The notes under the pieces are model-generated. The model made no database searches. It saw nothing but the letters and a program-made list of their open reading frames with translations, and was not told where the DNA came from. Positions 1 through 64,000 of a DNA stretch of 64,000 nucleotides are shown here, piece after piece. Origin of the DNA: Desulfobacter vibrioformis DSM 8776 (lineage in GTDB: Bacteria > Desulfobacterota > Desulfobacteria > Desulfobacterales > Desulfobacteraceae); contig NZ_KN050796.1 of assembly GCF_000745975.1 (NCBI RefSeq), positions 1 through 64,000 of the forward strand, read 5' to 3'. The translations under genes were made by a program, and so were the position numbers. The stretch's first letter is position 1; each line of letters starts with the position of its first letter.

Positions 1-73
1 AGACATTCTCAAACTTTTTCGATTTTATAACGATTTAAAAGTTGCTTAAAATTAAGATGGTTATGAAGTCAAA

Positions 74-655
74 TTAGTTTTCTGGAATACTATATAATCT
101 ATCTATGGTATAATCCGACAAATTGCCGACATTTTGTTCATCCACAGCATGACATTCCCGGGGGGGCTCCAGGTTGTCACTTTCTGGTAACTCCGGCTCA
201 GCTTCAGGCTCCGTTTCCTGGGCCGCTTCCGGCTGGTCCGGCTGGTCCGGCTTGGGCGTTTCATCCGGTTTTTGTTGAGGGTTTGTTTTACCAGCCCGTA
301 ATTCCCTGAATTTAATGATTACAGGATGGGCAAGAAAATAATAGGCGGTCTGCATCCAGCCGTTAATTTCTTCTCTCACAGTGTTGATCAGCCCTGCTTC
401 CTGGAGGATCTTGAGGTGTCTTTCAATGGTTCGATGGCATACATTTGTCCGGTTGGCTAAGGTTTCCATATTAACGAATGTATGGTCCTTTCCAACCGCG
501 CATCTGACCATCGCCTTAAAAGTTTTTTCGATTCCTGCAGTCATTTTCCCACCATCTTTTCTTTCGATTTTCCCAAACCACAAATCAAGGTCATTCGCAT
601 AACCATGCGAAATTGTGAGATTATTCAACGTTCTCCTTCCTAACCGAAAAAACAA
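74..655 (-). CDS. HTH-domain DNA-binding protein with acidic, proline-rich tail
   Basis: The middle of the protein (about residues 45-115) reads as a winged helix-turn-helix: a helix with FKAMVRCA, then LANRTNVCHRTIERHLKILQ as the recognition part, then a wing ending in AYYFLAHPVI. This resembles the HTH of replication-initiator or MarR-like regulators. The last 70 residues are low complexity, rich in P, E, D and Q, and probably disordered. Two starts are possible: the ATG at 655, or an internal ATG at 544 with GGTGG just upstream, which would remove 37 residues. The gene stands alone and is divergent from a possible small RNA at 708-779, so it might act there, but this is only inference. No specific function is recognised. 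Confidence 0.7.
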   Translation of the reverse strand: MFFRLGRRTLNNLTISHGYANDLDLWFGKIERKDGGKMTAGIEKTFKAMVRCAVGKDHTFVNMETLANRTNVCHRTIERHLKILQEAGLINTVREEINGWMQTAYYFLAHPVIIKFRELRAGKTNPQQKPDETPKPDQPDQPEAAQETEPEAEPELPESDNLEPPRECHAVDEQNVGNLSDYTIDRLYSIPEN

Positions 656-672
656 AATACTTCACCGATCGC

Positions 673-701
673 TTGACAAAACTCTTTTTTTGAGTTAACT
701 T
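673..701 (+). promoter_or_regulatory. Candidate sigma-70 promoter for a small RNA
   Basis: TTGACA at 673-678 is followed after exactly 17 bases by TAACTT at 696-701. The -35 is perfect and the -10 is weak. The -10 overlaps one arm (AACTTCTAA, 697-705) of an inverted repeat whose other arm is TTAGAAGTT at 722-730, so a repressor could bind here. A terminator follows at 749-779 with no protein gene between. Confidence 0.4.
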
Positions 702-707
702 CTAAGT

Positions 708-779
708 TGAGATTATTCAATTTAGAAGTTCAAGCTTCTACAGAAGGACCTCATCGGTGCCAGCCGATGAGGTTTTTTT
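708..779 (+). ncRNA. Possible small RNA of about 70 nt
   Basis: Between the candidate promoter (673-701) and a strong intrinsic terminator (749-779) lies about 70 nt with no plausible reading frame. It would fold as a small hairpin, TAGAAG (723-728) with CTTCTA (735-740), then a short single-stranded CAGAAGGA stretch resembling a Shine-Dalgarno sequence, then the terminator hairpin. This is the layout of a Hfq-type regulatory RNA, but no known family was recognised. The 5' end is estimated from promoter spacing. Confidence 0.35.
749..779 (+). terminator. Rho-independent terminator
   Basis: Nine-base stem CCTCATCGG (749-757) with CCGATGAGG (764-772), followed directly by a run of seven T. It lies on the plus strand, where no protein gene precedes it, which supports a short transcript ending here. 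Confidence 0.75.
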
Positions 780-914
780 GTTTTTAGCGGTTACCTTTTT
801 TAAAAAATAAGTTTCTTCTCCATAAAAAAAATTTTATACTGGAGTGTATTTAAAAAAGGATTTAAGACAGGTGATCTGGTATCTTTTTCCAGACTGCCAC
901 TTAAGGAGAGCCCA

Positions 915-955
915 AATAAAAAAGGGCTCAGAAGAAAAGATTCTTCTAAGCCCTT
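915..955 (-). terminator. Rho-independent terminator of the tRNA operon
   Basis: On the minus strand the arms AAGGGCT and AGCCCTT, extended by TAGAAGAA/TTCTTCT, form a long stem (922-955) followed by a T-rich run (915-922). It lies just past the 3' end of tRNA-Cys and most likely ends the Gly-Cys tRNA transcript. Confidence 0.85.
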
Positions 956-966
956 AAAATTCGGGT

Positions 967-1041
967 TGGAGGCGGCTTCCGGATTTGAACCGGAGAATAA
1001 CGGCTTTGCAGGCCGTCGCCTTACCACTTGGCCAAGCCGCC
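967..1041 (-). tRNA. tRNA-Cys (GCA)
   Basis: Reading the minus strand gives acceptor arms GGCGGC and GCCGCC, a D-loop with AAGTGGTAAGG, an anticodon stem ACGGC/GCCGT closing the loop CTGCAAA (anticodon GCA, cysteine), and a T-arm with GGTTCAAATCC. The discriminator is T, and CCA is encoded at 967-969. It follows tRNA-Gly after 4 bases, the same order as glyW-cysT in enterobacteria. Confidence 0.96.
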
Positions 1042-1045
1042 TTGG

Positions 1046-1120
1046 TGGAGCGGGAAACGGGAGTCGAACCCGCGACTTCGACCTTGGCAAGGTCGCACTC
1101 TACCACTGAGTTATTCCCGC
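1046..1120 (-). tRNA. tRNA-Gly (GCC)
   Basis: The minus strand gives acceptor arms GCGGGAA and TTCCCGC, a D-arm with CTCAGTGGTAGAG, the anticodon loop TTGCCAA within stem CGACC/GGTCG (anticodon GCC, glycine), and a T-arm with GGGTTCGACTCCC. TCCA ends the gene, so CCA is encoded. First gene of a two-tRNA operon. Confidence 0.96.
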
Positions 1121-1136
1121 TCAGCAACAAGAATTG

Positions 1137-1165
1137 TTTATAGATGGATGGCCTTCTTTTGTCAA
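1137..1165 (-). promoter_or_regulatory. Sigma-70 promoter of the tRNA-Gly/tRNA-Cys operon
   Basis: The minus strand has TTGACA (1165-1160), a 17-base spacer and TATAAA (1142-1137), which is close to perfect consensus and ends 17 bases before tRNA-Gly. Immediately upstream is an AT-rich perfect inverted repeat, GAAATTTT-AATA-AAAATTTC (1167-1186), which could act as an UP element or as the end of the transaldolase transcript. Confidence 0.8.
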
Positions 1166-1217
1166 TGAAATTTTAATAAAAATTTCATTTTTTTCTGCAT
1201 TGACAGCCAGGCCCAGG

Positions 1218-1862
1218 CTATTTATTCTTTTTGCTCCAGTCTGACAGGAAGGACTCAATGCCCTTGTCGGTCATATGATGTGCCGCCAGTTTCTTAAGCA
1301 CGCCATAGGGGATGGTGGCAATGTCCGCACCTATCAGGGCAGACTGCAGAACATGGAGTTGGCTTCTCACCGATGCCACAATGATCTGGGTATCAAAATC
1401 ATAGTTGGTGTAAATCTGCACAATTTCTTCGATGAGCCCCATGCCTTCCTGGGCCAGGTCATCAAGGCGGCCGACAAAGGGAGAAACATAGGTTGCACCG
1501 GCTTTGGCAGCCATCAGGGCCTGGAGCGCGGAAAATACCAAAGTTACATTGGTTTTAATGCCTTCGGCAGATAAGGTTTTAACCGCCTTAAGCCCTTCCA
1601 CGGTCATAGGGATTTTCACGGCAATATTATCGGCAATTTTGACAAGCTCCCGGGCCTCCGTTACCATGCCCTCATACTCCAGGCTGATCACCTCTGCGGA
1701 AACAGGACCATCAACAATTTTGCAGATTTGTGCAATAATGTCTTTGAACTCACCCTCTTCTTTGGCAATCAGGGAGGGGTTGGTGGTCACACCATCCACC
1801 ATGCCCATATCATTGGCATCCTTGATCTGTTCAATATTGGCTGTATCAATAAAAAATTTCAC
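1218..1862 (-). CDS. Transaldolase, fructose-6-phosphate aldolase (TalC/Fsa) type
   Basis: At 214 residues this has the length of the short transaldolase subfamily. It is a single TIM barrel with [13 protein letters not shown] near the N-terminus, the Schiff-base lysine in NIAVKIPMT, and the conserved TNVTLVFS strand. It transfers dihydroxyacetone units in the non-oxidative pentose phosphate pathway, or cleaves fructose 6-phosphate; sequence alone does not separate the two. The start chosen is a GTG (KFFIDTAN follows) with AGGAG 5-9 bases upstream, rather than the ATG 24 bases earlier. It overlaps the end of folK by 17 bases, so translation is probably coupled. Last gene of the housekeeping run. 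Confidence 0.93.
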
Positions 1863-2391
1863 GGGTCTCCTCTTTGGCCAGGGCAATCACTGCCTGGCTT
1901 TCATTTGTTTTCATTTGTTCGAACAGTTCACCCACGGTCAGGCCGTTTACCGGATGAACCAGATTTTTATCTATGTCGCAAAGGGGTTTTAATACAAAGG
2001 CGCGTTCATGCATTCTGGGATGGGGAAGCACAAGCGTGGCTGTGTCCATCACCCTTTGGCCGTAAAAAATAATATCCAGATCAATCCTGCGCGGACCAAA
2101 TCTGAAGGGTTTGCCGTCCGGATTTTGCTCTTTTTCAATGGCTTGCAGTACGCCCAAAAGCTTTTCCGGAGAATAGGCTGTGTTAATTTTGATGGCGGCA
2201 TTCACAAACCAGTCCTGATCCGTATAATTTTGGGGCGCTGTCTTATAAAATTTTGACAGGGCTTCTATGAAAATCCCTTCTGTTCCCCCAAGACGGCTGA
2301 TGGCCAGCCCAAGGTTGGCAATCTTATTTCCCACATTGGCGCCGATGCTTAAAAATACAGGTGTCAGGGGTAAGGAATCAGGGGAATTCAA
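1846..2391 (-). CDS. folK: 2-amino-4-hydroxy-6-hydroxymethyldihydropteridine pyrophosphokinase
   Basis: HPPK transfers pyrophosphate from ATP to 6-hydroxymethyl-dihydropterin in folate synthesis. The family signature is clear: [11 protein letters not shown] at the N-terminus, the SKFYKTAP strand, then [12 protein letters not shown] (catalytic metal-binding aspartates) and [16 protein letters not shown]. The length, 181 residues, is usual for the family. It overlaps the preceding lipoprotein gene by 14 bases and the following transaldolase by 17, so it sits in one transcript with the arginine genes although it belongs to another pathway. Confidence 0.95.
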
Positions 2392-2821
2392 TATAAAGGG
2401 TATCCGACATCTTGCTTTTCATATTGTCATGCCCCAGGGTTTGAACCCTGAAATAATAATGAAGGTCCTGGTCAAGGGTGTATATAAAGCTTTGCCGGGG
2501 CATGGGAATCACACCCATGGATTTGAACATAAAGGGGCATCCTTCGCAGCCATCCAGGGGTTTGGTTGCCATGAACACCTCAAACCCTTCAACCATTGCC
2601 CCTTGTTCCCGATTCTGCAAAGATGTACAGCGCCATGACAGGGTCAGGTCACGATCCTTGAGCGTGTATTTCAGGCTTGTGGGGGCAGCAGGAATATCAT
2701 CGTCCTTAGCCGGAGGTACGGGCGGCCCTTTTTTACCGCATCCCGGGGCCATAAAAAGGATGCCTGCGCCTAAAAAGGCAAAAAAAAGACATATGAGTAC
2801 GCGCTGACCGATCCGGTTCAA
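2378..2821 (-). CDS. Predicted lipoprotein with fibronectin-III-like domain
   Basis: The N-terminus is a lipoprotein signal peptide: positive MNRIGQR, a hydrophobic stretch, then the lipobox APGC followed by GKKGPP, a sequence also seen just after the lipidated cysteine in small LptM-like lipoproteins that often follow argH or lysA. The rest (about residues 45-147) looks like one beta-sandwich domain, with TSLKYTLKDRDLTLSW and later YYFRVQTLG, typical of fibronectin type III folds. The ATG overlaps the argH stop (ATGA). Probably tethered to the outer membrane; function unknown. Confidence 0.75.
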   Translation of the reverse strand: MNRIGQRVLICLFFAFLGAGILFMAPGCGKKGPPVPPAKDDDIPAAPTSLKYTLKDRDLTLSWRCTSLQNREQGAMVEGFEVFMATKPLDGCEGCPFMFKSMGVIPMPRQSFIYTLDQDLHYYFRVQTLGHDNMKSKMSDTLYIEFP

Positions 2822-4197
2822 ATCCCAAGCTCCTTTTTTGCCGCATCCACGGCCGCGGATACGTTGTCAAATCCGGTTCCACCATAGGAGTTGCGCCGGG
2901 CGACCATGGCATCCAAACTGATGAATTTATAAACATCCTTTTCAATAAGATTGCTGAAGGAACGCATCTCTTCCAAAGTTAAATCATCCAGTTCTTTTTT
3001 TTCTTCCAGGGCAAAGGCCACGGCTTTTCCCGCAATGCCATGGGCTGTTCTGAAGGCAACGCCCTTGTTGACCAGATAATCGGCAAAATCCGTTGCATTC
3101 AAAAAACCTGTCATGCAGGCCGTGCGCATCCGGTCCTTATGCACCTCAATATGTGCCAGCATGCGGGTGTACACCTCAAGGCAGATTTTTAAGGTGTCTA
3201 TGGTATCGAACAAAGGCTCCTTGTCTTCCTGCATGTCCTTGTTATATGCCATGGGCAAGGATTTCATGGTGGTTAAAATGGCCATGAGATTGCCTACCAC
3301 GCGCCCTGTTTTACCCCTGACAAGTTCGCACACATCCGGATTTTTCTTCTGGGGCATGATGGAAGAGCCTGTGGTAAAGGCATCGGAAATAGTGATAAAC
3401 GCAAATTCCGATGTGGACCATAAAATCAACTCCTCGGACAACCGGGACAGATGAATCATGCAGATGGACGCATGGGAAATAAATTCCATGACAAAATCAC
3501 GATCTGACACAGAGTCCATGGAGTTGTCCGATACCCGGGAAAAGCCCAGGACCTGACAGGTATATTCCCGGTCAATGGGAAAGGAAGTACCGGCCAGGGC
3601 TGCCGTGCCCAGGGGCATCACATCCAGGCGTTTCAGGGAATCCTCCAGTCGTTCCACATCCCGCTTGAACATCTGAAAGTATGCCAGCATGTGGTGGGCG
3701 AACAATACGGGCTGGGCCCGCTGCATATGGGTATATCCGGGCATCACTGTTTTTCTGTTGGCATCGGCAAGGGTCACCAGGGCCGCCTGAAAATCTTTAA
3801 GCATTTGGATAAGGTTTAAGGTCTCTTCCTTGAGATAAATGCGTACATCCAGAGCCACCTGATCATTACGGCTTCTGCCCGTATGCAGTTTTCTGGCCAC
3901 AGGTCCACAAACCTGGCCTAAATTTTCCTCCACATGCATGTGGATGTCTTCCAGAGCGTCGGTGAATACCATTTCATCATTATCAATTCTGGATTTTACC
4001 GTATCCAGCCCCTCCACCAGGGTTTCAGCATCTTCTGATGAGATAATCCCCTGTTTTGCCATCATTTCAAGGTGGGCCTGGCTACCTTTTATGTCGCTCT
4101 CATAGAGGCGTTTATCCACGTTTATGGACGCATTAAAAGACTCCACCAGTTTATCCGTGGATTCGGCAAACCGGCCCCCCCATAATTTTTCACTCAT
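2818..4197 (-). CDS. argH: Argininosuccinate lyase
   Basis: Cleaves argininosuccinate to arginine and fumarate, the last step of arginine synthesis. The fumarase/aspartase superfamily signature GSSIMPQKKNPD is intact, as are LWGGRF at the N-terminus, HTGRSRNDQ and GYTHMQRAQP. The length, 459 residues, is normal. It follows argF by 33 bases and is translationally coupled to the downstream lipoprotein by an ATGA overlap. Together with argB, argD and argF it forms a partial arginine cluster; argG, argC and argJ are not in the window. Confidence 0.98.
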   Translation of the reverse strand: MSEKLWGGRFAESTDKLVESFNASINVDKRLYESDIKGSQAHLEMMAKQGIISSEDAETLVEGLDTVKSRIDNDEMVFTDALEDIHMHVEENLGQVCGPVARKLHTGRSRNDQVALDVRIYLKEETLNLIQMLKDFQAALVTLADANRKTVMPGYTHMQRAQPVLFAHHMLAYFQMFKRDVERLEDSLKRLDVMPLGTAALAGTSFPIDREYTCQVLGFSRVSDNSMDSVSDRDFVMEFISHASICMIHLSRLSEELILWSTSEFAFITISDAFTTGSSIMPQKKNPDVCELVRGKTGRVVGNLMAILTTMKSLPMAYNKDMQEDKEPLFDTIDTLKICLEVYTRMLAHIEVHKDRMRTACMTGFLNATDFADYLVNKGVAFRTAHGIAGKAVAFALEEKKELDDLTLEEMRSFSNLIEKDVYKFISLDAMVARRNSYGGTGFDNVSAAVDAAKKELGI

Positions 4198-4230
4198 TAT
4201 TTTTTTCCCTATGTAGTTCCCCGCTTGGGC

Positions 4231-5151
4231 CTAATCTCGCCCTAAAATCAAGCGCTCCAGAATGGCTTTGTGCATGTGCCGCTTGTTTTCCGCCTGATCC
4301 CAGAACGCCGCGTTTTGCGCTTCAAGTACAGATTCGGCAATCTCCTCACCCCTGTGGGCGGGCAGACAGTGAAGCACCAGACAATCATCCTTGGCGCTTT
4401 TGAGCAGCTCCTCATTGACCTGGAATCCTTTGAACGCCTTAAGCCGGCCTTCAAGCTGATCTTCCTCACCCATGCTGGCCCAGACATCGGTATACACAAC
4501 ATCGGCGCCTTTAATAGCCTCTTTGGGATCATTGGTGAACACAATATTCTCTTTTGTGTCTGCCCCGGCCGCAGCAATGATCTCAGGATTGATATGGTGG
4601 TTGTCCGGACAGGCCACGATCAGGTCCAGCCCCAGCACGGATGCGGCATTGACCCAGGAATTGGCCACATTATTACCGTCTCCCACCCAGGCGATTCTGA
4701 CATCCTCATACCCGCCTTTATGTTCAATCACGGTCATGATGTCGCTTAAAATCTGGCACGGGTGAAACGCGTCTGTCAGGGCGTTGATCACCGGGATCGT
4801 GGCGCTTTGGGCAAACGCTTCCACCAGATCGTGGTCAAAGGTTCTCATGGCCAGGCAGTCAATATACCGGGATAAAACCCGGGCCGTATCCTTTGCCGGC
4901 TCATTTCTGGATATCTGGGTATCCTGGGTGCTCATATATATGGAATGTCCGCCCAGCTGAATCATGGCCGTTTCAAATGCGATGCGGGTCCGGGTGGATT
5001 TCTTATCAAAAATAAGGCCCAGGGTTTTGCCGGCCAGAAGGGAATCGAAGATGCCCTTTTTGTGGCGCGCCTTCAGGCTTAGCGCCCTTTCAAACAGGGT
5101 TGTAAAATCCTGGGGTTCAAGGTCCAGTAAACACAGTAAATCCTTTTTCAA
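4231..5151 (-). CDS. argF: Ornithine carbamoyltransferase
   Basis: Makes citrulline from ornithine and carbamoyl phosphate. The carbamoyl-phosphate loop KSTRTRIAFE, the HPCQILSD motif, and the ornithine-binding HCLPAHRGEE near the C-terminus are all present in 306 residues, the normal length. Its start overlaps the argD stop by 4 bases, so the two are co-translated. Confidence 0.97.
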   Translation of the reverse strand: MKKDLLCLLDLEPQDFTTLFERALSLKARHKKGIFDSLLAGKTLGLIFDKKSTRTRIAFETAMIQLGGHSIYMSTQDTQISRNEPAKDTARVLSRYIDCLAMRTFDHDLVEAFAQSATIPVINALTDAFHPCQILSDIMTVIEHKGGYEDVRIAWVGDGNNVANSWVNAASVLGLDLIVACPDNHHINPEIIAAAGADTKENIVFTNDPKEAIKGADVVYTDVWASMGEEDQLEGRLKAFKGFQVNEELLKSAKDDCLVLHCLPAHRGEEIAESVLEAQNAAFWDQAENKRHMHKAILERLILGRD

Positions 5152-6344
5152 TGATCGTCTCCTGCAAGCAGGCTGTCCAGTTCGGCAACCAGCTGATTAA
5201 TTTCGACGGTCCCTATAATCAAGGGCGGTGCAAATCTAAGAACTTTATCTTGAATCGCATTAATAATAAAGCCTTTTTTGAAACATTCAGACACGTAATC
5301 TGTGGCTGTTTTGCCCTTGGAAATATCAAGCTCCATGCCGATAAGCAGCCCTTTACCCCTGACATCCACCACTTTCTTATGCTTTTCTTTTAACCCATTG
5401 AGCTGGGCCAGAAAATAAGCGCTTTTTTCACGAACAGATGCCAAAAACCCTTGTTCAGATATCAAACGAACCACCTCAAGGGCTGCGGCCGTGGCAAGGG
5501 GGGTGCCGCCAAAGGTTGAGCCGTGGCTGCCAACTTCAAATCCCAGGGCAGCTTCTTCGCTGGCCAGCATGGCGCCGATGGGAACCCCATTGGCCAGGGC
5601 CTTGGCAAGGGTCATGATGTCAGGTACAACATCATAGGATTCATGGGCGAATAATGTACCGCAACGGCCCATGCCGGTCTGGATTTCATCAAAAATCAGC
5701 AGGGTGCCGGTGTCCGTGCAAAGCTGCCTTACAGCCTTGATATATTCGGGATCAGCAGGGATGACCCCGCCCTCACCCTGGACAGGTTCCATCATCACCG
5801 CACACACCGTACCATCCATGACAGCTTTCAGGGCCTCAATATCATTGAAGGGCACATGGATAAAACCGTCCAGCAGGGGGAAAAACCCCTTTTTGATTTT
5901 ATCCTGGCCCGTGGCAGACAGCGTGGCCATGGTCCGTCCGTGAAAGCTTTGCTGCATGGTGACAATCTTGAACCTGCCGGCTTCCCCTTTTGCCTGGAAA
6001 AACCGCCGGGCAAGTTTGATGGCAGCCTCGTTGGCCTCTGCACCTGAATTGGCAAAAAACACGCGGTCGGCAAAGGATTTTTCAGTCAGAACCTTTGCAA
6101 GCTCTGCCTGGGGCCTTGTGTAAAACAGATTGGACACATGCACCAAAGTGCCTGCCTGGGCAGAGATGGCTGCGGTGATATCCGGATGGCAATGCCCCAG
6201 GTTGCATACGGCAATGCCGGCCAGAAAATCGGTATATACATTGCCCTGATCATCATAAAGTTGGGTGCCCCGTCCTTTGACAAAGGGCCGCCCCTGGCGC
6301 GCATAGGTCTTAAACACATGATCCTGGGTCAGTTGAATTGTCAT
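5148..6344 (-). CDS. argD: Acetylornithine aminotransferase
   Basis: A class III PLP-dependent aminotransferase that converts N-acetylglutamate semialdehyde to N-acetylornithine. Visible motifs are NSGAEANEAAIKLAR, SFHGRT, LIFDEIQTGMGR and the PLP lysine in MTLAKALANGVPIGA. At 398 residues it has the usual length. It lies 14 bases after argB and overlaps argF. Some ArgD enzymes also act as succinyldiaminopimelate aminotransferase; this cannot be judged here. Confidence 0.96.
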   Translation of the reverse strand: MTIQLTQDHVFKTYARQGRPFVKGRGTQLYDDQGNVYTDFLAGIAVCNLGHCHPDITAAISAQAGTLVHVSNLFYTRPQAELAKVLTEKSFADRVFFANSGAEANEAAIKLARRFFQAKGEAGRFKIVTMQQSFHGRTMATLSATGQDKIKKGFFPLLDGFIHVPFNDIEALKAVMDGTVCAVMMEPVQGEGGVIPADPEYIKAVRQLCTDTGTLLIFDEIQTGMGRCGTLFAHESYDVVPDIMTLAKALANGVPIGAMLASEEAALGFEVGSHGSTFGGTPLATAAALEVVRLISEQGFLASVREKSAYFLAQLNGLKEKHKKVVDVRGKGLLIGMELDISKGKTATDYVSECFKKGFIINAIQDKVLRFAPPLIIGTVEINQLVAELDSLLAGDDH

Positions 6345-6358
6345 TTTATATTTCCTTC

Positions 6359-7246
6359 TTATTTAGAATCTCCGGCAAAGAGCTGGGTGCCGATCCCTGA
6401 GTCGGTAAACAGCTCAAGCAAAACAGCATGGGCAATTTTTCCGTTAATGATATGGGCTTTTTGAACGCCGGCGTTCAAGGCGGAAAGCCCGCATTCCACC
6501 TTTGGAATCATGCCCCCTGAAATCCGGTTGTCCCGGATCATCTCCCGGGCCTGGTGCTCATTCACTGAGGAGATCAGTGTCTTGTCACTGTCCAGCACCC
6601 CATCCACGTCCGTGACAAGGATAAGGCGCTCGGCATTCAGGGCACAAGCAATTTTTGCCGCCACCACATCTGCATTAATATTGTATGTTTCCCCTTTGGT
6701 GCCCACCCCCACCGGCGCAATAATAGGGATAAAGCCCCGGGCGCTCAGGGTGTGAATGATCTCGGGATTTACCCTGGACACATCCCCCACCATGCCCGGA
6801 TCAATGATCTCAGGCGGTTTGGTTTCATCTTCCTGGTGATAAATGGTCATTTTTTCGGCCAGAATCAATCCTGCATCCTTGCCCGTAAGTCCCACGGCCC
6901 GTCCGCCCTCCATGTTGATCCGGGACACCACATCCTTATTCACCTTGCCGCCTAAAACCATTTCCACCACATCCATGGTGGCATCGTCCGTGTACCGCAT
7001 TCCTTTGATAAAGGTGGATGTGATCCCCATGGCTTTGAGTACCTCATTGATCTGGGGACCGCCGCCATGGACCACCACCGGATTGACCCCGATAGTCTTA
7101 AGTAAGATGATATCCTTGGAAAAATTGGTTTTCAGATCCTCATCCACCATGGCGTGTCCGCCATACTTGATCACCACTGTTTTTCCGGAAAATTTCTGTA
7201 TATAGGGCAATGCCTCTATCAATATGTCTGCAACCGTATTTTTCAT
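6359..7246 (-). CDS. argB: Acetylglutamate kinase
   Basis: Phosphorylates N-acetylglutamate, usually the arginine-controlled step. It shows the amino-acid kinase fold: [28 protein letters not shown], a substrate region with [25 protein letters not shown], and [13 protein letters not shown]. Length is 295 residues. The N-terminal helix ([15 protein letters not shown]) resembles that of the hexameric, arginine-inhibited enzymes, so feedback inhibition is likely. It overlaps the hslU stop by 4 bases, so arginine synthesis genes are coupled to a protease operon. Confidence 0.97.
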
Positions 7247-8607
7247 AAAATATACCTGCTTAAATCCTGGTTTCTGGCAATATCAATTAACTCTTTTTCA
7301 ACGAAAGCGGCATCAATGGAGATGAACGGATTTTCAATATCCGGGGCATCAAATAAAATATCTTCAAGCAGGCGCTCCATGAGCGTATGCAGTCGCCTTG
7401 CCCCGATATTTTCCATGGATGAGTTCACTTCAACGGCAATCTGGGCAATTTTATCCACAGCGTCCTGGGTAAAACTTACATGAACCCCTTCGGTGCGCAA
7501 CAGGGCAATGTACTGCAGTACCAGGGCATTTTTAGGCTCTGTGAGGATCCGGGAAAATTCCGATGCGCCCAAAGAGGAGAGTTCCACCCGGATGGGAAAC
7601 CGTCCCTGAAGTTCCGGAATAAGGTCCGAGGGTTTGGACACATGAAAGGCACCCGAAGCAATAAACAGGATATGATCTGTTTTCACGGTGCCGTATTTGG
7701 TGGGCACGGAACTGCCTTCCACAATGGGCAAAAGATCCCTTTGAACTCCTTCCTTGGACACTTCCGGCCCGTGGCTCTTGTCTTTTCCCGCAATCTTGTC
7801 GATCTCGTCGATGAAAATGATGCCGGACTGCTCCACCAAGGTAATGGCATCGTTTTTCACCTCATCCATGTCCACCAGATGGGCCGCCTCCTCCTGGGCA
7901 ATCAGGGCAAGGGCATCCTTAACCTTGACATTGCGGCTCTTGGTGTTTCTGGGCATGAAATTGCCAAGCATGTCCTTCATATTGATACCCATCTCCTCCA
8001 TGCCGGCATTTGAAAAAATTTCCACCATGGGAAAATTTTTTTCCTGGACATCAATATCTATTTTACGGTCGTCAAGCTTGCCTTGATCAAGCATTTTGCC
8101 AAGCTTTTCCCGGGTATGTTCCGTCGGCTTATCACCAGGTTTTGGGGACGCATCATCCCCGGTATCAGACCCGAATGCCGGACTGCTTTTGGGGGACGGC
8201 AAAAGGATATCAAGCACCCGCTCCCGGGCGATTTTTGCCGCTTTTCCCTGAACCGCCTCCTGTTGACGGCCTTTGAGTATGTTGACGGTGAGTTCCACCA
8301 GATCCCGGATCATGGATTCCACATCCCGGCCCACATACCCCACCTCGGTAAATTTGGATGCCTCCACCTTGTAAAAAGGGGAATCTGTCAGATTGGCAAG
8401 GCGGCGGGCGATTTCGGTTTTGCCAACCCCTGTGGGACCGATGAGTATAATATTTTTAGGTGCAATCTCATCCTGGAGTTCCGGTTCCAGCTGTCGTCTC
8501 CGCCAACGGTTTCTCAAGGCCACAGCCACTGATTTTTTGGCAGCATGCTGGCCTATAATGTACTTATCCAGTTCCGTTACAATCTGATGGGGTTTTAGAT
8601 CCTTCAT
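7243..8607 (-). CDS. hslU: HslU, ATPase subunit of the HslUV protease
   Basis: An AAA+ unfoldase that feeds substrates to HslV. Motifs are Walker [16 protein letters not shown], the pore loop region [21 protein letters not shown], the variable I-domain (about residues 110-240), Walker [13 protein letters not shown], and sensor II in [13 protein letters not shown]. The C-terminus ends SRYIL, the tail that docks into HslV. Length is 454 residues. The gene directly follows hslV, the standard order. Confidence 0.97.
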
Positions 8608-9156
8608 TCAATTATTTCCAATGGTTTCTATTGTTACATGGTGATTGGTATATATACAGATATCTGCGGCAATTTTCATGGCTTTTTCCACAATCTGAAC
8701 CGGCGAAAGATCCGTATTTTCAATTAAGGCCACAGCTGCAGCCTGGGCAGCAGTGCTGCCGGATCCGATGCTGATGACGCCTTCATCCGGTTCAATCACG
8801 TCCCCGTTGCCTGACAGAAGATACAGGTTTTCTTTATCCGCTGCAATCATCATGGCTTCAAGACGGCGAAGATATTTATCCGTACGCCACTCCCTGGCAA
8901 GTTCCACACAGGCCCGGGTCAGGCTTCCGCTGTACTGATCCAGTTTTTCCTCAAGCTTTTCAGCCAGGGTCAGGGCATCGGCCGTGGCCCCTGCAAAGCC
9001 TGTAATAATCCGGTCGTTATAAATTCGTCTGACCTTCCGGGCTTTATGTTTTGTTACGACATTGCCTAGGGTGACCTGTCCGTCACCCGCAACCACGACC
9101 ATGTCCCCGGTTCTAATGGCAAGGATTGTGGTGCCGTGAAATTGTTCATTATTCAT
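8608..9156 (-). CDS. hslV: HslV, peptidase subunit of the HslUV protease
   Basis: A threonine peptidase related to proteasome beta subunits. After a short propeptide ending in HG, the sequence [10 protein letters not shown] begins the mature protein; the first threonine is the nucleophile. [21 protein letters not shown] and the C-terminal [10 protein letters not shown] are characteristic. Length is 182 residues. A Shine-Dalgarno GGAGAT lies upstream of the ATG. It forms a pair with hslU. Confidence 0.97.
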
Positions 9157-9230
9157 ATATCATTATCTCCTGATTCTGTTCGCCGTTAAACCGGCCAACA
9201 GTCTGGTTTTTTGTTGATTTTATAAACCGG

Positions 9231-10127
9231 TTACCTTCGGGGATGGGCTTTGTCGTACACGGCCATCAGACGGTCCATGCTCACATGGGTATACACCTGG
9301 GTGGTGGACAGGCTGGCATGACCTAAAATTTCCTGGATACCCCGAAGATCGGCACCGGAATCCAGCATATGAGTGGCAAAGGAATGACGCAGGGTGTGGG
9401 GTGAAATTTTCAAACCTAAACCGCATTCCATGACCACCTTATCAAGAATGCGCCTGATGGAGCGTCTGCCAAGCCTTTGAAGGTCTTTGTTTAAGAATAC
9501 CGCTGGGAAGTTTTCCTTGAGATCAGCCCGGTAGGTTTGGACGGCATCAAGGGCGCGCCTGCCCACGGGCATGATGCGTTCTTTGTTTCCCTTGCCTAAA
9601 ACCCGGATCAGCCCGGCATGAAAATCAATATCCTGGATATTTAGCATGTGAAGCTCGCCGATTCGCATGCCTGTGGAATAAAAGGTCTCAAACATGGCAA
9701 GATTTCGTCTGTCCATCCAGGTATCACTTTTCATGGTGTCCAGCAGCCTGAAAATATCATCAATACTCATGGCCTTGGGAAGGGTTTGCTCAAGTTTCGG
9801 AAAGGGGATGGTATCGGCAGGATTCAACCCGACCAGCCCGGACCTGGTCAGGTAATCAAAAAAAGATTTCAAGGCGGACAAACGCCGCGAAAGGGTTTTT
9901 TTACTTTTTTTCAGGGCGGTCTGGGCTGCAAGATATCTGCGCACGATCATCTTGTCCACCTGTTGAGCCCTTTTTTCAAAAGCCTGTTGCCAGTTTTCAT
10001 CCGTGCAGCTACAGGTGTCCAGGTAAAAAAGGATAAAGCTTTTTATATCCGTAAAATAGGCCCGAAGCGTATGGGCGGAATACCCTTTTTCAGCTTCCAG
10101 GGTGACCAGATAGTCATCAAGAATCAT
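9231..10127 (-). CDS. xerC: Tyrosine recombinase XerC/XerD type
   Basis: Resolves chromosome dimers at dif. The N-terminal SAM-like core-binding domain (about 1-90) is followed by the catalytic domain with the full set of residues: arginine in STGMRIGEL, lysine in GKGNKER, HTLRHSFATHMLDSG, then LGHASLSTTQVYTHV with the histidine and the tyrosine nucleophile. Length 298 is typical. Linkage to hslV/hslU, as with codV/clpQY in Firmicutes, favours XerC over XerD, but this is inference. The start overlaps the UDG-like gene by 11 bases. Confidence 0.92.
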   Translation of the reverse strand: MILDDYLVTLEAEKGYSAHTLRAYFTDIKSFILFYLDTCSCTDENWQQAFEKRAQQVDKMIVRRYLAAQTALKKSKKTLSRRLSALKSFFDYLTRSGLVGLNPADTIPFPKLEQTLPKAMSIDDIFRLLDTMKSDTWMDRRNLAMFETFYSTGMRIGELHMLNIQDIDFHAGLIRVLGKGNKERIMPVGRRALDAVQTYRADLKENFPAVFLNKDLQRLGRRSIRRILDKVVMECGLGLKISPHTLRHSFATHMLDSGADLRGIQEILGHASLSTTQVYTHVSMDRLMAVYDKAHPRR

Positions 10128-10713
10128 GGCGGTCCAGTCCTGTACAGGCCATGACCTGTTTGAGATCGTCCCAGGCCTCGCGTTTCAGGGCAGGGTTTTG
10201 CACAAGCACCGAAGGGTGGTGGGTGGCCATGACCTGTACCCCGTGGCACTGAAAAAAATGCCCCCGGATTTTTGCCAGGGGATCATCCGTGCCTTTCATC
10301 ATCCGGCAGGCCTTTTCTCCCAACGCCACCACGGCCAAAGGTTTGTGCGCCAGTATGTGGCGGTCAAGCAAATCGTTGTCTGCAGCATTGCAGATATACA
10401 CATTAGACGGTGTAAGATGCATGGCTGAAAGCATTTTGACCAAAAGGCTGCCAGGCTGCCCCTTAAAAAAGGTTCCCTCACTGTCCACCAGAACGATGCG
10501 CGCATCTTCAGGCCCCTGGGCAGCAAAGGGCTGTGGCGGCCATGCCGGGGTGCCCCATGTTTCAAGGATCTGAAAGGCGTCCCGGCCCAGGGCCATGGAT
10601 TGATTGCCCAGACTTTTTTGAAACTTCAGAAACTGGCCCAGGGAATTGAGGGCCTGGACAACCCCATGGCTCCAGTCAGAATTTTGAACTGTATTACCGT
10701 CAAAAACATCCAT
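10117..10713 (-). CDS. Divergent uracil-DNA glycosylase superfamily protein
   Basis: The C-terminal half matches family 4/5 uracil-DNA glycosylases: NVYICNAADND, then ALGEKACRMM, and ATHHPSVLV, where the histidine helps in catalysis. The first motif, usually GEAPG followed by a glycine-rich PFVG loop, is degenerate here (VDSEGTFFKGQPGSLL), and no clear set of four cysteines for the 4Fe-4S cluster is visible. The ATG at 10713 lies 4 bases after the coaBC stop and is preferred over the one 30 bases upstream inside coaBC. Probably DNA repair, but activity on uracil is uncertain. Confidence 0.75.
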   Translation of the reverse strand: MDVFDGNTVQNSDWSHGVVQALNSLGQFLKFQKSLGNQSMALGRDAFQILETWGTPAWPPQPFAAQGPEDARIVLVDSEGTFFKGQPGSLLVKMLSAMHLTPSNVYICNAADNDLLDRHILAHKPLAVVALGEKACRMMKGTDDPLAKIRGHFFQCHGVQVMATHHPSVLVQNPALKREAWDDLKQVMACTGLDRHDS

Positions 10714-10717
10714 GGGT

Positions 10718-11926
10718 TTAGGAGATCGCCTGGACAACCGCATCCAAAATGGCGTGGGCCACCTTTTCCTTTGACATCAAAGGCAGATCCGTAACCAGGC
10801 CGTCCCGGGTGAACAGTTTGACTTTATTGGTATCAGCCTTGAAGCCTGAACCGCTTTTGCCCACAATATTGGCGGCAATCATGTCCAGGTGTTTTTTTTC
10901 CATCTTGCCCTTGGCATAGGTTTCAAGGTCACGGGTCTCCGCAGCAAAGCCGACCAGGTACTGATTTGTCCTTTTTTTGAGCCCAATGGCCTTTAAAATA
11001 TCTTTGTTCTGGGTCAGTTCAAGGGTCATGTGTCCCTGATCCTGCTCCCCGTTCTTTTTGATTTTATGGGCCTGGACAGACACAGGTTTGAAATCCCCCA
11101 CAGCCGCCACTTTAATGATGATATCCGCCTGGCCCAAAGATCCAAGCATGGCATCATACATCTGGTCGCAGGATTCCACGGATACGCGCTCCACACCAAC
11201 AGGGGCATCAAGGCTGACAGGACCGGACACAAGGATAACCCTGGCACCTCTTTTTTCCGCAGCCCCGGCAATGGCATATCCCATTTTGCCAGAGGAGTGG
11301 TTGCTTAAAAAACGCACCGGATCAATGGCTTCAACCGTGGGGCCGGCAGAGACTAAAATGGTTTTTCCCTTTAGATCCTTTTTGTAAAAAAGCGCACAGG
11401 CCCGGTCAAAAATAAACCAGGGTTCAGGCAGGCGGCCGGCACCTGCGGTTTTACACGCAAGCACCCCTGAATCCGGATCCAGGATATGAATGCCGGACTC
11501 TTCCAGCAAATCCAGGTTTTTTTGCACCCTTATATTCTGGTACATATCCGTATTCATGGACGGACAGATCAAAACAGGGCAGGTCATGGCCAGCATGGTA
11601 GTGGTCAATGCATCGTCGGCAATACCGTGGGCCAGCTTGCCAATGAAGTTGGCTGTTGCCGGTGCGATGACGGCAAGATCCGACTTTGACGCCACTTCAA
11701 TGTGGGCAACCCCGGAACCGGATCCTTCCCACAAATCCAGGAGCACCGGGTTTTCCGAGAGTACCTCAAAGGTGGCAGGTCCCACAAACCGGGTGGCGGC
11801 CCGGGTCATGGCCACCACCACATCAGCTCCGGCCTTTTTAAAAAGCCGGAGCAGTTCAACGCATTTATACGCAGCAATACCGCCGGTCACACCTAAAAAA
11901 ACGTGTTTACCATTCAATGTCATCAA
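10718..11926 (-). CDS. coaBC: Bifunctional phosphopantothenoylcysteine synthetase/decarboxylase
   Basis: Carries out two steps of coenzyme A synthesis. The N-terminal flavoprotein decarboxylase (about 1-190) has GVTGGIAAYKCVELLR, the catalytic histidine in VAHIEVASKSD, PSMNTDMY, and the cysteine of the flap in LACKTAGAGRLPEP. The C-terminal synthetase (about 190-402) has SAGPTVEAIDPVRFLSNHSSGKMG and AAVGDFKP. Length is 402 residues. It overlaps the preceding lipoprotein by 4 bases. Confidence 0.96.
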   Translation of the reverse strand: MMTLNGKHVFLGVTGGIAAYKCVELLRLFKKAGADVVVAMTRAATRFVGPATFEVLSENPVLLDLWEGSGSGVAHIEVASKSDLAVIAPATANFIGKLAHGIADDALTTTMLAMTCPVLICPSMNTDMYQNIRVQKNLDLLEESGIHILDPDSGVLACKTAGAGRLPEPWFIFDRACALFYKKDLKGKTILVSAGPTVEAIDPVRFLSNHSSGKMGYAIAGAAEKRGARVILVSGPVSLDAPVGVERVSVESCDQMYDAMLGSLGQADIIIKVAAVGDFKPVSVQAHKIKKNGEQDQGHMTLELTQNKDILKAIGLKKRTNQYLVGFAAETRDLETYAKGKMEKKHLDMIAANIVGKSGSGFKADTNKVKLFTRDGLVTDLPLMSKEKVAHAILDAVVQAIS

Positions 11927-12423
11927 AAGGTCCCATCGTTTGTGGGATTTTGGGAGACGCCGCGCAGGGTAGGGGCGATGCCGATTTCAACATAGGTATA
12001 AATCGGTTCTTCACGGATTGAAATCACGGCACAGCGGGTGGCCTTTTGAAATACCATGATGGTGGTTTCCGGGGCTTTAATCCTGGAAATGACCTCCCAG
12101 TTGTCCTTTTCCATGTTCATGGAAAAAAAATTATAAAGGGAGTTGGACTCCACCCGCCCCTTGAGGCTAAGGATTCCGGATCTGAATCCGGGTGTTGAAA
12201 CGATAACCGTGCGGTCTTTGATAATTTTCAGTTCTTCGGGAATCAGTACATCCTCAAAATCATGGTAAACAGCAACAGGTCTATTCTCGACCTCCGGCTG
12301 GGGGGACTGGACCTGTTCCGAGGCCGGTGCCCTCTGAAAAAGCCCGCACCCTGAAACAGATATCAAGGCTGTAAATATCAGTGACCCCCAAAAAAATGCT
12401 GGCAGGCAATGACGAGGTTTCAT
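11923..12423 (-). CDS. Predicted lipoprotein of unknown function
   Basis: The signal peptide ends in a lipobox, VSGC, at about residue 26. After a proline/glutamine-rich linker comes one small domain (about 55-155) with DVLIPEELKIIKDRTVIVSTP, a GxLxLKGRVE strand and NMEKDNWEVIS. Similar short lipoproteins occur beside coaBC in related deltaproteobacteria as far as I recall, but I cannot name a family. It is the first gene of the long housekeeping run; the coaBC start overlaps its stop. Confidence 0.7.
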   Translation of the reverse strand: MKPRHCLPAFFWGSLIFTALISVSGCGLFQRAPASEQVQSPQPEVENRPVAVYHDFEDVLIPEELKIIKDRTVIVSTPGFRSGILSLKGRVESNSLYNFFSMNMEKDNWEVISRIKAPETTIMVFQKATRCAVISIREEPIYTYVEIGIAPTLRGVSQNPTNDGTF

Positions 12424-12566
12424 TTCGTTTTCTCCAAATTATTCGTTACCGCAAATGTTATTTCTTCTAAAACGAATCCCCTTAAATGTCAATTCAATGT
12501 CATTAACTTTAGTACTGACGCATGAACACAAAACAGTTATGCACCTTGCCAGGATGTTGCACGCCG

Positions 12567-13853
12567 CTATTTCAGCAACTCCCCCACACGTTTAACCGCG
12601 CAAAAATCACCGCACATGGTACAAACCTCTTTTTCCCCGGGCTGGGATGAATTGCGGTAAAGTCTTGCCTTTTCCGGGTCCAGGGCGCAGTCGAACTGTC
12701 CCTCCCAGTCCAGGGTACCCCGGGCTTTGCTCATTTTATGGTCGATAATTGCGGCACCTTTAAGACCCTTGGCCAGATCTCCGGCATGGGCCGCGATCCG
12801 GGATGCCATAATACCTTGTTTAACATCGTCTGCAGTGGGCAGTCGCAGATGCTCAGCCGGGGTGACATAGCACAAAAAGTCAGCACCATGCATGGCGGCC
12901 AGGGCACCGCCTATGGCTGACGTGATATGGTCGTAGCCGGGGGCAATGTCGGTAACCAGGGGGCCAAGCACATAAAACGGAGCATTGTGGCAAAGCTTTT
13001 TTTGCAGTTTCATGTTCATTTCCACTTCATGCAGCGGCACATGGCCAGGTCCCTCAATCATGACCTGTACATTTTTTTTCCAGGCCTGCCGGGTCAGTTC
13101 CCCAAGGGTGATCAGCTCCTCAATCTGGGGGGCGTCTGTTGAGTCCTGGATGGCACCCGGCCTGAGTCCGTCCCCCAGGCTGATGCAGACATCATGGGCC
13201 TGGCAGATATCCAGAAGCCGGTCAAAGTGTTCATAAAAGGGATTTTCATTGCCGGTTTTTTCCATCCATTCAAACAGGATGGCCCCGCCCCGGCTGACAA
13301 TTCCGCACAGCCGGGGGTTGGTTTTTATGCTTTGGGCACATTTTTTGTTGAGTCCGGCATGGATGGTAATAAAATCAATCCCGTTGGCGGCATGGATCTC
13401 AACGGTTTCAAACCAATCCTCCAGGGTTATGTCCTGGGTGGGTTTTCCGGTACGGGTTAAGGTATCATAAATGGGTACCGTACCGATCATCACAGGGATT
13501 TGTGCCACCAGACACTTGCGAAACTTTTCAGTGTCGCCGGATACGCTCAGGTCCATGACAGCGTCTGCCTGGTACTCCAGAGCCAGGCGCGCCTTCCGGA
13601 GTTCCGCATCAAAACAGCAGACATCTTTGGATACGCCCAGATTGACGTTAATTTTGGTTTTAAGCCCTTTTCCCACGCCTGCGGCTTTCAGGTTTAAATG
13701 ATTCTTATTGGCAGGGACAGCAATTGAGCCCTGGGCAATGCCTTCCATAAGTTCCTGTTTTGAAATGGGTTCATTGGCGAGCACCTGTTCCATCTGCGGT
13801 GTGAGAATGCCTTTCCTGGCCGCATCCATCTGAGTTGTATATGATTGTGACAT
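12567..13853 (-). CDS. thiC: Phosphomethylpyrimidine synthase ThiC
   Basis: A radical-SAM enzyme that turns aminoimidazole ribotide into the pyrimidine of thiamine. Typical stretches are [11 protein letters not shown], the VMDLSVSGD region, [33 protein letters not shown] and the C-terminal iron-sulfur motif CTMCGDFC. The ATG at 13853 (MSQSYTTQ) has AGGAG 8 bases upstream and is preferred to the start 93 bases earlier, which lies inside the leader next to the riboswitch. Length is then 428 residues, the short ThiC form. Controlled by the TPP riboswitch at 13945-14039. Confidence 0.96.
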
Positions 13854-13944
13854 GTGTATATCTCCTGTTTTATATTGATTTTTATGGGAGGAAAACTGAA
13901 ACGGCTGGGCCGGGAGATGACAGATGATGCTGTGCCAAAGCTTC

Positions 13945-14039
13945 AACCACGTTTCCTACGCCGGTACGAACCGGATCAGGTTCCAAGGGTTGAAGTCTTG
14001 AACTAACTTCTCTCAGCTTTTACAAAAGCACCCCCGTGA
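13945..14039 (-). promoter_or_regulatory. TPP riboswitch (THI element)
   Basis: On the minus strand the leader of thiC contains the conserved TPP aptamer parts in order: GGGGGTGCTT, GCTGAGAG, ACCCTTGGAACCTGATCCGG, and CGTAGGAAACGTGG. The P3 arm between them is of moderate length. It ends about 90 bases before the thiC start, leaving room for an expression platform that sequesters the AGGAG site or forms a terminator. Confidence 0.95.
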
Positions 14040-14210
14040 TTAACTGAAATGTCCAATACTTGATTCGGAAGATTCTGTCAATGGATTTCCCCCGGCACAC
14101 AGGGTAATCGCATGAAAAAAAACACGGTTAATCCCTAATAATCCTTATTCTTGGATTCATCACGAAGTATCTCTTTAATTGTTAATTTACAAGGTCTTTG
14201 GTTCTCCTGC

Positions 14211-17200
14211 TTAATTGGAAATTTCTTTCCATGACCTGACAGAGGTGTTTACTTCGGCCCCCATGATGACTGCGTTGTTATATCTGCCGCCGCCAAGGGT
14301 CACAATAGAACCGTCAGTGGTCTTCACATAGAGATGTTCATCGTCAACCAAGGGAGATACCCGGACATTTCCCACAACAATATTCTTAATCACGGTCCCT
14401 TCCTCGGCGTCCACGATATAGACTTTACCGCTGTTATCATCCTCTCCCTGGCTTTCACAAGGGTCTTCGGTTTCAGCTGTGGAAGTGCCAAAATAAATAT
14501 TTCCCGCTGCTGAAAATGCAGAGGCATAAATCCTGTGGCCTGCATCAAGTTTCAGGTACCAGTCCAGGCTTACCGTATCTGTCGAACAGATGCCTTTTTC
14601 AGCCGTGTCCGTGTATGCGTAGAAATGATACCTGGTATTGTCCGTGTCAATATCCTCATCATAATAGGGACTGTCACCGGTGCCGAAGAAAATGGTAATG
14701 TTGTATTGCTGCTCGCCATGGGCATCATAATGGGTCTGCACGGTCACGGCAGGGGAGGCATAAATGGGCTGGTACCGATAGCTTTCCTGGACCGTGTTGT
14801 TATCATCATCGGTAAAGTCCGTATTAATGACGCAGTTTGTAAAACCGTAGTAGTAGCCATCGGGATCGTCGGGTATGATCACCTTGTACAGATATCCCTT
14901 GTCAGATCCCACATATATCCGGTCAATATATCCGTTACCGTCCGAATCCACAATGGCAGGCTGGCCGCTGGCCACCCCGCCTTTTCCCCTGTTTGTACCG
15001 TCCGGGTCATGGTTTAGATAAATGCGTTCGATCAAATGGCCGGTCTCTATATTGACAAGATAGATGGATGGATAAAGCTCCGGGTCGTCTGTTTTTCCCG
15101 AAACAAAAAAGGCCACCCACATGGGCTCACCATTCACCTGGATTCTGCCGATCTGTGAGACAGCGGCAGAAGATCTGCTCCTGTACAGCTCCGGGTCTGC
15201 AAACTCCCACATAAACGTTGGTTTATCGGGATCAGTGACATTAAGACAGGTAACCGTATCCCCTCCGTTGCCCTGGGCACACAGCAGCACCGTGGTCCAT
15301 GTATCGTTGATTTTAACATCTGCAATGGTAGGCGAGGCGTCCACATAGGCCTGGTCATCTTCTCCCAGATTATTGTTTTTCAGTCGGGGAACCAGGTTGG
15401 CAGGGATAAATGCCCACAACTCCGCTCCTGTGCCGTAATTCGGGGCAACGTCTTCACCTTCTCCTTCCCATAGAAAATAGCCCCGGTTTTCTTCTTCTTC
15501 ACTGGTGACGGGATTATCACCCCACCTGAATTTTCCGCCGTCAAAGGCATGGAGCATCCCGTCCCTGGATCCCACATATACAACAGTCCGCCGTGTTTCA
15601 TTATCCTTGACAAATTTGTCAAACGCTTTTTTTTCTTCATCGGTAACCGCACTGCCGTAATACCACCACGGGGTTCCCGGCGGAATCTGGACCGCAGGTA
15701 CCGAGTGATCCACCGGACCCAGGAGCCATTCCTTGGCAGTGGTGCTGCCGTCCTTATATCCCCTGACCCAGTTGACCAGCCAGTCCCCGTCAGCTTCGGT
15801 ATATTGGCCATCCCCGTTAAAATCATAGGTATACCCCTTGCCTATAAGATGGGTCTCGTTCAGGCCGAGCGTGGTATTGGTGATATTGTCCGGGGTAAAG
15901 GGTTCCAGGGTTCCCTGGGCCACATAATAGAAGTATGACGCCTTAACAGGTACATCTGCACCCGGGGCAGACTTAAAGGTAACACTGATCTGACCTGTAA
16001 ACCGGTTGATGGTCCCGCTTCCCCCGAGACTGCCGGAAAGCTCATCGATATGTTTATCCGTAAACTTTTCGGTCTGGTCAGTGATTTCAACGGTCAGCGC
16101 ACATACCGGGCTGTGTTCAAGGGTGCCTGAAAATTCTGTTTTTATGCCGTCTCCTGTCCATAATTCCTCTTCCGCATGCACGGTGATGCAGTGATAATAA
16201 ATGGTCCTGGCTGCCGGACCTTGCGCCGTCAGCACCTGGCCTGCGTCCCAGAGCTTAACCGCATCGGTATTGCTGGTATCCTTGGGATCATATCGCCGGG
16301 ACGCCACCAGATGCCCCCTCAAAGACTTATCCGTCCATGAAAGGGCCGGGGTCTCATAGGCCCCGGAATAGACTACGTTGGTCTGGATCACGGGTTCGGC
16401 CCGGGCGAAGTAACCGTTGGTTGCCACCGTGCCGTCAAGTTCCACATCAAGTATTTCAGGGATGCAGGTTTCCAGCTCAGAGAACATCTCCGCCTTCCAG
16501 CGCAAGGCCCTGCCTGACAGCCCTTTTTCGGAAAAGTCAACCCGGACTTTTCGTTTGGTATACTGGGGGGTTCCGGGAACCCAGGTATCGGAAATGTCTT
16601 CCCCTGGTGTATTCTTTTCATTGTCTGTTTCATAAATTTCATCCCACTCTGTTATTTCGATCCAGGTATCCCCGTCATCAATGGAGAGCCAGTAGTTGAT
16701 TTCCGTGGTCCCGGAGCAGGGCAGATTGTCATAGACCGTCATGGTGACGGCTGTGAAATATGCTTCGTCATCTTCCGGAACAATGGCATTTTCGGATTCA
16801 AGGCTGGCAACCCCGCCGGTGCGCCGTTCGATCTGAAAAACCATATCATTATGGTCTGCATCCCCGCCGCCGGTCAGGTCCTCCCACCCCAGGATCCATT
16901 TATTGGGGGCATCGGGCGGGGCACCCACAATGACATGGGCGTATTTTTGTCCGTAGGTAACGGGGAGGACATAGTCCCCGGATAGCTGGACATCAAAGAT
17001 GGTATCCATCCGGTCAATGGCCGTCTGGGTCAGCCAACCGCCGGCTGTGACACAGTCGGATGCCGTATTTGAATCACCCAGCCTGTAAGTCTTGTTAAAG
17101 GTATCGCTGCCGCATGCTCCGTAAGTGTCCGGATTCCAATCTTTTTTTGTAAAAAAAACCCCATTGGTATCCGTGGTGTTCCAGCGCTTGTCTGCTGTCA

Positions 17201-18980
17201 GAAAAAAGACCAGTTCGGTCCCGCCGGCAATGGTGCCGATGGATTTTTTCATGTCCCTGGCTGTGACGCGGCCGTCACCATCCACCACAAATGTGTTAAC
17301 AGAGCCGTCCGGATTCCTGGTGCCGTCGTCATAACTGGCCAGATCATCCTCGCTGGTGGTGGGAAAGGAGCCGTTGCCGTACTCTGTGTCCAGAATTCCG
17401 TTTCCGCCGCCGCAGCAATCCCCGGTTTCATTGTCGTCATAAATTTTTATGAAAAGCGGGTGCTTGTCATTTTCAGGGATATTGTTCCAGCCCTTGAAGT
17501 TTCCGTTTCCGTCAACAGCATCTTTCTTGAGGATGTAGCCGAAATCAGAGACATACCCGGCCCCTTCGTACAAAAAGGTGACAATGACTTCCTGGGTAAA
17601 GGGAATGACAATATTATCCGGATCAATGGCGTTATTTCCTGTGTCCAGAACCAGTTTGCCGTCAGACACACTGGTGTTGGTCAGGGCAAAATCGCCTGAA
17701 TCAAACCCGGAACTATAATTCGTGGAGGTGTTTGTTGCGCATCCGGGGATACCGGAGGGCGATGCAGGGGGTTCTGATTCAACAAAGGAGACGCTGATCC
17801 GGTGGCCTTCGAGAACATTTGAAAAAGTGTACTGGTCGTTGGTCAGTTTCGCTTCGGAATCATTGTCCACCGTGACCGTTCCCACTGCATATCCGTCGTC
17901 GGGGACCACATCAAATGTGATCTCCCCGTTATACGCCACCTGCTTGTCTCCGGACGGGGTAATGGATCCGTGGTCCCCGGCAGTGGCCGTAACCGTATAT
18001 AATATTTGCGAAAAAGTCGCCTTAATGGTGTGATTGGCAGTTACGGGATCAAAGGTGTAGGTGCGATCAGTCGGCGTGACCAGTGAACTGTCCACCGACA
18101 CCTGACTTATTTCATACCCGGTATCAGGAATAATGGTAAATTGGGGCTCATCGTTTTCAGTGATTTCAACCTCGCCGATTGGATCTATGGTGCCGTTGTC
18201 TCCGGCAGAGGCTTCAATGGTATAGGTGGTTTCGGCGGGTAGGGGATTGATCTCAAAATTCTCGAACTGCACCGTGCAGGGGGTGCCGGCATCGTGGGAG
18301 GTCACAAAAAGCCCAACATCCTGCAGGTTTTGGGCAGTGCCCATGGCTTTACTCTCAATGGGGATCCAGTCGGTTCCGTCTGTGGAGTAAAACCCTTCAA
18401 ACCAGTAGTCATTTCCCTCTTTGGTCTTGACCAGTTTAAGCCAGCAGGGGGGATCGGAACTGCCTGTATTTGTGTATTTGTCCAACATACCGTTATTGTT
18501 GTTATCCCATTGAAAGGCATACCCGTTGCCCGGGGTCACAGAGACCATGCAGTAGCCTGAACTTGAGCCATCCTCATCCATGGCGTTTCTCACCATAATG
18601 CCGGCCTTGGCCCACTCATCGGTGTTCTCCTGGGAAACTATTTTGACGATGGCGGTGAACTCGCCTTCAACATCTTCAAGATAATATGCGGCATATTGGT
18701 CCGAGCCGGTCCAGACATCATTACCGGCTGCGGTAATGGTCATGGCCGAGTCTGAGGTAATTTCTTTGTGGCTGTTTTCGTCGTTTACCGAGTCATGCCA
18801 CTGCCAGCTGCTGCTGTTAAATGAAACCTGGGCTGCGCCCAAAGGCAGGGTCGCCATCATGAAACAGATAAGGGTGAGTATGGATAAAGCGGCTGGAACA
18901 AGGCTCCGGCCAGCCCGTATTTGTCCTTCAGCCTGCTGTCGGCTGCGGGATACCGGAAAAGGCAGATGTATAGTTGTCAT
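14211..18980 (-). CDS. PilY1-like type IV pilus tip adhesin with extra N-terminal domains
   Basis: A 1,589-residue exported protein. It starts with an Sec signal peptide (hydrophobic ALSILTLICFMMATL, then AAQ). In order: a concanavalin-like DUF1349-type domain (about 50-250), two InlB-type beta repeats (about 250-405; YTIEASAGDNGTIDP and YTVTATAGDHGSITP), a middle region with a DUF4114-like GWEDLTGGGDADHNDMVF, and a C-terminal PilY1 propeller (about 1150-1589) with VVYVGSRDGMLHAFDGG and AELWAFIPANLVPRL. Calcium-loop-like motifs DFNGDGQYTEADGD and DSDGNGYID are present. It ends the minor pilin operon, as pilY1 does in Pseudomonas, and likely primes pilus assembly and adhesion. SD AAGGAGG precedes the ATG. 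Confidence 0.88.
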   Translation of the reverse strand: MTTIHLPFPVSRSRQQAEGQIRAGRSLVPAALSILTLICFMMATLPLGAAQVSFNSSSWQWHDSVNDENSHKEITSDSAMTITAAGNDVWTGSDQYAAYYLEDVEGEFTAIVKIVSQENTDEWAKAGIMVRNAMDEDGSSSGYCMVSVTPGNGYAFQWDNNNNGMLDKYTNTGSSDPPCWLKLVKTKEGNDYWFEGFYSTDGTDWIPIESKAMGTAQNLQDVGLFVTSHDAGTPCTVQFENFEINPLPAETTYTIEASAGDNGTIDPIGEVEITENDEPQFTIIPDTGYEISQVSVDSSLVTPTDRTYTFDPVTANHTIKATFSQILYTVTATAGDHGSITPSGDKQVAYNGEITFDVVPDDGYAVGTVTVDNDSEAKLTNDQYTFSNVLEGHRISVSFVESEPPASPSGIPGCATNTSTNYSSGFDSGDFALTNTSVSDGKLVLDTGNNAIDPDNIVIPFTQEVIVTFLYEGAGYVSDFGYILKKDAVDGNGNFKGWNNIPENDKHPLFIKIYDDNETGDCCGGGNGILDTEYGNGSFPTTSEDDLASYDDGTRNPDGSVNTFVVDGDGRVTARDMKKSIGTIAGGTELVFFLTADKRWNTTDTNGVFFTKKDWNPDTYGACGSDTFNKTYRLGDSNTASDCVTAGGWLTQTAIDRMDTIFDVQLSGDYVLPVTYGQKYAHVIVGAPPDAPNKWILGWEDLTGGGDADHNDMVFQIERRTGGVASLESENAIVPEDDEAYFTAVTMTVYDNLPCSGTTEINYWLSIDDGDTWIEITEWDEIYETDNEKNTPGEDISDTWVPGTPQYTKRKVRVDFSEKGLSGRALRWKAEMFSELETCIPEILDVELDGTVATNGYFARAEPVIQTNVVYSGAYETPALSWTDKSLRGHLVASRRYDPKDTSNTDAVKLWDAGQVLTAQGPAARTIYYHCITVHAEEELWTGDGIKTEFSGTLEHSPVCALTVEITDQTEKFTDKHIDELSGSLGGSGTINRFTGQISVTFKSAPGADVPVKASYFYYVAQGTLEPFTPDNITNTTLGLNETHLIGKGYTYDFNGDGQYTEADGDWLVNWVRGYKDGSTTAKEWLLGPVDHSVPAVQIPPGTPWWYYGSAVTDEEKKAFDKFVKDNETRRTVVYVGSRDGMLHAFDGGKFRWGDNPVTSEEEENRGYFLWEGEGEDVAPNYGTGAELWAFIPANLVPRLKNNNLGEDDQAYVDASPTIADVKINDTWTTVLLCAQGNGGDTVTCLNVTDPDKPTFMWEFADPELYRSRSSAAVSQIGRIQVNGEPMWVAFFVSGKTDDPELYPSIYLVNIETGHLIERIYLNHDPDGTNRGKGGVASGQPAIVDSDGNGYIDRIYVGSDKGYLYKVIIPDDPDGYYYGFTNCVINTDFTDDDNNTVQESYRYQPIYASPAVTVQTHYDAHGEQQYNITIFFGTGDSPYYDEDIDTDNTRYHFYAYTDTAEKGICSTDTVSLDWYLKLDAGHRIYASAFSAAGNIYFGTSTAETEDPCESQGEDDNSGKVYIVDAEEGTVIKNIVVGNVRVSPLVDDEHLYVKTTDGSIVTLGGGRYNNAVIMGAEVNTSVRSWKEISN

Positions 18981-19043
18981 TTTCCCCCTCCTTAATATGG
19001 CATAATTGTCCTGGTTTTAAATGTGGTTCAGGGCATTATAAAT

Positions 19044-19679
19044 TCAGTTCATATCAATTGATGTCTGTGGCGTGAAATCCGTCATGGTGTTGGCGTCATC
19101 GGACTTATAGCTTTTCCCTGAACCGGATCCGGCCTGGGCCGAATAGGCTATGGCGGATCCGCCGTCAAGTACGCTTGACAAGCCTATTTCAATACCGGCG
19201 GTGGCGCCGTCGGCCAAAGTGGCAATGGACGTCAGGTAAATGATATTGTCAGTGTCGTCAAAGACATTAGTGTCATCCTCATTATCCCGGGCCATGACCG
19301 TATACGTGGCAATACTGCCCATGCTTCGATTCTTGATCCAGATAAAGGATTCCTTATCAGACGAATCCGTTTTATAGTCAACACTTTCCACCCCGGACTG
19401 GGAAGCGGACAGCACCACATCCCAGTCAGTGGCCCCGGTGCTTACAAATGCATTTTTCATGGCATTCATCATAATGATTTTGCCGTGTTCAATCCCTGCG
19501 TCCGCAGCAAAAAAAGCGCGTTGCCGGTTTTTTTCCGAGGTTGAAATCATGGTTTCAATGGTTGCGGTATTGGTGGCGGCAATCCCGATCACAGTTAGAA
19601 GCACAAGGAATATCATGGCGCTGACCAGGGCAAATCCCCCCTGATTCTCTAATGGGCTGTATTTTTTTAATGGATACAT
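19044..19679 (-). CDS. PilX-like minor pilin
   Basis: The N-terminus has the PilX pattern: a leader ending in glycine (ENQGG), then FALVSAMIFLVLLTVIGIAATNTATIE without the usual glutamate at position 5, then EKNRQRAFFAADAGIEHG, which is the conserved PilX_N stretch. Length is 211 residues. GGAGG lies 5 bases upstream of the ATG. It sits between pilW and pilY1, as in other type IV pilus minor-pilin operons, where PilX helps start pilus assembly. Confidence 0.85.
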   Translation of the reverse strand: MYPLKKYSPLENQGGFALVSAMIFLVLLTVIGIAATNTATIETMISTSEKNRQRAFFAADAGIEHGKIIMMNAMKNAFVSTGATDWDVVLSASQSGVESVDYKTDSSDKESFIWIKNRSMGSIATYTVMARDNEDDTNVFDDTDNIIYLTSIATLADGATAGIEIGLSSVLDGGSAIAYSAQAGSGSGKSYKSDDANTMTDFTPQTSIDMN

Positions 19680-19726
19680 AATATCCTCCGGTGTTTTGGG
19701 GCCGTATCTTTAGTTTAATCCGGTTC

Positions 19727-20857
19727 TTACAGATCCAGATTGCGAATTTTCACGGTAAATGACAATACCCTGCGCGAATAATAATCCGGCTGGGTTGCGC
19801 CGGCATGGTCTTCCACAGTTGGTCGCTTGCTGGCAATGCCGTTGTGTTCCCGGGCCGTCCGTCCCACAATAGTAACCCGGGCATACCTGATTTTTGCTTT
19901 ATCAGCACTTGACATCACGCCGCTGACCAGATTGACCTCTTTATACCGGTCCCCAGTGTCTGTAATATTCACGGTATCGTCATTATTATAATCACCGTAG
20001 AATGCCACCTGGATATCCTCTATGTTTTCAGCCACCTTAAAGGCGGTACCATTCTTCTCCCGTCGCAGGTAGTTTTCAGTGTCAACAAAATACCTGATCC
20101 CGAGAAGGGAGTTGGGATTGAAAAAATTGATGGTGCTGTTTGTCGGATAGGTGTTCAGTACTTTATTCTCAAAGCCATTGTATGGATGATTTTGAACTTT
20201 GTCCTCTGTTCCCCCTCCTGTATCCTGGGCCTGGGTGATAAAAACCAAGTCTGACTGGGAACCGTCCGGGGAGGTAATGATCGCCGGATATCCGAAACTG
20301 TCATAGTCTATTCCGTTGCATGAACAGCCGAAACGCCAATCAGAAAAGGGTGATACACCTAAATCTTCCTGAATGTCAGCTTCAGCTGAGCCAGCCGGCA
20401 TTTGAGCTTTGAGAAGAAGCTGGGGCAGTGCATCACAGGCGATGAGGGTGCCGCCTGTGCCGCATCCGCTTGCATCGTCATCCATATAGGTAATGGTGAT
20501 GCTGTCTGTTCCGGGTAATCTGTTGTCTGGATCATCATCTGCTAAATTGTTTTCAAAAAAAATGGCGTCGATCAGGCTGCCGTCAAAAGCCATGCCCCTG
20601 ATACCGTATCCTGCCATCCTCAGGTCTTTTTCAATGTAATACTTGGCGATCCTGACGTTCTGCTGCATCCTGGCCACGTCTTCCTGGATAATGTATGACT
20701 TGTTGCTGGTGTCAAATACGTAAAGAATTCCTGTCAGGATAATGCCTGAGATGGCCAGAGCGACCAGAATTTCCAGGAGAGTGAATCCGTATGACGCCTT
20801 GCAGGTAAAAGGCTTGGTTATGGCCGATCCTGAAGCTGATATAAATTGAGTCGGCAT
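19727..20857 (-). CDS. PilW-like minor pilin
   Basis: A type III signal with a 23-residue leader, cleaved between G and FTLLEILVALAISGIIL; the glutamate at position 5 is present. The conserved region after the helix (MQQNVRIAKYYIEKDLRMAGYG) matches PilW. The C-terminus carries a region (VSGVMSSADKAKIRYARVTIVGRTA) seen in PilW proteins. 376 residues. Probably part of the pilus-tip priming complex with the neighbouring minor pilins. Confidence 0.85.
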   Translation of the reverse strand: MPTQFISASGSAITKPFTCKASYGFTLLEILVALAISGIILTGILYVFDTSNKSYIIQEDVARMQQNVRIAKYYIEKDLRMAGYGIRGMAFDGSLIDAIFFENNLADDDPDNRLPGTDSITITYMDDDASGCGTGGTLIACDALPQLLLKAQMPAGSAEADIQEDLGVSPFSDWRFGCSCNGIDYDSFGYPAIITSPDGSQSDLVFITQAQDTGGGTEDKVQNHPYNGFENKVLNTYPTNSTINFFNPNSLLGIRYFVDTENYLRREKNGTAFKVAENIEDIQVAFYGDYNNDDTVNITDTGDRYKEVNLVSGVMSSADKAKIRYARVTIVGRTAREHNGIASKRPTVEDHAGATQPDYYSRRVLSFTVKIRNLDL

Positions 20858-20864
20858 GGTAATC

Positions 20865-21272
20865 CTATTGCCTCCCGATTATAGTTGCAAAGAAAAGGGA
20901 ATGGGATTTGTTTCCAGATGACCAGGTGACGGTAACGGTAACGGTTTTAAGGCTGGTGGCAGGGGTGTCGGCCTGGACAGTGGTCACCCACTGGTATATG
21001 TCTTCATTGCCCTGTTCGTCTTGAACCTGCGCGTAAGCAACGGATTTATACCCCTCCAGTTTCTTTTCTATCAGTGCGGTGGCCTCTGTGATATGGCTGG
21101 CCTGGCTGTTCCCCTTAATGGCGTCAATCTGCATGACGGCAATGGACAACAGCCCCACACTGAGCACCAGCAGGGCCATCAGTGCTTCAATCAGGGTAAA
21201 GCCGTCACTGCCATTTGCTGCCGTTCCATTTTTTAATGGAAATAAACCCTGTGGATTCCATGCCCACGGCAT
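20865..21272 (-). CDS. PilV-like minor pilin
   Basis: A prepilin with leader ending in NGSDG, then FTLIEALMALLVLSVGLLSIAVMQ, followed by the PilV-type stretch ITEATALIEKKLEGYK. The frame is open further upstream, but the ATG at 21272 (MPWAWNP) gives a 24-residue leader and overlaps the fimT stop, fitting translational coupling; the Shine-Dalgarno is weak, so the start is not certain. About 135 residues. Confidence 0.8.
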   Translation of the reverse strand: MPWAWNPQGLFPLKNGTAANGSDGFTLIEALMALLVLSVGLLSIAVMQIDAIKGNSQASHITEATALIEKKLEGYKSVAYAQVQDEQGNEDIYQWVTTVQADTPATSLKTVTVTVTWSSGNKSHSLFFATIIGRQ

Positions 21273-21750
21273 AGGTGGTTTTTTTATTGTTTTCCAGATA
21301 CACATACCCTGCTGATCCTGATCCTGCGGAGTTAAATATTGCATAATTATCGTTAAAGGTAATATCATCATCACTGAAACTGGTGCCGCCGGCACTCGTG
21401 GCGTCCTTGGATGCACTGCCGTGGCCAAAGGAGACGCCGCTTTTATCGGGAATAGTCACCTCTTTTTCAATGGTGTTCTGGTCAAGGTCCCAGGAGTTGT
21501 CCCCGCCTTTATCCGAACAGATATAATATTTTCCGGCACCCGCATTAAAAACAATGGCCCAGTCTTTGTTCTGCTTTATGGCGTTGAGTTTGGTGTTCTG
21601 CATGTCGGAGTACAACCGGCTTGCCGCATCCTTTAACCTGTAGTTGGCCATAAAGCCGATCAGGTCCGGCATGGCTAATCCTGCTGCAATGCCGATGATG
21701 GCCACAGCAATGAGCAATTCCAGCATGGTAAAACCGGATTGGGGTTTCAT
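21205..21750 (-). CDS. FimT/GspH-like pseudopilin
   Basis: A prepilin with a short 6-residue leader (MKPQSG) and a classic core FTMLELLIAVAIIGIAAGLAMPDL, then a RLKDAASRLYSDMQNTKLNAIKQN helix and a GspH-type C-terminal beta domain. FimT proteins stand first in minor pilin operons and some bind DNA for uptake. 181 residues; the gene begins the operon, and the 366-base AT-rich gap upstream must hold its promoter. Confidence 0.85.
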   Translation of the reverse strand: MKPQSGFTMLELLIAVAIIGIAAGLAMPDLIGFMANYRLKDAASRLYSDMQNTKLNAIKQNKDWAIVFNAGAGKYYICSDKGGDNSWDLDQNTIEKEVTIPDKSGVSFGHGSASKDATSAGGTSFSDDDITFNDNYAIFNSAGSGSAGYVYLENNKKTTYAVGMESTGFISIKKWNGSKWQ

Positions 21751-21954
21751 GGGCCGGCGCTTTCCTTTTCCTTAACAGGGCTTCACTATAAACAAATTTA
21801 AAAATATTAATGCAAGGATGATGCAAACCATATCATTTTTTGGGGCAATTCATGTAAGGTATTCAGTTTAACACAGATAAAGGTAAAACATCATGATTAT
21901 TTAACAAATAATTAGGTATAATAATTGAAAAATTCACAAGTGTTGTATGACTAT

Positions 21955-21976
21955 AAGGTGCGAATTTGTGCATCTT
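21955..21976. promoter_or_regulatory. Operator-like palindrome upstream of hipBA
   Basis: AAGGTGC (21955-21961) and GCATCTT (21970-21976) form an inverted repeat with 8-base spacing and one mismatch. The 8-base spacing equals that of the E. coli HipB operator (TATCC-N8-GGATA), though the bases differ. It lies between fimT and hipB; either gene could be the target. Confidence 0.35.
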
Positions 21977-22057
21977 AACAGGTAAAAATTAATTTAATGT
22001 CATAATATTTGTACTTTATGTGAAGATATTGAATTAAAGGCAAATGCGAGTTATAAT

Positions 22058-22113
22058 GTTACCTAATTAGTATTTTAATTAATAAAAATAGATTAATATA
22101 CACTATAGGTGAC
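22058..22113 (+). promoter_or_regulatory. Inverted repeat flanking the hipB promoter region
   Basis: GTTACCTA at 22058-22065 and TAGGTGAC at 22106-22113 are inverted copies with one mismatch and 40 bases between. The right copy ends 3 bases before the hipB ATG. HipB-type antitoxins repress their own operon, so these may be operator halves. The whole gap 21751-22116 is very AT-rich and holds no gene. Confidence 0.3.
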
Positions 22114-22116
22114 GTT

Positions 22117-22455
22117 ATGGTATTTGAAAAAATGTCTCCGACCGCAATAGTTGAACAATTAGGGGAGAGACTGAAACAAGCAAGGCTGAATGCCGATTTA
22201 ACCCAGGCTGAACTGGCATCAAGAACCGGTTTAAACAGGAGGACGATTCTTAATGCCGAGAAAGGTAATGTCCAACTGAAAAACCTGGTCGCAATCTTGG
22301 TAAGTCTGGGAATGGTAGAGCAAATCAATATGTTTTTACCTGTGCAGGAAATCTCTCCTTTACAACTGGCTAAACTAAAAGGGAAAAAACGGCAACGCGC
22401 TTCGAGGACCCCAAAGAAAAAACGTAAAACCAGAGAAGATGAATCATTATGGTAA
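22117..22455 (+). CDS. hipB: HipB-type antitoxin, XRE-family HTH
   Basis: The first two-thirds is an XRE/Cro helix-turn-helix: LGERLKQARLNADLTQAELASRTGLNRRTILNAEKGN is the typical five-helix start (given here in part). The C-terminus is very basic (GKKRQRASRTPKKKRKTRED), unlike the short beta-strand tail of E. coli HipB. It overlaps hipA by 7 bases. It would neutralise HipA and repress the operon. Base composition is richer in A+T than neighbours, suggesting horizontal gain. Confidence 0.85.
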   Translation: MVFEKMSPTAIVEQLGERLKQARLNADLTQAELASRTGLNRRTILNAEKGNVQLKNLVAILVSLGMVEQINMFLPVQEISPLQLAKLKGKKRQRASRTPKKKRKTREDESLW

Positions 22456-23768
22456 TCGAAGTCGTTAAAGTAAAATATAACGAACATGATGTCGGTGCCG
22501 TCAGTTTCAATACTGAAACAGGTGTTGGCGCATTTGAATATGAGTCTCGTTTTATTCAGTCCGGCATTGAGCTTTCACCTGTAAAAATGCCTTTATCTAA
22601 AAAGATTTATTCATTTCCGGAAAATACCAACGAAACCTTCAAAGGATTACCTGGAATGATCGCAGATTCATTACCCGATGATTTTGGTAATGCTGTGATG
22701 AATGCCTGGATAGCTAGTCAGGGCAAGTCGCCAACAGAGATCACCCCATTGCAGCGTCTTCAATATACTGGAAATCGTGGTATGGGGGCATTAACTTACT
22801 CCCCGTCAATCCAACGCAAAAACCTGAATCGGTCACAACATGTTGATATTCAATCTTTAATTTATATTGCCCAGGAAATTTTGGATAAACGGGAGAAATT
22901 CCAAGTAACCCTTGGTTCACAAGGTCAGGAAGATAAAGAGGCAATGACGGCACTACTATCAGTGGGTATGAGTGCTGGTGGTGCCAGGGCCAAAGCAGTC
23001 CTTGCATTTAATAGAGAGTTTACCCAGGTAAGGTCAGGGCAAACCAATGCACCTAACGGATTTACACATTTCGTAATGAAGTTTGATGGCGTCAGTGAAG
23101 CTCATAAAGGCAAAGAAACATTTGGTGATCCATTAGGGTATGGGACAATGGAGTACGTTTATCATCTCATGGCCAAAGCCTGCGGGATAGACATGATGCC
23201 CTGCCGATTACTGAATGAAGGAAATAGACGTCATTTCATTACCCAGCGGTTTGACCGGAAAGGCAATCAGAAGATACATGTACAAACCTTAAACGGAATT
23301 GCACATGTAGATTACAAGAAGGTCGGCTCGTACTCATATGAAGAATTATTTTCACTTGCAAGGGAGCTGAAATTAGCTCCAGATGATGCAATACAGATAT
23401 TTAAGAGAATGGTTTTCAATATTATTGCACGTAATCATGACGATCATTCTAAAAATTTTGGATATTTGCTTGATAATCAAGACAAATGGCAACTGGCTCC
23501 TGCCTATGATTTAGCATACAGCTACAAGCCGGGAAGCCCTTGGGTAAGCAGTCATTGGATGAAACTCAATGGAAAAAGAGATAACTTTACCCGCGACGAT
23601 TTTTATAGCTTGAAAAAAATAAGCCCCATATTTACCAAACGAAAAATTGATCATATCATTGAAGAAATCACAGAGCACGTTTCAGAATGGAATAACCTGG
23701 CTATTGAACATAGTGTTCCGCAATCATTAATCAAATTAATAAGCAGCAATTTGCGATTAAACATTTAG
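22449..23768 (+). CDS. hipA: HipA-type serine/threonine kinase toxin
   Basis: A full-length HipA (439 residues). The N-terminal couple_hipA domain (about 1-115) includes LPGMIADSLPDDFGN and NRGMGALTYSP. The glycine-rich ATP loop region is SVGMSAGGARAK. The catalytic motif NHDDHSKNFG and the metal-binding APAYDLAYS are intact, so the kinase should be active. Known HipA toxins phosphorylate aminoacyl-tRNA synthetases (GltX in E. coli) and cause dormancy; the target here is unknown. Not a HipBST system, because the N-subdomain is fused. Confidence 0.93.
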   Translation: MVIEVVKVKYNEHDVGAVSFNTETGVGAFEYESRFIQSGIELSPVKMPLSKKIYSFPENTNETFKGLPGMIADSLPDDFGNAVMNAWIASQGKSPTEITPLQRLQYTGNRGMGALTYSPSIQRKNLNRSQHVDIQSLIYIAQEILDKREKFQVTLGSQGQEDKEAMTALLSVGMSAGGARAKAVLAFNREFTQVRSGQTNAPNGFTHFVMKFDGVSEAHKGKETFGDPLGYGTMEYVYHLMAKACGIDMMPCRLLNEGNRRHFITQRFDRKGNQKIHVQTLNGIAHVDYKKVGSYSYEELFSLARELKLAPDDAIQIFKRMVFNIIARNHDDHSKNFGYLLDNQDKWQLAPAYDLAYSYKPGSPWVSSHWMKLNGKRDNFTRDDFYSLKKISPIFTKRKIDHIIEEITEHVSEWNNLAIEHSVPQSLIKLISSNLRLNI

Positions 23769-23902
23769 CAACGCAATCTTAAAAAAGTTTAATCGAAATG
23801 GGGAGACATACTACCGATTCCCAGTTCATCCTTGACAAGGCCTGCACAATACCCTAACCAGATATCTGTAATCGGTTTACTCACCAGCCAAAGGAGTTTG
23901 TT

Positions 23903-25714
23903 ATGGTTCATCCGCCGGACACCCTGAGAAAAAAGGTCCTTCAAAGTGATTGCTGGGATCTGTCCCCCATGTTTCAAACCATCGAGGCGTGGGAGGCGCT
24001 TTTCCGGACACTGGAGAAGAAACTGCCCATTTATGATGATTTCAAGGGCACTCTTGCCCAGGGGCCTGATGCGCTTTTAGCCTGCATTGAATTCGACCAC
24101 AGCGTCGGGCGGGATATGGAGACTTTGTATACATTTGCCCATCTGAAAAACGATGAGGACAAAACCCAGTCGGATAACGAGGGTCTTTCCCAGCGTGCTT
24201 TAAATCTTTACACCCGCATCGGGGAAGCTTCAAGTTTTATTTCGCCGGAAATCGGGGCCATACCAGCTGAGCAGCTGACAGCGCTTTTAGATAAAGACGC
24301 CTTTGCGCCATACCGGTTTTACCTGGAACAGATTATCAGAAACATTCCCCACACCAGAGATGCACAAACCGAACAGCTGCTGGCAATGGCCAGCGAAAGC
24401 CTGGGTGCCCCCCAAAGAATTTTTTCCCAGCTGGACAATGCAGATCTTACTTTCGGTACGGTAAAAAATCCCGCAGGCGATGTGCTGCCTTTGACCCATG
24501 GCAACTTTATCACTTTTCTGGGAAATAAAGACAGAAATTTTCGCAAAACAGTCTTTGATCAATATTACCAGACCTACCATGACCACAGACACACCATGGC
24601 TGCTACCTTATCAGCCTCAGTAAAAAAGGATCTGTTCTGGGCAAGGGCCAGGCAGTTTGATTCGGCACGAAAGGCTGCCCTGTTTGCGGACAATGTTCCG
24701 GAAGATGTCTACGACAACCTGATTCTCAATGTGAAAAAAGCATTCTCACCCCTTTACCGATACCTTGATTTCAGGAAACAGGCCCTGGGCGTTGACGAAC
24801 TGCACATGTACGACACCTATGTGCAGCTTGTACCTGATATTGATTTTCACATGGACTATGAACAGGCGGTTGTTACCTGCATTGAGGCCCTTGCGCCCCT
24901 GGGCCGGGACTATTGCCGTACCCTGGAGCAGGGCCTGCTTAAGGGCTGGGTGGACAGATACGAAAACAAAGGAAAACGAAGCGGGGCCTACTCTTCGGGA
25001 TGTTACGATTCCAACCCCTATATCCTGCTCAACTATGATCCGGATTCCATTAACAGCCTGTTCACACTGATTCACGAGGCAGGGCATTCCATGCATACCT
25101 TTCTTGCCAACAAAGCCCAGCCCTATCCCACCCACGGCTATACGATTTTTGTGGCCGAGGTGGCCTCAACCCTCAATGAAATACTTCTGGCCCGGCATCT
25201 TCTGGAAAAATACAGGGATGACCCAAAAATGAAGGCCTATATACTGAACCGGGAAATTGACAATATCCGGGGCACATTTTTCCGCCAGACCATGTTTGCC
25301 GAATTTGAACATATCATCCATACGCGTTCAGGTGAAAACCAGGCCCTCACCATTGAAACGTTCACATCCGTGTATAAAGGGCTTTTATCTGTATATTTCG
25401 GCGATAAAATGGTCATTGACGAAGCCCTTACCCTGGAATGCCTGCGCATCCCCCACTTTTATTCGTCCTTTTACGTTTATAAATATGCCACGGGTCTGGC
25501 GGCAGCCCTTGGCATTGCCCGGCGGATAACAGACAAGGGCAAACCTGCCGTGGACGATTACCTTGCCTTTCTCAAACTCGGGGGATCCATGTTTCCCATT
25601 GATGAACTCCGGGTGGCGGGTGTGGACATGGCTGATATTGCCCCTGTGCAGGCAGCCGCATCCCACTTTGAATCACGGATCAGCGAACTGGAAACCCTGT
25701 GGCAGTCCATTTAG
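23903..25714 (+). CDS. pepF: Oligoendopeptidase F, M3 family
   Basis: A cytoplasmic zinc metallopeptidase cleaving oligopeptides. The zinc motif HEAGHSMHTFL has the two histidines and the glutamate, and the third ligand lies in AEVASTLNEILL. The long helical N-terminal region and FRQTMFAEFEH are typical. 603 residues, usual for PepF. AAAGGAG stands 7 bases before the ATG. The trmO start overlaps its end. Confidence 0.95.
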   Translation: MVHPPDTLRKKVLQSDCWDLSPMFQTIEAWEALFRTLEKKLPIYDDFKGTLAQGPDALLACIEFDHSVGRDMETLYTFAHLKNDEDKTQSDNEGLSQRALNLYTRIGEASSFISPEIGAIPAEQLTALLDKDAFAPYRFYLEQIIRNIPHTRDAQTEQLLAMASESLGAPQRIFSQLDNADLTFGTVKNPAGDVLPLTHGNFITFLGNKDRNFRKTVFDQYYQTYHDHRHTMAATLSASVKKDLFWARARQFDSARKAALFADNVPEDVYDNLILNVKKAFSPLYRYLDFRKQALGVDELHMYDTYVQLVPDIDFHMDYEQAVVTCIEALAPLGRDYCRTLEQGLLKGWVDRYENKGKRSGAYSSGCYDSNPYILLNYDPDSINSLFTLIHEAGHSMHTFLANKAQPYPTHGYTIFVAEVASTLNEILLARHLLEKYRDDPKMKAYILNREIDNIRGTFFRQTMFAEFEHIIHTRSGENQALTIETFTSVYKGLLSVYFGDKMVIDEALTLECLRIPHFYSSFYVYKYATGLAAALGIARRITDKGKPAVDDYLAFLKLGGSMFPIDELRVAGVDMADIAPVQAAASHFESRISELETLWQSI

Positions 25715-26463
25715 ACCCCGTCCCCATAGAACCCATTGGGGTGATCCATACTTGTTTCAAGGAAAAATTCGGCATTCCCCGGCAGCCCAACCTTGCGGCC
25801 AGGGCTCCGGGGATGCTTGAATTTCTGCCTGAATTTGCAAGGCCCGAGGCTGTAAGAGGACTTGAACAATTTTCCCATATCTGGCTGGTTTTTGTTTTTC
25901 ACAAAGCTGTGAAAAAGGATGGGAAATGGTCTCCCATGGTACGCCCCCCACGTCTTGGGGGGAATAAAAAGGTGGGCGTATTTGCCTCGCGCTCCCCGTT
26001 CCGGCCCAACCCCATCGGCATGTCCTGTGTCCGGTTAGAAGGCATTGAATCTACACCCAAAGGGCCGGTGCTTCACCTGACCGGCGTGGATATCCTGGAT
26101 CAAACCCCTGTTCTGGACATTAAACCTTATCTGCCCTATTCAGACCGGCTGGACACTGCCCGGGACGGTTTTGCACCGGCGCCGGACAACAAGACTTGCC
26201 AGGTCAGTTTTTCGGACACGGCAGGGGCCCAGATCCGGGAAAGGGAAAAGACCATACCCAATCTGCTGACCCTCATTACCCAGGTACTGGAAAATGATCC
26301 CCGGCCCGCTTATTGCATTACTCATTTTCCCAATTTGGAAAGAGACTCCCGGACGGATGTGCCGGAAAAAAATCGTGTATACGGTATCCGGCTGTTTGAC
26401 TTTGATCTCAAATGGCAGGCAGCAGGAAATCAGATCCGGGTGCTTTGTCTGGATCCGGTTTAG
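25699..26463 (+). CDS. trmO: tRNA (adenine-37-N6)-methyltransferase TrmO-like
   Basis: The TsaA/YaeB family methylates N6 of threonylcarbamoyladenosine-37 in tRNA-Thr. Characteristic stretches are EPIGVIHTCFKEKFGIPRQP at the start, SHIWLVFVFH, and ASRSPFRPNPIGMSCV, followed by LTGVDILDQTPVLDIKPYLP. The C-terminal domain with VYGIRLFDFD is present, so it is the long, two-domain form (254 residues). Translation starts at a GTG inside the last codons of pepF. Confidence 0.92.
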   Translation: MAVHLDPVPIEPIGVIHTCFKEKFGIPRQPNLAARAPGMLEFLPEFARPEAVRGLEQFSHIWLVFVFHKAVKKDGKWSPMVRPPRLGGNKKVGVFASRSPFRPNPIGMSCVRLEGIESTPKGPVLHLTGVDILDQTPVLDIKPYLPYSDRLDTARDGFAPAPDNKTCQVSFSDTAGAQIREREKTIPNLLTLITQVLENDPRPAYCITHFPNLERDSRTDVPEKNRVYGIRLFDFDLKWQAAGNQIRVLCLDPV

Positions 26464-26514
26464 GACCGCAGATGAAATAAATAGAATTAAGCGCATCAAC
26501 AGGAGGAACCCTTT

Positions 26515-27345
26515 ATGAAATTGCGAAAAATAACCTCGTTAACCATGTTTCTGTCTTTTCTGCTGCTGATCGTGACCAGCGTTGTTCTCTATGTTGTTCC
26601 CGAGGGACGGGTGGCCTACTGGTCTGACTGGCACTTTATGGGATTAACCAAAACCCTTTGGGGCGATATTCATATCAATCTTGGTGTTCTGTTTCTCATT
26701 TCAGGCCTTTTGCATCTGTACTACAACTGGAAACCCATGGTCACCTATATGAAAAACAGGGCCAAACAGCTTAAGATTTTTACCCCGGATTTTAATATGG
26801 CCCTTGCTGTCACGCTTATTTTCACTTTTGGAACCCTGCTTCATATTCCGCCCATGAGCACCATTCTTGATTTCAGCGCATCTTTCAAGGATGCAGGCGC
26901 CCAAAAATACGGGGAACCCCCTTACGGGCATGCGGAACTCTCCTCTTTGAAACTGTTTGCCAAACGCACCGGTCTTGATATTGAAGTGATCAAACACCAG
27001 CTTCAAAAATCAAATATTGCATTTGGTGATGAATCCTGGACCCTGCTTGACATTGCCCGGGCAAACCACTGCACCCCCAAAGATGTATATGCGGCCATGC
27101 TGCCGCCTGTGAAAACAACCGACGCCACAATTTTTCCTGACCAGCCCTTTCCCGGCATCGGAAGAATGCGTTTAAAGGATCTATGTACCCAGTACAACCT
27201 GGATACCGAAAAAATCATCACCGGCCTTGACGCCAGACAGATTAAGGCTGAGCCGGATCAGACCATCAAGGAAATTGCCGAAGCCAAAGGCATGGAACCC
27301 CAGACACTGTTTGAAGTCATTCACGACGTGGTCACATCATTATAA
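26515..27345 (+). CDS. DUF4405-type integral membrane protein with soluble C-terminal region
   Basis: The first 115 residues contain three hydrophobic segments (SLTMFLSFLLLIVTSVVLYV; HINLGVLFLISGLLHLYYNW; MALAVTLIFTFGTLLHIP) with histidines in or next to them (DWHFMG, DIHINLG, LLHLYY, LLHIP), as in the heme-binding cytochrome b-like DUF4405 family. The remaining 160 residues are soluble and look like repeated helical units (SLKLFAKRTGLDIEVI; LKDLCTQYNLDTEKI; IKEIAEAKGMEPQTLF). AGGAGG precedes the ATG. A redox role in the membrane is plausible but unproven. Confidence 0.7.
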   Translation: MKLRKITSLTMFLSFLLLIVTSVVLYVVPEGRVAYWSDWHFMGLTKTLWGDIHINLGVLFLISGLLHLYYNWKPMVTYMKNRAKQLKIFTPDFNMALAVTLIFTFGTLLHIPPMSTILDFSASFKDAGAQKYGEPPYGHAELSSLKLFAKRTGLDIEVIKHQLQKSNIAFGDESWTLLDIARANHCTPKDVYAAMLPPVKTTDATIFPDQPFPGIGRMRLKDLCTQYNLDTEKIITGLDARQIKAEPDQTIKEIAEAKGMEPQTLFEVIHDVVTSL

Positions 27346-27350
27346 ACATA

Positions 27351-27602
27351 TCAACATATAATGTAGAAGACCAGGTCTTGGGCAAAGGTTTCCCCGCCTT
27401 CCACCATGATCAGGGTCTGGCCGGACCCTTTATCCGATGGCCTGAAATAGCCTGGCAGGCGGGTTCCCTCAAAGGGGATCTCCACAAACCCCAGGGCCGG
27501 GGAAAAAAGAGCACCGCCCTGTGTCATCAGGCGGCGCATTAATAGGGCCAGGGGTAAAAATCGGGGACCATCGGGCAGTATGGAGACCATGTTTTTATCC
27601 AT
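27351..27602 (-). pseudogene. Remnant of an alpha/beta hydrolase
   Basis: The 83-residue product contains VEIPFEGTRLPGYFRP and QTLIMVEGGETFAQDLVFYI, the beta strands and oxyanion-region pattern that open the catalytic domain of FrsA-like alpha/beta hydrolases or acylaminoacyl peptidases. The frame stops right after this, before the nucleophile elbow, and the expected N-terminal helical part is also shortened. Nothing further of the gene is visible downstream. It lies 13 bases after the FRG-domain gene. Best read as a decayed fragment. Confidence 0.6.
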
Positions 27603-27615
27603 TTCAAAGCAAGGA

Positions 27616-28458
27616 TCAGCTCTTTGGACTGTAATGGCGTTTCAGCCAGGATCCCAGCCCGTCTAGTCCGGGAAACAGCACACGCTCCGTGATATTACAC
27701 AGATCCAGTTTATCCCGGCATTCCCATTTAAGGCCCGCCGGAATAATGATGCGCTGGAAAAGATCGGAATGAAGGTTCAGCCAGTCATCAATTACGCGGC
27801 AGGGATTGGGCATGACGGAAAAGAGGGCATACTGGTTCACGATGCGCTCGTCAATGGATGGCGGCTCAAAAAAGAGCAGGAACTCCTCGGACCGGCCCAG
27901 GGCATCAAACTGGGTTAAGGTTTCAACATACTGATGAAAGGTTTTTTCCCCGGCGTGGCAATCCGGCCGTTCCTGGCCGATACCGGTGAGCAGCTCCACG
28001 GTAAACGCCTGGGCACCTTCTGCGGCCAGTTGTTCTTTAAGTTCGGCCGGCAGCCGGTCATGGACCTGTTCATAATTTATCCGCCAGATCACCCCGTCCA
28101 GGTTAAACCGTTCAATGTTGGCCAGGGCAAAATGAAGGGCAATATAGGGAGAATAGGTCCAGTCCATGAGGCGGGTGGGCAGTCCGTGGTGCTGGGCCAC
28201 GGCCAGAAGGTGCCAGAAGGAATCGGGTTCTTCCCGCCCCTGGGCCCTGGAATATTTGCGGAAATTGCGCAGCAGATGCTTTTCAAGGGACCAGAACGGT
28301 CCGCCCAGGCGCATCAGAGAGGTTTCAAGGCGGTAGGATGCATCGGACAGGCCCCGGTAAACAAAGGGTGGCCGGAACCTTTGGATGGCATCATTCCAGG
28401 ATCCTTTGAACAATTCTTCCTGGAGCATGCCCCAGGAATTAATAGTGATGTCCGGCAT
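27616..28458 (-). CDS. FRG domain-containing protein
   Basis: Residues about 25-130 match the FRG domain, named for the F/Y-R-G motif: FVYRGLSDASYRLETSL, then FRKYSRAQ, and HHGLPTRLMDWTYSPYIALHFA, which is its best conserved stretch. The family is widespread in phage, defence and mobile contexts, but the biochemical role is not settled. 280 residues; GGAGGGG precedes the ATG. The neighbour downstream is a broken hydrolase, so this small island may be variable. Confidence 0.8.
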   Translation of the reverse strand: MPDITINSWGMLQEELFKGSWNDAIQRFRPPFVYRGLSDASYRLETSLMRLGGPFWSLEKHLLRNFRKYSRAQGREEPDSFWHLLAVAQHHGLPTRLMDWTYSPYIALHFALANIERFNLDGVIWRINYEQVHDRLPAELKEQLAAEGAQAFTVELLTGIGQERPDCHAGEKTFHQYVETLTQFDALGRSEEFLLFFEPPSIDERIVNQYALFSVMPNPCRVIDDWLNLHSDLFQRIIIPAGLKWECRDKLDLCNITERVLFPGLDGLGSWLKRHYSPKS

Positions 28459-28474
28459 ATAATCCCCTCCCTCC

Positions 28475-28506
28475 CCGGGGCAGCCCCGGTGTTTTTGTTT
28501 TTTCGT
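28475..28506 (+). terminator. Hairpin with T-run, plus strand
   Basis: CCGGGG (28475-28480), CAG loop, CCCCGG (28484-28489), then a run of T broken by single G. It resembles a terminator, yet the nearest plus-strand gene ends more than 1 kb upstream. It may stop antisense reading into the kinase gene, or be chance. Confidence 0.3.
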
Positions 28507-28683
28507 AGGCCATGGCCCAAAGGGTAAATATCATATTTGTTTGAATTGTTCATCCTGTTTGCAGTCAGACAGATGCTATAAAATAAATATTCCCCCGGCT
28601 CATCACGGATTAGTATGACAAACACCTGGCCCTGCTTGACCAGGGGTGGTCGTTTTAAGATCAGGAAAATCAGCCCGGCCGTT

Positions 28684-31600
28684 CTAAGGAGTGCAAGGTT
28701 GAACAAGGCCGGAAAGTTGGTCAATCAGACTGGGAAAGCATTTCAAGGTATCCGGAAGGGAAACCATGTCAAAGGTTTTGGCCTGTTTTGACACAGCTTC
28801 CCCCCATATCCGCAGGGGGTCGTACCCATAGGCCCGGCCCAGTTCGACGATCTCCCCGGCAAAGGCTTCGACATTGCCGATGATCATGGCGTCACTGAGG
28901 TGCTCCCATCTGCCCAGCATCTCGCCCTTGAGTAGAATCAACAATGCCTTCAGTTCTTCAAGGGCCATGGGCGTATAGTCTTTGGGCGGGGGGAAGAGGT
29001 GAAGGATTGCCTCTTTTTCATCGGCTTGTGCCATAACAGCGTCCCAGGATGGGGCTTTGGTTTCCCCGGACCCGCTTTTGACATTGGGAATGGACACCAG
29101 AAAGCTGCTGCCCTTGCCGGGGGTTGAGTCCACCTCAATGGTGCCGCCCATGGCCTCCACCAGTTTTTGGGATATGGAAAGCCCGATGCCGGTTCCGCCG
29201 TAGATGTCAAAGTTCTGGCCCTGCTGCTGGCTGAACCTTTCGAATATCCGCTCCTTCTGGTCCGGGGCAATGCCGATGCCACTGTCCCGGATGACAAAGA
29301 AAAGCTCTGAAAACCTGTCCCCTTTTTCAAAACGCCGGTATCCGGCCGTAAGTTTGACAAATCCGGAGGCGGTAAATTTAATGGCATTTCCCGTGATGTT
29401 CATCAGGATCTGCCTGAGCCTGACCCTGTCCAGGACGATGCTGGGGGGCACCTCTTTTTCCATGTCTAGGGAAAATTCAAGTCCCTTGACCCGGGCTGTA
29501 TTGGCATAGATCTGGTGGAGTTCCTTTAACAGTCCCCCAAGATCAAAGGCGGCATATTTAAGGGGGAAATTCCCGGATTCCGCCTTGGACAGATCAAGGA
29601 TATCGTTGAGCAGGGCCAAAAGTGAATTCCCTGCGGACCGGATGGTGTCCACATATGCTTTAATAGTCTCATCCTGGGCCTCTTTATGGATGATATCGGA
29701 AAACCCGATGACCAGGTTCAGCGGGGTCCGGATTTCATGGCTCATATTGGCCAGGAACTCGCCCTTGGCCTTGCTGGCAGCCTCGGCCTTCTCCTTTTCA
29801 GCCTCCAGAGCCAGGGTCCGCGCCTTAACCATCTCTTCAAGTTTCTGCTTGTTTTTGACAAGTTCGTTCTCCACCTGGGCCTGCTTTTGAAGCAATTCGG
29901 ACTTCATCTTATCAATGAGACGGAGCTGCCCAATGACCTGCTTTTCCCGTTCCAGCTCTGCTGCCTGGAGCTTGATTTTCTTTTTTACCTTTTTATGGGC
30001 GATCCGCCAGACTCCGATCCAGATCCAGATGACTGCCATACAGTAGCCCACATAGGCCCAGGTCCGTTGCCAGGGCGGTTTATCCACCTGGATTTTGATG
30101 GCCTTGCCCTTCTTGTTCCATAACCCGTTGTTGTTGCTGCCGAACAGCCGCAGGGTATAAGTCCCTCCGGGCAGGTTGGTGTACTTGCCGTACCGCCGGG
30201 TTCCGGTCCGGTTCCACTGGGTTTCAAACCCTTCAAGAAAGTAGGCATATTCATTGTTTTTTGGACGGGTGAAATTCAGGACTGAAAATTCAAATTCAAA
30301 AAAATTCTTCTGCCAGGGCAGATGGATCCGCTGGATGGCTTCCGGGGCCATTCCGGTGGGAAGGGGCCGTCCTTCCTGTTCAAGAGAAATCAGCCTCACC
30401 GGCGGGACATAGGGATTTTTTATGATTTGGTCTGGATGGAAACGGTTCACCCCTGAAAGGCCGGAAAACCAGAGGTCTCCCTCCCGGCTTTTCAGGGCAC
30501 TGGTGGCAAAGACACTGAACCTGTCTCCCTGGAGTCCGTCTTTTTCCGAGTAATGTTCCAGGACCTTTTGATCTTTGGTGTCAAAGAGATACAGCCCCTT
30601 ATCGGAACTCAGCCAGAGCCGTCCCCTGTCATCTTCCAGTATGGCCCGTATGGCCCTGGAGGGCAGACCCTGGGCCTCTGCCACAGGCGTGAATACCCCG
30701 CTTTTCCTGTCAAAAAGATGGAGCCCCCCGTCTTCGGTACTCACCCAGAAGCGGCCCGTTGCATCCTCATGGCAGTCATTGATATTGTTTCCCCGAAGGC
30801 CGTTTGTACCTTTCATAAACCGGTGAAAGGTTTCTGTGGCGGGATTGTAACGGTTCAGCCCGTTTTGTGTGGAAATCCAAAGAGTTCCCTCCCGATCTTC
30901 AACCAGATGAAACGCCACGTCGTGACTTAGACTTCGGGGGTTGACATGGTCATGGACAAACTGACGGAACCTGCCTGTCTTCATATTGAACCGGAAAAGC
31001 CCCTTATCCTGAGTGCCGAACCAGAGCAGGTCCGGATTGAGACGATTCTGAATAAGACCTCTGGGCGCGGCTCCAACGACCAGGGGATTCTGATAGGTCG
31101 CCGCCAGGGTCCGGTCCTCCCGGTTATATACATTCAGGGACCCATCACCTGATCCCACCCATAATCGGCCGGCACTGTCCTCGCACACCGAATATACCGA
31201 AGAAAGAGCAGGATTTTCTTGTTCAACCGGACCTGCCCTGGAAAAATCATCTGTCCCGGGATTGAAACGGGAGAGCCCGCCCTGGCTCCCGCCGGCAATC
31301 CAGATAGTGTTCCGGCTGTCCTGAAAGAGCATGATCACCGAGTTGGACCCCAGGCTGGTGTTGTTCCTGGCATTGTGGCGGTAGATGGCAAACTGGTGGG
31401 CAAAGCTGTCCCAGGCATCCACAGGCCCTGTATTTTCCACGGTCCAGACAATGCCCTGGCGGTCCATGAAAAGATCCATGATCTTGTCTCCCCTGGGACT
31501 CAGAGGATTATCCGGATCATGGCGCAGGGAGGTGAAGGTCTCTGAACAGGTGTTAAAAATATCCAGCCCCACAGGGGCGGTATAGGAGTGGGAGATCCAG

Positions 31601-32541
31601 ATATTGCCATTGCCGTCGGACATGAGCGCGTAGACATAGTTGCTGGCCAGGCCCCGGACTTTATGGGGATCATGGACAAATTGCCGGGTTTCAAGGGTCC
31701 GGGGATCCAGACGAAAGAGTCCGGCTCTGGCAGTGCCGATCCAGAGAAATCCCTTGGGCCCCTGGATGATGCTGTTGATGCACCCGGGTCCGGAACTCTG
31801 CGAAGCATCCGGAGACTGCTGCCCCAGAGTCCCCAGGGAAATCCGGGTAACACGCCCTGTTTCTTTGTCCAGGCGATTCAGTCCCCCGGTCTGGGTTCCG
31901 GCCCAGACCTTGTTCTCCCGGTCCACAAAAACCGTAAAAATATTCCCGTGGCTCAGGCTGTTGGGATTCCCGGGTTCGGGAAGGTAACGGACAAAGGTTT
32001 CTTTAAAGGGATCGTAAAGGTTCAGGCCTTTCTGGGTCCCGGCCCAGATCTTCCCGTCCCGGTCTTCGGCAATGGTCCTTGGGGCCCAGTTGAAAAAATC
32101 CGAACTGATGCTGGCGGAATTGCCGGGATCATGCCGGAAATAGATAAATCTGTTCAACCGCTTGTCAAAGCAGTTTAACCCACCTCCCATGGTGGCCACC
32201 CAGATCCTGAAACCGGAACTGTCGGCAAACACACAGGGAGCGATGTCGTTGCCAAGGGAATCCGGGCCGGATGAGAACCGCTTCATTTCAGACCCGTCCC
32301 ACCGGACCACCCCTTCGGGGGTTCCCACCCAGATAAACCCGTCCCGGTCCTGGGTAAGGCCGCAATTATAGGATCCCGTATCAAAGGGATGGGAGAACAT
32401 GGCCCGGAAGGCCAGACATACGCCCGGGCTGCAGAAAACCAGGCCCAAGACCGGAATCAGAAGCAGCTCAAGACTGCCCAGCCATCCATGGAAGAGAGCC
32501 ATCCCTTTTTTACGCCGCTGTCCCGTGGAGAATACCGTCAT
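28684..32541 (-). CDS. Large propeller-type membrane sensor histidine kinase
   Basis: 1,285 residues. After a signal/anchor segment come many two-component propeller repeats (about 45-740; DRDGFIWVGTPEGVVRWDG is a typical unit) forming probably two seven-bladed propellers, then a Y_Y_Y domain (about 750-820), a membrane helix (near 830, YCMAVIWIWIGVW), a coiled coil, HisKA with SHEIRTPLNLVIGFSDI (His near 932), and HATPase with RDSGIGIAPDQ and GTGIGLSISQKLVEAMGG. A 130-residue C-terminal helical part follows; no receiver domain. The periplasmic propeller should sense a ligand, perhaps a sugar as in Bacteroides homologues. No partner regulator is adjacent; the racemase-like gene begins one base upstream of its start. 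Confidence 0.9.
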   Translation of the reverse strand: MTVFSTGQRRKKGMALFHGWLGSLELLLIPVLGLVFCSPGVCLAFRAMFSHPFDTGSYNCGLTQDRDGFIWVGTPEGVVRWDGSEMKRFSSGPDSLGNDIAPCVFADSSGFRIWVATMGGGLNCFDKRLNRFIYFRHDPGNSASISSDFFNWAPRTIAEDRDGKIWAGTQKGLNLYDPFKETFVRYLPEPGNPNSLSHGNIFTVFVDRENKVWAGTQTGGLNRLDKETGRVTRISLGTLGQQSPDASQSSGPGCINSIIQGPKGFLWIGTARAGLFRLDPRTLETRQFVHDPHKVRGLASNYVYALMSDGNGNIWISHSYTAPVGLDIFNTCSETFTSLRHDPDNPLSPRGDKIMDLFMDRQGIVWTVENTGPVDAWDSFAHQFAIYRHNARNNTSLGSNSVIMLFQDSRNTIWIAGGSQGGLSRFNPGTDDFSRAGPVEQENPALSSVYSVCEDSAGRLWVGSGDGSLNVYNREDRTLAATYQNPLVVGAAPRGLIQNRLNPDLLWFGTQDKGLFRFNMKTGRFRQFVHDHVNPRSLSHDVAFHLVEDREGTLWISTQNGLNRYNPATETFHRFMKGTNGLRGNNINDCHEDATGRFWVSTEDGGLHLFDRKSGVFTPVAEAQGLPSRAIRAILEDDRGRLWLSSDKGLYLFDTKDQKVLEHYSEKDGLQGDRFSVFATSALKSREGDLWFSGLSGVNRFHPDQIIKNPYVPPVRLISLEQEGRPLPTGMAPEAIQRIHLPWQKNFFEFEFSVLNFTRPKNNEYAYFLEGFETQWNRTGTRRYGKYTNLPGGTYTLRLFGSNNNGLWNKKGKAIKIQVDKPPWQRTWAYVGYCMAVIWIWIGVWRIAHKKVKKKIKLQAAELEREKQVIGQLRLIDKMKSELLQKQAQVENELVKNKQKLEEMVKARTLALEAEKEKAEAASKAKGEFLANMSHEIRTPLNLVIGFSDIIHKEAQDETIKAYVDTIRSAGNSLLALLNDILDLSKAESGNFPLKYAAFDLGGLLKELHQIYANTARVKGLEFSLDMEKEVPPSIVLDRVRLRQILMNITGNAIKFTASGFVKLTAGYRRFEKGDRFSELFFVIRDSGIGIAPDQKERIFERFSQQQGQNFDIYGGTGIGLSISQKLVEAMGGTIEVDSTPGKGSSFLVSIPNVKSGSGETKAPSWDAVMAQADEKEAILHLFPPPKDYTPMALEELKALLILLKGEMLGRWEHLSDAMIIGNVEAFAGEIVELGRAYGYDPLRIWGEAVSKQAKTFDMVSLPDTLKCFPSLIDQLSGLVQPCTP

Positions 32542-33258
32542 CTATAGGCTTTTTTGCTCCTCCGGTTTGGAATAGGTCAGCCGGCTTTGGGAAAGCCCGT
32601 TGCGTATCAGGGACTGGAGCAGGGTGACTGCCGTTGTGGTGGGATCAATTACCGGGGCGGGTTTTCCCTTTTCTTTCAGTATCCGGGCCACTTCCCTGGC
32701 CACATCCAGCATGCCGGTGCACCCCAGGACAATGGCCTGGGCCCCATGGGTATCAATGGCCTCCAGGCTCACCGCCACCAGCCGCTCTGTCAGCTTTTTC
32801 TTATCATTGAGTTCCTTGACCGGCATCCCGATCACCGGCATGGAGGCGATATTTTCCACCATACCGTAATTCCTGACCAGGGTCTGGTTCATGGCCACCA
32901 CCTTGTCCAGCACATTGATAATGGAAAATTTTTGGGAGATCATATTGGCCGCCATGATGGCCCCCCCGAATCCCCCGATCACCGGGATATCCACCAACTC
33001 CCGGACCACCGGCACCAGAGGCTCGCCAAAGCAGTCGATAAAGATGCCGTCAAACCCCTGGTCCTGGGCCTTGCAGGCGATTTTGACCATATCCGGTCCG
33101 GCCAGGAATTCATCATACCGGCTTTCAATGGAGCAGGGGCCTTTTTTCAGGTTCTCGATACTGATACTGCAGTCCGGGGCCTTTACCCTGTCCACCTCTT
33201 TTTTAATGCCGGCATTGTACTCATCAGTGACCAGTGGCACAATGATCTTGATCTTCAT
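32542..33258 (-). CDS. Aspartate/glutamate/hydantoin racemase family protein
   Basis: The Asp/Glu racemase fold is indicated by two catalytic cysteines in FIDCFGEPLV and IVLGCTGMLDVA, plus VPVIGGFGGAIMAA. The closest functional guess is hydantoin racemase or a related two-cysteine isomerase. The ATG at 33258 (MKIKIIVPL) has GGAGG 4 bases upstream and replaces an upstream start that would add 14 residues. 238 residues. The stop abuts the kinase gene start with no gap, so they are probably one transcript. Confidence 0.82.
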   Translation of the reverse strand: MKIKIIVPLVTDEYNAGIKKEVDRVKAPDCSISIENLKKGPCSIESRYDEFLAGPDMVKIACKAQDQGFDGIFIDCFGEPLVPVVRELVDIPVIGGFGGAIMAANMISQKFSIINVLDKVVAMNQTLVRNYGMVENIASMPVIGMPVKELNDKKKLTERLVAVSLEAIDTHGAQAIVLGCTGMLDVAREVARILKEKGKPAPVIDPTTTAVTLLQSLIRNGLSQSRLTYSKPEEQKSL

Positions 33259-33534
33259 GGTTCCTCCGTGGCAATCCTTAAAATTTCCGGGATGATCCAT
33301 TCCGGGTCCTGAATTGGCCCCTGATACGGGCCGTGAACATTATCCTTAAGATTATTTGGTCATGAAAGCTACCATAAAATAACAGGCATTGCCAGAACCA
33401 TGTAAGGCCCGGGTCCGGGGTTTTTGCGTCCCTGCCTGCCCGGCACCGGAATACCCCCCGCCAGGACATTGTCCTGGCGAGGGGCTATCAGCATCTGCCC
33501 GGGATTTCCGGACAATGCCTCTTCTTCTTCATGT

Positions 33535-35340
33535 TTAAGCTATATTCACGCTTCGGAGCGAACCGTTCACATTGGCAAAGACCTTGTTGTAAAGTGCATC
33601 CAGGATCGCTCCCAGCAGGGAGGCTGCCCCTTTTTTACGGTTTGCCGCGATCTGCCGGAGCAGGCCGGGATCCACATCCAGATACCTGAGCTGGATGAAT
33701 GCCTCGGAATCGGTTAAATGATGCCATGACTCCGGCCAGCCCAAAAAGACTTTTTCCCGGCACGGGGAAAAGTAGAGCATCCGGTCCCCATGGGGCGTGG
33801 GAATATAGGGCTGGGTCAGCATGACCATATCCAGTGTGAGTCCAAGGTCCCGGGCAAGTCTCCGGGCAGCTATGGTAGAGGTGATCTCCCCCATGCCCTT
33901 GGTTTCAAGTTTCAGCACCTTTTTCCGCCCTGTCAGGGCATCGGGTCCCAAGGCAGAAAAGGGTACGGCAAGATGATAGAGGATGTATTTGAAAGGGGCT
34001 TCAATCCGGTGACATGCCGCTTGATCGTTTGTAAGACTCCGGGTGACATGTCCCATCACTTTTTGCCTGAATGCCGGTGAATCAGGCTCCTGCCAAAGTT
34101 CACCATAGCGTTTGAACACATAGGTTTCGATTTGGGCAAGGGACTTGTCCAACCGGCTTCCTGGGGTTGCCATGTGGACGGGGACGCCGTATTCTTTGGA
34201 AAGGGTCCGGATAAGGGGCACAAAAAACATCTCCACCACCCGGTCCACAATGGCGGCATAGGATAACGCTGCGGCCCGTGCAATCCCTTCCTTTCCGATC
34301 TCTTCCAGGGGACGGAGAAGGGAAGTCATTTGCAGCTTATACTGCTCTCCGGGAAGGGTGCAGTAGAGGTCTGATCCAAACGCTTTGGCCGTTACAAATC
34401 CGCGCTGGAGTTCTGCCAGGGCCTGGGTTGTGGGACCGGTCTGTTTTTCAAAAAAGGTAACGGACCGGATACGGCATTTATATTCCGCCAGGGCTTGGGT
34501 CAGGGGGTGTACCTCCGCGTTGTAACTGCCATATAAAGATCCCTTTCCCATCTGCTGACCCGTGAGCGTGTCAAAATCCATATGCCTGCCGCAATCAAGG
34601 GTGAGCCTGGCAATGACTTCATCCGCGCCGATAATGCATACGGCGTTGTGAACAAGCATATTTGTGCCGCACCTGGGTCCCAGGCATGCCGAGAGGTTGG
34701 ATGAAAACAGGGGAAGCCCGTTTTCAAGCAGATAGGTGTCCCGGATTTCAGGCAGAATCATGCGGATGTTTTCAGGGGTGTTCAGCATCAGATCGCACCG
34801 CAGCATCACGGCGTACATAAGGCCCGACCTGCACAAGGTTATGCCCTTATCTTCCTGGATTCGTTTATATGCGTCCTGCAGATCCTGTTTTAAACAACAG
34901 GAAAGATCTGTCAGCTCGGACTGGATCTGCCGGATCCAAACCAGGACCCATAAGGCGTTCAACGGTGTTGTTCCCATTGCCGCAAACAGACATAGCACCA
35001 TCCTTGCTTCTCTGAGAGACTGACCCTGGTGCTGTTTCAAATCTTCATATTTTTTTTGAATCCCATGGATCACAAGATCCGCTTCCTGATACTTTTTCCT
35101 GAAATCCGGAAATACCTGCCAGGCGTCGCCGGTACCCAGATCACTTTTTCGCAACAGGACATATTGTGCCTGTCCTCCGTAGAACACCGGTTGGACTCTT
35201 CCGTCCGCCACCAGGGGATCGGTGGATTGACCATAAGCTGCGTAGGGGGTCATTTCCACAGTAATCCCTTCCTGCCGACCCCGGCATGTTATTGACCCAA
35301 TATTTTGAAGGTATTGCTGGATTGTGTACGTCTCTTTCAT
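33535..35340 (-). CDS. Conserved-looking protein of unknown function, 601 residues
   Basis: No family is recognised. The ATG at 35340 has AAAGGAG 6 bases upstream and begins MKETYTIQQYL. The sequence is globular and mixed alpha/beta, without a signal peptide; one hydrophobic stretch (LCLFAAMGTTPLNALWVLVW, about 115-135) might be a buried helix. Eleven or more cysteines are spread out without a clear cluster. The last 100 residues contain KGMGEITSTIAARRLARDLGL. Upstream lies a terminator-like hairpin at 35389-35434 that may control it. It is alone between the racemase/kinase pair and the divergent REC-CBS gene. Confidence 0.65.
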   Translation of the reverse strand: MKETYTIQQYLQNIGSITCRGRQEGITVEMTPYAAYGQSTDPLVADGRVQPVFYGGQAQYVLLRKSDLGTGDAWQVFPDFRKKYQEADLVIHGIQKKYEDLKQHQGQSLREARMVLCLFAAMGTTPLNALWVLVWIRQIQSELTDLSCCLKQDLQDAYKRIQEDKGITLCRSGLMYAVMLRCDLMLNTPENIRMILPEIRDTYLLENGLPLFSSNLSACLGPRCGTNMLVHNAVCIIGADEVIARLTLDCGRHMDFDTLTGQQMGKGSLYGSYNAEVHPLTQALAEYKCRIRSVTFFEKQTGPTTQALAELQRGFVTAKAFGSDLYCTLPGEQYKLQMTSLLRPLEEIGKEGIARAAALSYAAIVDRVVEMFFVPLIRTLSKEYGVPVHMATPGSRLDKSLAQIETYVFKRYGELWQEPDSPAFRQKVMGHVTRSLTNDQAACHRIEAPFKYILYHLAVPFSALGPDALTGRKKVLKLETKGMGEITSTIAARRLARDLGLTLDMVMLTQPYIPTPHGDRMLYFSPCREKVFLGWPESWHHLTDSEAFIQLRYLDVDPGLLRQIAANRKKGAASLLGAILDALYNKVFANVNGSLRSVNIA

Positions 35341-35388
35341 GTTTTCTCCTTTGCTTGGTGTGATGTGCAAAATGAACGCGTATGGGGT

Positions 35389-35434
35389 AAAAAAACAAAA
35401 GGCTTCCTGCGAACCATTGTACGCAGACAAGCCT
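35389..35434 (-). terminator. Leader terminator or attenuator upstream of the 601-residue gene
   Basis: Read on the minus strand: AGGCTT-GT-CTGCG, a 10-base loop, CGCAG-G-AAGCCT (35434-35400), then TTTTGTTTTTTT. It is a strong intrinsic terminator placed about 50 bases before the start codon of the gene at 33535-35340 and inside its expected leader, which suggests attenuation. No known riboswitch aptamer was recognised upstream of it. Confidence 0.5.
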
Positions 35435-35610
35435 GTGTTTTTGCCCCTCGACCAGCATTGGAAGAAAGTTTAGAAAGTGACGGGAATACTCCGGAGATCT
35501 TGAGAGACAGGGCAGGGATTCCGGATTTTTCAAGTTTGCTTTGGCCGTTTTTGATACGGCCTGTTCTTTTGCCTCAATCTTGAAACCCTTTTTTTTTCAA
35601 GGCTGTATAA

Positions 35611-35633
35611 AAAATTTTCAAATTGAAAATTTT
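35611..35633. promoter_or_regulatory. Perfect 23-base palindrome, operator candidate
   Basis: AAAATTTTCAA, one central A, TTGAAAATTTT: 11-base arms without mismatch. It lies between the divergent 601-residue gene and the REC-CBS gene, about 325 bases from the latter's start. Likely a binding site for a dimeric regulator. Confidence 0.4.
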
Positions 35634-35958
35634 CCTGACACCGCCACCTGATTTTCTGTTGCGTGTACGTGTGTTTAAAACAAACAAATCCAATATGTTA
35701 TATATTTTTAGAATTCCTTGCCGCAACGGCATGCAAGTTGCTGTGATCCCATCATTCCCGAATCTTCGTATCCCGGAGATGGCGGGTGTATCCAGCAATT
35801 CAGCAACGGAGGTGACAACGCCAGGAAAACCATTGAACAACTAAGAGCATAAACAAATTCGACAACGGCCATACCCTGAACAGACAGAACCTGGGCCGGC
35901 ACGGCATTACGTTGTGGTTGGCCCGCAATGATTGAACATGTTTTAAGGAGAATGAAAC

Positions 35959-36873
35959 ATGACCCAAAAAATAAAAGTGATGTTGGTTGACGACGAAGAT
36001 CGATTTCGCGAAACCGCATCAATGCTCTTAATAAAAAAAGGATTTGACACCACCATTGCGGGGTCCGGGGAAGAGGCCATCCAAATCCTCCGGACCACCC
36101 CCCGCGACGTGGTCGTGCTGGATGTCAAAATGGAGGGGATGGATGGGCATGCGGCCCTTGCGGAAATCAAGAGGATTTCCCCCCAAACCCAGGTCATCAT
36201 GCTCACGGGACACGGGACCCCGGATTCGGCCGCCGATTCCCGCAAGCTTGCCGCGTTTGATTATCTGGCCAAGCCCTGTGACATCGACATCCTTGCCGCA
36301 AAAATCAATGAGGCTTATGCGGTGGTGCATACCGATGCAGCCCGTACGGAAAAAAAGGTCAAGGATATCATGACCCAAGTGGACGACTACACCACGGTCA
36401 CCGTTGATACCACCATCAGGGAGGCGGTGGGCAAACTCATGGATTCCCTGACTCAGCTGGCATCCGGAAACATGATCCGGGAAGCGGGCCACCGGTCCCT
36501 TATCGTGTTTGACAGGGACGGCAATTATGCCGGGTTGCTCCGCATGAAAGACCTGATCCGGGAGGTAAGACCTGAATATCTGTCTGTCCTGGAATCTTCC
36601 AAGGCGGACAGTGTGCGGTTTTCCCACGTATTCACCGGGGGATGGGACGGACTTTTCACGATCCAGATGAGGGCACTGGCCGATAAAAAAATCGGTGATC
36701 TCACCCTGGACTCCCCTCCCATGATTGATGAAGACGCAAATCTCATGGAAGTGGCGGACCTGCTGTTCAAAACCCAGAGAACCCGCCTGATTGTCACATC
36801 AGGCAAAAAAGTCGTGGGTATTCTGAGGGAGCAGGACCTTTTCTTTGAAATCGTAAGCATCGTCACCAGATGA
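35959..36873 (+). CDS. Response regulator with two CBS domains
   Basis: The receiver domain (about 5-120) has acidic DDED, phosphoacceptor Asp55 in VLDVKMEGMDG, threonine in MLTGHG and lysine in YLAKP. Then a CBS pair: about 138-225 (VKDIMTQVDDYTTVTVDTTI; GHRSLIVFDRDGNYAGLLRMKDLI) and about 243-300 (TLDSPPMIDEDANLMEV; RTRLIVTSGKKVVGILREQDL). There is no DNA-binding part, so output is probably by protein contact or nucleotide sensing. AAGGAG precedes the ATG. The transporter gene starts 18 bases after the stop, so the two likely work together. Confidence 0.92.
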   Translation: MTQKIKVMLVDDEDRFRETASMLLIKKGFDTTIAGSGEEAIQILRTTPRDVVVLDVKMEGMDGHAALAEIKRISPQTQVIMLTGHGTPDSAADSRKLAAFDYLAKPCDIDILAAKINEAYAVVHTDAARTEKKVKDIMTQVDDYTTVTVDTTIREAVGKLMDSLTQLASGNMIREAGHRSLIVFDRDGNYAGLLRMKDLIREVRPEYLSVLESSKADSVRFSHVFTGGWDGLFTIQMRALADKKIGDLTLDSPPMIDEDANLMEVADLLFKTQRTRLIVTSGKKVVGILREQDLFFEIVSIVTR

Positions 36874-36890
36874 CCGGATTGGAGGATCAC

Positions 36891-38384
36891 ATGAGTCACG
36901 AACTGAATATTGCAAACGTGGAAGAGAAAGGCGGCGGGGAAAAAGGCCCGAAATTTGCCCTTAAATGGATTGCCGTTTCCATTGCCGCAGGTGTTCTGAT
37001 CTGGCTGCTCCCCACCCCGGCAGACCTGGGTGCGCGGGGCCACGCCTTTTTGGCTCTTTTAACGACAATCGTTCTGTTGTGGACATCCGAGGCCATTCCC
37101 ATCGGTGTCACCTCCATCGGGGTGGGCTGCGGACTGATCATTTTTAAGATTCAGTCCTCCAAAGCCGCGTGGGAACCGTATGCCAACAGGACCGTTGTTT
37201 TTGTTTTTTTTATCATCATGCTCGGGGTCATGCTCGGGCAGACCACCATACCCAACCGCCTGATGGCGTATATTCTCAAAGTCGGGGGCAGAAATGTCAA
37301 GCGCCTCAGTTTTACGCTGTGCATGGGCGCCACCTTTCTTGCGGCATGGACCCATGATGCCACCATCACCATTATCCTGCTCTATGCCATGATGCCCATG
37401 TTCCTGAAAATGGGGCTGACCCCTGACAAGAGCAACAGCTTTACCAAACATTTCATGTTCATGATCCCCCTGAGTGCGGCCTGTGGCGGCGGTGCGACAT
37501 TCCTGGGCTCCGGACGGTCCCCGGCTTCGGCGGAACTGCTTTTCAAGATTACCGGTTACAACATCGGTTTCATGGAATACATGTTATACCAGTTCGTACC
37601 GTCCATGGCCCTGGGACTTGCCACCTGGATTGCGGTCTGGATCATCTATCCGCCAAAGATCAAGGAACTGCCCACGGAACTGGCTGTCGCAAAAATGCCG
37701 CCCATGGAAAAAAAAGAAAAACAGCTCTCCTGGATTCTTGCCGGCACCTTTTTGCTCTGGTTCCTGACAGACATTACAAAGATTCACGTCTCAGCCATTG
37801 GCGGCCTGTTTATCGTCGTGTGCATGGTCTTTAACGTGGTGGACTGGAAGCGTTGTCTGGACGAGTATCCCTGGAACCCCATCATGGTTTTCGGCGCGGG
37901 ATTCTCCCTGGGCGTGGCCATGCTCGATACCGGTGCCGGCAAATGGATCGCGACCCAGATTTTCCCGATCTTCACGAATTCTCCCTGGCCTGTGGTGGCT
38001 GCCGGTGCATCTGCCCTGAGCGCCTTGATCACCAGCTTCATGGCCAATGCGGCGGCCACGGCATTGCTGGTGCCTGTGGTGGTGCCCATGGCGAACCTGG
38101 CCGGAACGCCTGTGGCGCCCATTGCCATGGCTGTCCCCCTGGCCACGACCTTTGTACTGCTGGTCATTGGCTGTCCTCCCACCCTGATTGCTTACGGCTT
38201 CGGGTATTTTACCCAGTGGGAGGCGTTTAAAGTCCTGGTGTTCCGGTCAATCCTCGGCATCCTTGTGCTTTGCCTGTGCATGGCCCTGTGGTATCCGCTG
38301 GTCAAGATGCCGGGCAACATCGACAATATGAAGATCCCGGCAAAGCTGACAATGTCGGGATATGAACTCATCCAAAGCAAGTAG
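36891..38384 (+). CDS. DASS/SLC13 family anion transporter
   Basis: About 12 membrane helices in 497 residues, starting at WIAVSIAAGVLIWLLPTP. Family motifs are HDATITIILLYAMMP, the first substrate/sodium loop ACGGGATFLGSGRSPASAEL, and the second MANAAATALLVPVVVPMANLAG; the usual SNT triplets are replaced (GSGRS and ANAAA), as in some bacterial members. Substrates in this family are sulfate, di- or tricarboxylates. The ATG at 36891 with GGAGG 5 bases upstream is preferred. A REC-CBS regulator precedes it. Confidence 0.88.
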   Translation: MSHELNIANVEEKGGGEKGPKFALKWIAVSIAAGVLIWLLPTPADLGARGHAFLALLTTIVLLWTSEAIPIGVTSIGVGCGLIIFKIQSSKAAWEPYANRTVVFVFFIIMLGVMLGQTTIPNRLMAYILKVGGRNVKRLSFTLCMGATFLAAWTHDATITIILLYAMMPMFLKMGLTPDKSNSFTKHFMFMIPLSAACGGGATFLGSGRSPASAELLFKITGYNIGFMEYMLYQFVPSMALGLATWIAVWIIYPPKIKELPTELAVAKMPPMEKKEKQLSWILAGTFLLWFLTDITKIHVSAIGGLFIVVCMVFNVVDWKRCLDEYPWNPIMVFGAGFSLGVAMLDTGAGKWIATQIFPIFTNSPWPVVAAGASALSALITSFMANAAATALLVPVVVPMANLAGTPVAPIAMAVPLATTFVLLVIGCPPTLIAYGFGYFTQWEAFKVLVFRSILGILVLCLCMALWYPLVKMPGNIDNMKIPAKLTMSGYELIQSK

Positions 38385-38404
38385 CGCATGAATAACACCC
38401 CGGT

Positions 38405-38490
38405 CCCACCCGGGCATTTGCCCGGATGGGGCCGAAACCAAGCCTGGAGCCTTTGCCGCGCGGGGCAAAGATTCCAGGCTTGTCCTTTTC
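38405..38490. terminator. Double hairpin between convergent genes
   Basis: Two stems lie after the transporter: CCGGGC/GCCCGG around 38409-38425, and a long one with AAGCCTGGA (38440-38448) and TCCAGGCTT (38473-38481) extended by TTTGCC/GGCAAA, followed by GTCCTTTTCC. It probably ends the transporter transcript and possibly the converging one. Confidence 0.6.
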
Positions 38491-38589
38491 CACCCGCGAT
38501 ACCCCCTTGCCAGTTGCCGGGTGGCACACTTTTTGTGCCCACCCTCGGAGACCATCCATATGAACCTGTGGTAAGAACCAGCCATATGA

Positions 38590-39303
38590 TCAGGCAGGAT
38601 TCTGGAAGCTACCTATAACCGTTCGGATGTGAAGAGCCTTTTCCAGAAAACGGTCCTTGTCAATAATTCGGATGCAGGCTTGGGGTGTTTCCGGATTTAC
38701 CACTTCCAACAGATTCAGACTGGCCATCAGCTTGATGGCATGATCAATCTCTTTTGGGCCTATGGCCAGGACATGGGAAAGGGTTTCCAGGGTTTGGTCC
38801 AGGGAGATATCAGAACGGTGGTGGTCATTCATCAGGTGGAGAATCCGGGCGGCTGCCTCAAATCCGTCCACCGACTGACCGGTCTGGGGCGTCAGTTCGT
38901 TCACCCGCCGGGCTATGGCCACCAGGGTCGTCGTAATCACAGTGGGGGAGGCTTTCATATACGCATCAAATTTGGACTTGGGGATCCGGATCAACCGGAC
39001 ATCCGTCACTGCTGTTGCGGTTGCGGATCGTTTATGGTTGCCCAGGATCAGGGCCATTTCTCCAAAAACATCCTGCCTTTTCAACTGGGTTAGAACTAGT
39101 TTTTTATCCTCATCCCGAACTGATATCTCCACCGTCCCCTGCTTTATGATGTAGGCGTCGTATCCGTCTTCACCTTCGGTAAAGATGGTTTGGCCTTTCT
39201 GGTACTGACTCAGGGAAAATTCAGGTTTGTTGACCGGTTTAGGTTCACAGGCGGTTGTCTGCTTCAGGTAGGTTGCCAGGGGGGTAAATCCTTTTTCCTG
39301 CAT
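38590..39303 (-). CDS. Crp/Fnr-like cyclic nucleotide-binding domain protein
   Basis: Residues about 27-145 form a cNMP-binding beta-roll: YQKGQTIFTEGEDGYDAYIIKQG, then FGEMALILGNHKRSATATAV, where GEMALI and the following RSA fit the phosphate-binding cassette. The C-terminal 90 residues are helical (AARILHLMNDHHRSDISL; LSHVLAIGPKEIDHAIKLMASLNLLEV) and could be a winged helix, but the classic Crp recognition helix is not obvious. 237 residues. It ends beside the transporter in convergent orientation. Confidence 0.82.
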   Translation of the reverse strand: MQEKGFTPLATYLKQTTACEPKPVNKPEFSLSQYQKGQTIFTEGEDGYDAYIIKQGTVEISVRDEDKKLVLTQLKRQDVFGEMALILGNHKRSATATAVTDVRLIRIPKSKFDAYMKASPTVITTTLVAIARRVNELTPQTGQSVDGFEAAARILHLMNDHHRSDISLDQTLETLSHVLAIGPKEIDHAIKLMASLNLLEVVNPETPQACIRIIDKDRFLEKALHIRTVIGSFQNPA

Positions 39304-39400
39304 GGGGGGCCCTTTGTTTTAAAACGGTTATCAGTATCCCGTCCTACCAGACCCGAAGCCTTCTATCAACTGAAAAATTGTCTTTCTTCCGGTGACGGTT

Positions 39401-39447
39401 AAAAAAAATAAGGCTGCCTTCCGGGGGCAGGGTGGGGCAGCCTTATT
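39401..39447 (-). terminator. Rho-independent terminator of the acyl-CoA dehydrogenase gene
   Basis: On the minus strand AATAAGGCTGCC pairs with GGCAGCCTTATT (39407-39418 and 39436-39447), followed by a run of eight T (39401-39408, partly in the stem). It lies about 50 bases after the stop of the gene at 39495. Confidence 0.85.
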
Positions 39448-39455
39448 AACGTGAT

Positions 39456-39497
39456 AAACGGTTTGTTAAAAACGGTTTGTTAAAAACGGTTTAATCA
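39456..39497. repeat. Three tandem copies of a 14-base unit
   Basis: The unit AAACGGTTTGTTAA occurs twice exactly (39456-39469, 39470-39483) and a third time with changes in the last bases (39484-39497). The third copy includes the stop codon of the acyl-CoA dehydrogenase. Each unit contains the small palindrome AAACGGTTT. Origin by slippage is likely; a binding role is possible. Confidence 0.8.
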
Positions 39498-41309
39498 ACC
39501 TGGAAACATATTATCCTCAATGTCCACGGCCACTGAACTTGTGCCAAGCAGTGCCGCAAACCGGCCCATGGTGACGGGCAGTACGGTTTGGGCATAAAAC
39601 TCAAGACTTTTGATAACGCCCTGGTAAAATGGGATATCTTTCTTTTTAGCCTTTTCAAGGTTTGTGGCAGCGGTCACGGCCCGCCACAGCAGCATCCATG
39701 CAAAAATGGTATCGCCGGTGGCATCCTGGAACGGATGGGCATTGGCAAAGGCGGCAAGCACTTTGGGGCTCATGGCGGTGGTGCCCATATGAATGGCCAC
39801 TTCACCCAGTTTGTTTACCACCTCTTCAACCTGGGTCGCTGCTTTTTCAAGTGCTGGAATCTCCTTGGCCCGGGCAATGGTTGTCTGCATTTCACCGAAC
39901 AGGTCCATGACGGGTTTGCCCTTGTTCATGCCCAGTTTCCGGCCGAGAAGGTCCATGGCCTGGATGCCGTTGGTCCCTTCGTAGATCAGGGTGATTCTGA
40001 CGTCACGCAGCAACTGGGCCATGGGATATTCTTCAATGAACCCGTAACCGCCGTAGACCTGCATACCCTGGGAGCAGACCTCAAAAGCCCGGTCAGTGAC
40101 ATATCCCTTGGCAATGGGGGTGAGTACTTCAATAAACCCCTGGTATTTGGCCTTTTCTTCATCGGTTGCCGCATATCTGGACATGTCAATGCAGTAATGG
40201 ACAAAGTAGAGTAAGGCGCGCATGGCTTCCACATTGGATTTCATCACCATAAGCTGGCGCCGCACATCCGGGTGGCGAAAGATGGCAACGGCCTGGGCCT
40301 CAGGGTTCATGATCTCCATCAGATTCCGGCCCTGGATTCTGTTTTTTGCATAATCCAGGGCATACATATAGGCGGCGGTGGCACAGGCAAATCCCTGGAC
40401 CCCTACGAGCAGCCGGGCTGCATTCATCATCAGGAACATGGCTTTCATGCCCTTGTTTTCTTCGCCTAAAAGGGTGCCCACGCAGTTCCCTTTGGCGCCC
40501 AGGGACAAGGAGCAGGTTGAGTTGCCGTGGATGCCCATTTTATGCTCAATACCGGTGCAGACGACATCGTTGAATTCGCCCAGAGAGCCGTCTTCGTTGA
40601 CCCGGAACTTGGGAACCAGGAATAAGGAGATGCCTTTGGTACCGGCAGGTGCGCCTTCAATGCGGGCCAATACAGGATGGATGATATTTTCCACCAGATC
40701 ATGTTCGCCGCCGGAGATAAAAATCTTTTCACCCACAATGTTGTAGGTCCCGTCGCCGTTGGGAGTGGCTTTGGTGGTCAGTGCACCCACATCGGATCCG
40801 GCATCCGGTTCGGTGAGCAGCATGGTGCCGGTCCATTTGCCGGTATACATGTTTTTAAGATAGGTGTTTTTCTGTTCCTGGGTACCAAATTGTTCAATAA
40901 GATGGCCTGCACCCTGGGTGAGGCTGCAGTACATCATGAACGGGTAATTGGCTCCGTTGAAATATTCAGCGGTTGCCGCGGCAACGGTGAAAGGCATACC
41001 CTGGCCGCCCCATTGGGGATCTTCGGTGGGGGCGAGCCATTCACCTTCATTGAACAGATCATATACACGCTTGAAAGACGGCGGCGTGGTGACCTTGCCG
41101 TTTTCAAGCGTACAGCCCACCTCGTCCCCTTCTTTATTTATGGGCAGAAGCTCCTTGATTGCCAGATTTTTGGCCTCTTTGATAACCATATCAATGGTTT
41201 TTTTGTTAAAGTCGGCATAATTGTCGTTCAGTTCTGCCAGGGTCTGGGCCTGGAGCATCTCGTGAACGACAAAATCAATGTCCCGCTGGTCGGAAATTAC
41301 CTGTGCCAT
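39495..41309 (-). CDS. Acyl-CoA dehydrogenase, long AcdA-type with C-terminal extension
   Basis: Oxidises acyl-CoA to enoyl-CoA using FAD. It has the N-terminal extension domain, YCSLTQGAGHLIEQFGTQEQK, the FAD motif GTMLLTEPDAGSDVGAL, EKIFISGGEHDLV, EHKMGIHGNSTCSL, and YGGYGFIEEYPMAQLLRD with IYEGTNGIQAMDL carrying the glutamate base. The 604-residue length and the C-terminal domain (about 470-604) mark the long subfamily seen with fatty and aromatic acid oxidation. Two inverted repeats upstream suggest a fatty-acid-responsive repressor. Confidence 0.95.
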   Translation of the reverse strand: MAQVISDQRDIDFVVHEMLQAQTLAELNDNYADFNKKTIDMVIKEAKNLAIKELLPINKEGDEVGCTLENGKVTTPPSFKRVYDLFNEGEWLAPTEDPQWGGQGMPFTVAAATAEYFNGANYPFMMYCSLTQGAGHLIEQFGTQEQKNTYLKNMYTGKWTGTMLLTEPDAGSDVGALTTKATPNGDGTYNIVGEKIFISGGEHDLVENIIHPVLARIEGAPAGTKGISLFLVPKFRVNEDGSLGEFNDVVCTGIEHKMGIHGNSTCSLSLGAKGNCVGTLLGEENKGMKAMFLMMNAARLLVGVQGFACATAAYMYALDYAKNRIQGRNLMEIMNPEAQAVAIFRHPDVRRQLMVMKSNVEAMRALLYFVHYCIDMSRYAATDEEKAKYQGFIEVLTPIAKGYVTDRAFEVCSQGMQVYGGYGFIEEYPMAQLLRDVRITLIYEGTNGIQAMDLLGRKLGMNKGKPVMDLFGEMQTTIARAKEIPALEKAATQVEEVVNKLGEVAIHMGTTAMSPKVLAAFANAHPFQDATGDTIFAWMLLWRAVTAATNLEKAKKKDIPFYQGVIKSLEFYAQTVLPVTMGRFAALLGTSSVAVDIEDNMFPG

Positions 41310-41334
41310 GTGTCCTCCTCACTAGGGATTTGTT

Positions 41335-41352
41335 AATGAACAAACCTTCATT
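41335..41352. promoter_or_regulatory. Operator candidate, AATGAA-N6-TTCATT, site 1
   Basis: Perfect inverted repeat ending 26 bases before the acyl-CoA dehydrogenase start. The minus strand carries TATAAT at 41356-41351, overlapping the repeat, so binding would block the promoter. The same arms and spacing recur at 41483-41500. It resembles TetR-type fatty-acid regulator sites. Confidence 0.6.
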
Positions 41353-41482
41353 ATAATATTGCAGTTATCTTTGAAATTCGTGTTATTATCCGTATATTAA
41401 TTGTCTATTGATAGGATTTAATTACAATAAGTTATCAAAAAACGAGTTTTAAAATTTTATTTTGGGCTTCGGGCGGGCCTAA

Positions 41483-41500
41483 AATGAATTATCATTCATT
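41483..41500. promoter_or_regulatory. Operator candidate, AATGAA-N6-TTCATT, site 2
   Basis: Same arms and same 6-base spacing as site 1, 148 bases away and 67 bases before the DUF523 gene. Possibly lets one regulator control both divergent transcripts. A plus-strand promoter-like TTGAAA-N16-TATATT lies at 41371-41398. Confidence 0.55.
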
Positions 41501-41567
41501 GCATTAATTTTGTATCTTAGTCAAGAAATTTTTACAAATCAGGGCAATGCTGATATAAGATTTTTCC

Positions 41568-42038
41568 ATGGAACAAATACTGATTTCAGCCTGTCTTCTG
41601 GGACAGCCGGTGCGCTATGACGGCAGGTCCTGTCCCTTTGAATGCCCGCGCATAAACCTGTGGCAGGCCCAAGGGCTGCTGGTTCCGGTCTGTCCGGAGA
41701 TGGACGGCGGCCTTCATGTGCCCCGGCCACCGGCAGAGATCACTTCCGGCGGCGGCCCGGGGGTCTGGGCGGGAACGGCCCGGGTGAAAACCCGGGAGAT
41801 TGATGTTACTGATTTTTTTATCAAAGGGGCCCAGGCAGCGTTGAACAAAGCAGTCGCCTGTGGTATCAAAACAGCCCTTTTGAAACAGAAAAGCCCGTCC
41901 TGCGGAAGTTGCCGGATTTATGACGGCAGTTTCAGCCGGTCTCTTGTAGAGGGCATGGGTGTGACAACCGCGCTTTTAAGGCAGAACGGGATTATGGTGT
42001 TTGGTGAGGATCAGATAGACGAATTGCCGTTTTTTTGA
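41568..42038 (+). CDS. DUF523 family protein
   Basis: 156 residues matching DUF523: ILISACLLGQPVRYDGRSC at the start, VPVCPEMDGGLHVPRPPAEI, and LKQKSPSCGSCRIYDG. The conserved cysteines (SACLLG, PVCPE, SPSCGS) suggest metal or sulfur chemistry; the family is related to a domain found beside 2-hydroxyacyl or thiouridine functions, but the role is unknown. The ribosome site is weak. First gene of a plus-strand run of four small genes. Confidence 0.88.
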   Translation: MEQILISACLLGQPVRYDGRSCPFECPRINLWQAQGLLVPVCPEMDGGLHVPRPPAEITSGGGPGVWAGTARVKTREIDVTDFFIKGAQAALNKAVACGIKTALLKQKSPSCGSCRIYDGSFSRSLVEGMGVTTALLRQNGIMVFGEDQIDELPFF

Positions 42039-42085
42039 TACAGGCCCGGGGATAAACGTTTAAAAAACATAAATAAAGGTTAGAG

Positions 42086-42799
42086 ATGCAGGCACATTAT
42101 TTTCAGCATGTCCCCTTTGAGGGTTTAGGCTCCATTGAGCCATGGCTTAGAAATGCCGGTTACAAAATATCATACACCCGGTTTTATACTTCCGACGATC
42201 TTCCCTTAATAGAGGACATTGACTTACTCATTGTCATGGGTGGCCCCATGAGCGTCAATGATGAATCAGCGCATCCCTGGCTGGTACGGGAAAAAGCGTT
42301 CATCAAAAACGCGATTAGAACCGGCAAGTCCGTTCTTGGGATTTGTCTGGGGGCACAGCTCATTGCAGATGCCATGGGAGGCACAGTTTTCCCTAACCCG
42401 GTCAAAGAAATCGGTTGGTTTCCAGTGCAAGCGGTTGAACCTGAAAATGTTTTGTGTTTTCAGTTCCCCAAAGAAACGCAAGTGTTTCATTGGCATGAAG
42501 AAACCTTTAGCCTGCCGGAAGGGGCTGTCCGAATTGCAAAGAGTAAAGGGTGTGAAAATCAAGCCTTTCAAATCGGCAGCAATGTTCTCGGATTGCAATT
42601 TCACCTGGAAACCACACCCTCTTCTGCCAAAGCAATTGTCGAAAATTGCCAAGATGAACTGGGTGAAGGTAAATATATACAGACCGGGGAAGAGATCTTG
42701 TCCGGGCCTGTGGAACGCTATTCTTCAATAAACGGTTTAATGGGGAAGGTGCTTGGATACCTTGAACAAAACTTTAGAAATGAAGATACGGAGGAATGA
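42086..42799 (+). CDS. Class I glutamine amidotransferase (GuaA-type) domain protein
   Basis: A free-standing glutaminase-type domain: [10 protein letters not shown], nucleophile cysteine in [15 protein letters not shown], and histidine with glutamate in [10 protein letters not shown]. It lacks an attached synthetase. Such proteins hydrolyse glutamine or act on gamma-glutamyl compounds; the partner is not known. 237 residues. Overlaps the next gene by 4 bases. Confidence 0.9.
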
Positions 42800-43005
42800 A
42801 TATGGAATGCAACAAAGATAAGAATTTAAGCCGATGCAATTGTACCTATGAGCCCTGCAGCCGGAAAGGCGTCTGCTGTGAATGCATTGCCTATCATCTG
42901 AAGGCGCGCCAGCTCCCGGCCTGCTGCTTCCCCGACAATGTTGAAAAAACCTGGGACCGTTCTTTTGAAACCTTTGCGGGGCTTGTTGGCGAGGGCAAGG
43001 TCTGA
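42796..43005 (+). CDS. Small cysteine-rich protein (DUF6485-like)
   Basis: 69 residues with eight cysteines: [21 protein letters not shown] (first part), VCCECIAYH and ACCF. The spacing suggests a zinc or iron-sulfur site. It fits the DUF6485 family of short proteins ending in TWDRSFETF. Translation is coupled to the amidotransferase gene by ATGA overlap. Function unknown. Confidence 0.8.
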
Positions 43006-43081
43006 CCCCGGTTTGATTTCAGCAGGTTTCTTTACATCGCGGACAATAATCAGATGAACTCAAACAATAAGGAGAAAGCGC

Positions 43082-43717
43082 ATGAAAGTGATTGGATTCA
43101 ACGGCAGTGCCAGGAAAAAGGGAAATACAGCCGGGTCTTTGAGTACAGTGTTCGCCGAGCTGGAAAAGGCTGGGATTGATACTGAACTGATCCATGTGGG
43201 CAAGGAAAAGGTCAGGGGATGCATTGCCTGCTACGGCTGTGTGAAGAACCAGGATGAAGCCTGTACCCTGAAGGATGATCCGGTAAATGAATGGATTCAG
43301 AAGATGAAGGCGGCGGATGGCATCCTTCTGGGCTCTCCCGTATATTTTTCCGGGGTTGCCGGGACGATGAAGTCCTTTCTTGACCGGGCTTTTTTCGTCT
43401 CTTCGGTAAACGGCGGCCTCTTGCGCCACAAAGTCGGCGCCGCAGTCGCCGCGGTCCGGCGGTCCGGCGGGATACCTACCGTGGATACCCTGAATCATTA
43501 CATCAACTATTCAGAGATGGTCATGCCCTCCTCAAACTACTGGAATGTGGTCCACGGGATGAACCCCGGGGAAATGGAGCAGGATGGAGAAGGTCAGCAG
43601 ATCATGGAAATTCTGGGCAGAAACATGGCCTGGCTTATGAAAGTGATCGAGGCCGGAAAAGAACAGTTTCCGGCACCGGAAGCACTGCCGAAGACCATGA
43701 CCAACTTTATCCGTTGA
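43082..43717 (+). CDS. NADPH-dependent FMN reductase/iron-sulfur flavoprotein-like
   Basis: Flavodoxin fold: GFNGSARKKGNTAGSLS binds the FMN phosphate, GCIACYGCVKN has a C-x2-C-x2-C-like pattern near the position used by iron-sulfur flavoproteins, and GSPVYFSGVAGTMKSFLDR is the second FMN loop. 211 residues. AAGGAG lies 7 bases before the ATG. Probably a cytosolic redox enzyme; substrate unknown. Confidence 0.87.
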   Translation: MKVIGFNGSARKKGNTAGSLSTVFAELEKAGIDTELIHVGKEKVRGCIACYGCVKNQDEACTLKDDPVNEWIQKMKAADGILLGSPVYFSGVAGTMKSFLDRAFFVSSVNGGLLRHKVGAAVAAVRRSGGIPTVDTLNHYINYSEMVMPSSNYWNVVHGMNPGEMEQDGEGQQIMEILGRNMAWLMKVIEAGKEQFPAPEALPKTMTNFIR

Positions 43718-43745
43718 TAAGTGTTTGAACGAAAAGTCATCCATC

Positions 43746-45182
43746 ATGACACCAGGTATTTCAAAAAAACTGTTTCTTCTTCTTTTCTTTTTCATCGTTA
43801 TATTTTACGGCACACTTTATGGCCTGTTTATCAAGGTCCGGGAAATGTCCGATGCCTCTGCCCGGATTGTCGGCATCAGCAACCAGATTGCGGTGTTGTC
43901 CAACGATCTTAAGAACAGTCTTCTTGATATGGACACCAATATCAAGAAATTGAAACTGCTGAAGAAGAATGTTTATTTTGACTATTTTGAAACAGCCCGG
44001 AGCAATTACCAAAAGGTGCTTGTAAAGATCATTGTTCTGGATACAGGGCGGGGAACACCTGCAGGATACTGGCGTGATATTGACCAGACTTTTGGTGGCC
44101 GTATCCAGTCGGGTGTATCCATGAAACAAGCCGTGAATAAGAATTATACCTGGATTGACGCCGATGTGATGGACCAGTGGATGGCCGCCATTTCCGCGGC
44201 CAGAAAGGACAATGAAGACAGAGTTGAGCAGGCACTGCTCCGGATTAACCGCTTAAGCCGCCAGGTGGTGAAAAACTGCATGATCGGGTTCGGTATTTCA
44301 ATACTGGTGGGCATTATGGGGGTTCTGTTTATTTCCAGATCCATTATTGTTCCCTTGAATAAATTGAAATCCGGGCTTAAGCGGGTCTCTGATGACAATT
44401 ACACCTATGAGATGGATATTGCTTCCAAAGATGAATTCGGGGAGCTGGCAGCGGCGTTCAATGATATGAACCGTCAGCTTAAAGCTGATGACGAGATCCG
44501 TTCGGATTTTATTGCCACCCTAAGCCATGAAATCAGAAGTCCCTTGTCTTCCATCCGTGAATCTGTGAATATGCTGACCGAGGAAGTCCTTGGGCCGGTA
44601 AATGATAAACAGAAAAAATTTTTAACCATTGCCGCCAATGAGATTGCCCGGATTACCAGCCTGTTGAATCATCTGCTGGATGCTTCCATTCTGGTTTCAG
44701 GGACTCGGGAAGGACAGATTGCGCCTTTTGATCCCAACCAGCTTGTGCAATCTGCCTTTTTAAGTATTACACCCGGGGCAAGGGCCCGGGGCATCCGTAC
44801 TGAATTTAAGGCCCTTGAACAGGCGCCCATGGTCAAAGGCAATGAAAAGGAAATAATGCAGGTCATCATAAATATTCTGGACAATGCGCTGAAATTTTCA
44901 CCGGACAACAGCCGGGTGAGTGTCAGTTTGGCCCGGGGGCCGGGAAAGCATTTTCTGACATGCCGTATCAGTGATGAAGGACCGGGCATTCCCGAAGATA
45001 AAAAAAATTTGATTTTTAAAAAATACTACCGGGCCAAGGAGGTGCGCAAGCACATGGACGGGGTAGGGCTTGGTTTGAATATTGCCCGGCGGATCGTCCA
45101 GGCCAATGGCGGAGACATTTTTGTGGAGAATAACCTGGATAAAGGATGCACCTTTTCCTTTACTTTGCCGGTGTTGCAATAG
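43746..45182 (+). CDS. Sensor histidine kinase, GlrK/QseE-like by gene order
   Basis: Two membrane helices (LFLLLFFFIVIFYGTLYGLF; MIGFGISILVGIMGVLFI) enclose a periplasmic helical domain of about 145 residues. HAMP follows, then HisKA with TLSHEIRSPLSSIRES and HATPase with NILDNALKFSP, DEGPGIPEDKK and GVGLGLNIARRIV. An upstream TTG at 43725 could add 7 residues; the ATG is preferred. The next two genes encode a lipoprotein and a sigma-54 activator, the QseE-QseG-QseF order of enterobacteria, where the system controls GlmY small RNA and envelope functions. Confidence 0.9.
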   Translation: MTPGISKKLFLLLFFFIVIFYGTLYGLFIKVREMSDASARIVGISNQIAVLSNDLKNSLLDMDTNIKKLKLLKKNVYFDYFETARSNYQKVLVKIIVLDTGRGTPAGYWRDIDQTFGGRIQSGVSMKQAVNKNYTWIDADVMDQWMAAISAARKDNEDRVEQALLRINRLSRQVVKNCMIGFGISILVGIMGVLFISRSIIVPLNKLKSGLKRVSDDNYTYEMDIASKDEFGELAAAFNDMNRQLKADDEIRSDFIATLSHEIRSPLSSIRESVNMLTEEVLGPVNDKQKKFLTIAANEIARITSLLNHLLDASILVSGTREGQIAPFDPNQLVQSAFLSITPGARARGIRTEFKALEQAPMVKGNEKEIMQVIINILDNALKFSPDNSRVSVSLARGPGKHFLTCRISDEGPGIPEDKKNLIFKKYYRAKEVRKHMDGVGLGLNIARRIVQANGGDIFVENNLDKGCTFSFTLPVLQ

Positions 45183-45213
45183 TTTCAATAGATGAACCGT
45201 AAGGATTTTTTGT

Positions 45214-45936
45214 ATGCGTCTTTCATGGATATCTGATTTTTGCCTGAATTTGCTCGTGGGAAGGATGGTCAATCGTTTCTTTCTGTTTTCCGGGGTTCTG
45301 GTTTTTATCGGATGTACAGGGGTGTTTTTCAGCGGGTGCAGCATCATATCCCCGCCCGTCTGCCGGGATGCCCTGGTAAAACAGGGCCAGGAGGCATATT
45401 TAAACGAAGATTATACCCTCTCCCGTCAGATTTTTTCACAGCTTGCTTTACGGGAAAGTGATGTACGGCTCCAGGCAGCCGGCTTTTATGGAAATGCCTG
45501 TCTTGACATGATTCTTGCAGAAAATGCCCCGGACTTTAGAACGGCTGTGGATCAGCTTCGGCGTTTACTGTCACAATTGTCTTTCCGGATTTCAACGGAT
45601 GTGGGGCAGGGCACAGACGACCGGAAAACCCGGCACAATACATGGTCAGGCATGCATCCCGGTATGCTGGAAAAAGCCCTGGCCCACGGCATGATTTTGC
45701 TTGAATTGGAGCGGTCAGGTCTTCTGGAAAAGCTTAATGACCTTTATGCCAGGCAGGAAGTCTATAAACAAGAGCGTCTTAGCATGCAAAAAAGGATTGA
45801 TTCCCTTGGGCCTAAAATCACAGCCTTAGAAAAGCAGAACATGGACCAGAAGGCACGAATAACCGATCTTTTGCACCAGATAACCGTGCTTGAGAAAATT
45901 GATAAGGAACGGCAGGAACAAAGGGAGAATCAGTGA
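45214..45936 (+). CDS. Lipoprotein, QseG-like by position
   Basis: Signal peptide with a lipobox at FSGC (about residue 42), preceded by a basic, hydrophobic N-terminus. The mature part is helical: a tetratricopeptide-like start (KQGQEAYLNEDYTLSRQIF) and a long C-terminal coiled coil (about 165-240). In E. coli QseG is an outer-membrane lipoprotein that interacts with the kinase QseE. Sequence similarity to QseG is not obvious by eye, so the call rests on position, lipobox and length (240 residues). AAGGA precedes the ATG; the regulator gene overlaps by 4 bases. Confidence 0.7.
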   Translation: MRLSWISDFCLNLLVGRMVNRFFLFSGVLVFIGCTGVFFSGCSIISPPVCRDALVKQGQEAYLNEDYTLSRQIFSQLALRESDVRLQAAGFYGNACLDMILAENAPDFRTAVDQLRRLLSQLSFRISTDVGQGTDDRKTRHNTWSGMHPGMLEKALAHGMILLELERSGLLEKLNDLYARQEVYKQERLSMQKRIDSLGPKITALEKQNMDQKARITDLLHQITVLEKIDKERQEQRENQ

Positions 45937-47306
45937 CAATCGCGTACAAAATACTCATTGTTGACGATGACCCCAGTATCCTGGAAGTTTTGGATGCAAG
46001 GCTGTCTGCATCCAATTTCAAGGTCTTGAAAGCAAGGGATACGGCAGGGGCTGAACAGATACTCAAAACCCAGAAAGGCATAGATCTTCTGGTTTCAGAT
46101 ATAAAAATGCCGGGAAAAAGCGGAATGGAACTGTTCACGGATATCCGTAAGTTTATGCCGGATCTGCCGGTGATTTTTCTGACAGCCTACGGCACCATAC
46201 CAGATGCTGTGGACGCTATAAAACTGGGCGCTGCCGATTATATTTCCAAGCCCTTTGACGGCCTGGAGCTGATTAAAAAAATCAATGCCATAATGGCCCT
46301 GCGCGGCGCAGGTGCAGGTGTTGGAATTGGAACAGAAGCTATGCCCCTGGTTGAAAACGGGTTCTACTGGGGAAAATCCGCTGCCATGAAGCATCTTTAC
46401 ACCATGGTGAAAAAGGTGGCTGTCACCCAGGTTAACGTGCTCATTCTTGGGGAGAGCGGGGTGGGTAAGGAATGTATTGCCGGATGTATTCACAAAAACA
46501 GTCCTAGGAAAGAACAGCCTTACATGGTCGTGGACTGCGGGTCAACGCCGGCAGGTATCCTTGAAAGTGAATTGTTCGGCCACCTGAAAGGGGCGTTTAC
46601 CCATGCCATCAAGGACAAGGTAGGGCTTATCCAGGCTGCGGACTCCGGCACCCTTTTTCTGGATGAGATCGGCAATATCTCCCATGATATGCAATGCCGC
46701 CTGTTAAGATTTCTGGAGGATAAAAAAATCCGGCAGGTGGGTGCGGTAAAAGAGGCGTTTGTGGACTGCCGGGTGATTGCAGCGACCAACGCGGATCTTG
46801 CCCAGGCCATTGAAGCGGGAAGCTTCCGCCAGGATCTGTACTACCGGCTTAAGGGAATCACCCTGACCATTCCGCCTTTGCGGGAGCGAAAGGAGGATAT
46901 TTATCCTTTGGCCGGTATTTGTGCTGACCGCTATGCCCAGGCACACGGCATAGACCGGTTGCGTATTTCCGATGCTGCTGTCAAAGTGCTGGAAGAACAT
47001 CCCTGGCCCGGTAATGTCCGGGAGCTGAAAAACACCATTGAAGCCGGGGCGGTTCTGTGCCGAAACCAGGTGATTGAACCATGGGATCTTCAGGTTGAAA
47101 ACATCAGGGAAAATGCGGTGCTGACTGCAGACCTGTCAGATTCCCAGGATTTTTCCATTGAACAGAGTGAAAAGGATACCATTATAAGGGCCCTGAAAAA
47201 GTCAAGGGGAGTTCAAAAAGATGCAGCTGATCTTCTGGGTATCAGCAAACGGGCCATGCATTATAAAGTCAGAAAATACGATATCGACCCCATAGCCTAT
47301 AAATAA
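45933..47306 (+). CDS. Sigma-54-dependent response regulator, GlrR/QseF-like
   Basis: Receiver domain (1-120) with Asp in LLVSDIKMPGKSG and lysine in YISKPF; AAA+ domain (about 135-365) with Walker A GESGVGKE, Walker B GTLFLDEIGNI and arginine-finger region FRQDLYYRL; Fis-type HTH at the C-terminus (VQKDAADLLGISKRAMHYKV). The sigma-54-contacting loop reads GAFTHA in place of GAFTGA. It should activate sigma-54 promoters after phosphorylation by the kinase two genes upstream. 457 residues. Confidence 0.93.
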   Translation: MTIAYKILIVDDDPSILEVLDARLSASNFKVLKARDTAGAEQILKTQKGIDLLVSDIKMPGKSGMELFTDIRKFMPDLPVIFLTAYGTIPDAVDAIKLGAADYISKPFDGLELIKKINAIMALRGAGAGVGIGTEAMPLVENGFYWGKSAAMKHLYTMVKKVAVTQVNVLILGESGVGKECIAGCIHKNSPRKEQPYMVVDCGSTPAGILESELFGHLKGAFTHAIKDKVGLIQAADSGTLFLDEIGNISHDMQCRLLRFLEDKKIRQVGAVKEAFVDCRVIAATNADLAQAIEAGSFRQDLYYRLKGITLTIPPLRERKEDIYPLAGICADRYAQAHGIDRLRISDAAVKVLEEHPWPGNVRELKNTIEAGAVLCRNQVIEPWDLQVENIRENAVLTADLSDSQDFSIEQSEKDTIIRALKKSRGVQKDAADLLGISKRAMHYKVRKYDIDPIAYK

Positions 47307-47547
47307 AGTATAAAAGCGTCATCTTCTGCATCCTGTTTTTTAAACTGCCATTTCCCAAAGTGTGAAGTAGCGGGGCGCAATTCTCGTAACTTTACAGTCA
47401 TGATCGAATCCGAAAATCGACCCGGCCGCACTAATCCGCGATGAGCCAGGATGGGGCCTTGTGCGAAAATTTTAATGAAAGCATCACTGTTTCCTAATAT
47501 TTAAGGGGTAGGATGCAAAATTATTAATTTTTACCAAGGGCAGATCC
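47307..47547. other. Non-coding region, no element recognised
   Basis: A 241-base gap. A TAGCGGGG stretch and a GGATGGGGCC stretch recall parts of c-di-GMP-I riboswitches, but the rest of the aptamer is absent. No clear terminator for the upstream operon was found. Confidence 0.4.
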
Positions 47548-47697
47548 ATGGAACAAAATGATAACCGTCGAATTTCTCGGGCAGTCTGGGATCTTGATTG
47601 TTCGTTCATTTACAATCAGAGATCCTATGGCTGTTGCATCCGCAATTTCAGTCTGACCGGACTGTTGATTGAAGCCCGTGAGTCTGTATTTCCATAA
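47548..47697 (+). CDS. 49-residue PilZ-like fragment
   Basis: The short frame starts MEQNDNRRISRAVWDLDCSF and contains RNFSLTGLLIEA. PilZ domains begin with an RRxxR motif that binds c-di-GMP and carry a D/NxSxxG motif about 30 residues on; here RRISR and NFSLTG sit with the right spacing, but the beta barrel stops after residue 49. It is either the remnant of a longer gene or a mini-PilZ. No clear ribosome site. It precedes the CheX gene by 27 bases. Confidence 0.45.
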   Translation: MEQNDNRRISRAVWDLDCSFIYNQRSYGCCIRNFSLTGLLIEARESVFP

Positions 47698-47724
47698 TGA
47701 TCAACTTTTACGGAGACTTTTTGT

Positions 47725-48603
47725 ATGTTTAATAAATATTTTGGGAATTATATTCTGACCCGAAAAATTCTGACACCCGGGCAGCTAAAACAAGTACTTT
47801 CAAAGCAGGCGTCCATCCGGGTGAAGCTGGGAATTCTGGCCATTGAGGCAGGCGTAATGACCTCATTCCAGGTGAACCGGGTCCACAAGCTTCAGACCCT
47901 TCAGGATAGACGGTTCGGAGAGATTGCCGTCAGCGAGGGGTTCCTGACGGAGGGCATGCTCTCCGAGCTGCTGGACAGGCAAAAAACCTCCCAGATTACG
48001 CTGGGCCAGATATTGGTGGATGAGGGACTGCTGGATTACGGGGAATACGAGAGCCTGCTGGCAGATTATCAAAAGGATGCCGGATTCAGCGACCAGGAAA
48101 TCCAAATTCTAAAAAGTAATAATACCGACGCCATTGTCAGTCTGTTCATTGATATGGAAAAAACCGGCGTGGTTAAGTTGTTTTCCGAATACATTGAATT
48201 GTTTGTCAGAAACATCATCCGGTTTATCGACCGGGATGTGATCATTTCCAAACCTTATCAGGCAGACACCTATTGTTTTAAACATTATGCCGGCCAGCAG
48301 ATCACAGGGGACCATGCTATTAGCACAGGCATCAGCGCAGATGATCCGGTTTTTACAAAATTTGCCAGTATCTATGCCCAGGAGTCTTTGACCGGTGTGG
48401 ATGAGATGGCCAGGGATGCCATTGGCGAGTTCATGAACAGCCAGAACGGGCTGTTTGTCTCAAACCTGTACCATAAAAATATAAATTGCGATTTAGCCCC
48501 TCAACAATATCAGACAAACAGCACCATTGAAAAACGAAACCAGTTGTTTGTCGCGCCCTGTGAATTGAGCTTTGGTAAAATTGAAATTGTATTTAATATC
48601 TAA
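47725..48603 (+). CDS. CheX-type phosphatase fused to MshEN-like repeats
   Basis: The N-terminal 115 residues have three helical units of the kind found in GspE/MshE N-domains (ILTPGQLKQVLSKQ; FGEIAVSEGFLTEGMLSELLDRQ; LGQILVDEGLLDYGEYESLL), a fold that in MshE binds c-di-GMP. The C-terminal half (about 135-292) is CheX-like and carries the CheC/CheX/FliY phosphatase pattern: Asp231-x3-Glu235-x2-Asn238-x20-Pro259. It should dephosphorylate a receiver, probably the CheY encoded 17 bases downstream. GGAGA precedes the ATG. Confidence 0.85.
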   Translation: MFNKYFGNYILTRKILTPGQLKQVLSKQASIRVKLGILAIEAGVMTSFQVNRVHKLQTLQDRRFGEIAVSEGFLTEGMLSELLDRQKTSQITLGQILVDEGLLDYGEYESLLADYQKDAGFSDQEIQILKSNNTDAIVSLFIDMEKTGVVKLFSEYIELFVRNIIRFIDRDVIISKPYQADTYCFKHYAGQQITGDHAISTGISADDPVFTKFASIYAQESLTGVDEMARDAIGEFMNSQNGLFVSNLYHKNINCDLAPQQYQTNSTIEKRNQLFVAPCELSFGKIEIVFNI

Positions 48604-48619
48604 CTTGTGAGGAAAAAGA

Positions 48620-48985
48620 ATGGCCAATATATTAATTGTCGATGATTCAGGCATGTCCAGAAAAAAACTGAAAACCATCCTTGAAAACGGCAGCCATACT
48701 GTGGTGGGAGAAGCCCAGGACGGATTGGAAGGGATTGAACAATTTAAAACCCTGGCCCCTGATCTGGTGACCCTGGATGTGACAATGCCCAACATGGACG
48801 GTATTTCCTGTTTGGAATCTTTGCTGGCAATAGATGAAGATGCCAGGGTGGTGATGATTTCCGCTTTGGGCAAAGGCGATACCATGCTGGAGGCCTTAAA
48901 CCTCGGGGCCGCCAATTATATTACCAAGCCTTTTGAAGCTGAACAGGTATTAAACGCCATTTCTGATGCATTAAATATGGATTAA
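48620..48985 (+). CDS. CheY-like single-domain response regulator
   Basis: 121 residues, receiver only. Asp8 and Asp9 in IVDDSG, phosphoacceptor Asp53 in TLDVTMPNMDG, serine in MISALG and lysine in YITKPF are all present. It lies between the CheX-type phosphatase and the CheA-like kinase, so it is probably the shared phosphorylation target of both. GAGGAA precedes the ATG. Confidence 0.93.
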   Translation: MANILIVDDSGMSRKKLKTILENGSHTVVGEAQDGLEGIEQFKTLAPDLVTLDVTMPNMDGISCLESLLAIDEDARVVMISALGKGDTMLEALNLGAANYITKPFEAEQVLNAISDALNMD

Positions 48986-49090
48986 AACAAAGCCCGTGTT
49001 TGCATACGGCCCGGACCTGTCCATACCGGGACCGACAGCTGCCCGTGACAAGCGCTGCCGGCCTATAATGCCAGGTTCTGGAGAAAAATC

Positions 49091-51052
49091 ATGAAAGAAA
49101 CAATCGCCAGTCTTGTGGAGACGGTGCGCGTATTTTCCATCAAAGAGCCGGGAAACGCGATACACCAGCATTTCGAAGACAATCCCGCATCAAACGGTAT
49201 TGTGGTGATGGATAATGACGGGGTGCCGGCAGGTCTTGTGATGAGAACCCATTTTTACCAGATGATCGGCACCCAGTTCGGGTTTTCCATTTATATGAAC
49301 CGGCCGGTTGAACTATTGATGAAACGCCAGATCCTTTGCCTTGACATTGAACTGGACCTGGCCCAGTTCGGGTTTCAGACCATGAACCGGCAGGAAGATG
49401 ATGTCTACGATTATGTGCTGATCATGAAACAGGGGATATTTTGCGGTATCGTCAGCATCAGTAATTTTTTGATGACCATGTCTGAAATGAAGCAACGCCA
49501 GATTGAGTTGCTCAATTCCCAGCAGAAAATTCTTGAACAGGCACATATCCAGGAACAGGCCCTGCGCAGGGAAATTGAGATCAAAAACAGATCCATTAAA
49601 AAATTGCTGGATAATGCAGACCAGGGATTTTTGTCTTTTCAGCAGGATTTGCGTATCTATGAAGAATACAGCAGCGTTTGCGATGATATCTTTGACCGGA
49701 AAATCGCCCACCTGAATTTTGGCTGTTTAATGGAACCCTTTCTGGATGAAAAACAGCATGGGTTATTGATCAATACCCTGAAAAGTTTGTTCCGCCAAAA
49801 AAACAAAGCCCGGGCCAAGGTGTTTTTGTCCCTGTTGCCCAGCGAGTTCAGGGCCGGCAATCGGTATATCAATATCCGTTATAAAATTATTGCGTTTGAA
49901 GAGAACCGGATTTTAATGGTGATCTTAACGGATATCACGGATAAAAAAGCCCTGGAGAAAAAACAGGACCAGGAAAAAAACAACATAAAATTGGTTCTGT
50001 CCGCCATTCAAAGCAGGGCAGAGATCCGTGATGCAGTGGCAGATGCCCGCAGATTTTTTTCCCGGGAGGCAGCCGGTTTACTCGGGCAGGACCGGCCCGT
50101 CCAGGAGATGGTCAAGGACCTGTTCCGGGAGGTGCATACCATGAAAGGCGACTTTGCCCTGCGCCAGATGCACGATACCGCATTAAACCTGCACAGTTTG
50201 GAAGACCGGTTGTCCGTGATGATGGAATTTCCGGAGGGCCGGAGCGTCAACCGCCTGAAAGCATTTTTGGAAACCATCTGTTTTGACCGGATGGTCAAAA
50301 AGGATCTGGACGTGATTCACGATTTTATGGGGGCGACCTTCCTTGAATCCGACAACCGGATCAATATTAATGCCCACCGTATAGAAGCCCTGGTTGATGC
50401 GGTTGCAAACCGGTTTTCAGGGGAAGACCGGCAGTTTTTGGTCCATCACATCAATGAATTGACCTGGCCGTCCTTAAACGGGATACTGACCGGTTACAAC
50501 GACTATATCCAGATTCTGGCCCTGAAACTGGGAAAATCCATCGGGGGATTCACGGTTACAGGGGATAACGTGTATATCGACCGCAGCCGGTATGCAGGGT
50601 TTCTTAAAACCATTATCCACATGTTCAGGAATATTGTGGACCACGGCATTGAGAAGCCTGAAGACCGGTCGGAAAAAGGCAAGGATGAAACCGGCCGGAT
50701 TCAATGTGAAATTCTGAAACAGGATACCTGTTTTACCCTGACCATATCTGACGACGGCAAAGGCATTGACCCGGACCAGATCGCCCGGATTGCCGTTGAA
50801 AAAGGCATTTATTCCACCGCCCGGGTTTCAGCCCTGTCCCGGTCCGAAATCATCAATACCATTTTTATGGATTCCTTTTCCACCAAACAACAGGTGAATA
50901 TGCTTTCGGGCAGAGGCGTTGGCCTTGCCGCCCTCAGGGGCGAAATTGAGGCCCTGGGCGGTTCAATTAAAGTGGATGCGGTTACGGATTACGGCACCTG
51001 CTTCACCATTGTCCTGCCGGACACAGCGACCAAAAATTCAAGACAGGATTAA
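49091..51052 (+). CDS. CheA-like kinase with CBS-like and PAS-like input, lacking the CheW-binding domain
   Basis: 653 residues. Residues 20-130 look like a CBS pair (GIVVMDNDGVPAGLVMRTHF; VYDYVLIMKQGIFCGIVSISNF); a coiled coil and a PAS-like domain follow (about 135-285, ending ILTDITDKKALEKK). An Hpt-type domain has His349 in REVHTMKGDF. The kinase domain is of CheA type: MFRNIVDHGIEKPEDR, ISDDGKGIDPDQI and MDSFSTKQQVNMLSGRGVGL. The protein ends there: the P5 regulatory domain that binds CheW and receptors is missing, so control is probably through its own N-terminal sensors. Confidence 0.88.
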   Translation: MKETIASLVETVRVFSIKEPGNAIHQHFEDNPASNGIVVMDNDGVPAGLVMRTHFYQMIGTQFGFSIYMNRPVELLMKRQILCLDIELDLAQFGFQTMNRQEDDVYDYVLIMKQGIFCGIVSISNFLMTMSEMKQRQIELLNSQQKILEQAHIQEQALRREIEIKNRSIKKLLDNADQGFLSFQQDLRIYEEYSSVCDDIFDRKIAHLNFGCLMEPFLDEKQHGLLINTLKSLFRQKNKARAKVFLSLLPSEFRAGNRYINIRYKIIAFEENRILMVILTDITDKKALEKKQDQEKNNIKLVLSAIQSRAEIRDAVADARRFFSREAAGLLGQDRPVQEMVKDLFREVHTMKGDFALRQMHDTALNLHSLEDRLSVMMEFPEGRSVNRLKAFLETICFDRMVKKDLDVIHDFMGATFLESDNRININAHRIEALVDAVANRFSGEDRQFLVHHINELTWPSLNGILTGYNDYIQILALKLGKSIGGFTVTGDNVYIDRSRYAGFLKTIIHMFRNIVDHGIEKPEDRSEKGKDETGRIQCEILKQDTCFTLTISDDGKGIDPDQIARIAVEKGIYSTARVSALSRSEIINTIFMDSFSTKQQVNMLSGRGVGLAALRGEIEALGGSIKVDAVTDYGTCFTIVLPDTATKNSRQD

Positions 51053-51948
51053 CAGGCTACGGTTAACTGATTCCGGCCGTTTTCCTTGGAAAGGTACAAT
51101 GCTTTATCCGTGCGTTTGATAAATGAGGTCACGTCTTCACCCCTGACAATTTGTGCCGCACCGATACTTATGGTCACAGAGACCTGCACACCGTTTTCCG
51201 GTGTGAACACAGCGTTTTGGACATTCTCCCTGATGCGGTTACCCACCAGACAGGCTTGTTTTAACTCTGTTTCCGGTAAAAGCACGGCAAATTCCTCACC
51301 GCCGTAACGGTAGGCGGAATCCATACTTCGCAGGCAGGAAGAAATGATCCTGCCCATGCTCATCAGTACCTTATCGCCTTCCATATGCCCCCAGGTATCG
51401 TTGTATTTTTTAAAAAAATCGATATCCAGCAGGAGAAGTGACAAGTCCCTGGAGTAGCGCTGGAAACGTTTGATCTCCTGCTTGATCTGATGAAAAAACT
51501 GCCGGGAATTGAACAGGCCTGTTAACCCGTCGGTGATGGCCAGCTGCTTCATATCTTCTAACAGCCTATTCCTTTCCTTTTTAAATGCAGCTTCTTTGAG
51601 CATCCGTTTGATTCTTAAATCCAGCTCTTCAAAACGGAAGGGCTTGAAGATGAAATCGCTGGCCCCGGCATTAATAGCCTCTTCATAGGAATAATCAGCA
51701 GAATACCCGGTCATGACCATGACATCAATGTCGTACTGTTTCCGGATCAGTCGGGTCAGTTCAAGTCCGTCCATTCCCTGCATCATGATATCCGTTAAAA
51801 CAATATCAGGCTGGAAAGTTTTCAAAATCTCAATGGCCTGGAATGCATTTTCAGCACTTTTAACCTCATAGGTCATCAGTGTTAAAAATTCTTCCACAGA
51901 TTCCTTAATTGCTATATCATCATCAACAATGAGTATGGCATGGGCCAT
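51049..51948 (-). CDS. Response regulator with diguanylate cyclase (GGDEF) output
   Basis: Receiver domain with Asp in VLTDIMMQGMDG and lysine in FIFKPF, then a GGDEF domain whose active site reads RYGGEEFAVLLP, the functional GGEEF variant. An RxxD inhibitory site (RSMD) lies five residues before it, so c-di-GMP feedback is expected. The ATG at 51948 (MAHAILIVDDD) has GGAGA upstream; an earlier start would add 23 residues. It converges on the CheA-like gene with a 4-base overlap of ends and may receive phosphate from it. Confidence 0.93.
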   Translation of the reverse strand: MAHAILIVDDDIAIKESVEEFLTLMTYEVKSAENAFQAIEILKTFQPDIVLTDIMMQGMDGLELTRLIRKQYDIDVMVMTGYSADYSYEEAINAGASDFIFKPFRFEELDLRIKRMLKEAAFKKERNRLLEDMKQLAITDGLTGLFNSRQFFHQIKQEIKRFQRYSRDLSLLLLDIDFFKKYNDTWGHMEGDKVLMSMGRIISSCLRSMDSAYRYGGEEFAVLLPETELKQACLVGNRIRENVQNAVFTPENGVQVSVTISIGAAQIVRGEDVTSFIKRTDKALYLSKENGRNQLTVAC

Positions 51949-52010
51949 GAGTTTCTCCGGCATAATCAGGTATAAAAGACAAAATAGAACGCCTTGAATG
52001 GCGGCTTTTC

Positions 52011-52039
52011 TTGACACTGTAAATTACAATTGATAAATG
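52011..52039 (+). promoter_or_regulatory. Candidate promoter for lepA
   Basis: TTGACA at 52011-52016, 17 bases, then TAAATG at 52034-52039, about 55 bases before the lepA start. The -35 is perfect, the -10 weak. The region 51949-52094 is AT-rich and lies between divergent genes. Confidence 0.35.
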
Positions 52040-52094
52040 TATAGCCTTATTATATAGATACACCTTTTTTGTCAACGCTTAGTTTGGAGTCTAA

Positions 52095-53897
52095 TTGAAA
52101 TACGATCCTCGGCATATTAGAAATTTTTCTATTATTGCGCATATTGACCATGGTAAATCCACCTTGTCTGACCGGCTGATCCAGCTATCCGGTATTATAG
52201 AAGATCGGGACATGAAAGAGCAGATTCTGGACTCCATGGATATTGAGCGGGAACGGGGAATTACCATAAAATCCCAGACCGTATCCCTTCCCTATACAGC
52301 ACCGGACGGCAGCAAGTTTCTGCTTAATCTCATTGATACACCGGGGCATGTGGATTTTTCCTACGAGGTATCAAGGGCACTTGCTTCCTGTGAAGGGGCC
52401 TTGATACTGGCCGACGCATCCCAGGGGGTAGAGGCCCAGACCCTTGCCAACCTCTACCTGGCCATGGAACATGACCTTGAGATCCTTCCGATCATCAATA
52501 AAATTGACCTGCCATCGGCAGAAATTGAGTGGGTTAAAAACCAGATTGATGAAGACCTGGGTCTTGACAGTGAACAGGCACTTCTTGTGTCGGCAAAAAA
52601 GGGAACAGGGGTTGATAAAATTTTCCAAGCCGTTGTTGACAGGATACCCGGGCCCACCGTGGAAAACACAGGCGCATTCAAGGCCCTGATATTTGACTCT
52701 CACTATGATGCGTTCAGGGGTGTGATCATTCATTTCAGGATCTTTGAGGGAAGTATCCAAAAAGGGGACCGGATACAGTTCATGTCCAATAATGCCATCT
52801 ACAAGGTTGAAGAGGTGGGACTGTTTCAGATCAAACGTAATCCCCAGCAAAGTCTTGAGGCGGGTCAGGTTGGGTATTTTATTGCAGGGATAAAGCTGAT
52901 ATCCGATGTTAGAATCGGTGATACCGTGACCATGCCGGACAAAAGATGCGATAAAGCACTGGGCGGTTTCAGGGAGCCTACGCCTGTGGTGTTCTCTTCC
53001 ATGTATCCGGTGGCTGCCGACGATTATGGGGAACTGACCGAGGCCCTGGAAAAACTCAAGCTGAATGATGCCTCCCTGATTTATGAAAAGGATTCATCTT
53101 CAGCTCTGGGGTTCGGGTACCGCTGCGGGTTTCTGGGGCTTTTACACCTCGAAGTGGTTCAGGAACGCCTGGAGCGGGAATATGATATTTCACTGATTTT
53201 AACCTCACCTTCGGTCCGGTATGAAGTCACCTATGTCTCAGGGGAAGTTAAGATCATTGATAACCCAACCGAATATCCTGATCCCACAGAAATCAGATGT
53301 GTCAGGGAACCCATTATCAACGCCTCCATCATTATACCGGATAAATATATGGGCAATGTCATGCAGGTCTGCCATGAATTTCGGGGAGTCAGTACCAATT
53401 ATCAGTATCTGACCTCCAACCGCATGGAAATGAAATTTATCCTGCCTTTGGCCGAGGTGGTTTATGAATTTTATGACCGGCTTAAAAGTGTGACCCAGGG
53501 CTATGGTTCCTTTGATTATGTAATTGCAGGCTACCAGGAAACCAATCTTGTGAAACTGGATTTTCTCATAAACGCGGAACGCGTGGATGCGCTTTCCATG
53601 CTGATTCACCGGGACAAGGCAGAGACCAAGGCAAGGGCTGCCTGCAAAAAACTGCGTGAAGAAATCCCAAGGCAACAGTTTAAAATACCCATCCAGGGCG
53701 CCATTGGCGGTAAGATTATTGCCAGGGAAACCATTTCCGCCTATCGCAAAGATGTAACAGCCAAATGTTATGGCGGCGATATTTCAAGAAAGCGCAAACT
53801 TTTGGAAAAACAGAAAAAAGGCAAAAAAAGAATGAAGATGGTGGGATCTGTGGAGATCCCCCAGTCAGCATTCCTGTCTGTCTTGAAGTCGGATTAA
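52095..53897 (+). CDS. lepA: Elongation factor 4 (LepA)
   Basis: A ribosome-bound GTPase that acts on stalled or back-translocated ribosomes. G1 AHIDHGKSTL, switch region RERGITIK, G3 DTPGHVDF, G4 NKIDLP and the LepA-specific C-terminus (KAETKARAACKKLREEIPRQQF; KMVGSVEIPQ) are all present in 600 residues. Translation starts at a TTG (KYDPRHIRNF follows) with TTTGGAG 5 bases upstream. Confidence 0.97.
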   Translation: MKYDPRHIRNFSIIAHIDHGKSTLSDRLIQLSGIIEDRDMKEQILDSMDIERERGITIKSQTVSLPYTAPDGSKFLLNLIDTPGHVDFSYEVSRALASCEGALILADASQGVEAQTLANLYLAMEHDLEILPIINKIDLPSAEIEWVKNQIDEDLGLDSEQALLVSAKKGTGVDKIFQAVVDRIPGPTVENTGAFKALIFDSHYDAFRGVIIHFRIFEGSIQKGDRIQFMSNNAIYKVEEVGLFQIKRNPQQSLEAGQVGYFIAGIKLISDVRIGDTVTMPDKRCDKALGGFREPTPVVFSSMYPVAADDYGELTEALEKLKLNDASLIYEKDSSSALGFGYRCGFLGLLHLEVVQERLEREYDISLILTSPSVRYEVTYVSGEVKIIDNPTEYPDPTEIRCVREPIINASIIIPDKYMGNVMQVCHEFRGVSTNYQYLTSNRMEMKFILPLAEVVYEFYDRLKSVTQGYGSFDYVIAGYQETNLVKLDFLINAERVDALSMLIHRDKAETKARAACKKLREEIPRQQFKIPIQGAIGGKIIARETISAYRKDVTAKCYGGDISRKRKLLEKQKKGKKRMKMVGSVEIPQSAFLSVLKSD

Positions 53898-54040
53898 ATT
53901 GGGGCCAGGATATGGGCGAATAATATACATCGCCCCCACAGGCTTGTCTTTTCAATATTCTAAAAGATCTGCTGATGGCGGTTTAGTCGCGTAGTTTTTT
54001 GGGTGCCGCATTTATCATATACAGTATAGGAAAAATTGCC

Positions 54041-57000
54041 ATGATTAAAAACAATAAATCCAAAGGGGAAAAACTGCTGGGTATTTACAGGGAACACCTG
54101 TCCCCTACAATGCAGCACATTGTTCAGATACTGGCAATCCATGTGTTTCCAATGAGGCAGAAAGAACTGATCTATTGCCTGGATCAGATGGGAGAAAAAG
54201 ATTGCAACGGAAAAAGCTTTTCAGGCCAATCCATCCAGGATGTTGTAAAAGAGCTTGAAGGGTTGGAAATGATTCTCAAAGCGCCTGCAGGCGTGTCCTG
54301 CAATACGCTCATAAAATCCCATGCCCTGGCAGACGCGGTCCTATCCGGAAAAATTACATCTATAGCCAAGATTGTTTTGAATTTAATGGGGTTTGAAACC
54401 GCCACGTTAAAAATGATCGATGGAAAGGCCCAGGGGTTTTACCGGAATCTTCAAATCAGTCTGTTTGTCCATGAGGATCCTGACATGATTTTATCTCTCT
54501 GGAGAAACGCACAATATTATATCCCCTTGCAATTCCGTGAAGAACCGCCATTATTAACCCTTCTGAATCAGCCCTTCAATCCTGCGCTGTTTAAAACACT
54601 TAGCCATGGAATTCAGGCCCATATCCTGCCCATAATGTTTGCAGAGGCTGATATCCGTTTAGACGACTGCCGGGACTTTTTAGAATATGCAGTTGACTTT
54701 TATCGTTCGCAAAAGGGAATGGAAAAACAAAAAACCAGGTTATTGGAGTTTTTACTATTATGCGGACGGTTCAAAGATTTTGATACTGTTTTGATGACTA
54801 TACCGGAAGAGTGCTACGAGCATATGGTTTTTCAGGGTATGCGCAGTCTTGTTTGCAATGAAGACACCGCATTGCCATGGTTTGACAAAGCGCTTTCCCT
54901 TTTAAAAAAACAAACCCGTAAACGCAAAATATTTTTGCCGGGGCTTCCGGGCCTCATGTTTCTTTTTGCCCTGCTCAAGACAAAGGATCCGGGTCAATAT
55001 CAAATTGCGCTGGCCCACATTGAAGCTGCATTGAGAAAACAAGATATTTATGCAATCCCTATTGATCTGATCGAATATTTATTCAAGATGTTTGAGGCCA
55101 AAGAGAGCTTGAGTGAGGCAGAATCAAGCAGGTATGATAAAATTGAAATTAAAAATTTCAAAATCCGGTTTTTCTCTATTCTGATCATGGCATGGAGAAA
55201 TCATGAGAACGCAAAATGCTATCTAAATGAACTGAAACAGATTCATCAAAAAGCGGCAGATTCGGGTTTTCTCTGGTTAGCTGCGGAATCAGCCATGCTG
55301 CTGGCCGACCTTGGCAATGATCCGGACACAAACATTGAATACGCTGAATCTGCACATACCACCTGCGGAACAACAACTCTGGTTCATATGGTTCCCCAAA
55401 TACCTGTGTGGGAAAAAATTTTAACAGCCCTAACCCACATAAGCCAAAGTAATCAGACCAGCCCGGAGAATAAAACCGGTAATACCGACCAGAGAATGGT
55501 CTGGATTCTCTCTTATGTTGAACGGGCAAACAGTGCCGCAATTACCCCCCGGTTACAAAAATTGACGAAAAAGAAAACCTGGACAAAGGGGCGGGCCGTG
55601 GCATTAAAAAATCTGCGTGAAAATTTTGAAACCATGGACGGGCTGACGGATCAGGATAAAAAGATCTGCAAGGCGATTAAAGCATATTCTGTCCAGTCCG
55701 GATATAGCAGCGGTTATTATAACTATGCCCAGACAGAGTATCGGTTTGACATGGATAAAGCCCTTGAAGCCCTGGTTGGACACCCCTTGATCTATGCAGA
55801 CCAAGAGATTCAAACCCAGGTGGAACTTATTGAAGGGGAACCTGAACTCAGGCTGAAAAATGAAAAGGGACAGTTGCGGATGACCATGGACGCAACACCC
55901 CTGGCCAATGGAAACAACGCCAGCCTGGTTCGTGAAACCCCAACCCGGTTCAAATTGATCAAATTTTCACAACACCACCAGCAAATTGCAGCACTGATCG
56001 GAAAAGACGGCCTGAAACTGCCCCAAAAAGCAAAGGAAGATGCGCTTAAAACGGCGGCAGCACTGGCATCCTGTGTCCAGGTCAACTCGGATTTTGCGAT
56101 TCCCGGCAATTCACATGCCAAATCCGTGATCGCCGATCCAACGCCACATGTTCATATCATGCCGTTTCAAGATGGCATCAGTGTTGAATTCATGGTTCGG
56201 CCGTTTACCGACTCCGGTTCATATTTTAAGCCGGGTCAGGGCGGCATCCATGTTTTTGCCCAAAAAGAAGATGAAAAATTAACCGCACAAAGGGATCTGG
56301 CAAAAGAGAAAGAATGCCTTGAAGAAATTGTCCGCCTTTGTCCGGCAATGGAATATATCTCTCCTGTGGATGGTCAGTGGCAGGCCGGAGAACCCGAGCA
56401 GGCATTGGAGCTGCTTTGTGACCTGAAAAATTGTGAAGATAAGGCAATACTGGAATGGCCCAAGGGAGAAAAACTGAAAATCGCTTCCCGGGCGTCCTTT
56501 GACAATCTGAATCTGAAAATTCAAAAAGACCGGGAATGGTTCAAGGCCAGCGGCTGCCTGAAACTTGACAATGACCTGGTCCTTGATTTGACACAGCTCA
56601 TGGAACTGCTCTCAAAATCCACAGGACGGTTTCTTCCCCTGGATGAGAATACATTTGTCACGCTGACCAAAAGTTTAAAAAATAGCCTTGACGAACTTAA
56701 AGCCTATAGCGCTCCGCATGGCAACGGTGTCCGCATTCCGCCCCTGGCCGTTCCTGCCATGGAAGACCTGATTGACCTGGCAGGACATCTGGAATCAGAT
56801 AAGGCCTGGAAAGATCATTGTAAAAAATTAAAGCAGAGCATTTCTCCAAAGCTTCCAGGCACCCTTCAGGCAAGCTTAAGGGATTATCAGAAAACAGGGT
56901 TTGAGTGGCTGGCCCAGTTAATCCACTGGGAGGTCGGCGGATGTCTGGCCGATGACATGGGGATTGGCAAAACGGTTCAGGCCCTGTCCGCAATTCTACT

Positions 57001-58243
57001 GGTTGCAGACCAGGGGCCTGTCCTTGTGGTTGCTCCCCTTTCTGTCATGTCCAACTGGGAGGACGAATGCCAACGGTTTGCCCCCACACTTCATCCCAAA
57101 ATATTCGGTCCCGGAGACCGGGATTTATTTCTTGGCACCCTTGGGCCCTTTGACCTGGTGATTTCAAGCTACGGCCTGTTGCAGACCGAGGCGGACAGGC
57201 TTGCCGGAATCGATTGGCAGACCATTGTACTTGACGAGGCCCAGGCCATTAAAAATATGAAAACCAAGCGTTCCAAAGCAGCCATGAAGCTTAACGCAAG
57301 GTTCCGGCTGATCACCACGGGAACGCCTGTGGAGAACCATCTGGATGAACTATGGACTCTTTTCAATTTTATCAATCCAGGTCTTTTAGGCAGTTTCAAA
57401 AGGTTTCGGGAACAATTTGTCCTGCCCATTGAGCGGGATAATGACAAAGAGGCTTTAAGGCGTCTTAGAAGACTTGTACGTCCTTTTATCCTGAGGCGGC
57501 TGAAAACCGATGTGCTGACGGAACTGCCTGAAAAAACAGAAATTAATTTGTATGTGGAGATGAATCCGGAGGAAGCCGCCCTTTACGAAGCCCAGCGGTT
57601 AAAATCCCTTGAAAATATTGAAACCTCCAGTGACACAGCAGGTGCCAGACATTTGAGAATACTGGCAGAATTGACCCGGTTGCGGCGGTTGTGCTGCAAT
57701 CCGGCTCTGATTCTTCCGGAGGCAAAAATCGAAAGTTCCAAGCTAAAAGTTTTTGCCGATACAGTGAACGAACTGCTTGCCAATCAGCACAAAGCCCTTG
57801 TGTTCAGTCAGTTTGTGGGACATCTGGAGATTCTCAAGGCTTATCTTGATAAGCAAAAAATCTGCTACCAATACCTGGACGGTACAACCTCTGCCAAAGA
57901 GCGTCAAAAAAGAATCCTGGCCTTTCAAAAAGGCCAGGGCGATCTTTTTCTTATCAGCCTGAAAGCCGGGGGTGCGGGCTTAAATCTGACCGCAGCAGAT
58001 TACGTCATTCACATGGACCCATGGTGGAATCCAGCCGTGGAAGACCAGGCTTCGGACCGGGTCCACCGCATCGGCCAGACCCGGCCGGTAACGATTTACC
58101 GCCTGGTGGTCAAAGGTTCCATAGAGGAAAAAATTATTGGGCTGCATCGTGAAAAACGCGAGCTCGCTGAAAATCTTTTGGCCGGTAGCGATGCCGCTGC
58201 CAGGATTTCGGCGGATGAATTGCTCGAATTGCTTAAAAAATAA
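54041..58243 (+). CDS. SNF2-family DEAD/DEAH helicase with long N-terminal region
   Basis: The C-terminal 450 residues are a complete SNF2 ATPase: motif I LADDMGIGKTVQALSAIL, II VLDEAQAIKN, III TTGTPVENHLDELWTLF, V LKAGGAGLNLTAADYVIHMD and VI DRVHRIGQTRPVT. About 950 residues precede it: helical repeat-like segments, then a beta-rich region near 790-900. The beginning (residues 10-90) resembles a winged helix. It likely translocates on DNA and displaces proteins such as RNA polymerase; bacterial Snf2 proteins like this are often HepA/HelZ relatives. The ATG with AGGA upstream is preferred to a GTG 42 bases earlier. Confidence 0.9.
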   Translation: MIKNNKSKGEKLLGIYREHLSPTMQHIVQILAIHVFPMRQKELIYCLDQMGEKDCNGKSFSGQSIQDVVKELEGLEMILKAPAGVSCNTLIKSHALADAVLSGKITSIAKIVLNLMGFETATLKMIDGKAQGFYRNLQISLFVHEDPDMILSLWRNAQYYIPLQFREEPPLLTLLNQPFNPALFKTLSHGIQAHILPIMFAEADIRLDDCRDFLEYAVDFYRSQKGMEKQKTRLLEFLLLCGRFKDFDTVLMTIPEECYEHMVFQGMRSLVCNEDTALPWFDKALSLLKKQTRKRKIFLPGLPGLMFLFALLKTKDPGQYQIALAHIEAALRKQDIYAIPIDLIEYLFKMFEAKESLSEAESSRYDKIEIKNFKIRFFSILIMAWRNHENAKCYLNELKQIHQKAADSGFLWLAAESAMLLADLGNDPDTNIEYAESAHTTCGTTTLVHMVPQIPVWEKILTALTHISQSNQTSPENKTGNTDQRMVWILSYVERANSAAITPRLQKLTKKKTWTKGRAVALKNLRENFETMDGLTDQDKKICKAIKAYSVQSGYSSGYYNYAQTEYRFDMDKALEALVGHPLIYADQEIQTQVELIEGEPELRLKNEKGQLRMTMDATPLANGNNASLVRETPTRFKLIKFSQHHQQIAALIGKDGLKLPQKAKEDALKTAAALASCVQVNSDFAIPGNSHAKSVIADPTPHVHIMPFQDGISVEFMVRPFTDSGSYFKPGQGGIHVFAQKEDEKLTAQRDLAKEKECLEEIVRLCPAMEYISPVDGQWQAGEPEQALELLCDLKNCEDKAILEWPKGEKLKIASRASFDNLNLKIQKDREWFKASGCLKLDNDLVLDLTQLMELLSKSTGRFLPLDENTFVTLTKSLKNSLDELKAYSAPHGNGVRIPPLAVPAMEDLIDLAGHLESDKAWKDHCKKLKQSISPKLPGTLQASLRDYQKTGFEWLAQLIHWEVGGCLADDMGIGKTVQALSAILLVADQGPVLVVAPLSVMSNWEDECQRFAPTLHPKIFGPGDRDLFLGTLGPFDLVISSYGLLQTEADRLAGIDWQTIVLDEAQAIKNMKTKRSKAAMKLNARFRLITTGTPVENHLDELWTLFNFINPGLLGSFKRFREQFVLPIERDNDKEALRRLRRLVRPFILRRLKTDVLTELPEKTEINLYVEMNPEEAALYEAQRLKSLENIETSSDTAGARHLRILAELTRLRRLCCNPALILPEAKIESSKLKVFADTVNELLANQHKALVFSQFVGHLEILKAYLDKQKICYQYLDGTTSAKERQKRILAFQKGQGDLFLISLKAGGAGLNLTAADYVIHMDPWWNPAVEDQASDRVHRIGQTRPVTIYRLVVKGSIEEKIIGLHREKRELAENLLAGSDAAARISADELLELLKK

Positions 58244-58273
58244 GGGTATTAAACCCTTTATTGCTCTTTTTTC
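58235..58273. terminator. Bidirectional terminator between converging genes
   Basis: AAGGGT (58242-58247) pairs with ACCCTT (58253-58258). On the minus strand the stem is followed by ATTTTTT; on the plus strand by TTATTGCTCTTTTTT. It spans the ends of the helicase gene and the acidic-protein gene, which lie 14 bases apart. Confidence 0.7.
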
Positions 58274-58944
58274 TTTTCCCAGAAATCACGGCTTTCCTGA
58301 AGAATGGCATTGATATCGTCATCCTCCATATCCTGGTCAGTCTCCTTGTCCCCGTCTTCCAGGCCATCAATATCCGGCAATTCCCCAGCACTTAAGTCTT
58401 CTTTTTCTATGTCATCCTCTTGGGCCTGGGGGAAATCGCCAATCACTTCATCATCTATATCTGCTTCAAGGATATCTGGGTCGTCCGGATCAAATTCAAA
58501 TTCATCTTCAAGATCTTCAATTTCCAGTCTGAGCTCAACATCCTGGATATCATCATCTTGGATATCATCATCCAGGTCTTCCGCGGGCTTCTCATCTGGT
58601 TCATCATCATAATCCGGAAGGTTAATGGACAGAGGATCCTCCCGGTCTGATGCTGCGGCTTCTTTATCCTGCGGGTCCTGTTCCGGTGTCGTAGGTTCAC
58701 AATCTTTAAGCAGGTTGCCGTTCCGGTCAAAAAGCAGGCTGCCATCCAGATTGATTTCATAATCAAGCCTGAATGCTACATCATTGTTATGTACGACAAT
58801 CTGGCCACCTTTGGGAGACAGAGCCTTAATTGTCAGGCGTTCCTTGAACAGATCCCTGACTGCATCAAGATCCAGATCTTTCTGGACCGATGCAATAAGG
58901 TCTTTTTCACCGTTCAGTATGACTTTGGGATCTGTAATTCTCAT
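58258..58944 (-). CDS. Extremely acidic protein of unknown function
   Basis: Residues 1-80 form a small mixed domain (DPKVILNGEKDLIASVQKDL; LTIKALSPKGGQIVVHN; FRLDYEINLDGSLLFDRNG). From about 85 to 215 the protein is dominated by D and E with few other residues, including a repeat of DDIQ (DDDIQDDDIQD). The C-terminus is SRDFWEKKKEQ. No family recognised. AAGGAG lies 6 bases before the ATG, so it is probably translated. The acidic stretch could bind a basic partner, mimic DNA, or be a flexible linker. Confidence 0.7.
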   Translation of the reverse strand: MRITDPKVILNGEKDLIASVQKDLDLDAVRDLFKERLTIKALSPKGGQIVVHNNDVAFRLDYEINLDGSLLFDRNGNLLKDCEPTTPEQDPQDKEAAASDREDPLSINLPDYDDEPDEKPAEDLDDDIQDDDIQDVELRLEIEDLEDEFEFDPDDPDILEADIDDEVIGDFPQAQEDDIEKEDLSAGELPDIDGLEDGDKETDQDMEDDDINAILQESRDFWEKKKEQ

Positions 58945-58984
58945 GCATAACTCCTTAATTTAATAGTATAGGAATTTCCATTCT

Positions 58985-59019
58985 TAAAACTTAAAACCTA
59001 ACAACCCGCCCGAAGGGCG
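58985..59019 (-). terminator. Weak terminator-like hairpin after the ABC operon
   Basis: CGCCC (59007-59011), GAA loop on the plus strand, GGGCG (59015-59019); on the minus strand it is followed by GGTTGTTAGGTTTTAAGTTTT. Just past the stop of the CheY-fusion gene. The stem is short and the T run interrupted. Confidence 0.4.
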
Positions 59020-59024
59020 ATCAT

Positions 59025-60398
59025 TTATCGATTGAATGCAATGTTCGCAAAACTAGGTTCAATAAAGTTTTCAAGGTCAATGATTTTGCCGATTTCCATG
59101 GTATCATGCATGTATCTTTGAATTTTATCAAGAGCGTCTGCATCCGGATAGAGTCCATCCCAGCGTATGGCCATGGGCTGGGAAAATACATTTTGAAGCA
59201 CCTGGGGATTCAGCCCCATTTTACCTTCGGGGTCCAGAAATTTTACACCAATATCCGCGGCCCGGGTCTTGTCGTTTTCAATATACTCGCCGGTTTCCAC
59301 CAGTAGGGATACAAACTCCTGGACAGCATCGGGATGTTTCTGGATAAAGTCTTTTTGCATGGCCACAATACAGCAGGGATGATTTTCCCAGCGTGCGGCT
59401 GAATAGAATTCCAGGCTGCCGATCCCCCCTTTTATGGCTTTGGTTGCAACCGGTTCTGCAACCATGAATCCGCCCACGTCCTCGTTTTCTTTCATAATGC
59501 CGGGCATCTTGATGGGCGGAACCACTTCAAAGCGTACATTAATGGCTTTTTCTCCGGGAACACCGGGTTTGAGCCCCAGTTCCTTTAAAAATTTATGTGC
59601 AAGCATGTGGTGAACCGACATTTTGTGGGGAATATCCACAACCTTGTATTTGTAAAAGCTTTGCAAAGAGTCAAACCTGTGATCATAATGCCGGGAGCGC
59701 ACAAATGTGGAACCGTTCTTGTGGGCAAACAGGACCAGTTGAATGGGGGAGTCATAGGCAAAAAGATCCATGGCAATGGGGGCCAGAACAAAAGCGCAGT
59801 CGATTTCCCCGCTTTCAAGACCTTCCTGTATGGGGTTCCATCCACCCATCAGGCTGGTTGACAGGTCAAAGTACCTAGGTTCCACATCCCCTTGGTTAAT
59901 CCGGTGTTTCAGGGCACCCAGGGCAAGGTGGTCGGTGATCTGGATGTGGGCCACATTGAGCTCAACGCGGCCTCCGATAAAGCCCCGCTCTTTTGTTACC
60001 CGCTGTTTTTTCATTCCTCCGGAAAAAGCCGCTTCAATCGCGTTGACTATTTCCTCCTCATTAAAGGGCTTGGGGCAATGGGCATTGCCGCCGGCTTCCA
60101 GAATTTCTTTCTGCCTGCCCATGTCAGCCTGGGCCGTGGCCATGATGAAAGGCAGGTCCTTAAATTCTTCCAGTTCCCGTAAGTGTTTAAGAAATCTAAG
60201 GCCATCCAGCGTGGGCATGTTCCAGTCAGATATGACAAGATCAGGTTTTTCAGCTTTCACTTTTTCAATGCCGTCTGCACCGTTCACCGCCATGACAAGA
60301 TTTGAAAATCCGGCTTTCCCCAGGATTTGTTTGAACATTATCCGCATGGTGCCTGAATCATCTGCCACAACAATTTTAATATTCGGGTCTACCGCCAT
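59025..60398 (-). CDS. CheY-like receiver fused to an NrtA/SsuA-type substrate-binding domain
   Basis: 457 residues. Residues 6-128 are a receiver close to CheY: Asp13/Asp14, Asp58 in ISDWNMPTLDG (the same DWNMP as E. coli CheY), Thr88 in MATAQ and Lys110 in CPKPF. Residues about 145-457 match the nitrate/sulfonate substrate-binding family: VAHIQITDHLALGAL, VDIPHKMSVHHMLAHKFL, MVAEPVATKAI and WENHPCCIVAMQKDF, the last nearly identical to the exported protein of the same operon. There is no signal peptide or membrane helix, so both parts should be cytoplasmic. Probably a regulator reporting internal ligand, or uptake status. Last gene of the operon, 57 bases after the permease. Confidence 0.9.
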   Translation of the reverse strand: MAVDPNIKIVVADDSGTMRIMFKQILGKAGFSNLVMAVNGADGIEKVKAEKPDLVISDWNMPTLDGLRFLKHLRELEEFKDLPFIMATAQADMGRQKEILEAGGNAHCPKPFNEEEIVNAIEAAFSGGMKKQRVTKERGFIGGRVELNVAHIQITDHLALGALKHRINQGDVEPRYFDLSTSLMGGWNPIQEGLESGEIDCAFVLAPIAMDLFAYDSPIQLVLFAHKNGSTFVRSRHYDHRFDSLQSFYKYKVVDIPHKMSVHHMLAHKFLKELGLKPGVPGEKAINVRFEVVPPIKMPGIMKENEDVGGFMVAEPVATKAIKGGIGSLEFYSAARWENHPCCIVAMQKDFIQKHPDAVQEFVSLLVETGEYIENDKTRAADIGVKFLDPEGKMGLNPQVLQNVFSQPMAIRWDGLYPDADALDKIQRYMHDTMEIGKIIDLENFIEPSFANIAFNR

Positions 60399-60455
60399 AA
60401 ACTGCTCCTTATGTCCTGTAAAGGTGTTACATATAAAAAATCAAAAATTATGTGC

Positions 60456-61316
60456 TTAAACATCATTGGCCCATGACCAGTTGAACCGGTGCTGCAATTT
60501 CTGGAAAACTCTGTCGAGCATAAATCCCAGTATGCCGATGGCAATTATTAGGGCCATAAGTTTATCGTACTCCATGGTATCCCTGGCATCGTTAATCAGA
60601 TAGCCCAGGCCTGATGATACCCCTAAAAACTCTGCCGGAACCAAAACAATCCATGCAATCCCCAGTGCCAGCCTGATGCTGGTCATCATATGGGGAATGG
60701 AATATGGAATAATAATCGTCTGAATGAGTTGGACGTTATTGGCCCCCTGGTTTAAAGCCATTTTTATCCACTGGGGATTAATGTCCATGACACCAATGGC
60801 TGTGTTCAGTATTATAGGACAAATCGTTGCCATTACAATTAAAAAATAAACAGCGGATTCAAAGCTGGTAAATAAAAGCAGTGCAATGGGCATCCAGGAC
60901 AGGGGGCTGATCATTCTTACGAATTGAATCGGCGAATGCGTCAGCTTGCGAAGACGTGTAAAAAAACCGATAAGAACGCCCAGGGGAAGCCCGATGGCCG
61001 CTGATATGGCGACGCCCACAGCAATTCTTCGCAGGCTTGCAAAAACCGACACCCAGAATCTGGGATTCTGAAACGCGTCTGTCAGAGCCGCCAGGGTGGG
61101 GCCGGGCAGAAATCCTTTAAAATAGGACAATCCGGGCCGGGTGAAAATGAACTGTGTCACAACTGCCCAGGCGCAGACAGACAGGATAAGTCCGGCCAGT
61201 TCATATTTCCAGCCCGACCATGCCCGGGTTAAAAATGGTGACAATCCGACCAGATCAGACCTGTTGTGGATCTTTTTTTCAGTTGATTTCAATGGTTTCT
61301 TCCCGGGCCAATGCAT
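60456..61316 (-). CDS. ABC transporter permease, nitrate/sulfonate/taurine type
   Basis: About six membrane helices in 286 residues, first near LAGLILSVCAWAVVTQF. The ATPase-contact EAA loop is visible in INPQWIKMALNQGANNVQLIQTIIIPYSIPHMMTSIRLA (given by its parts: ALNQGAN, IPYSIPHM). This is the BPD_transp_1 type of NrtB/SsuC/TauC. The start overlaps the end of the binding-protein gene by 38 bases; a later start is possible. It should form the channel with the ATPase at 62471-63247. Confidence 0.92.
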   Translation of the reverse strand: MHWPGKKPLKSTEKKIHNRSDLVGLSPFLTRAWSGWKYELAGLILSVCAWAVVTQFIFTRPGLSYFKGFLPGPTLAALTDAFQNPRFWVSVFASLRRIAVGVAISAAIGLPLGVLIGFFTRLRKLTHSPIQFVRMISPLSWMPIALLLFTSFESAVYFLIVMATICPIILNTAIGVMDINPQWIKMALNQGANNVQLIQTIIIPYSIPHMMTSIRLALGIAWIVLVPAEFLGVSSGLGYLINDARDTMEYDKLMALIIAIGILGFMLDRVFQKLQHRFNWSWANDV

Positions 61317-62481
61317 CTTTCATGTCGCACTGGCAGAATGCTTTTATGCCTCCCATGTCGTCAAGGGCCTTTCTGACAAAACGGTCGTCCACAAGTTGTG
61401 CAACCGCTGTGTTTGTATCAAGGGGGGTCAGAAAATCCGTGTTGCCCTCGACTTTGGTTTTTTTCATTTGTTCCAGAATAAACCGGGTGGCTGATGGATA
61501 AGGAAACGGCTGGAACCCGATTCTTTCGACATTCCACTGGGGATGTACCAGTTCTTTTTCGGGAATCGAACCAAAAACCCGGTTCAGGACGGATTCATTT
61601 ACCGGCAGAAATCCTTCACCCTCCCTGCTGAGCAGGTGGGCGGTTTCCCTGGGATTCTGCAGGCACCACGCCTGGGCGCGCACAATGGCGTTTACCGCCT
61701 TTTGGATCATGGCTTGATTTTGCAGGATCAGATCGTCTTTGACCACGATAACACAACAGGGATGATTTTTCCAAATATCTCCTGAATATCGCATTATTTT
61801 TGCTGAAAATTTTTCCTGGGCCAGGGCGTTGAAGGGGTCTGCCACGATAAATGCGTCTATTTTCTTACCCAAAAGCGCCTGGGGCATATCCGGAGGCGGC
61901 AGGATAAACAGGTTCACCTCGTGGGGGGCAAGCTTTGAGCCCGGCGGACGGATTACAGGTTCAAGCCCCTGGGCCTGAAGGCCTAACTGCATGACCAGAT
62001 TGTGCATGGAATACCATGAGGGAACAGCCACCTGTTTACCGGAAAGATCCGCAAACCGGTTGATGCCGGAGTCTGCTTTGACAGTGACCGCACTGCCGTT
62101 GGTATGATCCCAGGCCAGGACCTTGACAGGTATGTTCTGCTTGAATCGCATCCATACGGGGATGGGGAAGAGCATGTGGACCAGGTCAAATTTCCCCGTT
62201 AAAAAGGATTCAGTGAGTAAATTCCATGAACGCACCATGACCGGGCGTTCCACATGAAGTCCTTCATGGGAAAAATAGCCCAGACTGTATGCAACAAGCA
62301 GGGGTGTGGCATCTGTAATGGGCAGATACCCTATTTTTAACGGCCTTTTGTTTGCCGCTGCCAGGCACGGAAATGCCATGGGGGTGCAGGCGGCCGCACC
62401 TGCCGTCTGTATTATCGTTTTTAAAAATTTTCGCCGTGAAATGCCGTTGGGGCATGTCGGCCTAGCATGGTTAAATTCCAT
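61279..62481 (-). CDS. Tat-exported substrate-binding protein, NrtA/SsuA-type
   Basis: The N-terminus has a twin-arginine signal, ISRRKFLKTIIQTAGAAA, followed by a cleavage-like FPCLAAAN, so the protein is exported folded. The mature part shows KIGYLPITDATPLLVAYSLGYF, LTGKFDLVHMLFPIPV, KQVAVPSWYSMHNLVMQLGL and WKNHPCCVIVVKDDLI, as in the CmpA/NrtA group. A Tat substrate can carry a cofactor. 400 residues. Ligand unknown: nitrate, sulfonate or another anion. It overlaps the ATPase gene by 11 bases. Confidence 0.92.
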   Translation of the reverse strand: MEFNHARPTCPNGISRRKFLKTIIQTAGAAACTPMAFPCLAAANKRPLKIGYLPITDATPLLVAYSLGYFSHEGLHVERPVMVRSWNLLTESFLTGKFDLVHMLFPIPVWMRFKQNIPVKVLAWDHTNGSAVTVKADSGINRFADLSGKQVAVPSWYSMHNLVMQLGLQAQGLEPVIRPPGSKLAPHEVNLFILPPPDMPQALLGKKIDAFIVADPFNALAQEKFSAKIMRYSGDIWKNHPCCVIVVKDDLILQNQAMIQKAVNAIVRAQAWCLQNPRETAHLLSREGEGFLPVNESVLNRVFGSIPEKELVHPQWNVERIGFQPFPYPSATRFILEQMKKTKVEGNTDFLTPLDTNTAVAQLVDDRFVRKALDDMGGIKAFCQCDMKDALAREETIEIN

Positions 62482-63247
62482 CCGTCAGGCTCCGTTTGAC
62501 TAAATATGCGATTTTAAACCGATGGAGAATATCGGTTCTCAGGGTTTTGATCACAGGATCATTCTGGTTTCGGGGATAGGGGACATCAATATCGAAAATA
62601 TCAGAGATGCCGGCAGGAGAACCTGCCAGAACCACAATTTTATTTCCAAGCCGTATGGCTTCATCAATATCGTGGGTGACAAAGACTGAGGTAAAATTTT
62701 CCGACATCCACAGGTTTACCAGTTCCTCCTGGATATGGGCCTGGGTAAAGGTGTCCAAAGAGGCAAAGGGTTCGTCAAGCAGCAGAACCTGGGGACGTCC
62801 CACCAGTGCCCTGGCCAGGCAAACCCGCTGGGCCATGCCCAGGGAGAGCTGGCCGGGTTTCACGTCAGCCGCACCTGCCAGCCCCATGATTTCCAGAAAC
62901 TGGCTTACCCGGTATTCCAGATCCTGGGTATCTTTTCTGATTTTACAGCCATAGGCCACGTTTTTCTTAACGCTGAGCCAGGGGATCAGGGCCGGCTGCT
63001 GGAACATCATGGAACGCGACGGGTGGATGCCGGTAATGGGGTCGCCGTTCACCCGGATTTGACCGCTGGTCGGATTTTCAAGCCCTGCCAGCATGTTCAG
63101 CAGGGTGGTTTTTCCGCAACCCGACTCCCCCAGAATAATCACAAAATCTCCCGGATTTATGGAAAATGAAATATCCTTGAGAACCTGGTGGTGTTTTTTT
63201 CCCGGTCCGTCGTAGGATTTGCAGATTTTTTCAATATCTATTTTCAA
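62471..63247 (-). CDS. ABC transporter ATP-binding protein, SsuB/TauB/NrtD type
   Basis: Walker A GESGCGKTTLLNMLAGL, Q-loop MMFQQPALIPWLSV, signature LSLGMAQRVCLARAL (SLGMA in place of the usual SGGQ), Walker B LLLDEPFASLD and the switch histidine in VFVTHDIDEAI. 258 residues. It starts at a TTG, 3 bases after the stop of the gene upstream. The changed signature glycine is worth noting. Confidence 0.93.
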   Translation of the reverse strand: MKIDIEKICKSYDGPGKKHHQVLKDISFSINPGDFVIILGESGCGKTTLLNMLAGLENPTSGQIRVNGDPITGIHPSRSMMFQQPALIPWLSVKKNVAYGCKIRKDTQDLEYRVSQFLEIMGLAGAADVKPGQLSLGMAQRVCLARALVGRPQVLLLDEPFASLDTFTQAHIQEELVNLWMSENFTSVFVTHDIDEAIRLGNKIVVLAGSPAGISDIFDIDVPYPRNQNDPVIKTLRTDILHRFKIAYLVKRSLTDGI

Positions 63248-63250
63248 GTG

Positions 63251-64000
63251 CTATATTTCCGACAGAGCAGTATGAACAAAGTCCGGTTTGATAAATCCAT
63301 TAAGGTCTGTGCCGGCCGGCATGACCTTCATGGTTGTGCGCATATAATCAAGCACGATGTTTAAAATTTCCATATCCGGAACCAGAAGTTTGGGGCAATA
63401 GGTTATCCCCGATGTTTTAAGTGCCCTTTGCGTCTGCCCGGCAGACAGGCCTAAAAAAGAGGCTGACATGCTTTCAATCTCCTTTGCGGCAGTGTCCGGG
63501 GATGACATATACCGGTCAAGCTGTTGGGCACTGTCAAGAAGGCAGCTGACCATCAGGGCCAAACTTTCCCTTTTGGTCCTGAGCAGATCCTGGTGTACCA
63601 CGAATACGGAACCCGGATGAACCTTCCACAGGTCCCGGGAAATGAGCAGACGTTTGAATCTTTTTTTCTCAATCCCGGCGTCACCAAAGGGGGCAGGGCA
63701 GATAAAAGCGGCAATATCGCCGTCAGGGTCCGAATCTGCCATTTCCGGCATCAGTTCACACGGAACCGCTTCAATGCCGACGCCTTCTTCCGATCTCCCC
63801 GGATAGGAAATTTTCAACTTTCCTGCATTCAGAAGCCTGTGAACAAGCATATGCTGAATACTAAGTCTGTGGGGGATCAACATACTTTTTCCCCTGAGGT
63901 CTGCCAATCTTTGGATTTGTTCAGGTACAATGATTCTGCTGCCGGCCCTGTGGGTGAACATGAGCATGGAAATGGCCAGTCCCTTGTCAAACAGATACAT
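63251..64000 (-). CDS. Second NrtA-like binding-domain protein, cut by the window edge
   Basis: The visible 249 residues line up with the C-terminal part of the CheY-fusion protein: LIPHRLSIQHMLVHRLL against PHKMSVHHMLAHKFL, DLWKVHPGSVFVVHQDLL against WENHPCCIVAMQKDFI, and the ends LNGFIKPDF against LENFIEPSF. The ATG at the window edge aligns with residue 210 of the fusion protein (MDLFAYDSP), not with a true N-terminus, so at least 65 residues, and possibly a receiver or kinase domain, lie beyond the window. First visible gene of the ABC operon. Confidence 0.8.
   Translation of the reverse strand: MYLFDKGLAISMLMFTHRAGSRIIVPEQIQRLADLRGKSMLIPHRLSIQHMLVHRLLNAGKLKISYPGRSEEGVGIEAVPCELMPEMADSDPDGDIAAFICPAPFGDAGIEKKRFKRLLISRDLWKVHPGSVFVVHQDLLRTKRESLALMVSCLLDSAQQLDRYMSSPDTAAKEIESMSASFLGLSAGQTQRALKTSGITYCPKLLVPDMEILNIVLDYMRTTMKVMPAGTDLNGFIKPDFVHTALSEI

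Follow-up and report, generated by a model that had tools for sequence, protein, structure and literature searches.

A predicted soluble fusion of a receiver and an NMT1-type substrate-binding domain with genomic links to chemotaxis and to an ABC importer

The window, by which we mean the whole analysed stretch of DNA of 64,000 nucleotides from a sulfate-reducing bacterium, encodes a soluble single protein that consists of an intact receiver domain followed by a complete NMT1-type substrate-binding domain, termed here the RR-SBD fusion. We propose, with a probability of roughly 0.6, that this fusion is a two-input chemosensory protein responding to both phosphorylation and a cytoplasmic ligand, and that it acts in a CheV-like manner in those forms that also carry a CheW domain. 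A role in chemotaxis is probable because many relatives of the fusion are joined to chemotaxis proteins; the fusion probably helps cells to direct their movement according to the substances that they have imported. It counts against the chemosensory reading that the window protein has no CheW domain and sits in a transporter operon. The gene and its recognizable elements are the following:

59025..60398, minus strand: RR-SBD fusion gene, an open reading frame with an ATG start, 457 aa
60033..60374, minus strand: receiver domain, residues 9-122 (Pfam Response_reg), with Asp14, Asp58, Thr88 and Lys110
59028..59969, minus strand: substrate-binding domain, residues ~144-457 (Pfam NMT1_2 at residues 169-380; fold match 3un6)
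59370..59381, minus strand: HPCC motif, residues 340-343, part of a conserved His/Cys-rich set
60405..60410, minus strand: AAGGAG, a Shine-Dalgarno-like element six bases 5' of the fusion ATG, read from the sequence

The domain search that an earlier note on this DNA had recommended detects both Pfam families in one open reading frame, Response_reg with E 7e-24 and NMT1_2 with E 8e-24 (85.2 bits against a gathering score of 24.7), and these scores lie so far above the cut-offs that a chance match is excluded. The receiver residues named in that note are correct, as Asp14, Asp58, Thr88 and Lys110 show no variation among 43 sequences or among the 68 proteins of the set described below; position 13 is Asp or Glu in 36 aligned rows. 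The structure prediction recommended there gives a confident AlphaFold2 model based on 36 sequences, with a mean pLDDT of 90.6 and a pTM of 0.87. No export signal or membrane helix was found in the fusion by inspection of its N-terminus, which is occupied by the receiver, by a hydropathy scan or by Pfam, and its peak 19-residue hydropathy is 1.35, versus 2.4 for the neighbouring permease. The fusion is thus predicted to lack the export signal that characterizes the periplasmic binding proteins of ABC transporters, and the cytoplasmic location assigned to its binding domain is upheld. The receiver was also said to be unusually close to flagellar CheY: CheY is indeed its best match among both NCBIfam models and PDB entries (E 8e-21) and the conserved Asp, Asp, Thr and Lys are shared, but the closeness is moderate, as the 75.7 bits obtained lie below the CheY cut-off of 189, and the 457-residue fusion is no single-domain protein.

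An uninterrupted fusion with an identity of at least 67% is present in 59 of the 86 genomes of the same GTDB family. A stop and a start near residue 130 in relatives, which would have betrayed two genes joined by a sequencing or assembly error, were sought and not borne out; since the fusion is unbroken in these 59 genomes, it is no assembly joint, and we rejected an assembly or annotation artefact. A 60th carrier, genome G009, has the two parts of the fusion on two contigs, the first part being at a contig end. The genome count asked for previously therefore comes to 60 of 86 in the family (18 of 19 in the genus) and to 48 of 192 in the class, the latter at E<=1e-100, a threshold at which the receiver and the binding domain are matched together. 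The nearest relatives among the matches listed come from a Desulfobacter sp. (94%), D. latus (93%) and D. postgatei (91%), which makes Desulfobacter the most likely genus of this DNA. A scan of named genomes gave at least 79 loci, from which 12 were dropped as incomplete (L165, L166) or receiver-only (L168-L177); the remaining 67, with receiver and binding domain in one frame, were drawn from the matches listed and form, together with the window protein, a set of 68 proteins whose counts are no census. Most of the listed fusion loci are titled Desulfobacterales or related groups, and single metagenome assemblies with the fusion are titled Spirochaetes (L121), KSB1 (L131), Bacteroidetes (L162) and Melioribacter (L163), titles that rest on binning.

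The 68 proteins, as drawn from the matches listed, contain 11 Pfam families in total. Response_reg and NMT1_2 occur in all of them, and CheW, invariably at the C-terminus of the receiver-binding domain module, in 32; the rarer partners are HATPase_c (2), HATPase_c_2 (2), HisKA (1), DUF3369 (1), SpoIIE (1) and STAS (1). Pfam analysis of nine selected fusion proteins, run together with a neighbouring tRNA synthetase as the tenth protein, resolved the order receiver-binding domain-CheW in L063, L067, L069 and L074, a module placed on a CheA core (H-kinase_dim, HATPase_c and CheW) in L061, a module preceded by a histidine kinase in L066, and a module with HATPase_c_2 and STAS in L095. The remaining two, assigned by Pfam, carry two tandem modules followed by CheW:

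L060:4968-8567, single protein: tandem double receiver-binding domain protein with CheW
L071:4790-8407, single protein: tandem double receiver-binding domain protein with CheW

The L095 gene for the module-HATPase_c_2-STAS protein (3716-5935) adjoins a receiver-SpoIIE gene at 5932-7194, and the same sensor is apparently used there in a partner-switching pathway. At another locus (L076:2051-3448, minus strand), a separate receiver of 123 aa and then a separate binding domain of 312 aa are encoded upstream of a fused RR-SBD gene; this pair is an unfused version of the fusion.

In a tree of the binding domains, built by a quick method with a midpoint root from 121 of 135 rows after removal of identical ones, all 96 receiver-fused rows fall on one side of a single branch (SH-aLRT 100), which fits a single origin of the fusion. 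The window protein belongs to a CheW-less clade of 39 rows (support 98), within which a clade of 24 rows (support 99) comprises the importer-linked copies and two copies from che clusters.

The importer-linked copies are exemplified by the window, where the fusion gene closes an operon with the order signal-less NMT1_2 protein, ABC ATPase, exported Tat-like NMT1_2 protein, permease and fusion. The start codon of the first operon gene is uncertain, with no in-frame ATG upstream of its domain. The genes that surround the fusion are the following:

63251..64000 and on beyond the window end (L001:5252-6139 plus upstream sequence), minus strand: signal-less second NMT1_2 protein (Pfam), the first operon gene
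62471..63247, minus strand: ABC ATPase of the importer (Pfam), with SaoA and ntrCD as best NCBIfam models, both below cut-off
61279..62481, minus strand: exported NMT1_2 binding protein (Pfam) with a Tat-like SRRKFLK start, the signal type being judged by eye
60456..61316, minus strand: ABC permease (Pfam BPD_transp_1), upstream of the fusion with a 57-base gap
58258..58944, minus strand: gene X, 228 aa, downstream of the fusion, with an N-terminal domain of ~80 aa, an acidic linker and a conserved C-terminal SRxFW motif

The closest paralogues of the window fusion outside the importer operon all lie in che clusters (L081/L113, L080 and L269). In Desulfobacter latus (L081/L113), the gene sits between two CheA-like kinases and has a four-base overlap with a hybrid kinase gene; in genome G057 (L080), its neighbours encode CheB and CheD, the latter assigned by Pfam; both of these are second fusion copies, and both clusters are without the importer. 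The cluster in genome G052 (L269) contains two CheA, CheR and CheB nearby, recognized by similarity to Pfam-confirmed proteins, as well as CheD and CheX (Pfam) and a stand-alone binding domain. CheW-bearing copies are located beside CheA, CheR and CheB (L072), beside CheA (L098) or directly after a Cache-type MCP (L137 and L144), and the CheA-core fusion of L061 has an MCP and a CheW protein as neighbours. Among ten neighbours chosen for their chemotaxis promise, six proved to be Che proteins or MCPs and four were other (PAS kinases in L151 and L067, a DNA methylase in L067 and a protein of no family in L069); a control set of ten, taken regardless of che genes from around seven further CheW-bearing copies, contained no Che protein and included two HDOD and two rhodanese proteins, FeoB, hemerythrin and others. 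Outside Desulfobacter, 11 of 14 distinct importer loci have a divergent cheD gene no more than 580 bases away from the first gene of the operon, the exceptions being L079, L108 and L272, whereas none of five Desulfobacter loci has cheD beside the importer operon; these counts cover loci whose flank spans 1.5 kb or more, and all 11 CheD proteins are confirmed by Pfam.

The distribution of the fusion follows that of CheA as detected by PF02895, a family that misses some CheA proteins according to the available part of PMC10782961. CheA is detected in 72 of the 86 family genomes, and the fusion occurs in 60 of these 72 versus none of the other 14 (Fisher p 2e-9, kinship ignored), 13 of which also lack CheW; at the class level, the corresponding counts are 48 of 141 versus 0 of 51 (Fisher p 3e-8, kinship again ignored). 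When kinship is taken into account through a LepA species tree of 76 of the 86 genomes (LepA was below threshold in 10), four independent pairs remain and the sign test is not significant (median p 0.25, range 0.125-0.5); in the pairs where the fusion differs, it always goes with CheA. The association is consistent, not proven. Together with the CheW and CheA fusions, the che-cluster paralogues and the flanking cheD genes of other genera, the restriction to genomes with detected CheA upholds the link to chemotaxis that the earlier note had raised.

A homologue of the downstream gene X is found at 31 of 61 loci with CheW-less fusions versus none of 44 with CheW-bearing ones. Its product has no Pfam family and no significant relative in the PDB by profile search (best E 0.48), and its model is poor (pLDDT 61, pTM 0.26). 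The acidic tail and terminal helix may resemble the CheY-binding ends of CheZ or FliM. Two copies of gene X are present in 28 of the 35 family genomes of the sample in which a close copy was also seen in six genomes without the fusion (G036, G041, G048, G053, G061 and G073), and we rejected, as a strict claim, that gene X is an obligate partner of the fusion, given these six genomes.

The binding domain has the NMT1_2 binding-protein fold, as judged from a Pfam score above the gathering score and a matching fold. Its top Foldseek match is 3un6 (TM of 0.90, target-normalized), which is also its best sequence match (E 1e-15); CmpC, NrtC and the CmpC regulatory domain on its own rank next, narrowly ahead of TauA, NrtA, SsuA and CmpA. 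The 3un6 entry is a binding protein of Staphylococcus aureus whose structure was determined with zinc, an ABC import component by its title, and in the alignment it keeps the CC pair and the IPHxxSxH stretch of the binding domain. In window numbering and with near-duplicate loci included among the rows, Trp187, His226, Gly229, Ser230, Pro257, Ser261, Pro316, Trp337 and His340-Pro-Cys-Cys343 are present in 108 of 108 receiver-fused rows, and the same set is found in all seven stand-alone cytoplasmic domains and all 21 exported Tat-type binding proteins; His263 is kept in 107 of 108, 7 of 7 and 21 of 21 rows, respectively. His151, His157 and His258 are likewise kept throughout the 108 receiver-fused rows, but the exported proteins have other residues at these positions. 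On the structural model, we infer that the conserved residues line the binding pocket. The pocket set common to the fusion and the exported protein suggests that both bind one kind of ligand, the former within the cell and the latter outside it. The signal-less protein encoded by the first operon gene departs from this pattern: in Desulfobacter, HPCC is kept in none of six rows, with HPGS instead, and Glu315 is changed to Ala in all six, so that its pocket appears to be degenerate; outside this genus, the two Cys are kept in 7 of 14 rows. Another signal-less binding domain with HPCC, standing alone and 38% identical to that of the fusion, is encoded next to ispD at L059:6272-7219 (G000:C4:38298-39206), and its relatives adjoin RR-SBD genes (L076, L078, L082 and L087) or sit in a che cluster (L269).

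The identity of the ligand was approached through the NCBIfam models. The ligands suggested in the earlier note (nitrate, sulfonates, taurine and thiocyanate) gained no specific support; the sulfonate, taurine and SaoX binding-protein models all score far below their cut-offs, for instance 58 bits versus 163.5 for the SsuA aliphatic sulfonate model TIGR01728 and 30.5 versus 300 for SaoX. The importer ATPase and permease are nearest to the Sao and nitrate models, again below cut-off, with SaoA as the best match of the ATPase and SaoP as that of the permease. The Sao proteins form a Sec-assisted organometallic system, as described in the available part of PMC13188914. The likeness of our system to SaoX/SaoA/SaoP thus consists of best matches for ATPase and permease and weak SaoX matches for the binding domains, but all scores lie far below the curated cut-offs. 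The conserved His/Cys-rich set would also suit a metal-type ligand, and a thiophilic metal or organometal may be taken as a lead only.

We infer the phosphorylation, ligand binding, kinase identity and output of the fusion to be as follows. The exported binding protein would capture a solute outside the cell, and the importer encoded in the same operon would carry it into the cytoplasm, where the binding domain of the fusion, with nearly the same conserved pocket residues, would close on this solute or on a closely related one. A CheA-type kinase, for which the genome offers five H-kinase_dim hits as candidates, would phosphorylate the receiver at Asp58, and ligand and phosphorylation would jointly set how the fusion engages the chemosensory machinery, by which movement would be tuned to the internal level of the imported solute. 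The CheW-bearing relatives would dock into the receptor array via CheW, as in CheV, and the CheW-less clade of the window protein may engage through another surface or partner. To the fullest form of this proposal we would give even odds: that the receiver-binding domain-(CheW) proteins are a class that plugs a cytoplasmic binding fold into CheA arrays, letting cells direct their movement by how much of an imported solute they contain, and that in Desulfobacteraceae a CheW-less branch ends its own importer operon, so that uptake is coupled to taxis and one ligand is read both outside and inside the cell. Binding proteins feed chemoreceptors from outside the cell; if the proposal is true, this widespread family would tie taxis directly, at the molecular scale, to the intracellular concentration of a metabolite, and CheV-like adaptors would gain a ligand input of their own. 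It raises the testable question of whether the internal level of a transported solute alters CheA output without a receptor-bound ligand, and offers a testable hypothesis for a gene carried by most genomes of the family.

The main rival to the chemosensory reading in our analysis is control of the importer itself, whereby the fusion would bind the importer ATPase or permease and slow uptake at high internal ligand by trans-inhibition, as in NrtC and CmpC, with phosphorylation as a second control and with no chemotaxis in this clade. Such gating of the neighbouring transporter, as the earlier note proposed, draws its sole support from operon membership: all five operon genes occur together in 20 rows representing 18 distinct loci, with the fusion last, and the exported binding protein of the importer (E<=1e-60) is encoded in 62 of the 86 family genomes, including all 60 fusion carriers. 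The two genomes with this protein but without the fusion are both cut at contig ends. In 56 of the 60 carriers, fusion and binding protein share a contig; they lie on different contigs in G010, G033 and G080 and also in G052, where the fusion in its che cluster and the importer on another contig argue against a gate, as do the importer-less che-cluster copies of D. latus and G057 and the cheD genes that flank most operons outside Desulfobacter. No importer homologue was found at the fetched locus for 36 CheW-less and 43 CheW-bearing of 105 fusion ORFs, some of these loci being short or cut. On the other hand, the CheW-bearing fusion of L069 is directly followed by a homologous ABC ATPase, 55% identical, which points to a link with the transporter even in this case, and in fold the binding domain is, after 3un6, most like CmpC and NrtC. 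Removal of the CmpC regulatory domain activated a half-transporter design of BCT1 but not the unmodified transporter, according to the available part of PMC11349869. We regard the gate as rather unlikely.

A cytoplasmic binding-protein fold joined to a receiver beside an importer could instead serve gene regulation, as in NasS-NasT, where a cytoplasmic NrtA-like sensor sequesters a receiver protein with an ANTAR output. A fused analogue that controls importer expression is very improbable, since Pfam detects neither ANTAR nor any other DNA- or RNA-binding family in the window protein or its relatives in the set of 68. The lowest place among the alternatives goes to a passive part, in which only the receiver matters as a phosphate sink, or the protein merely buffers a ligand inside the cell, and the other domain is vestigial; we regard this as about equally improbable. 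The available part of PMC8396549 mentions CheV and additional CheY proteins as potential phosphate sinks, but the receiver active site and the binding-domain residues are both invariant over the 68 proteins, unlike the decayed pocket encoded by the first operon gene in Desulfobacter.

No report of the receiver-NMT1_2 architecture, with its CheW and CheA fusions, and no mention of PF13379 or NMT1_2 in connection with it were found among the papers listed from the open-access literature searched; the terms NMT1, SBP and substrate-binding do not occur in the available part of PMC10782961, nor does NasS in PMC6514139. The precedent of NasS-NasT lowers the novelty of the principle, as there too a cytoplasmic NrtA-like sensor works with a receiver protein; however, that system consists of two proteins with an ANTAR output, whereas the fusion is one protein in which no nucleic-acid-binding domain was found. 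A cyanobacterial parallel with separate parts may be seen on a Pseudanabaena plasmid (L274, 2599-8195), where a sensor kinase, a response regulator, an NrtA-type binding protein, a permease and an ATPase are encoded by neighbouring genes beside cyanase. The parallel to NrtC that the earlier note drew holds, given the fold matches to CmpC and NrtC: in both cases an NrtA-like binding fold in the cytoplasm is tied to an importer, but in NrtC and CmpC this regulatory domain is fused to the ATPase, whereas here it is joined to a receiver, with the ATPase encoded by a gene of its own. CheV, like the CheW-bearing relatives, is a soluble protein of receiver and CheW, but the relatives have the reverse order, with the receiver first and CheW last, and a whole binding domain in between; by Pfam, the window protein itself is without CheW, which is found in 32 of the 68 proteins of the set. 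Tight binding of a CheV phosphorylation mimic to one chemoreceptor, but not to another, is described in the available part of PMC12691637. By analogy, the fusion would work like a CheV with a ligand input of its own, or like the NrtC regulatory domain transferred to a receiver, while being a member of neither group.
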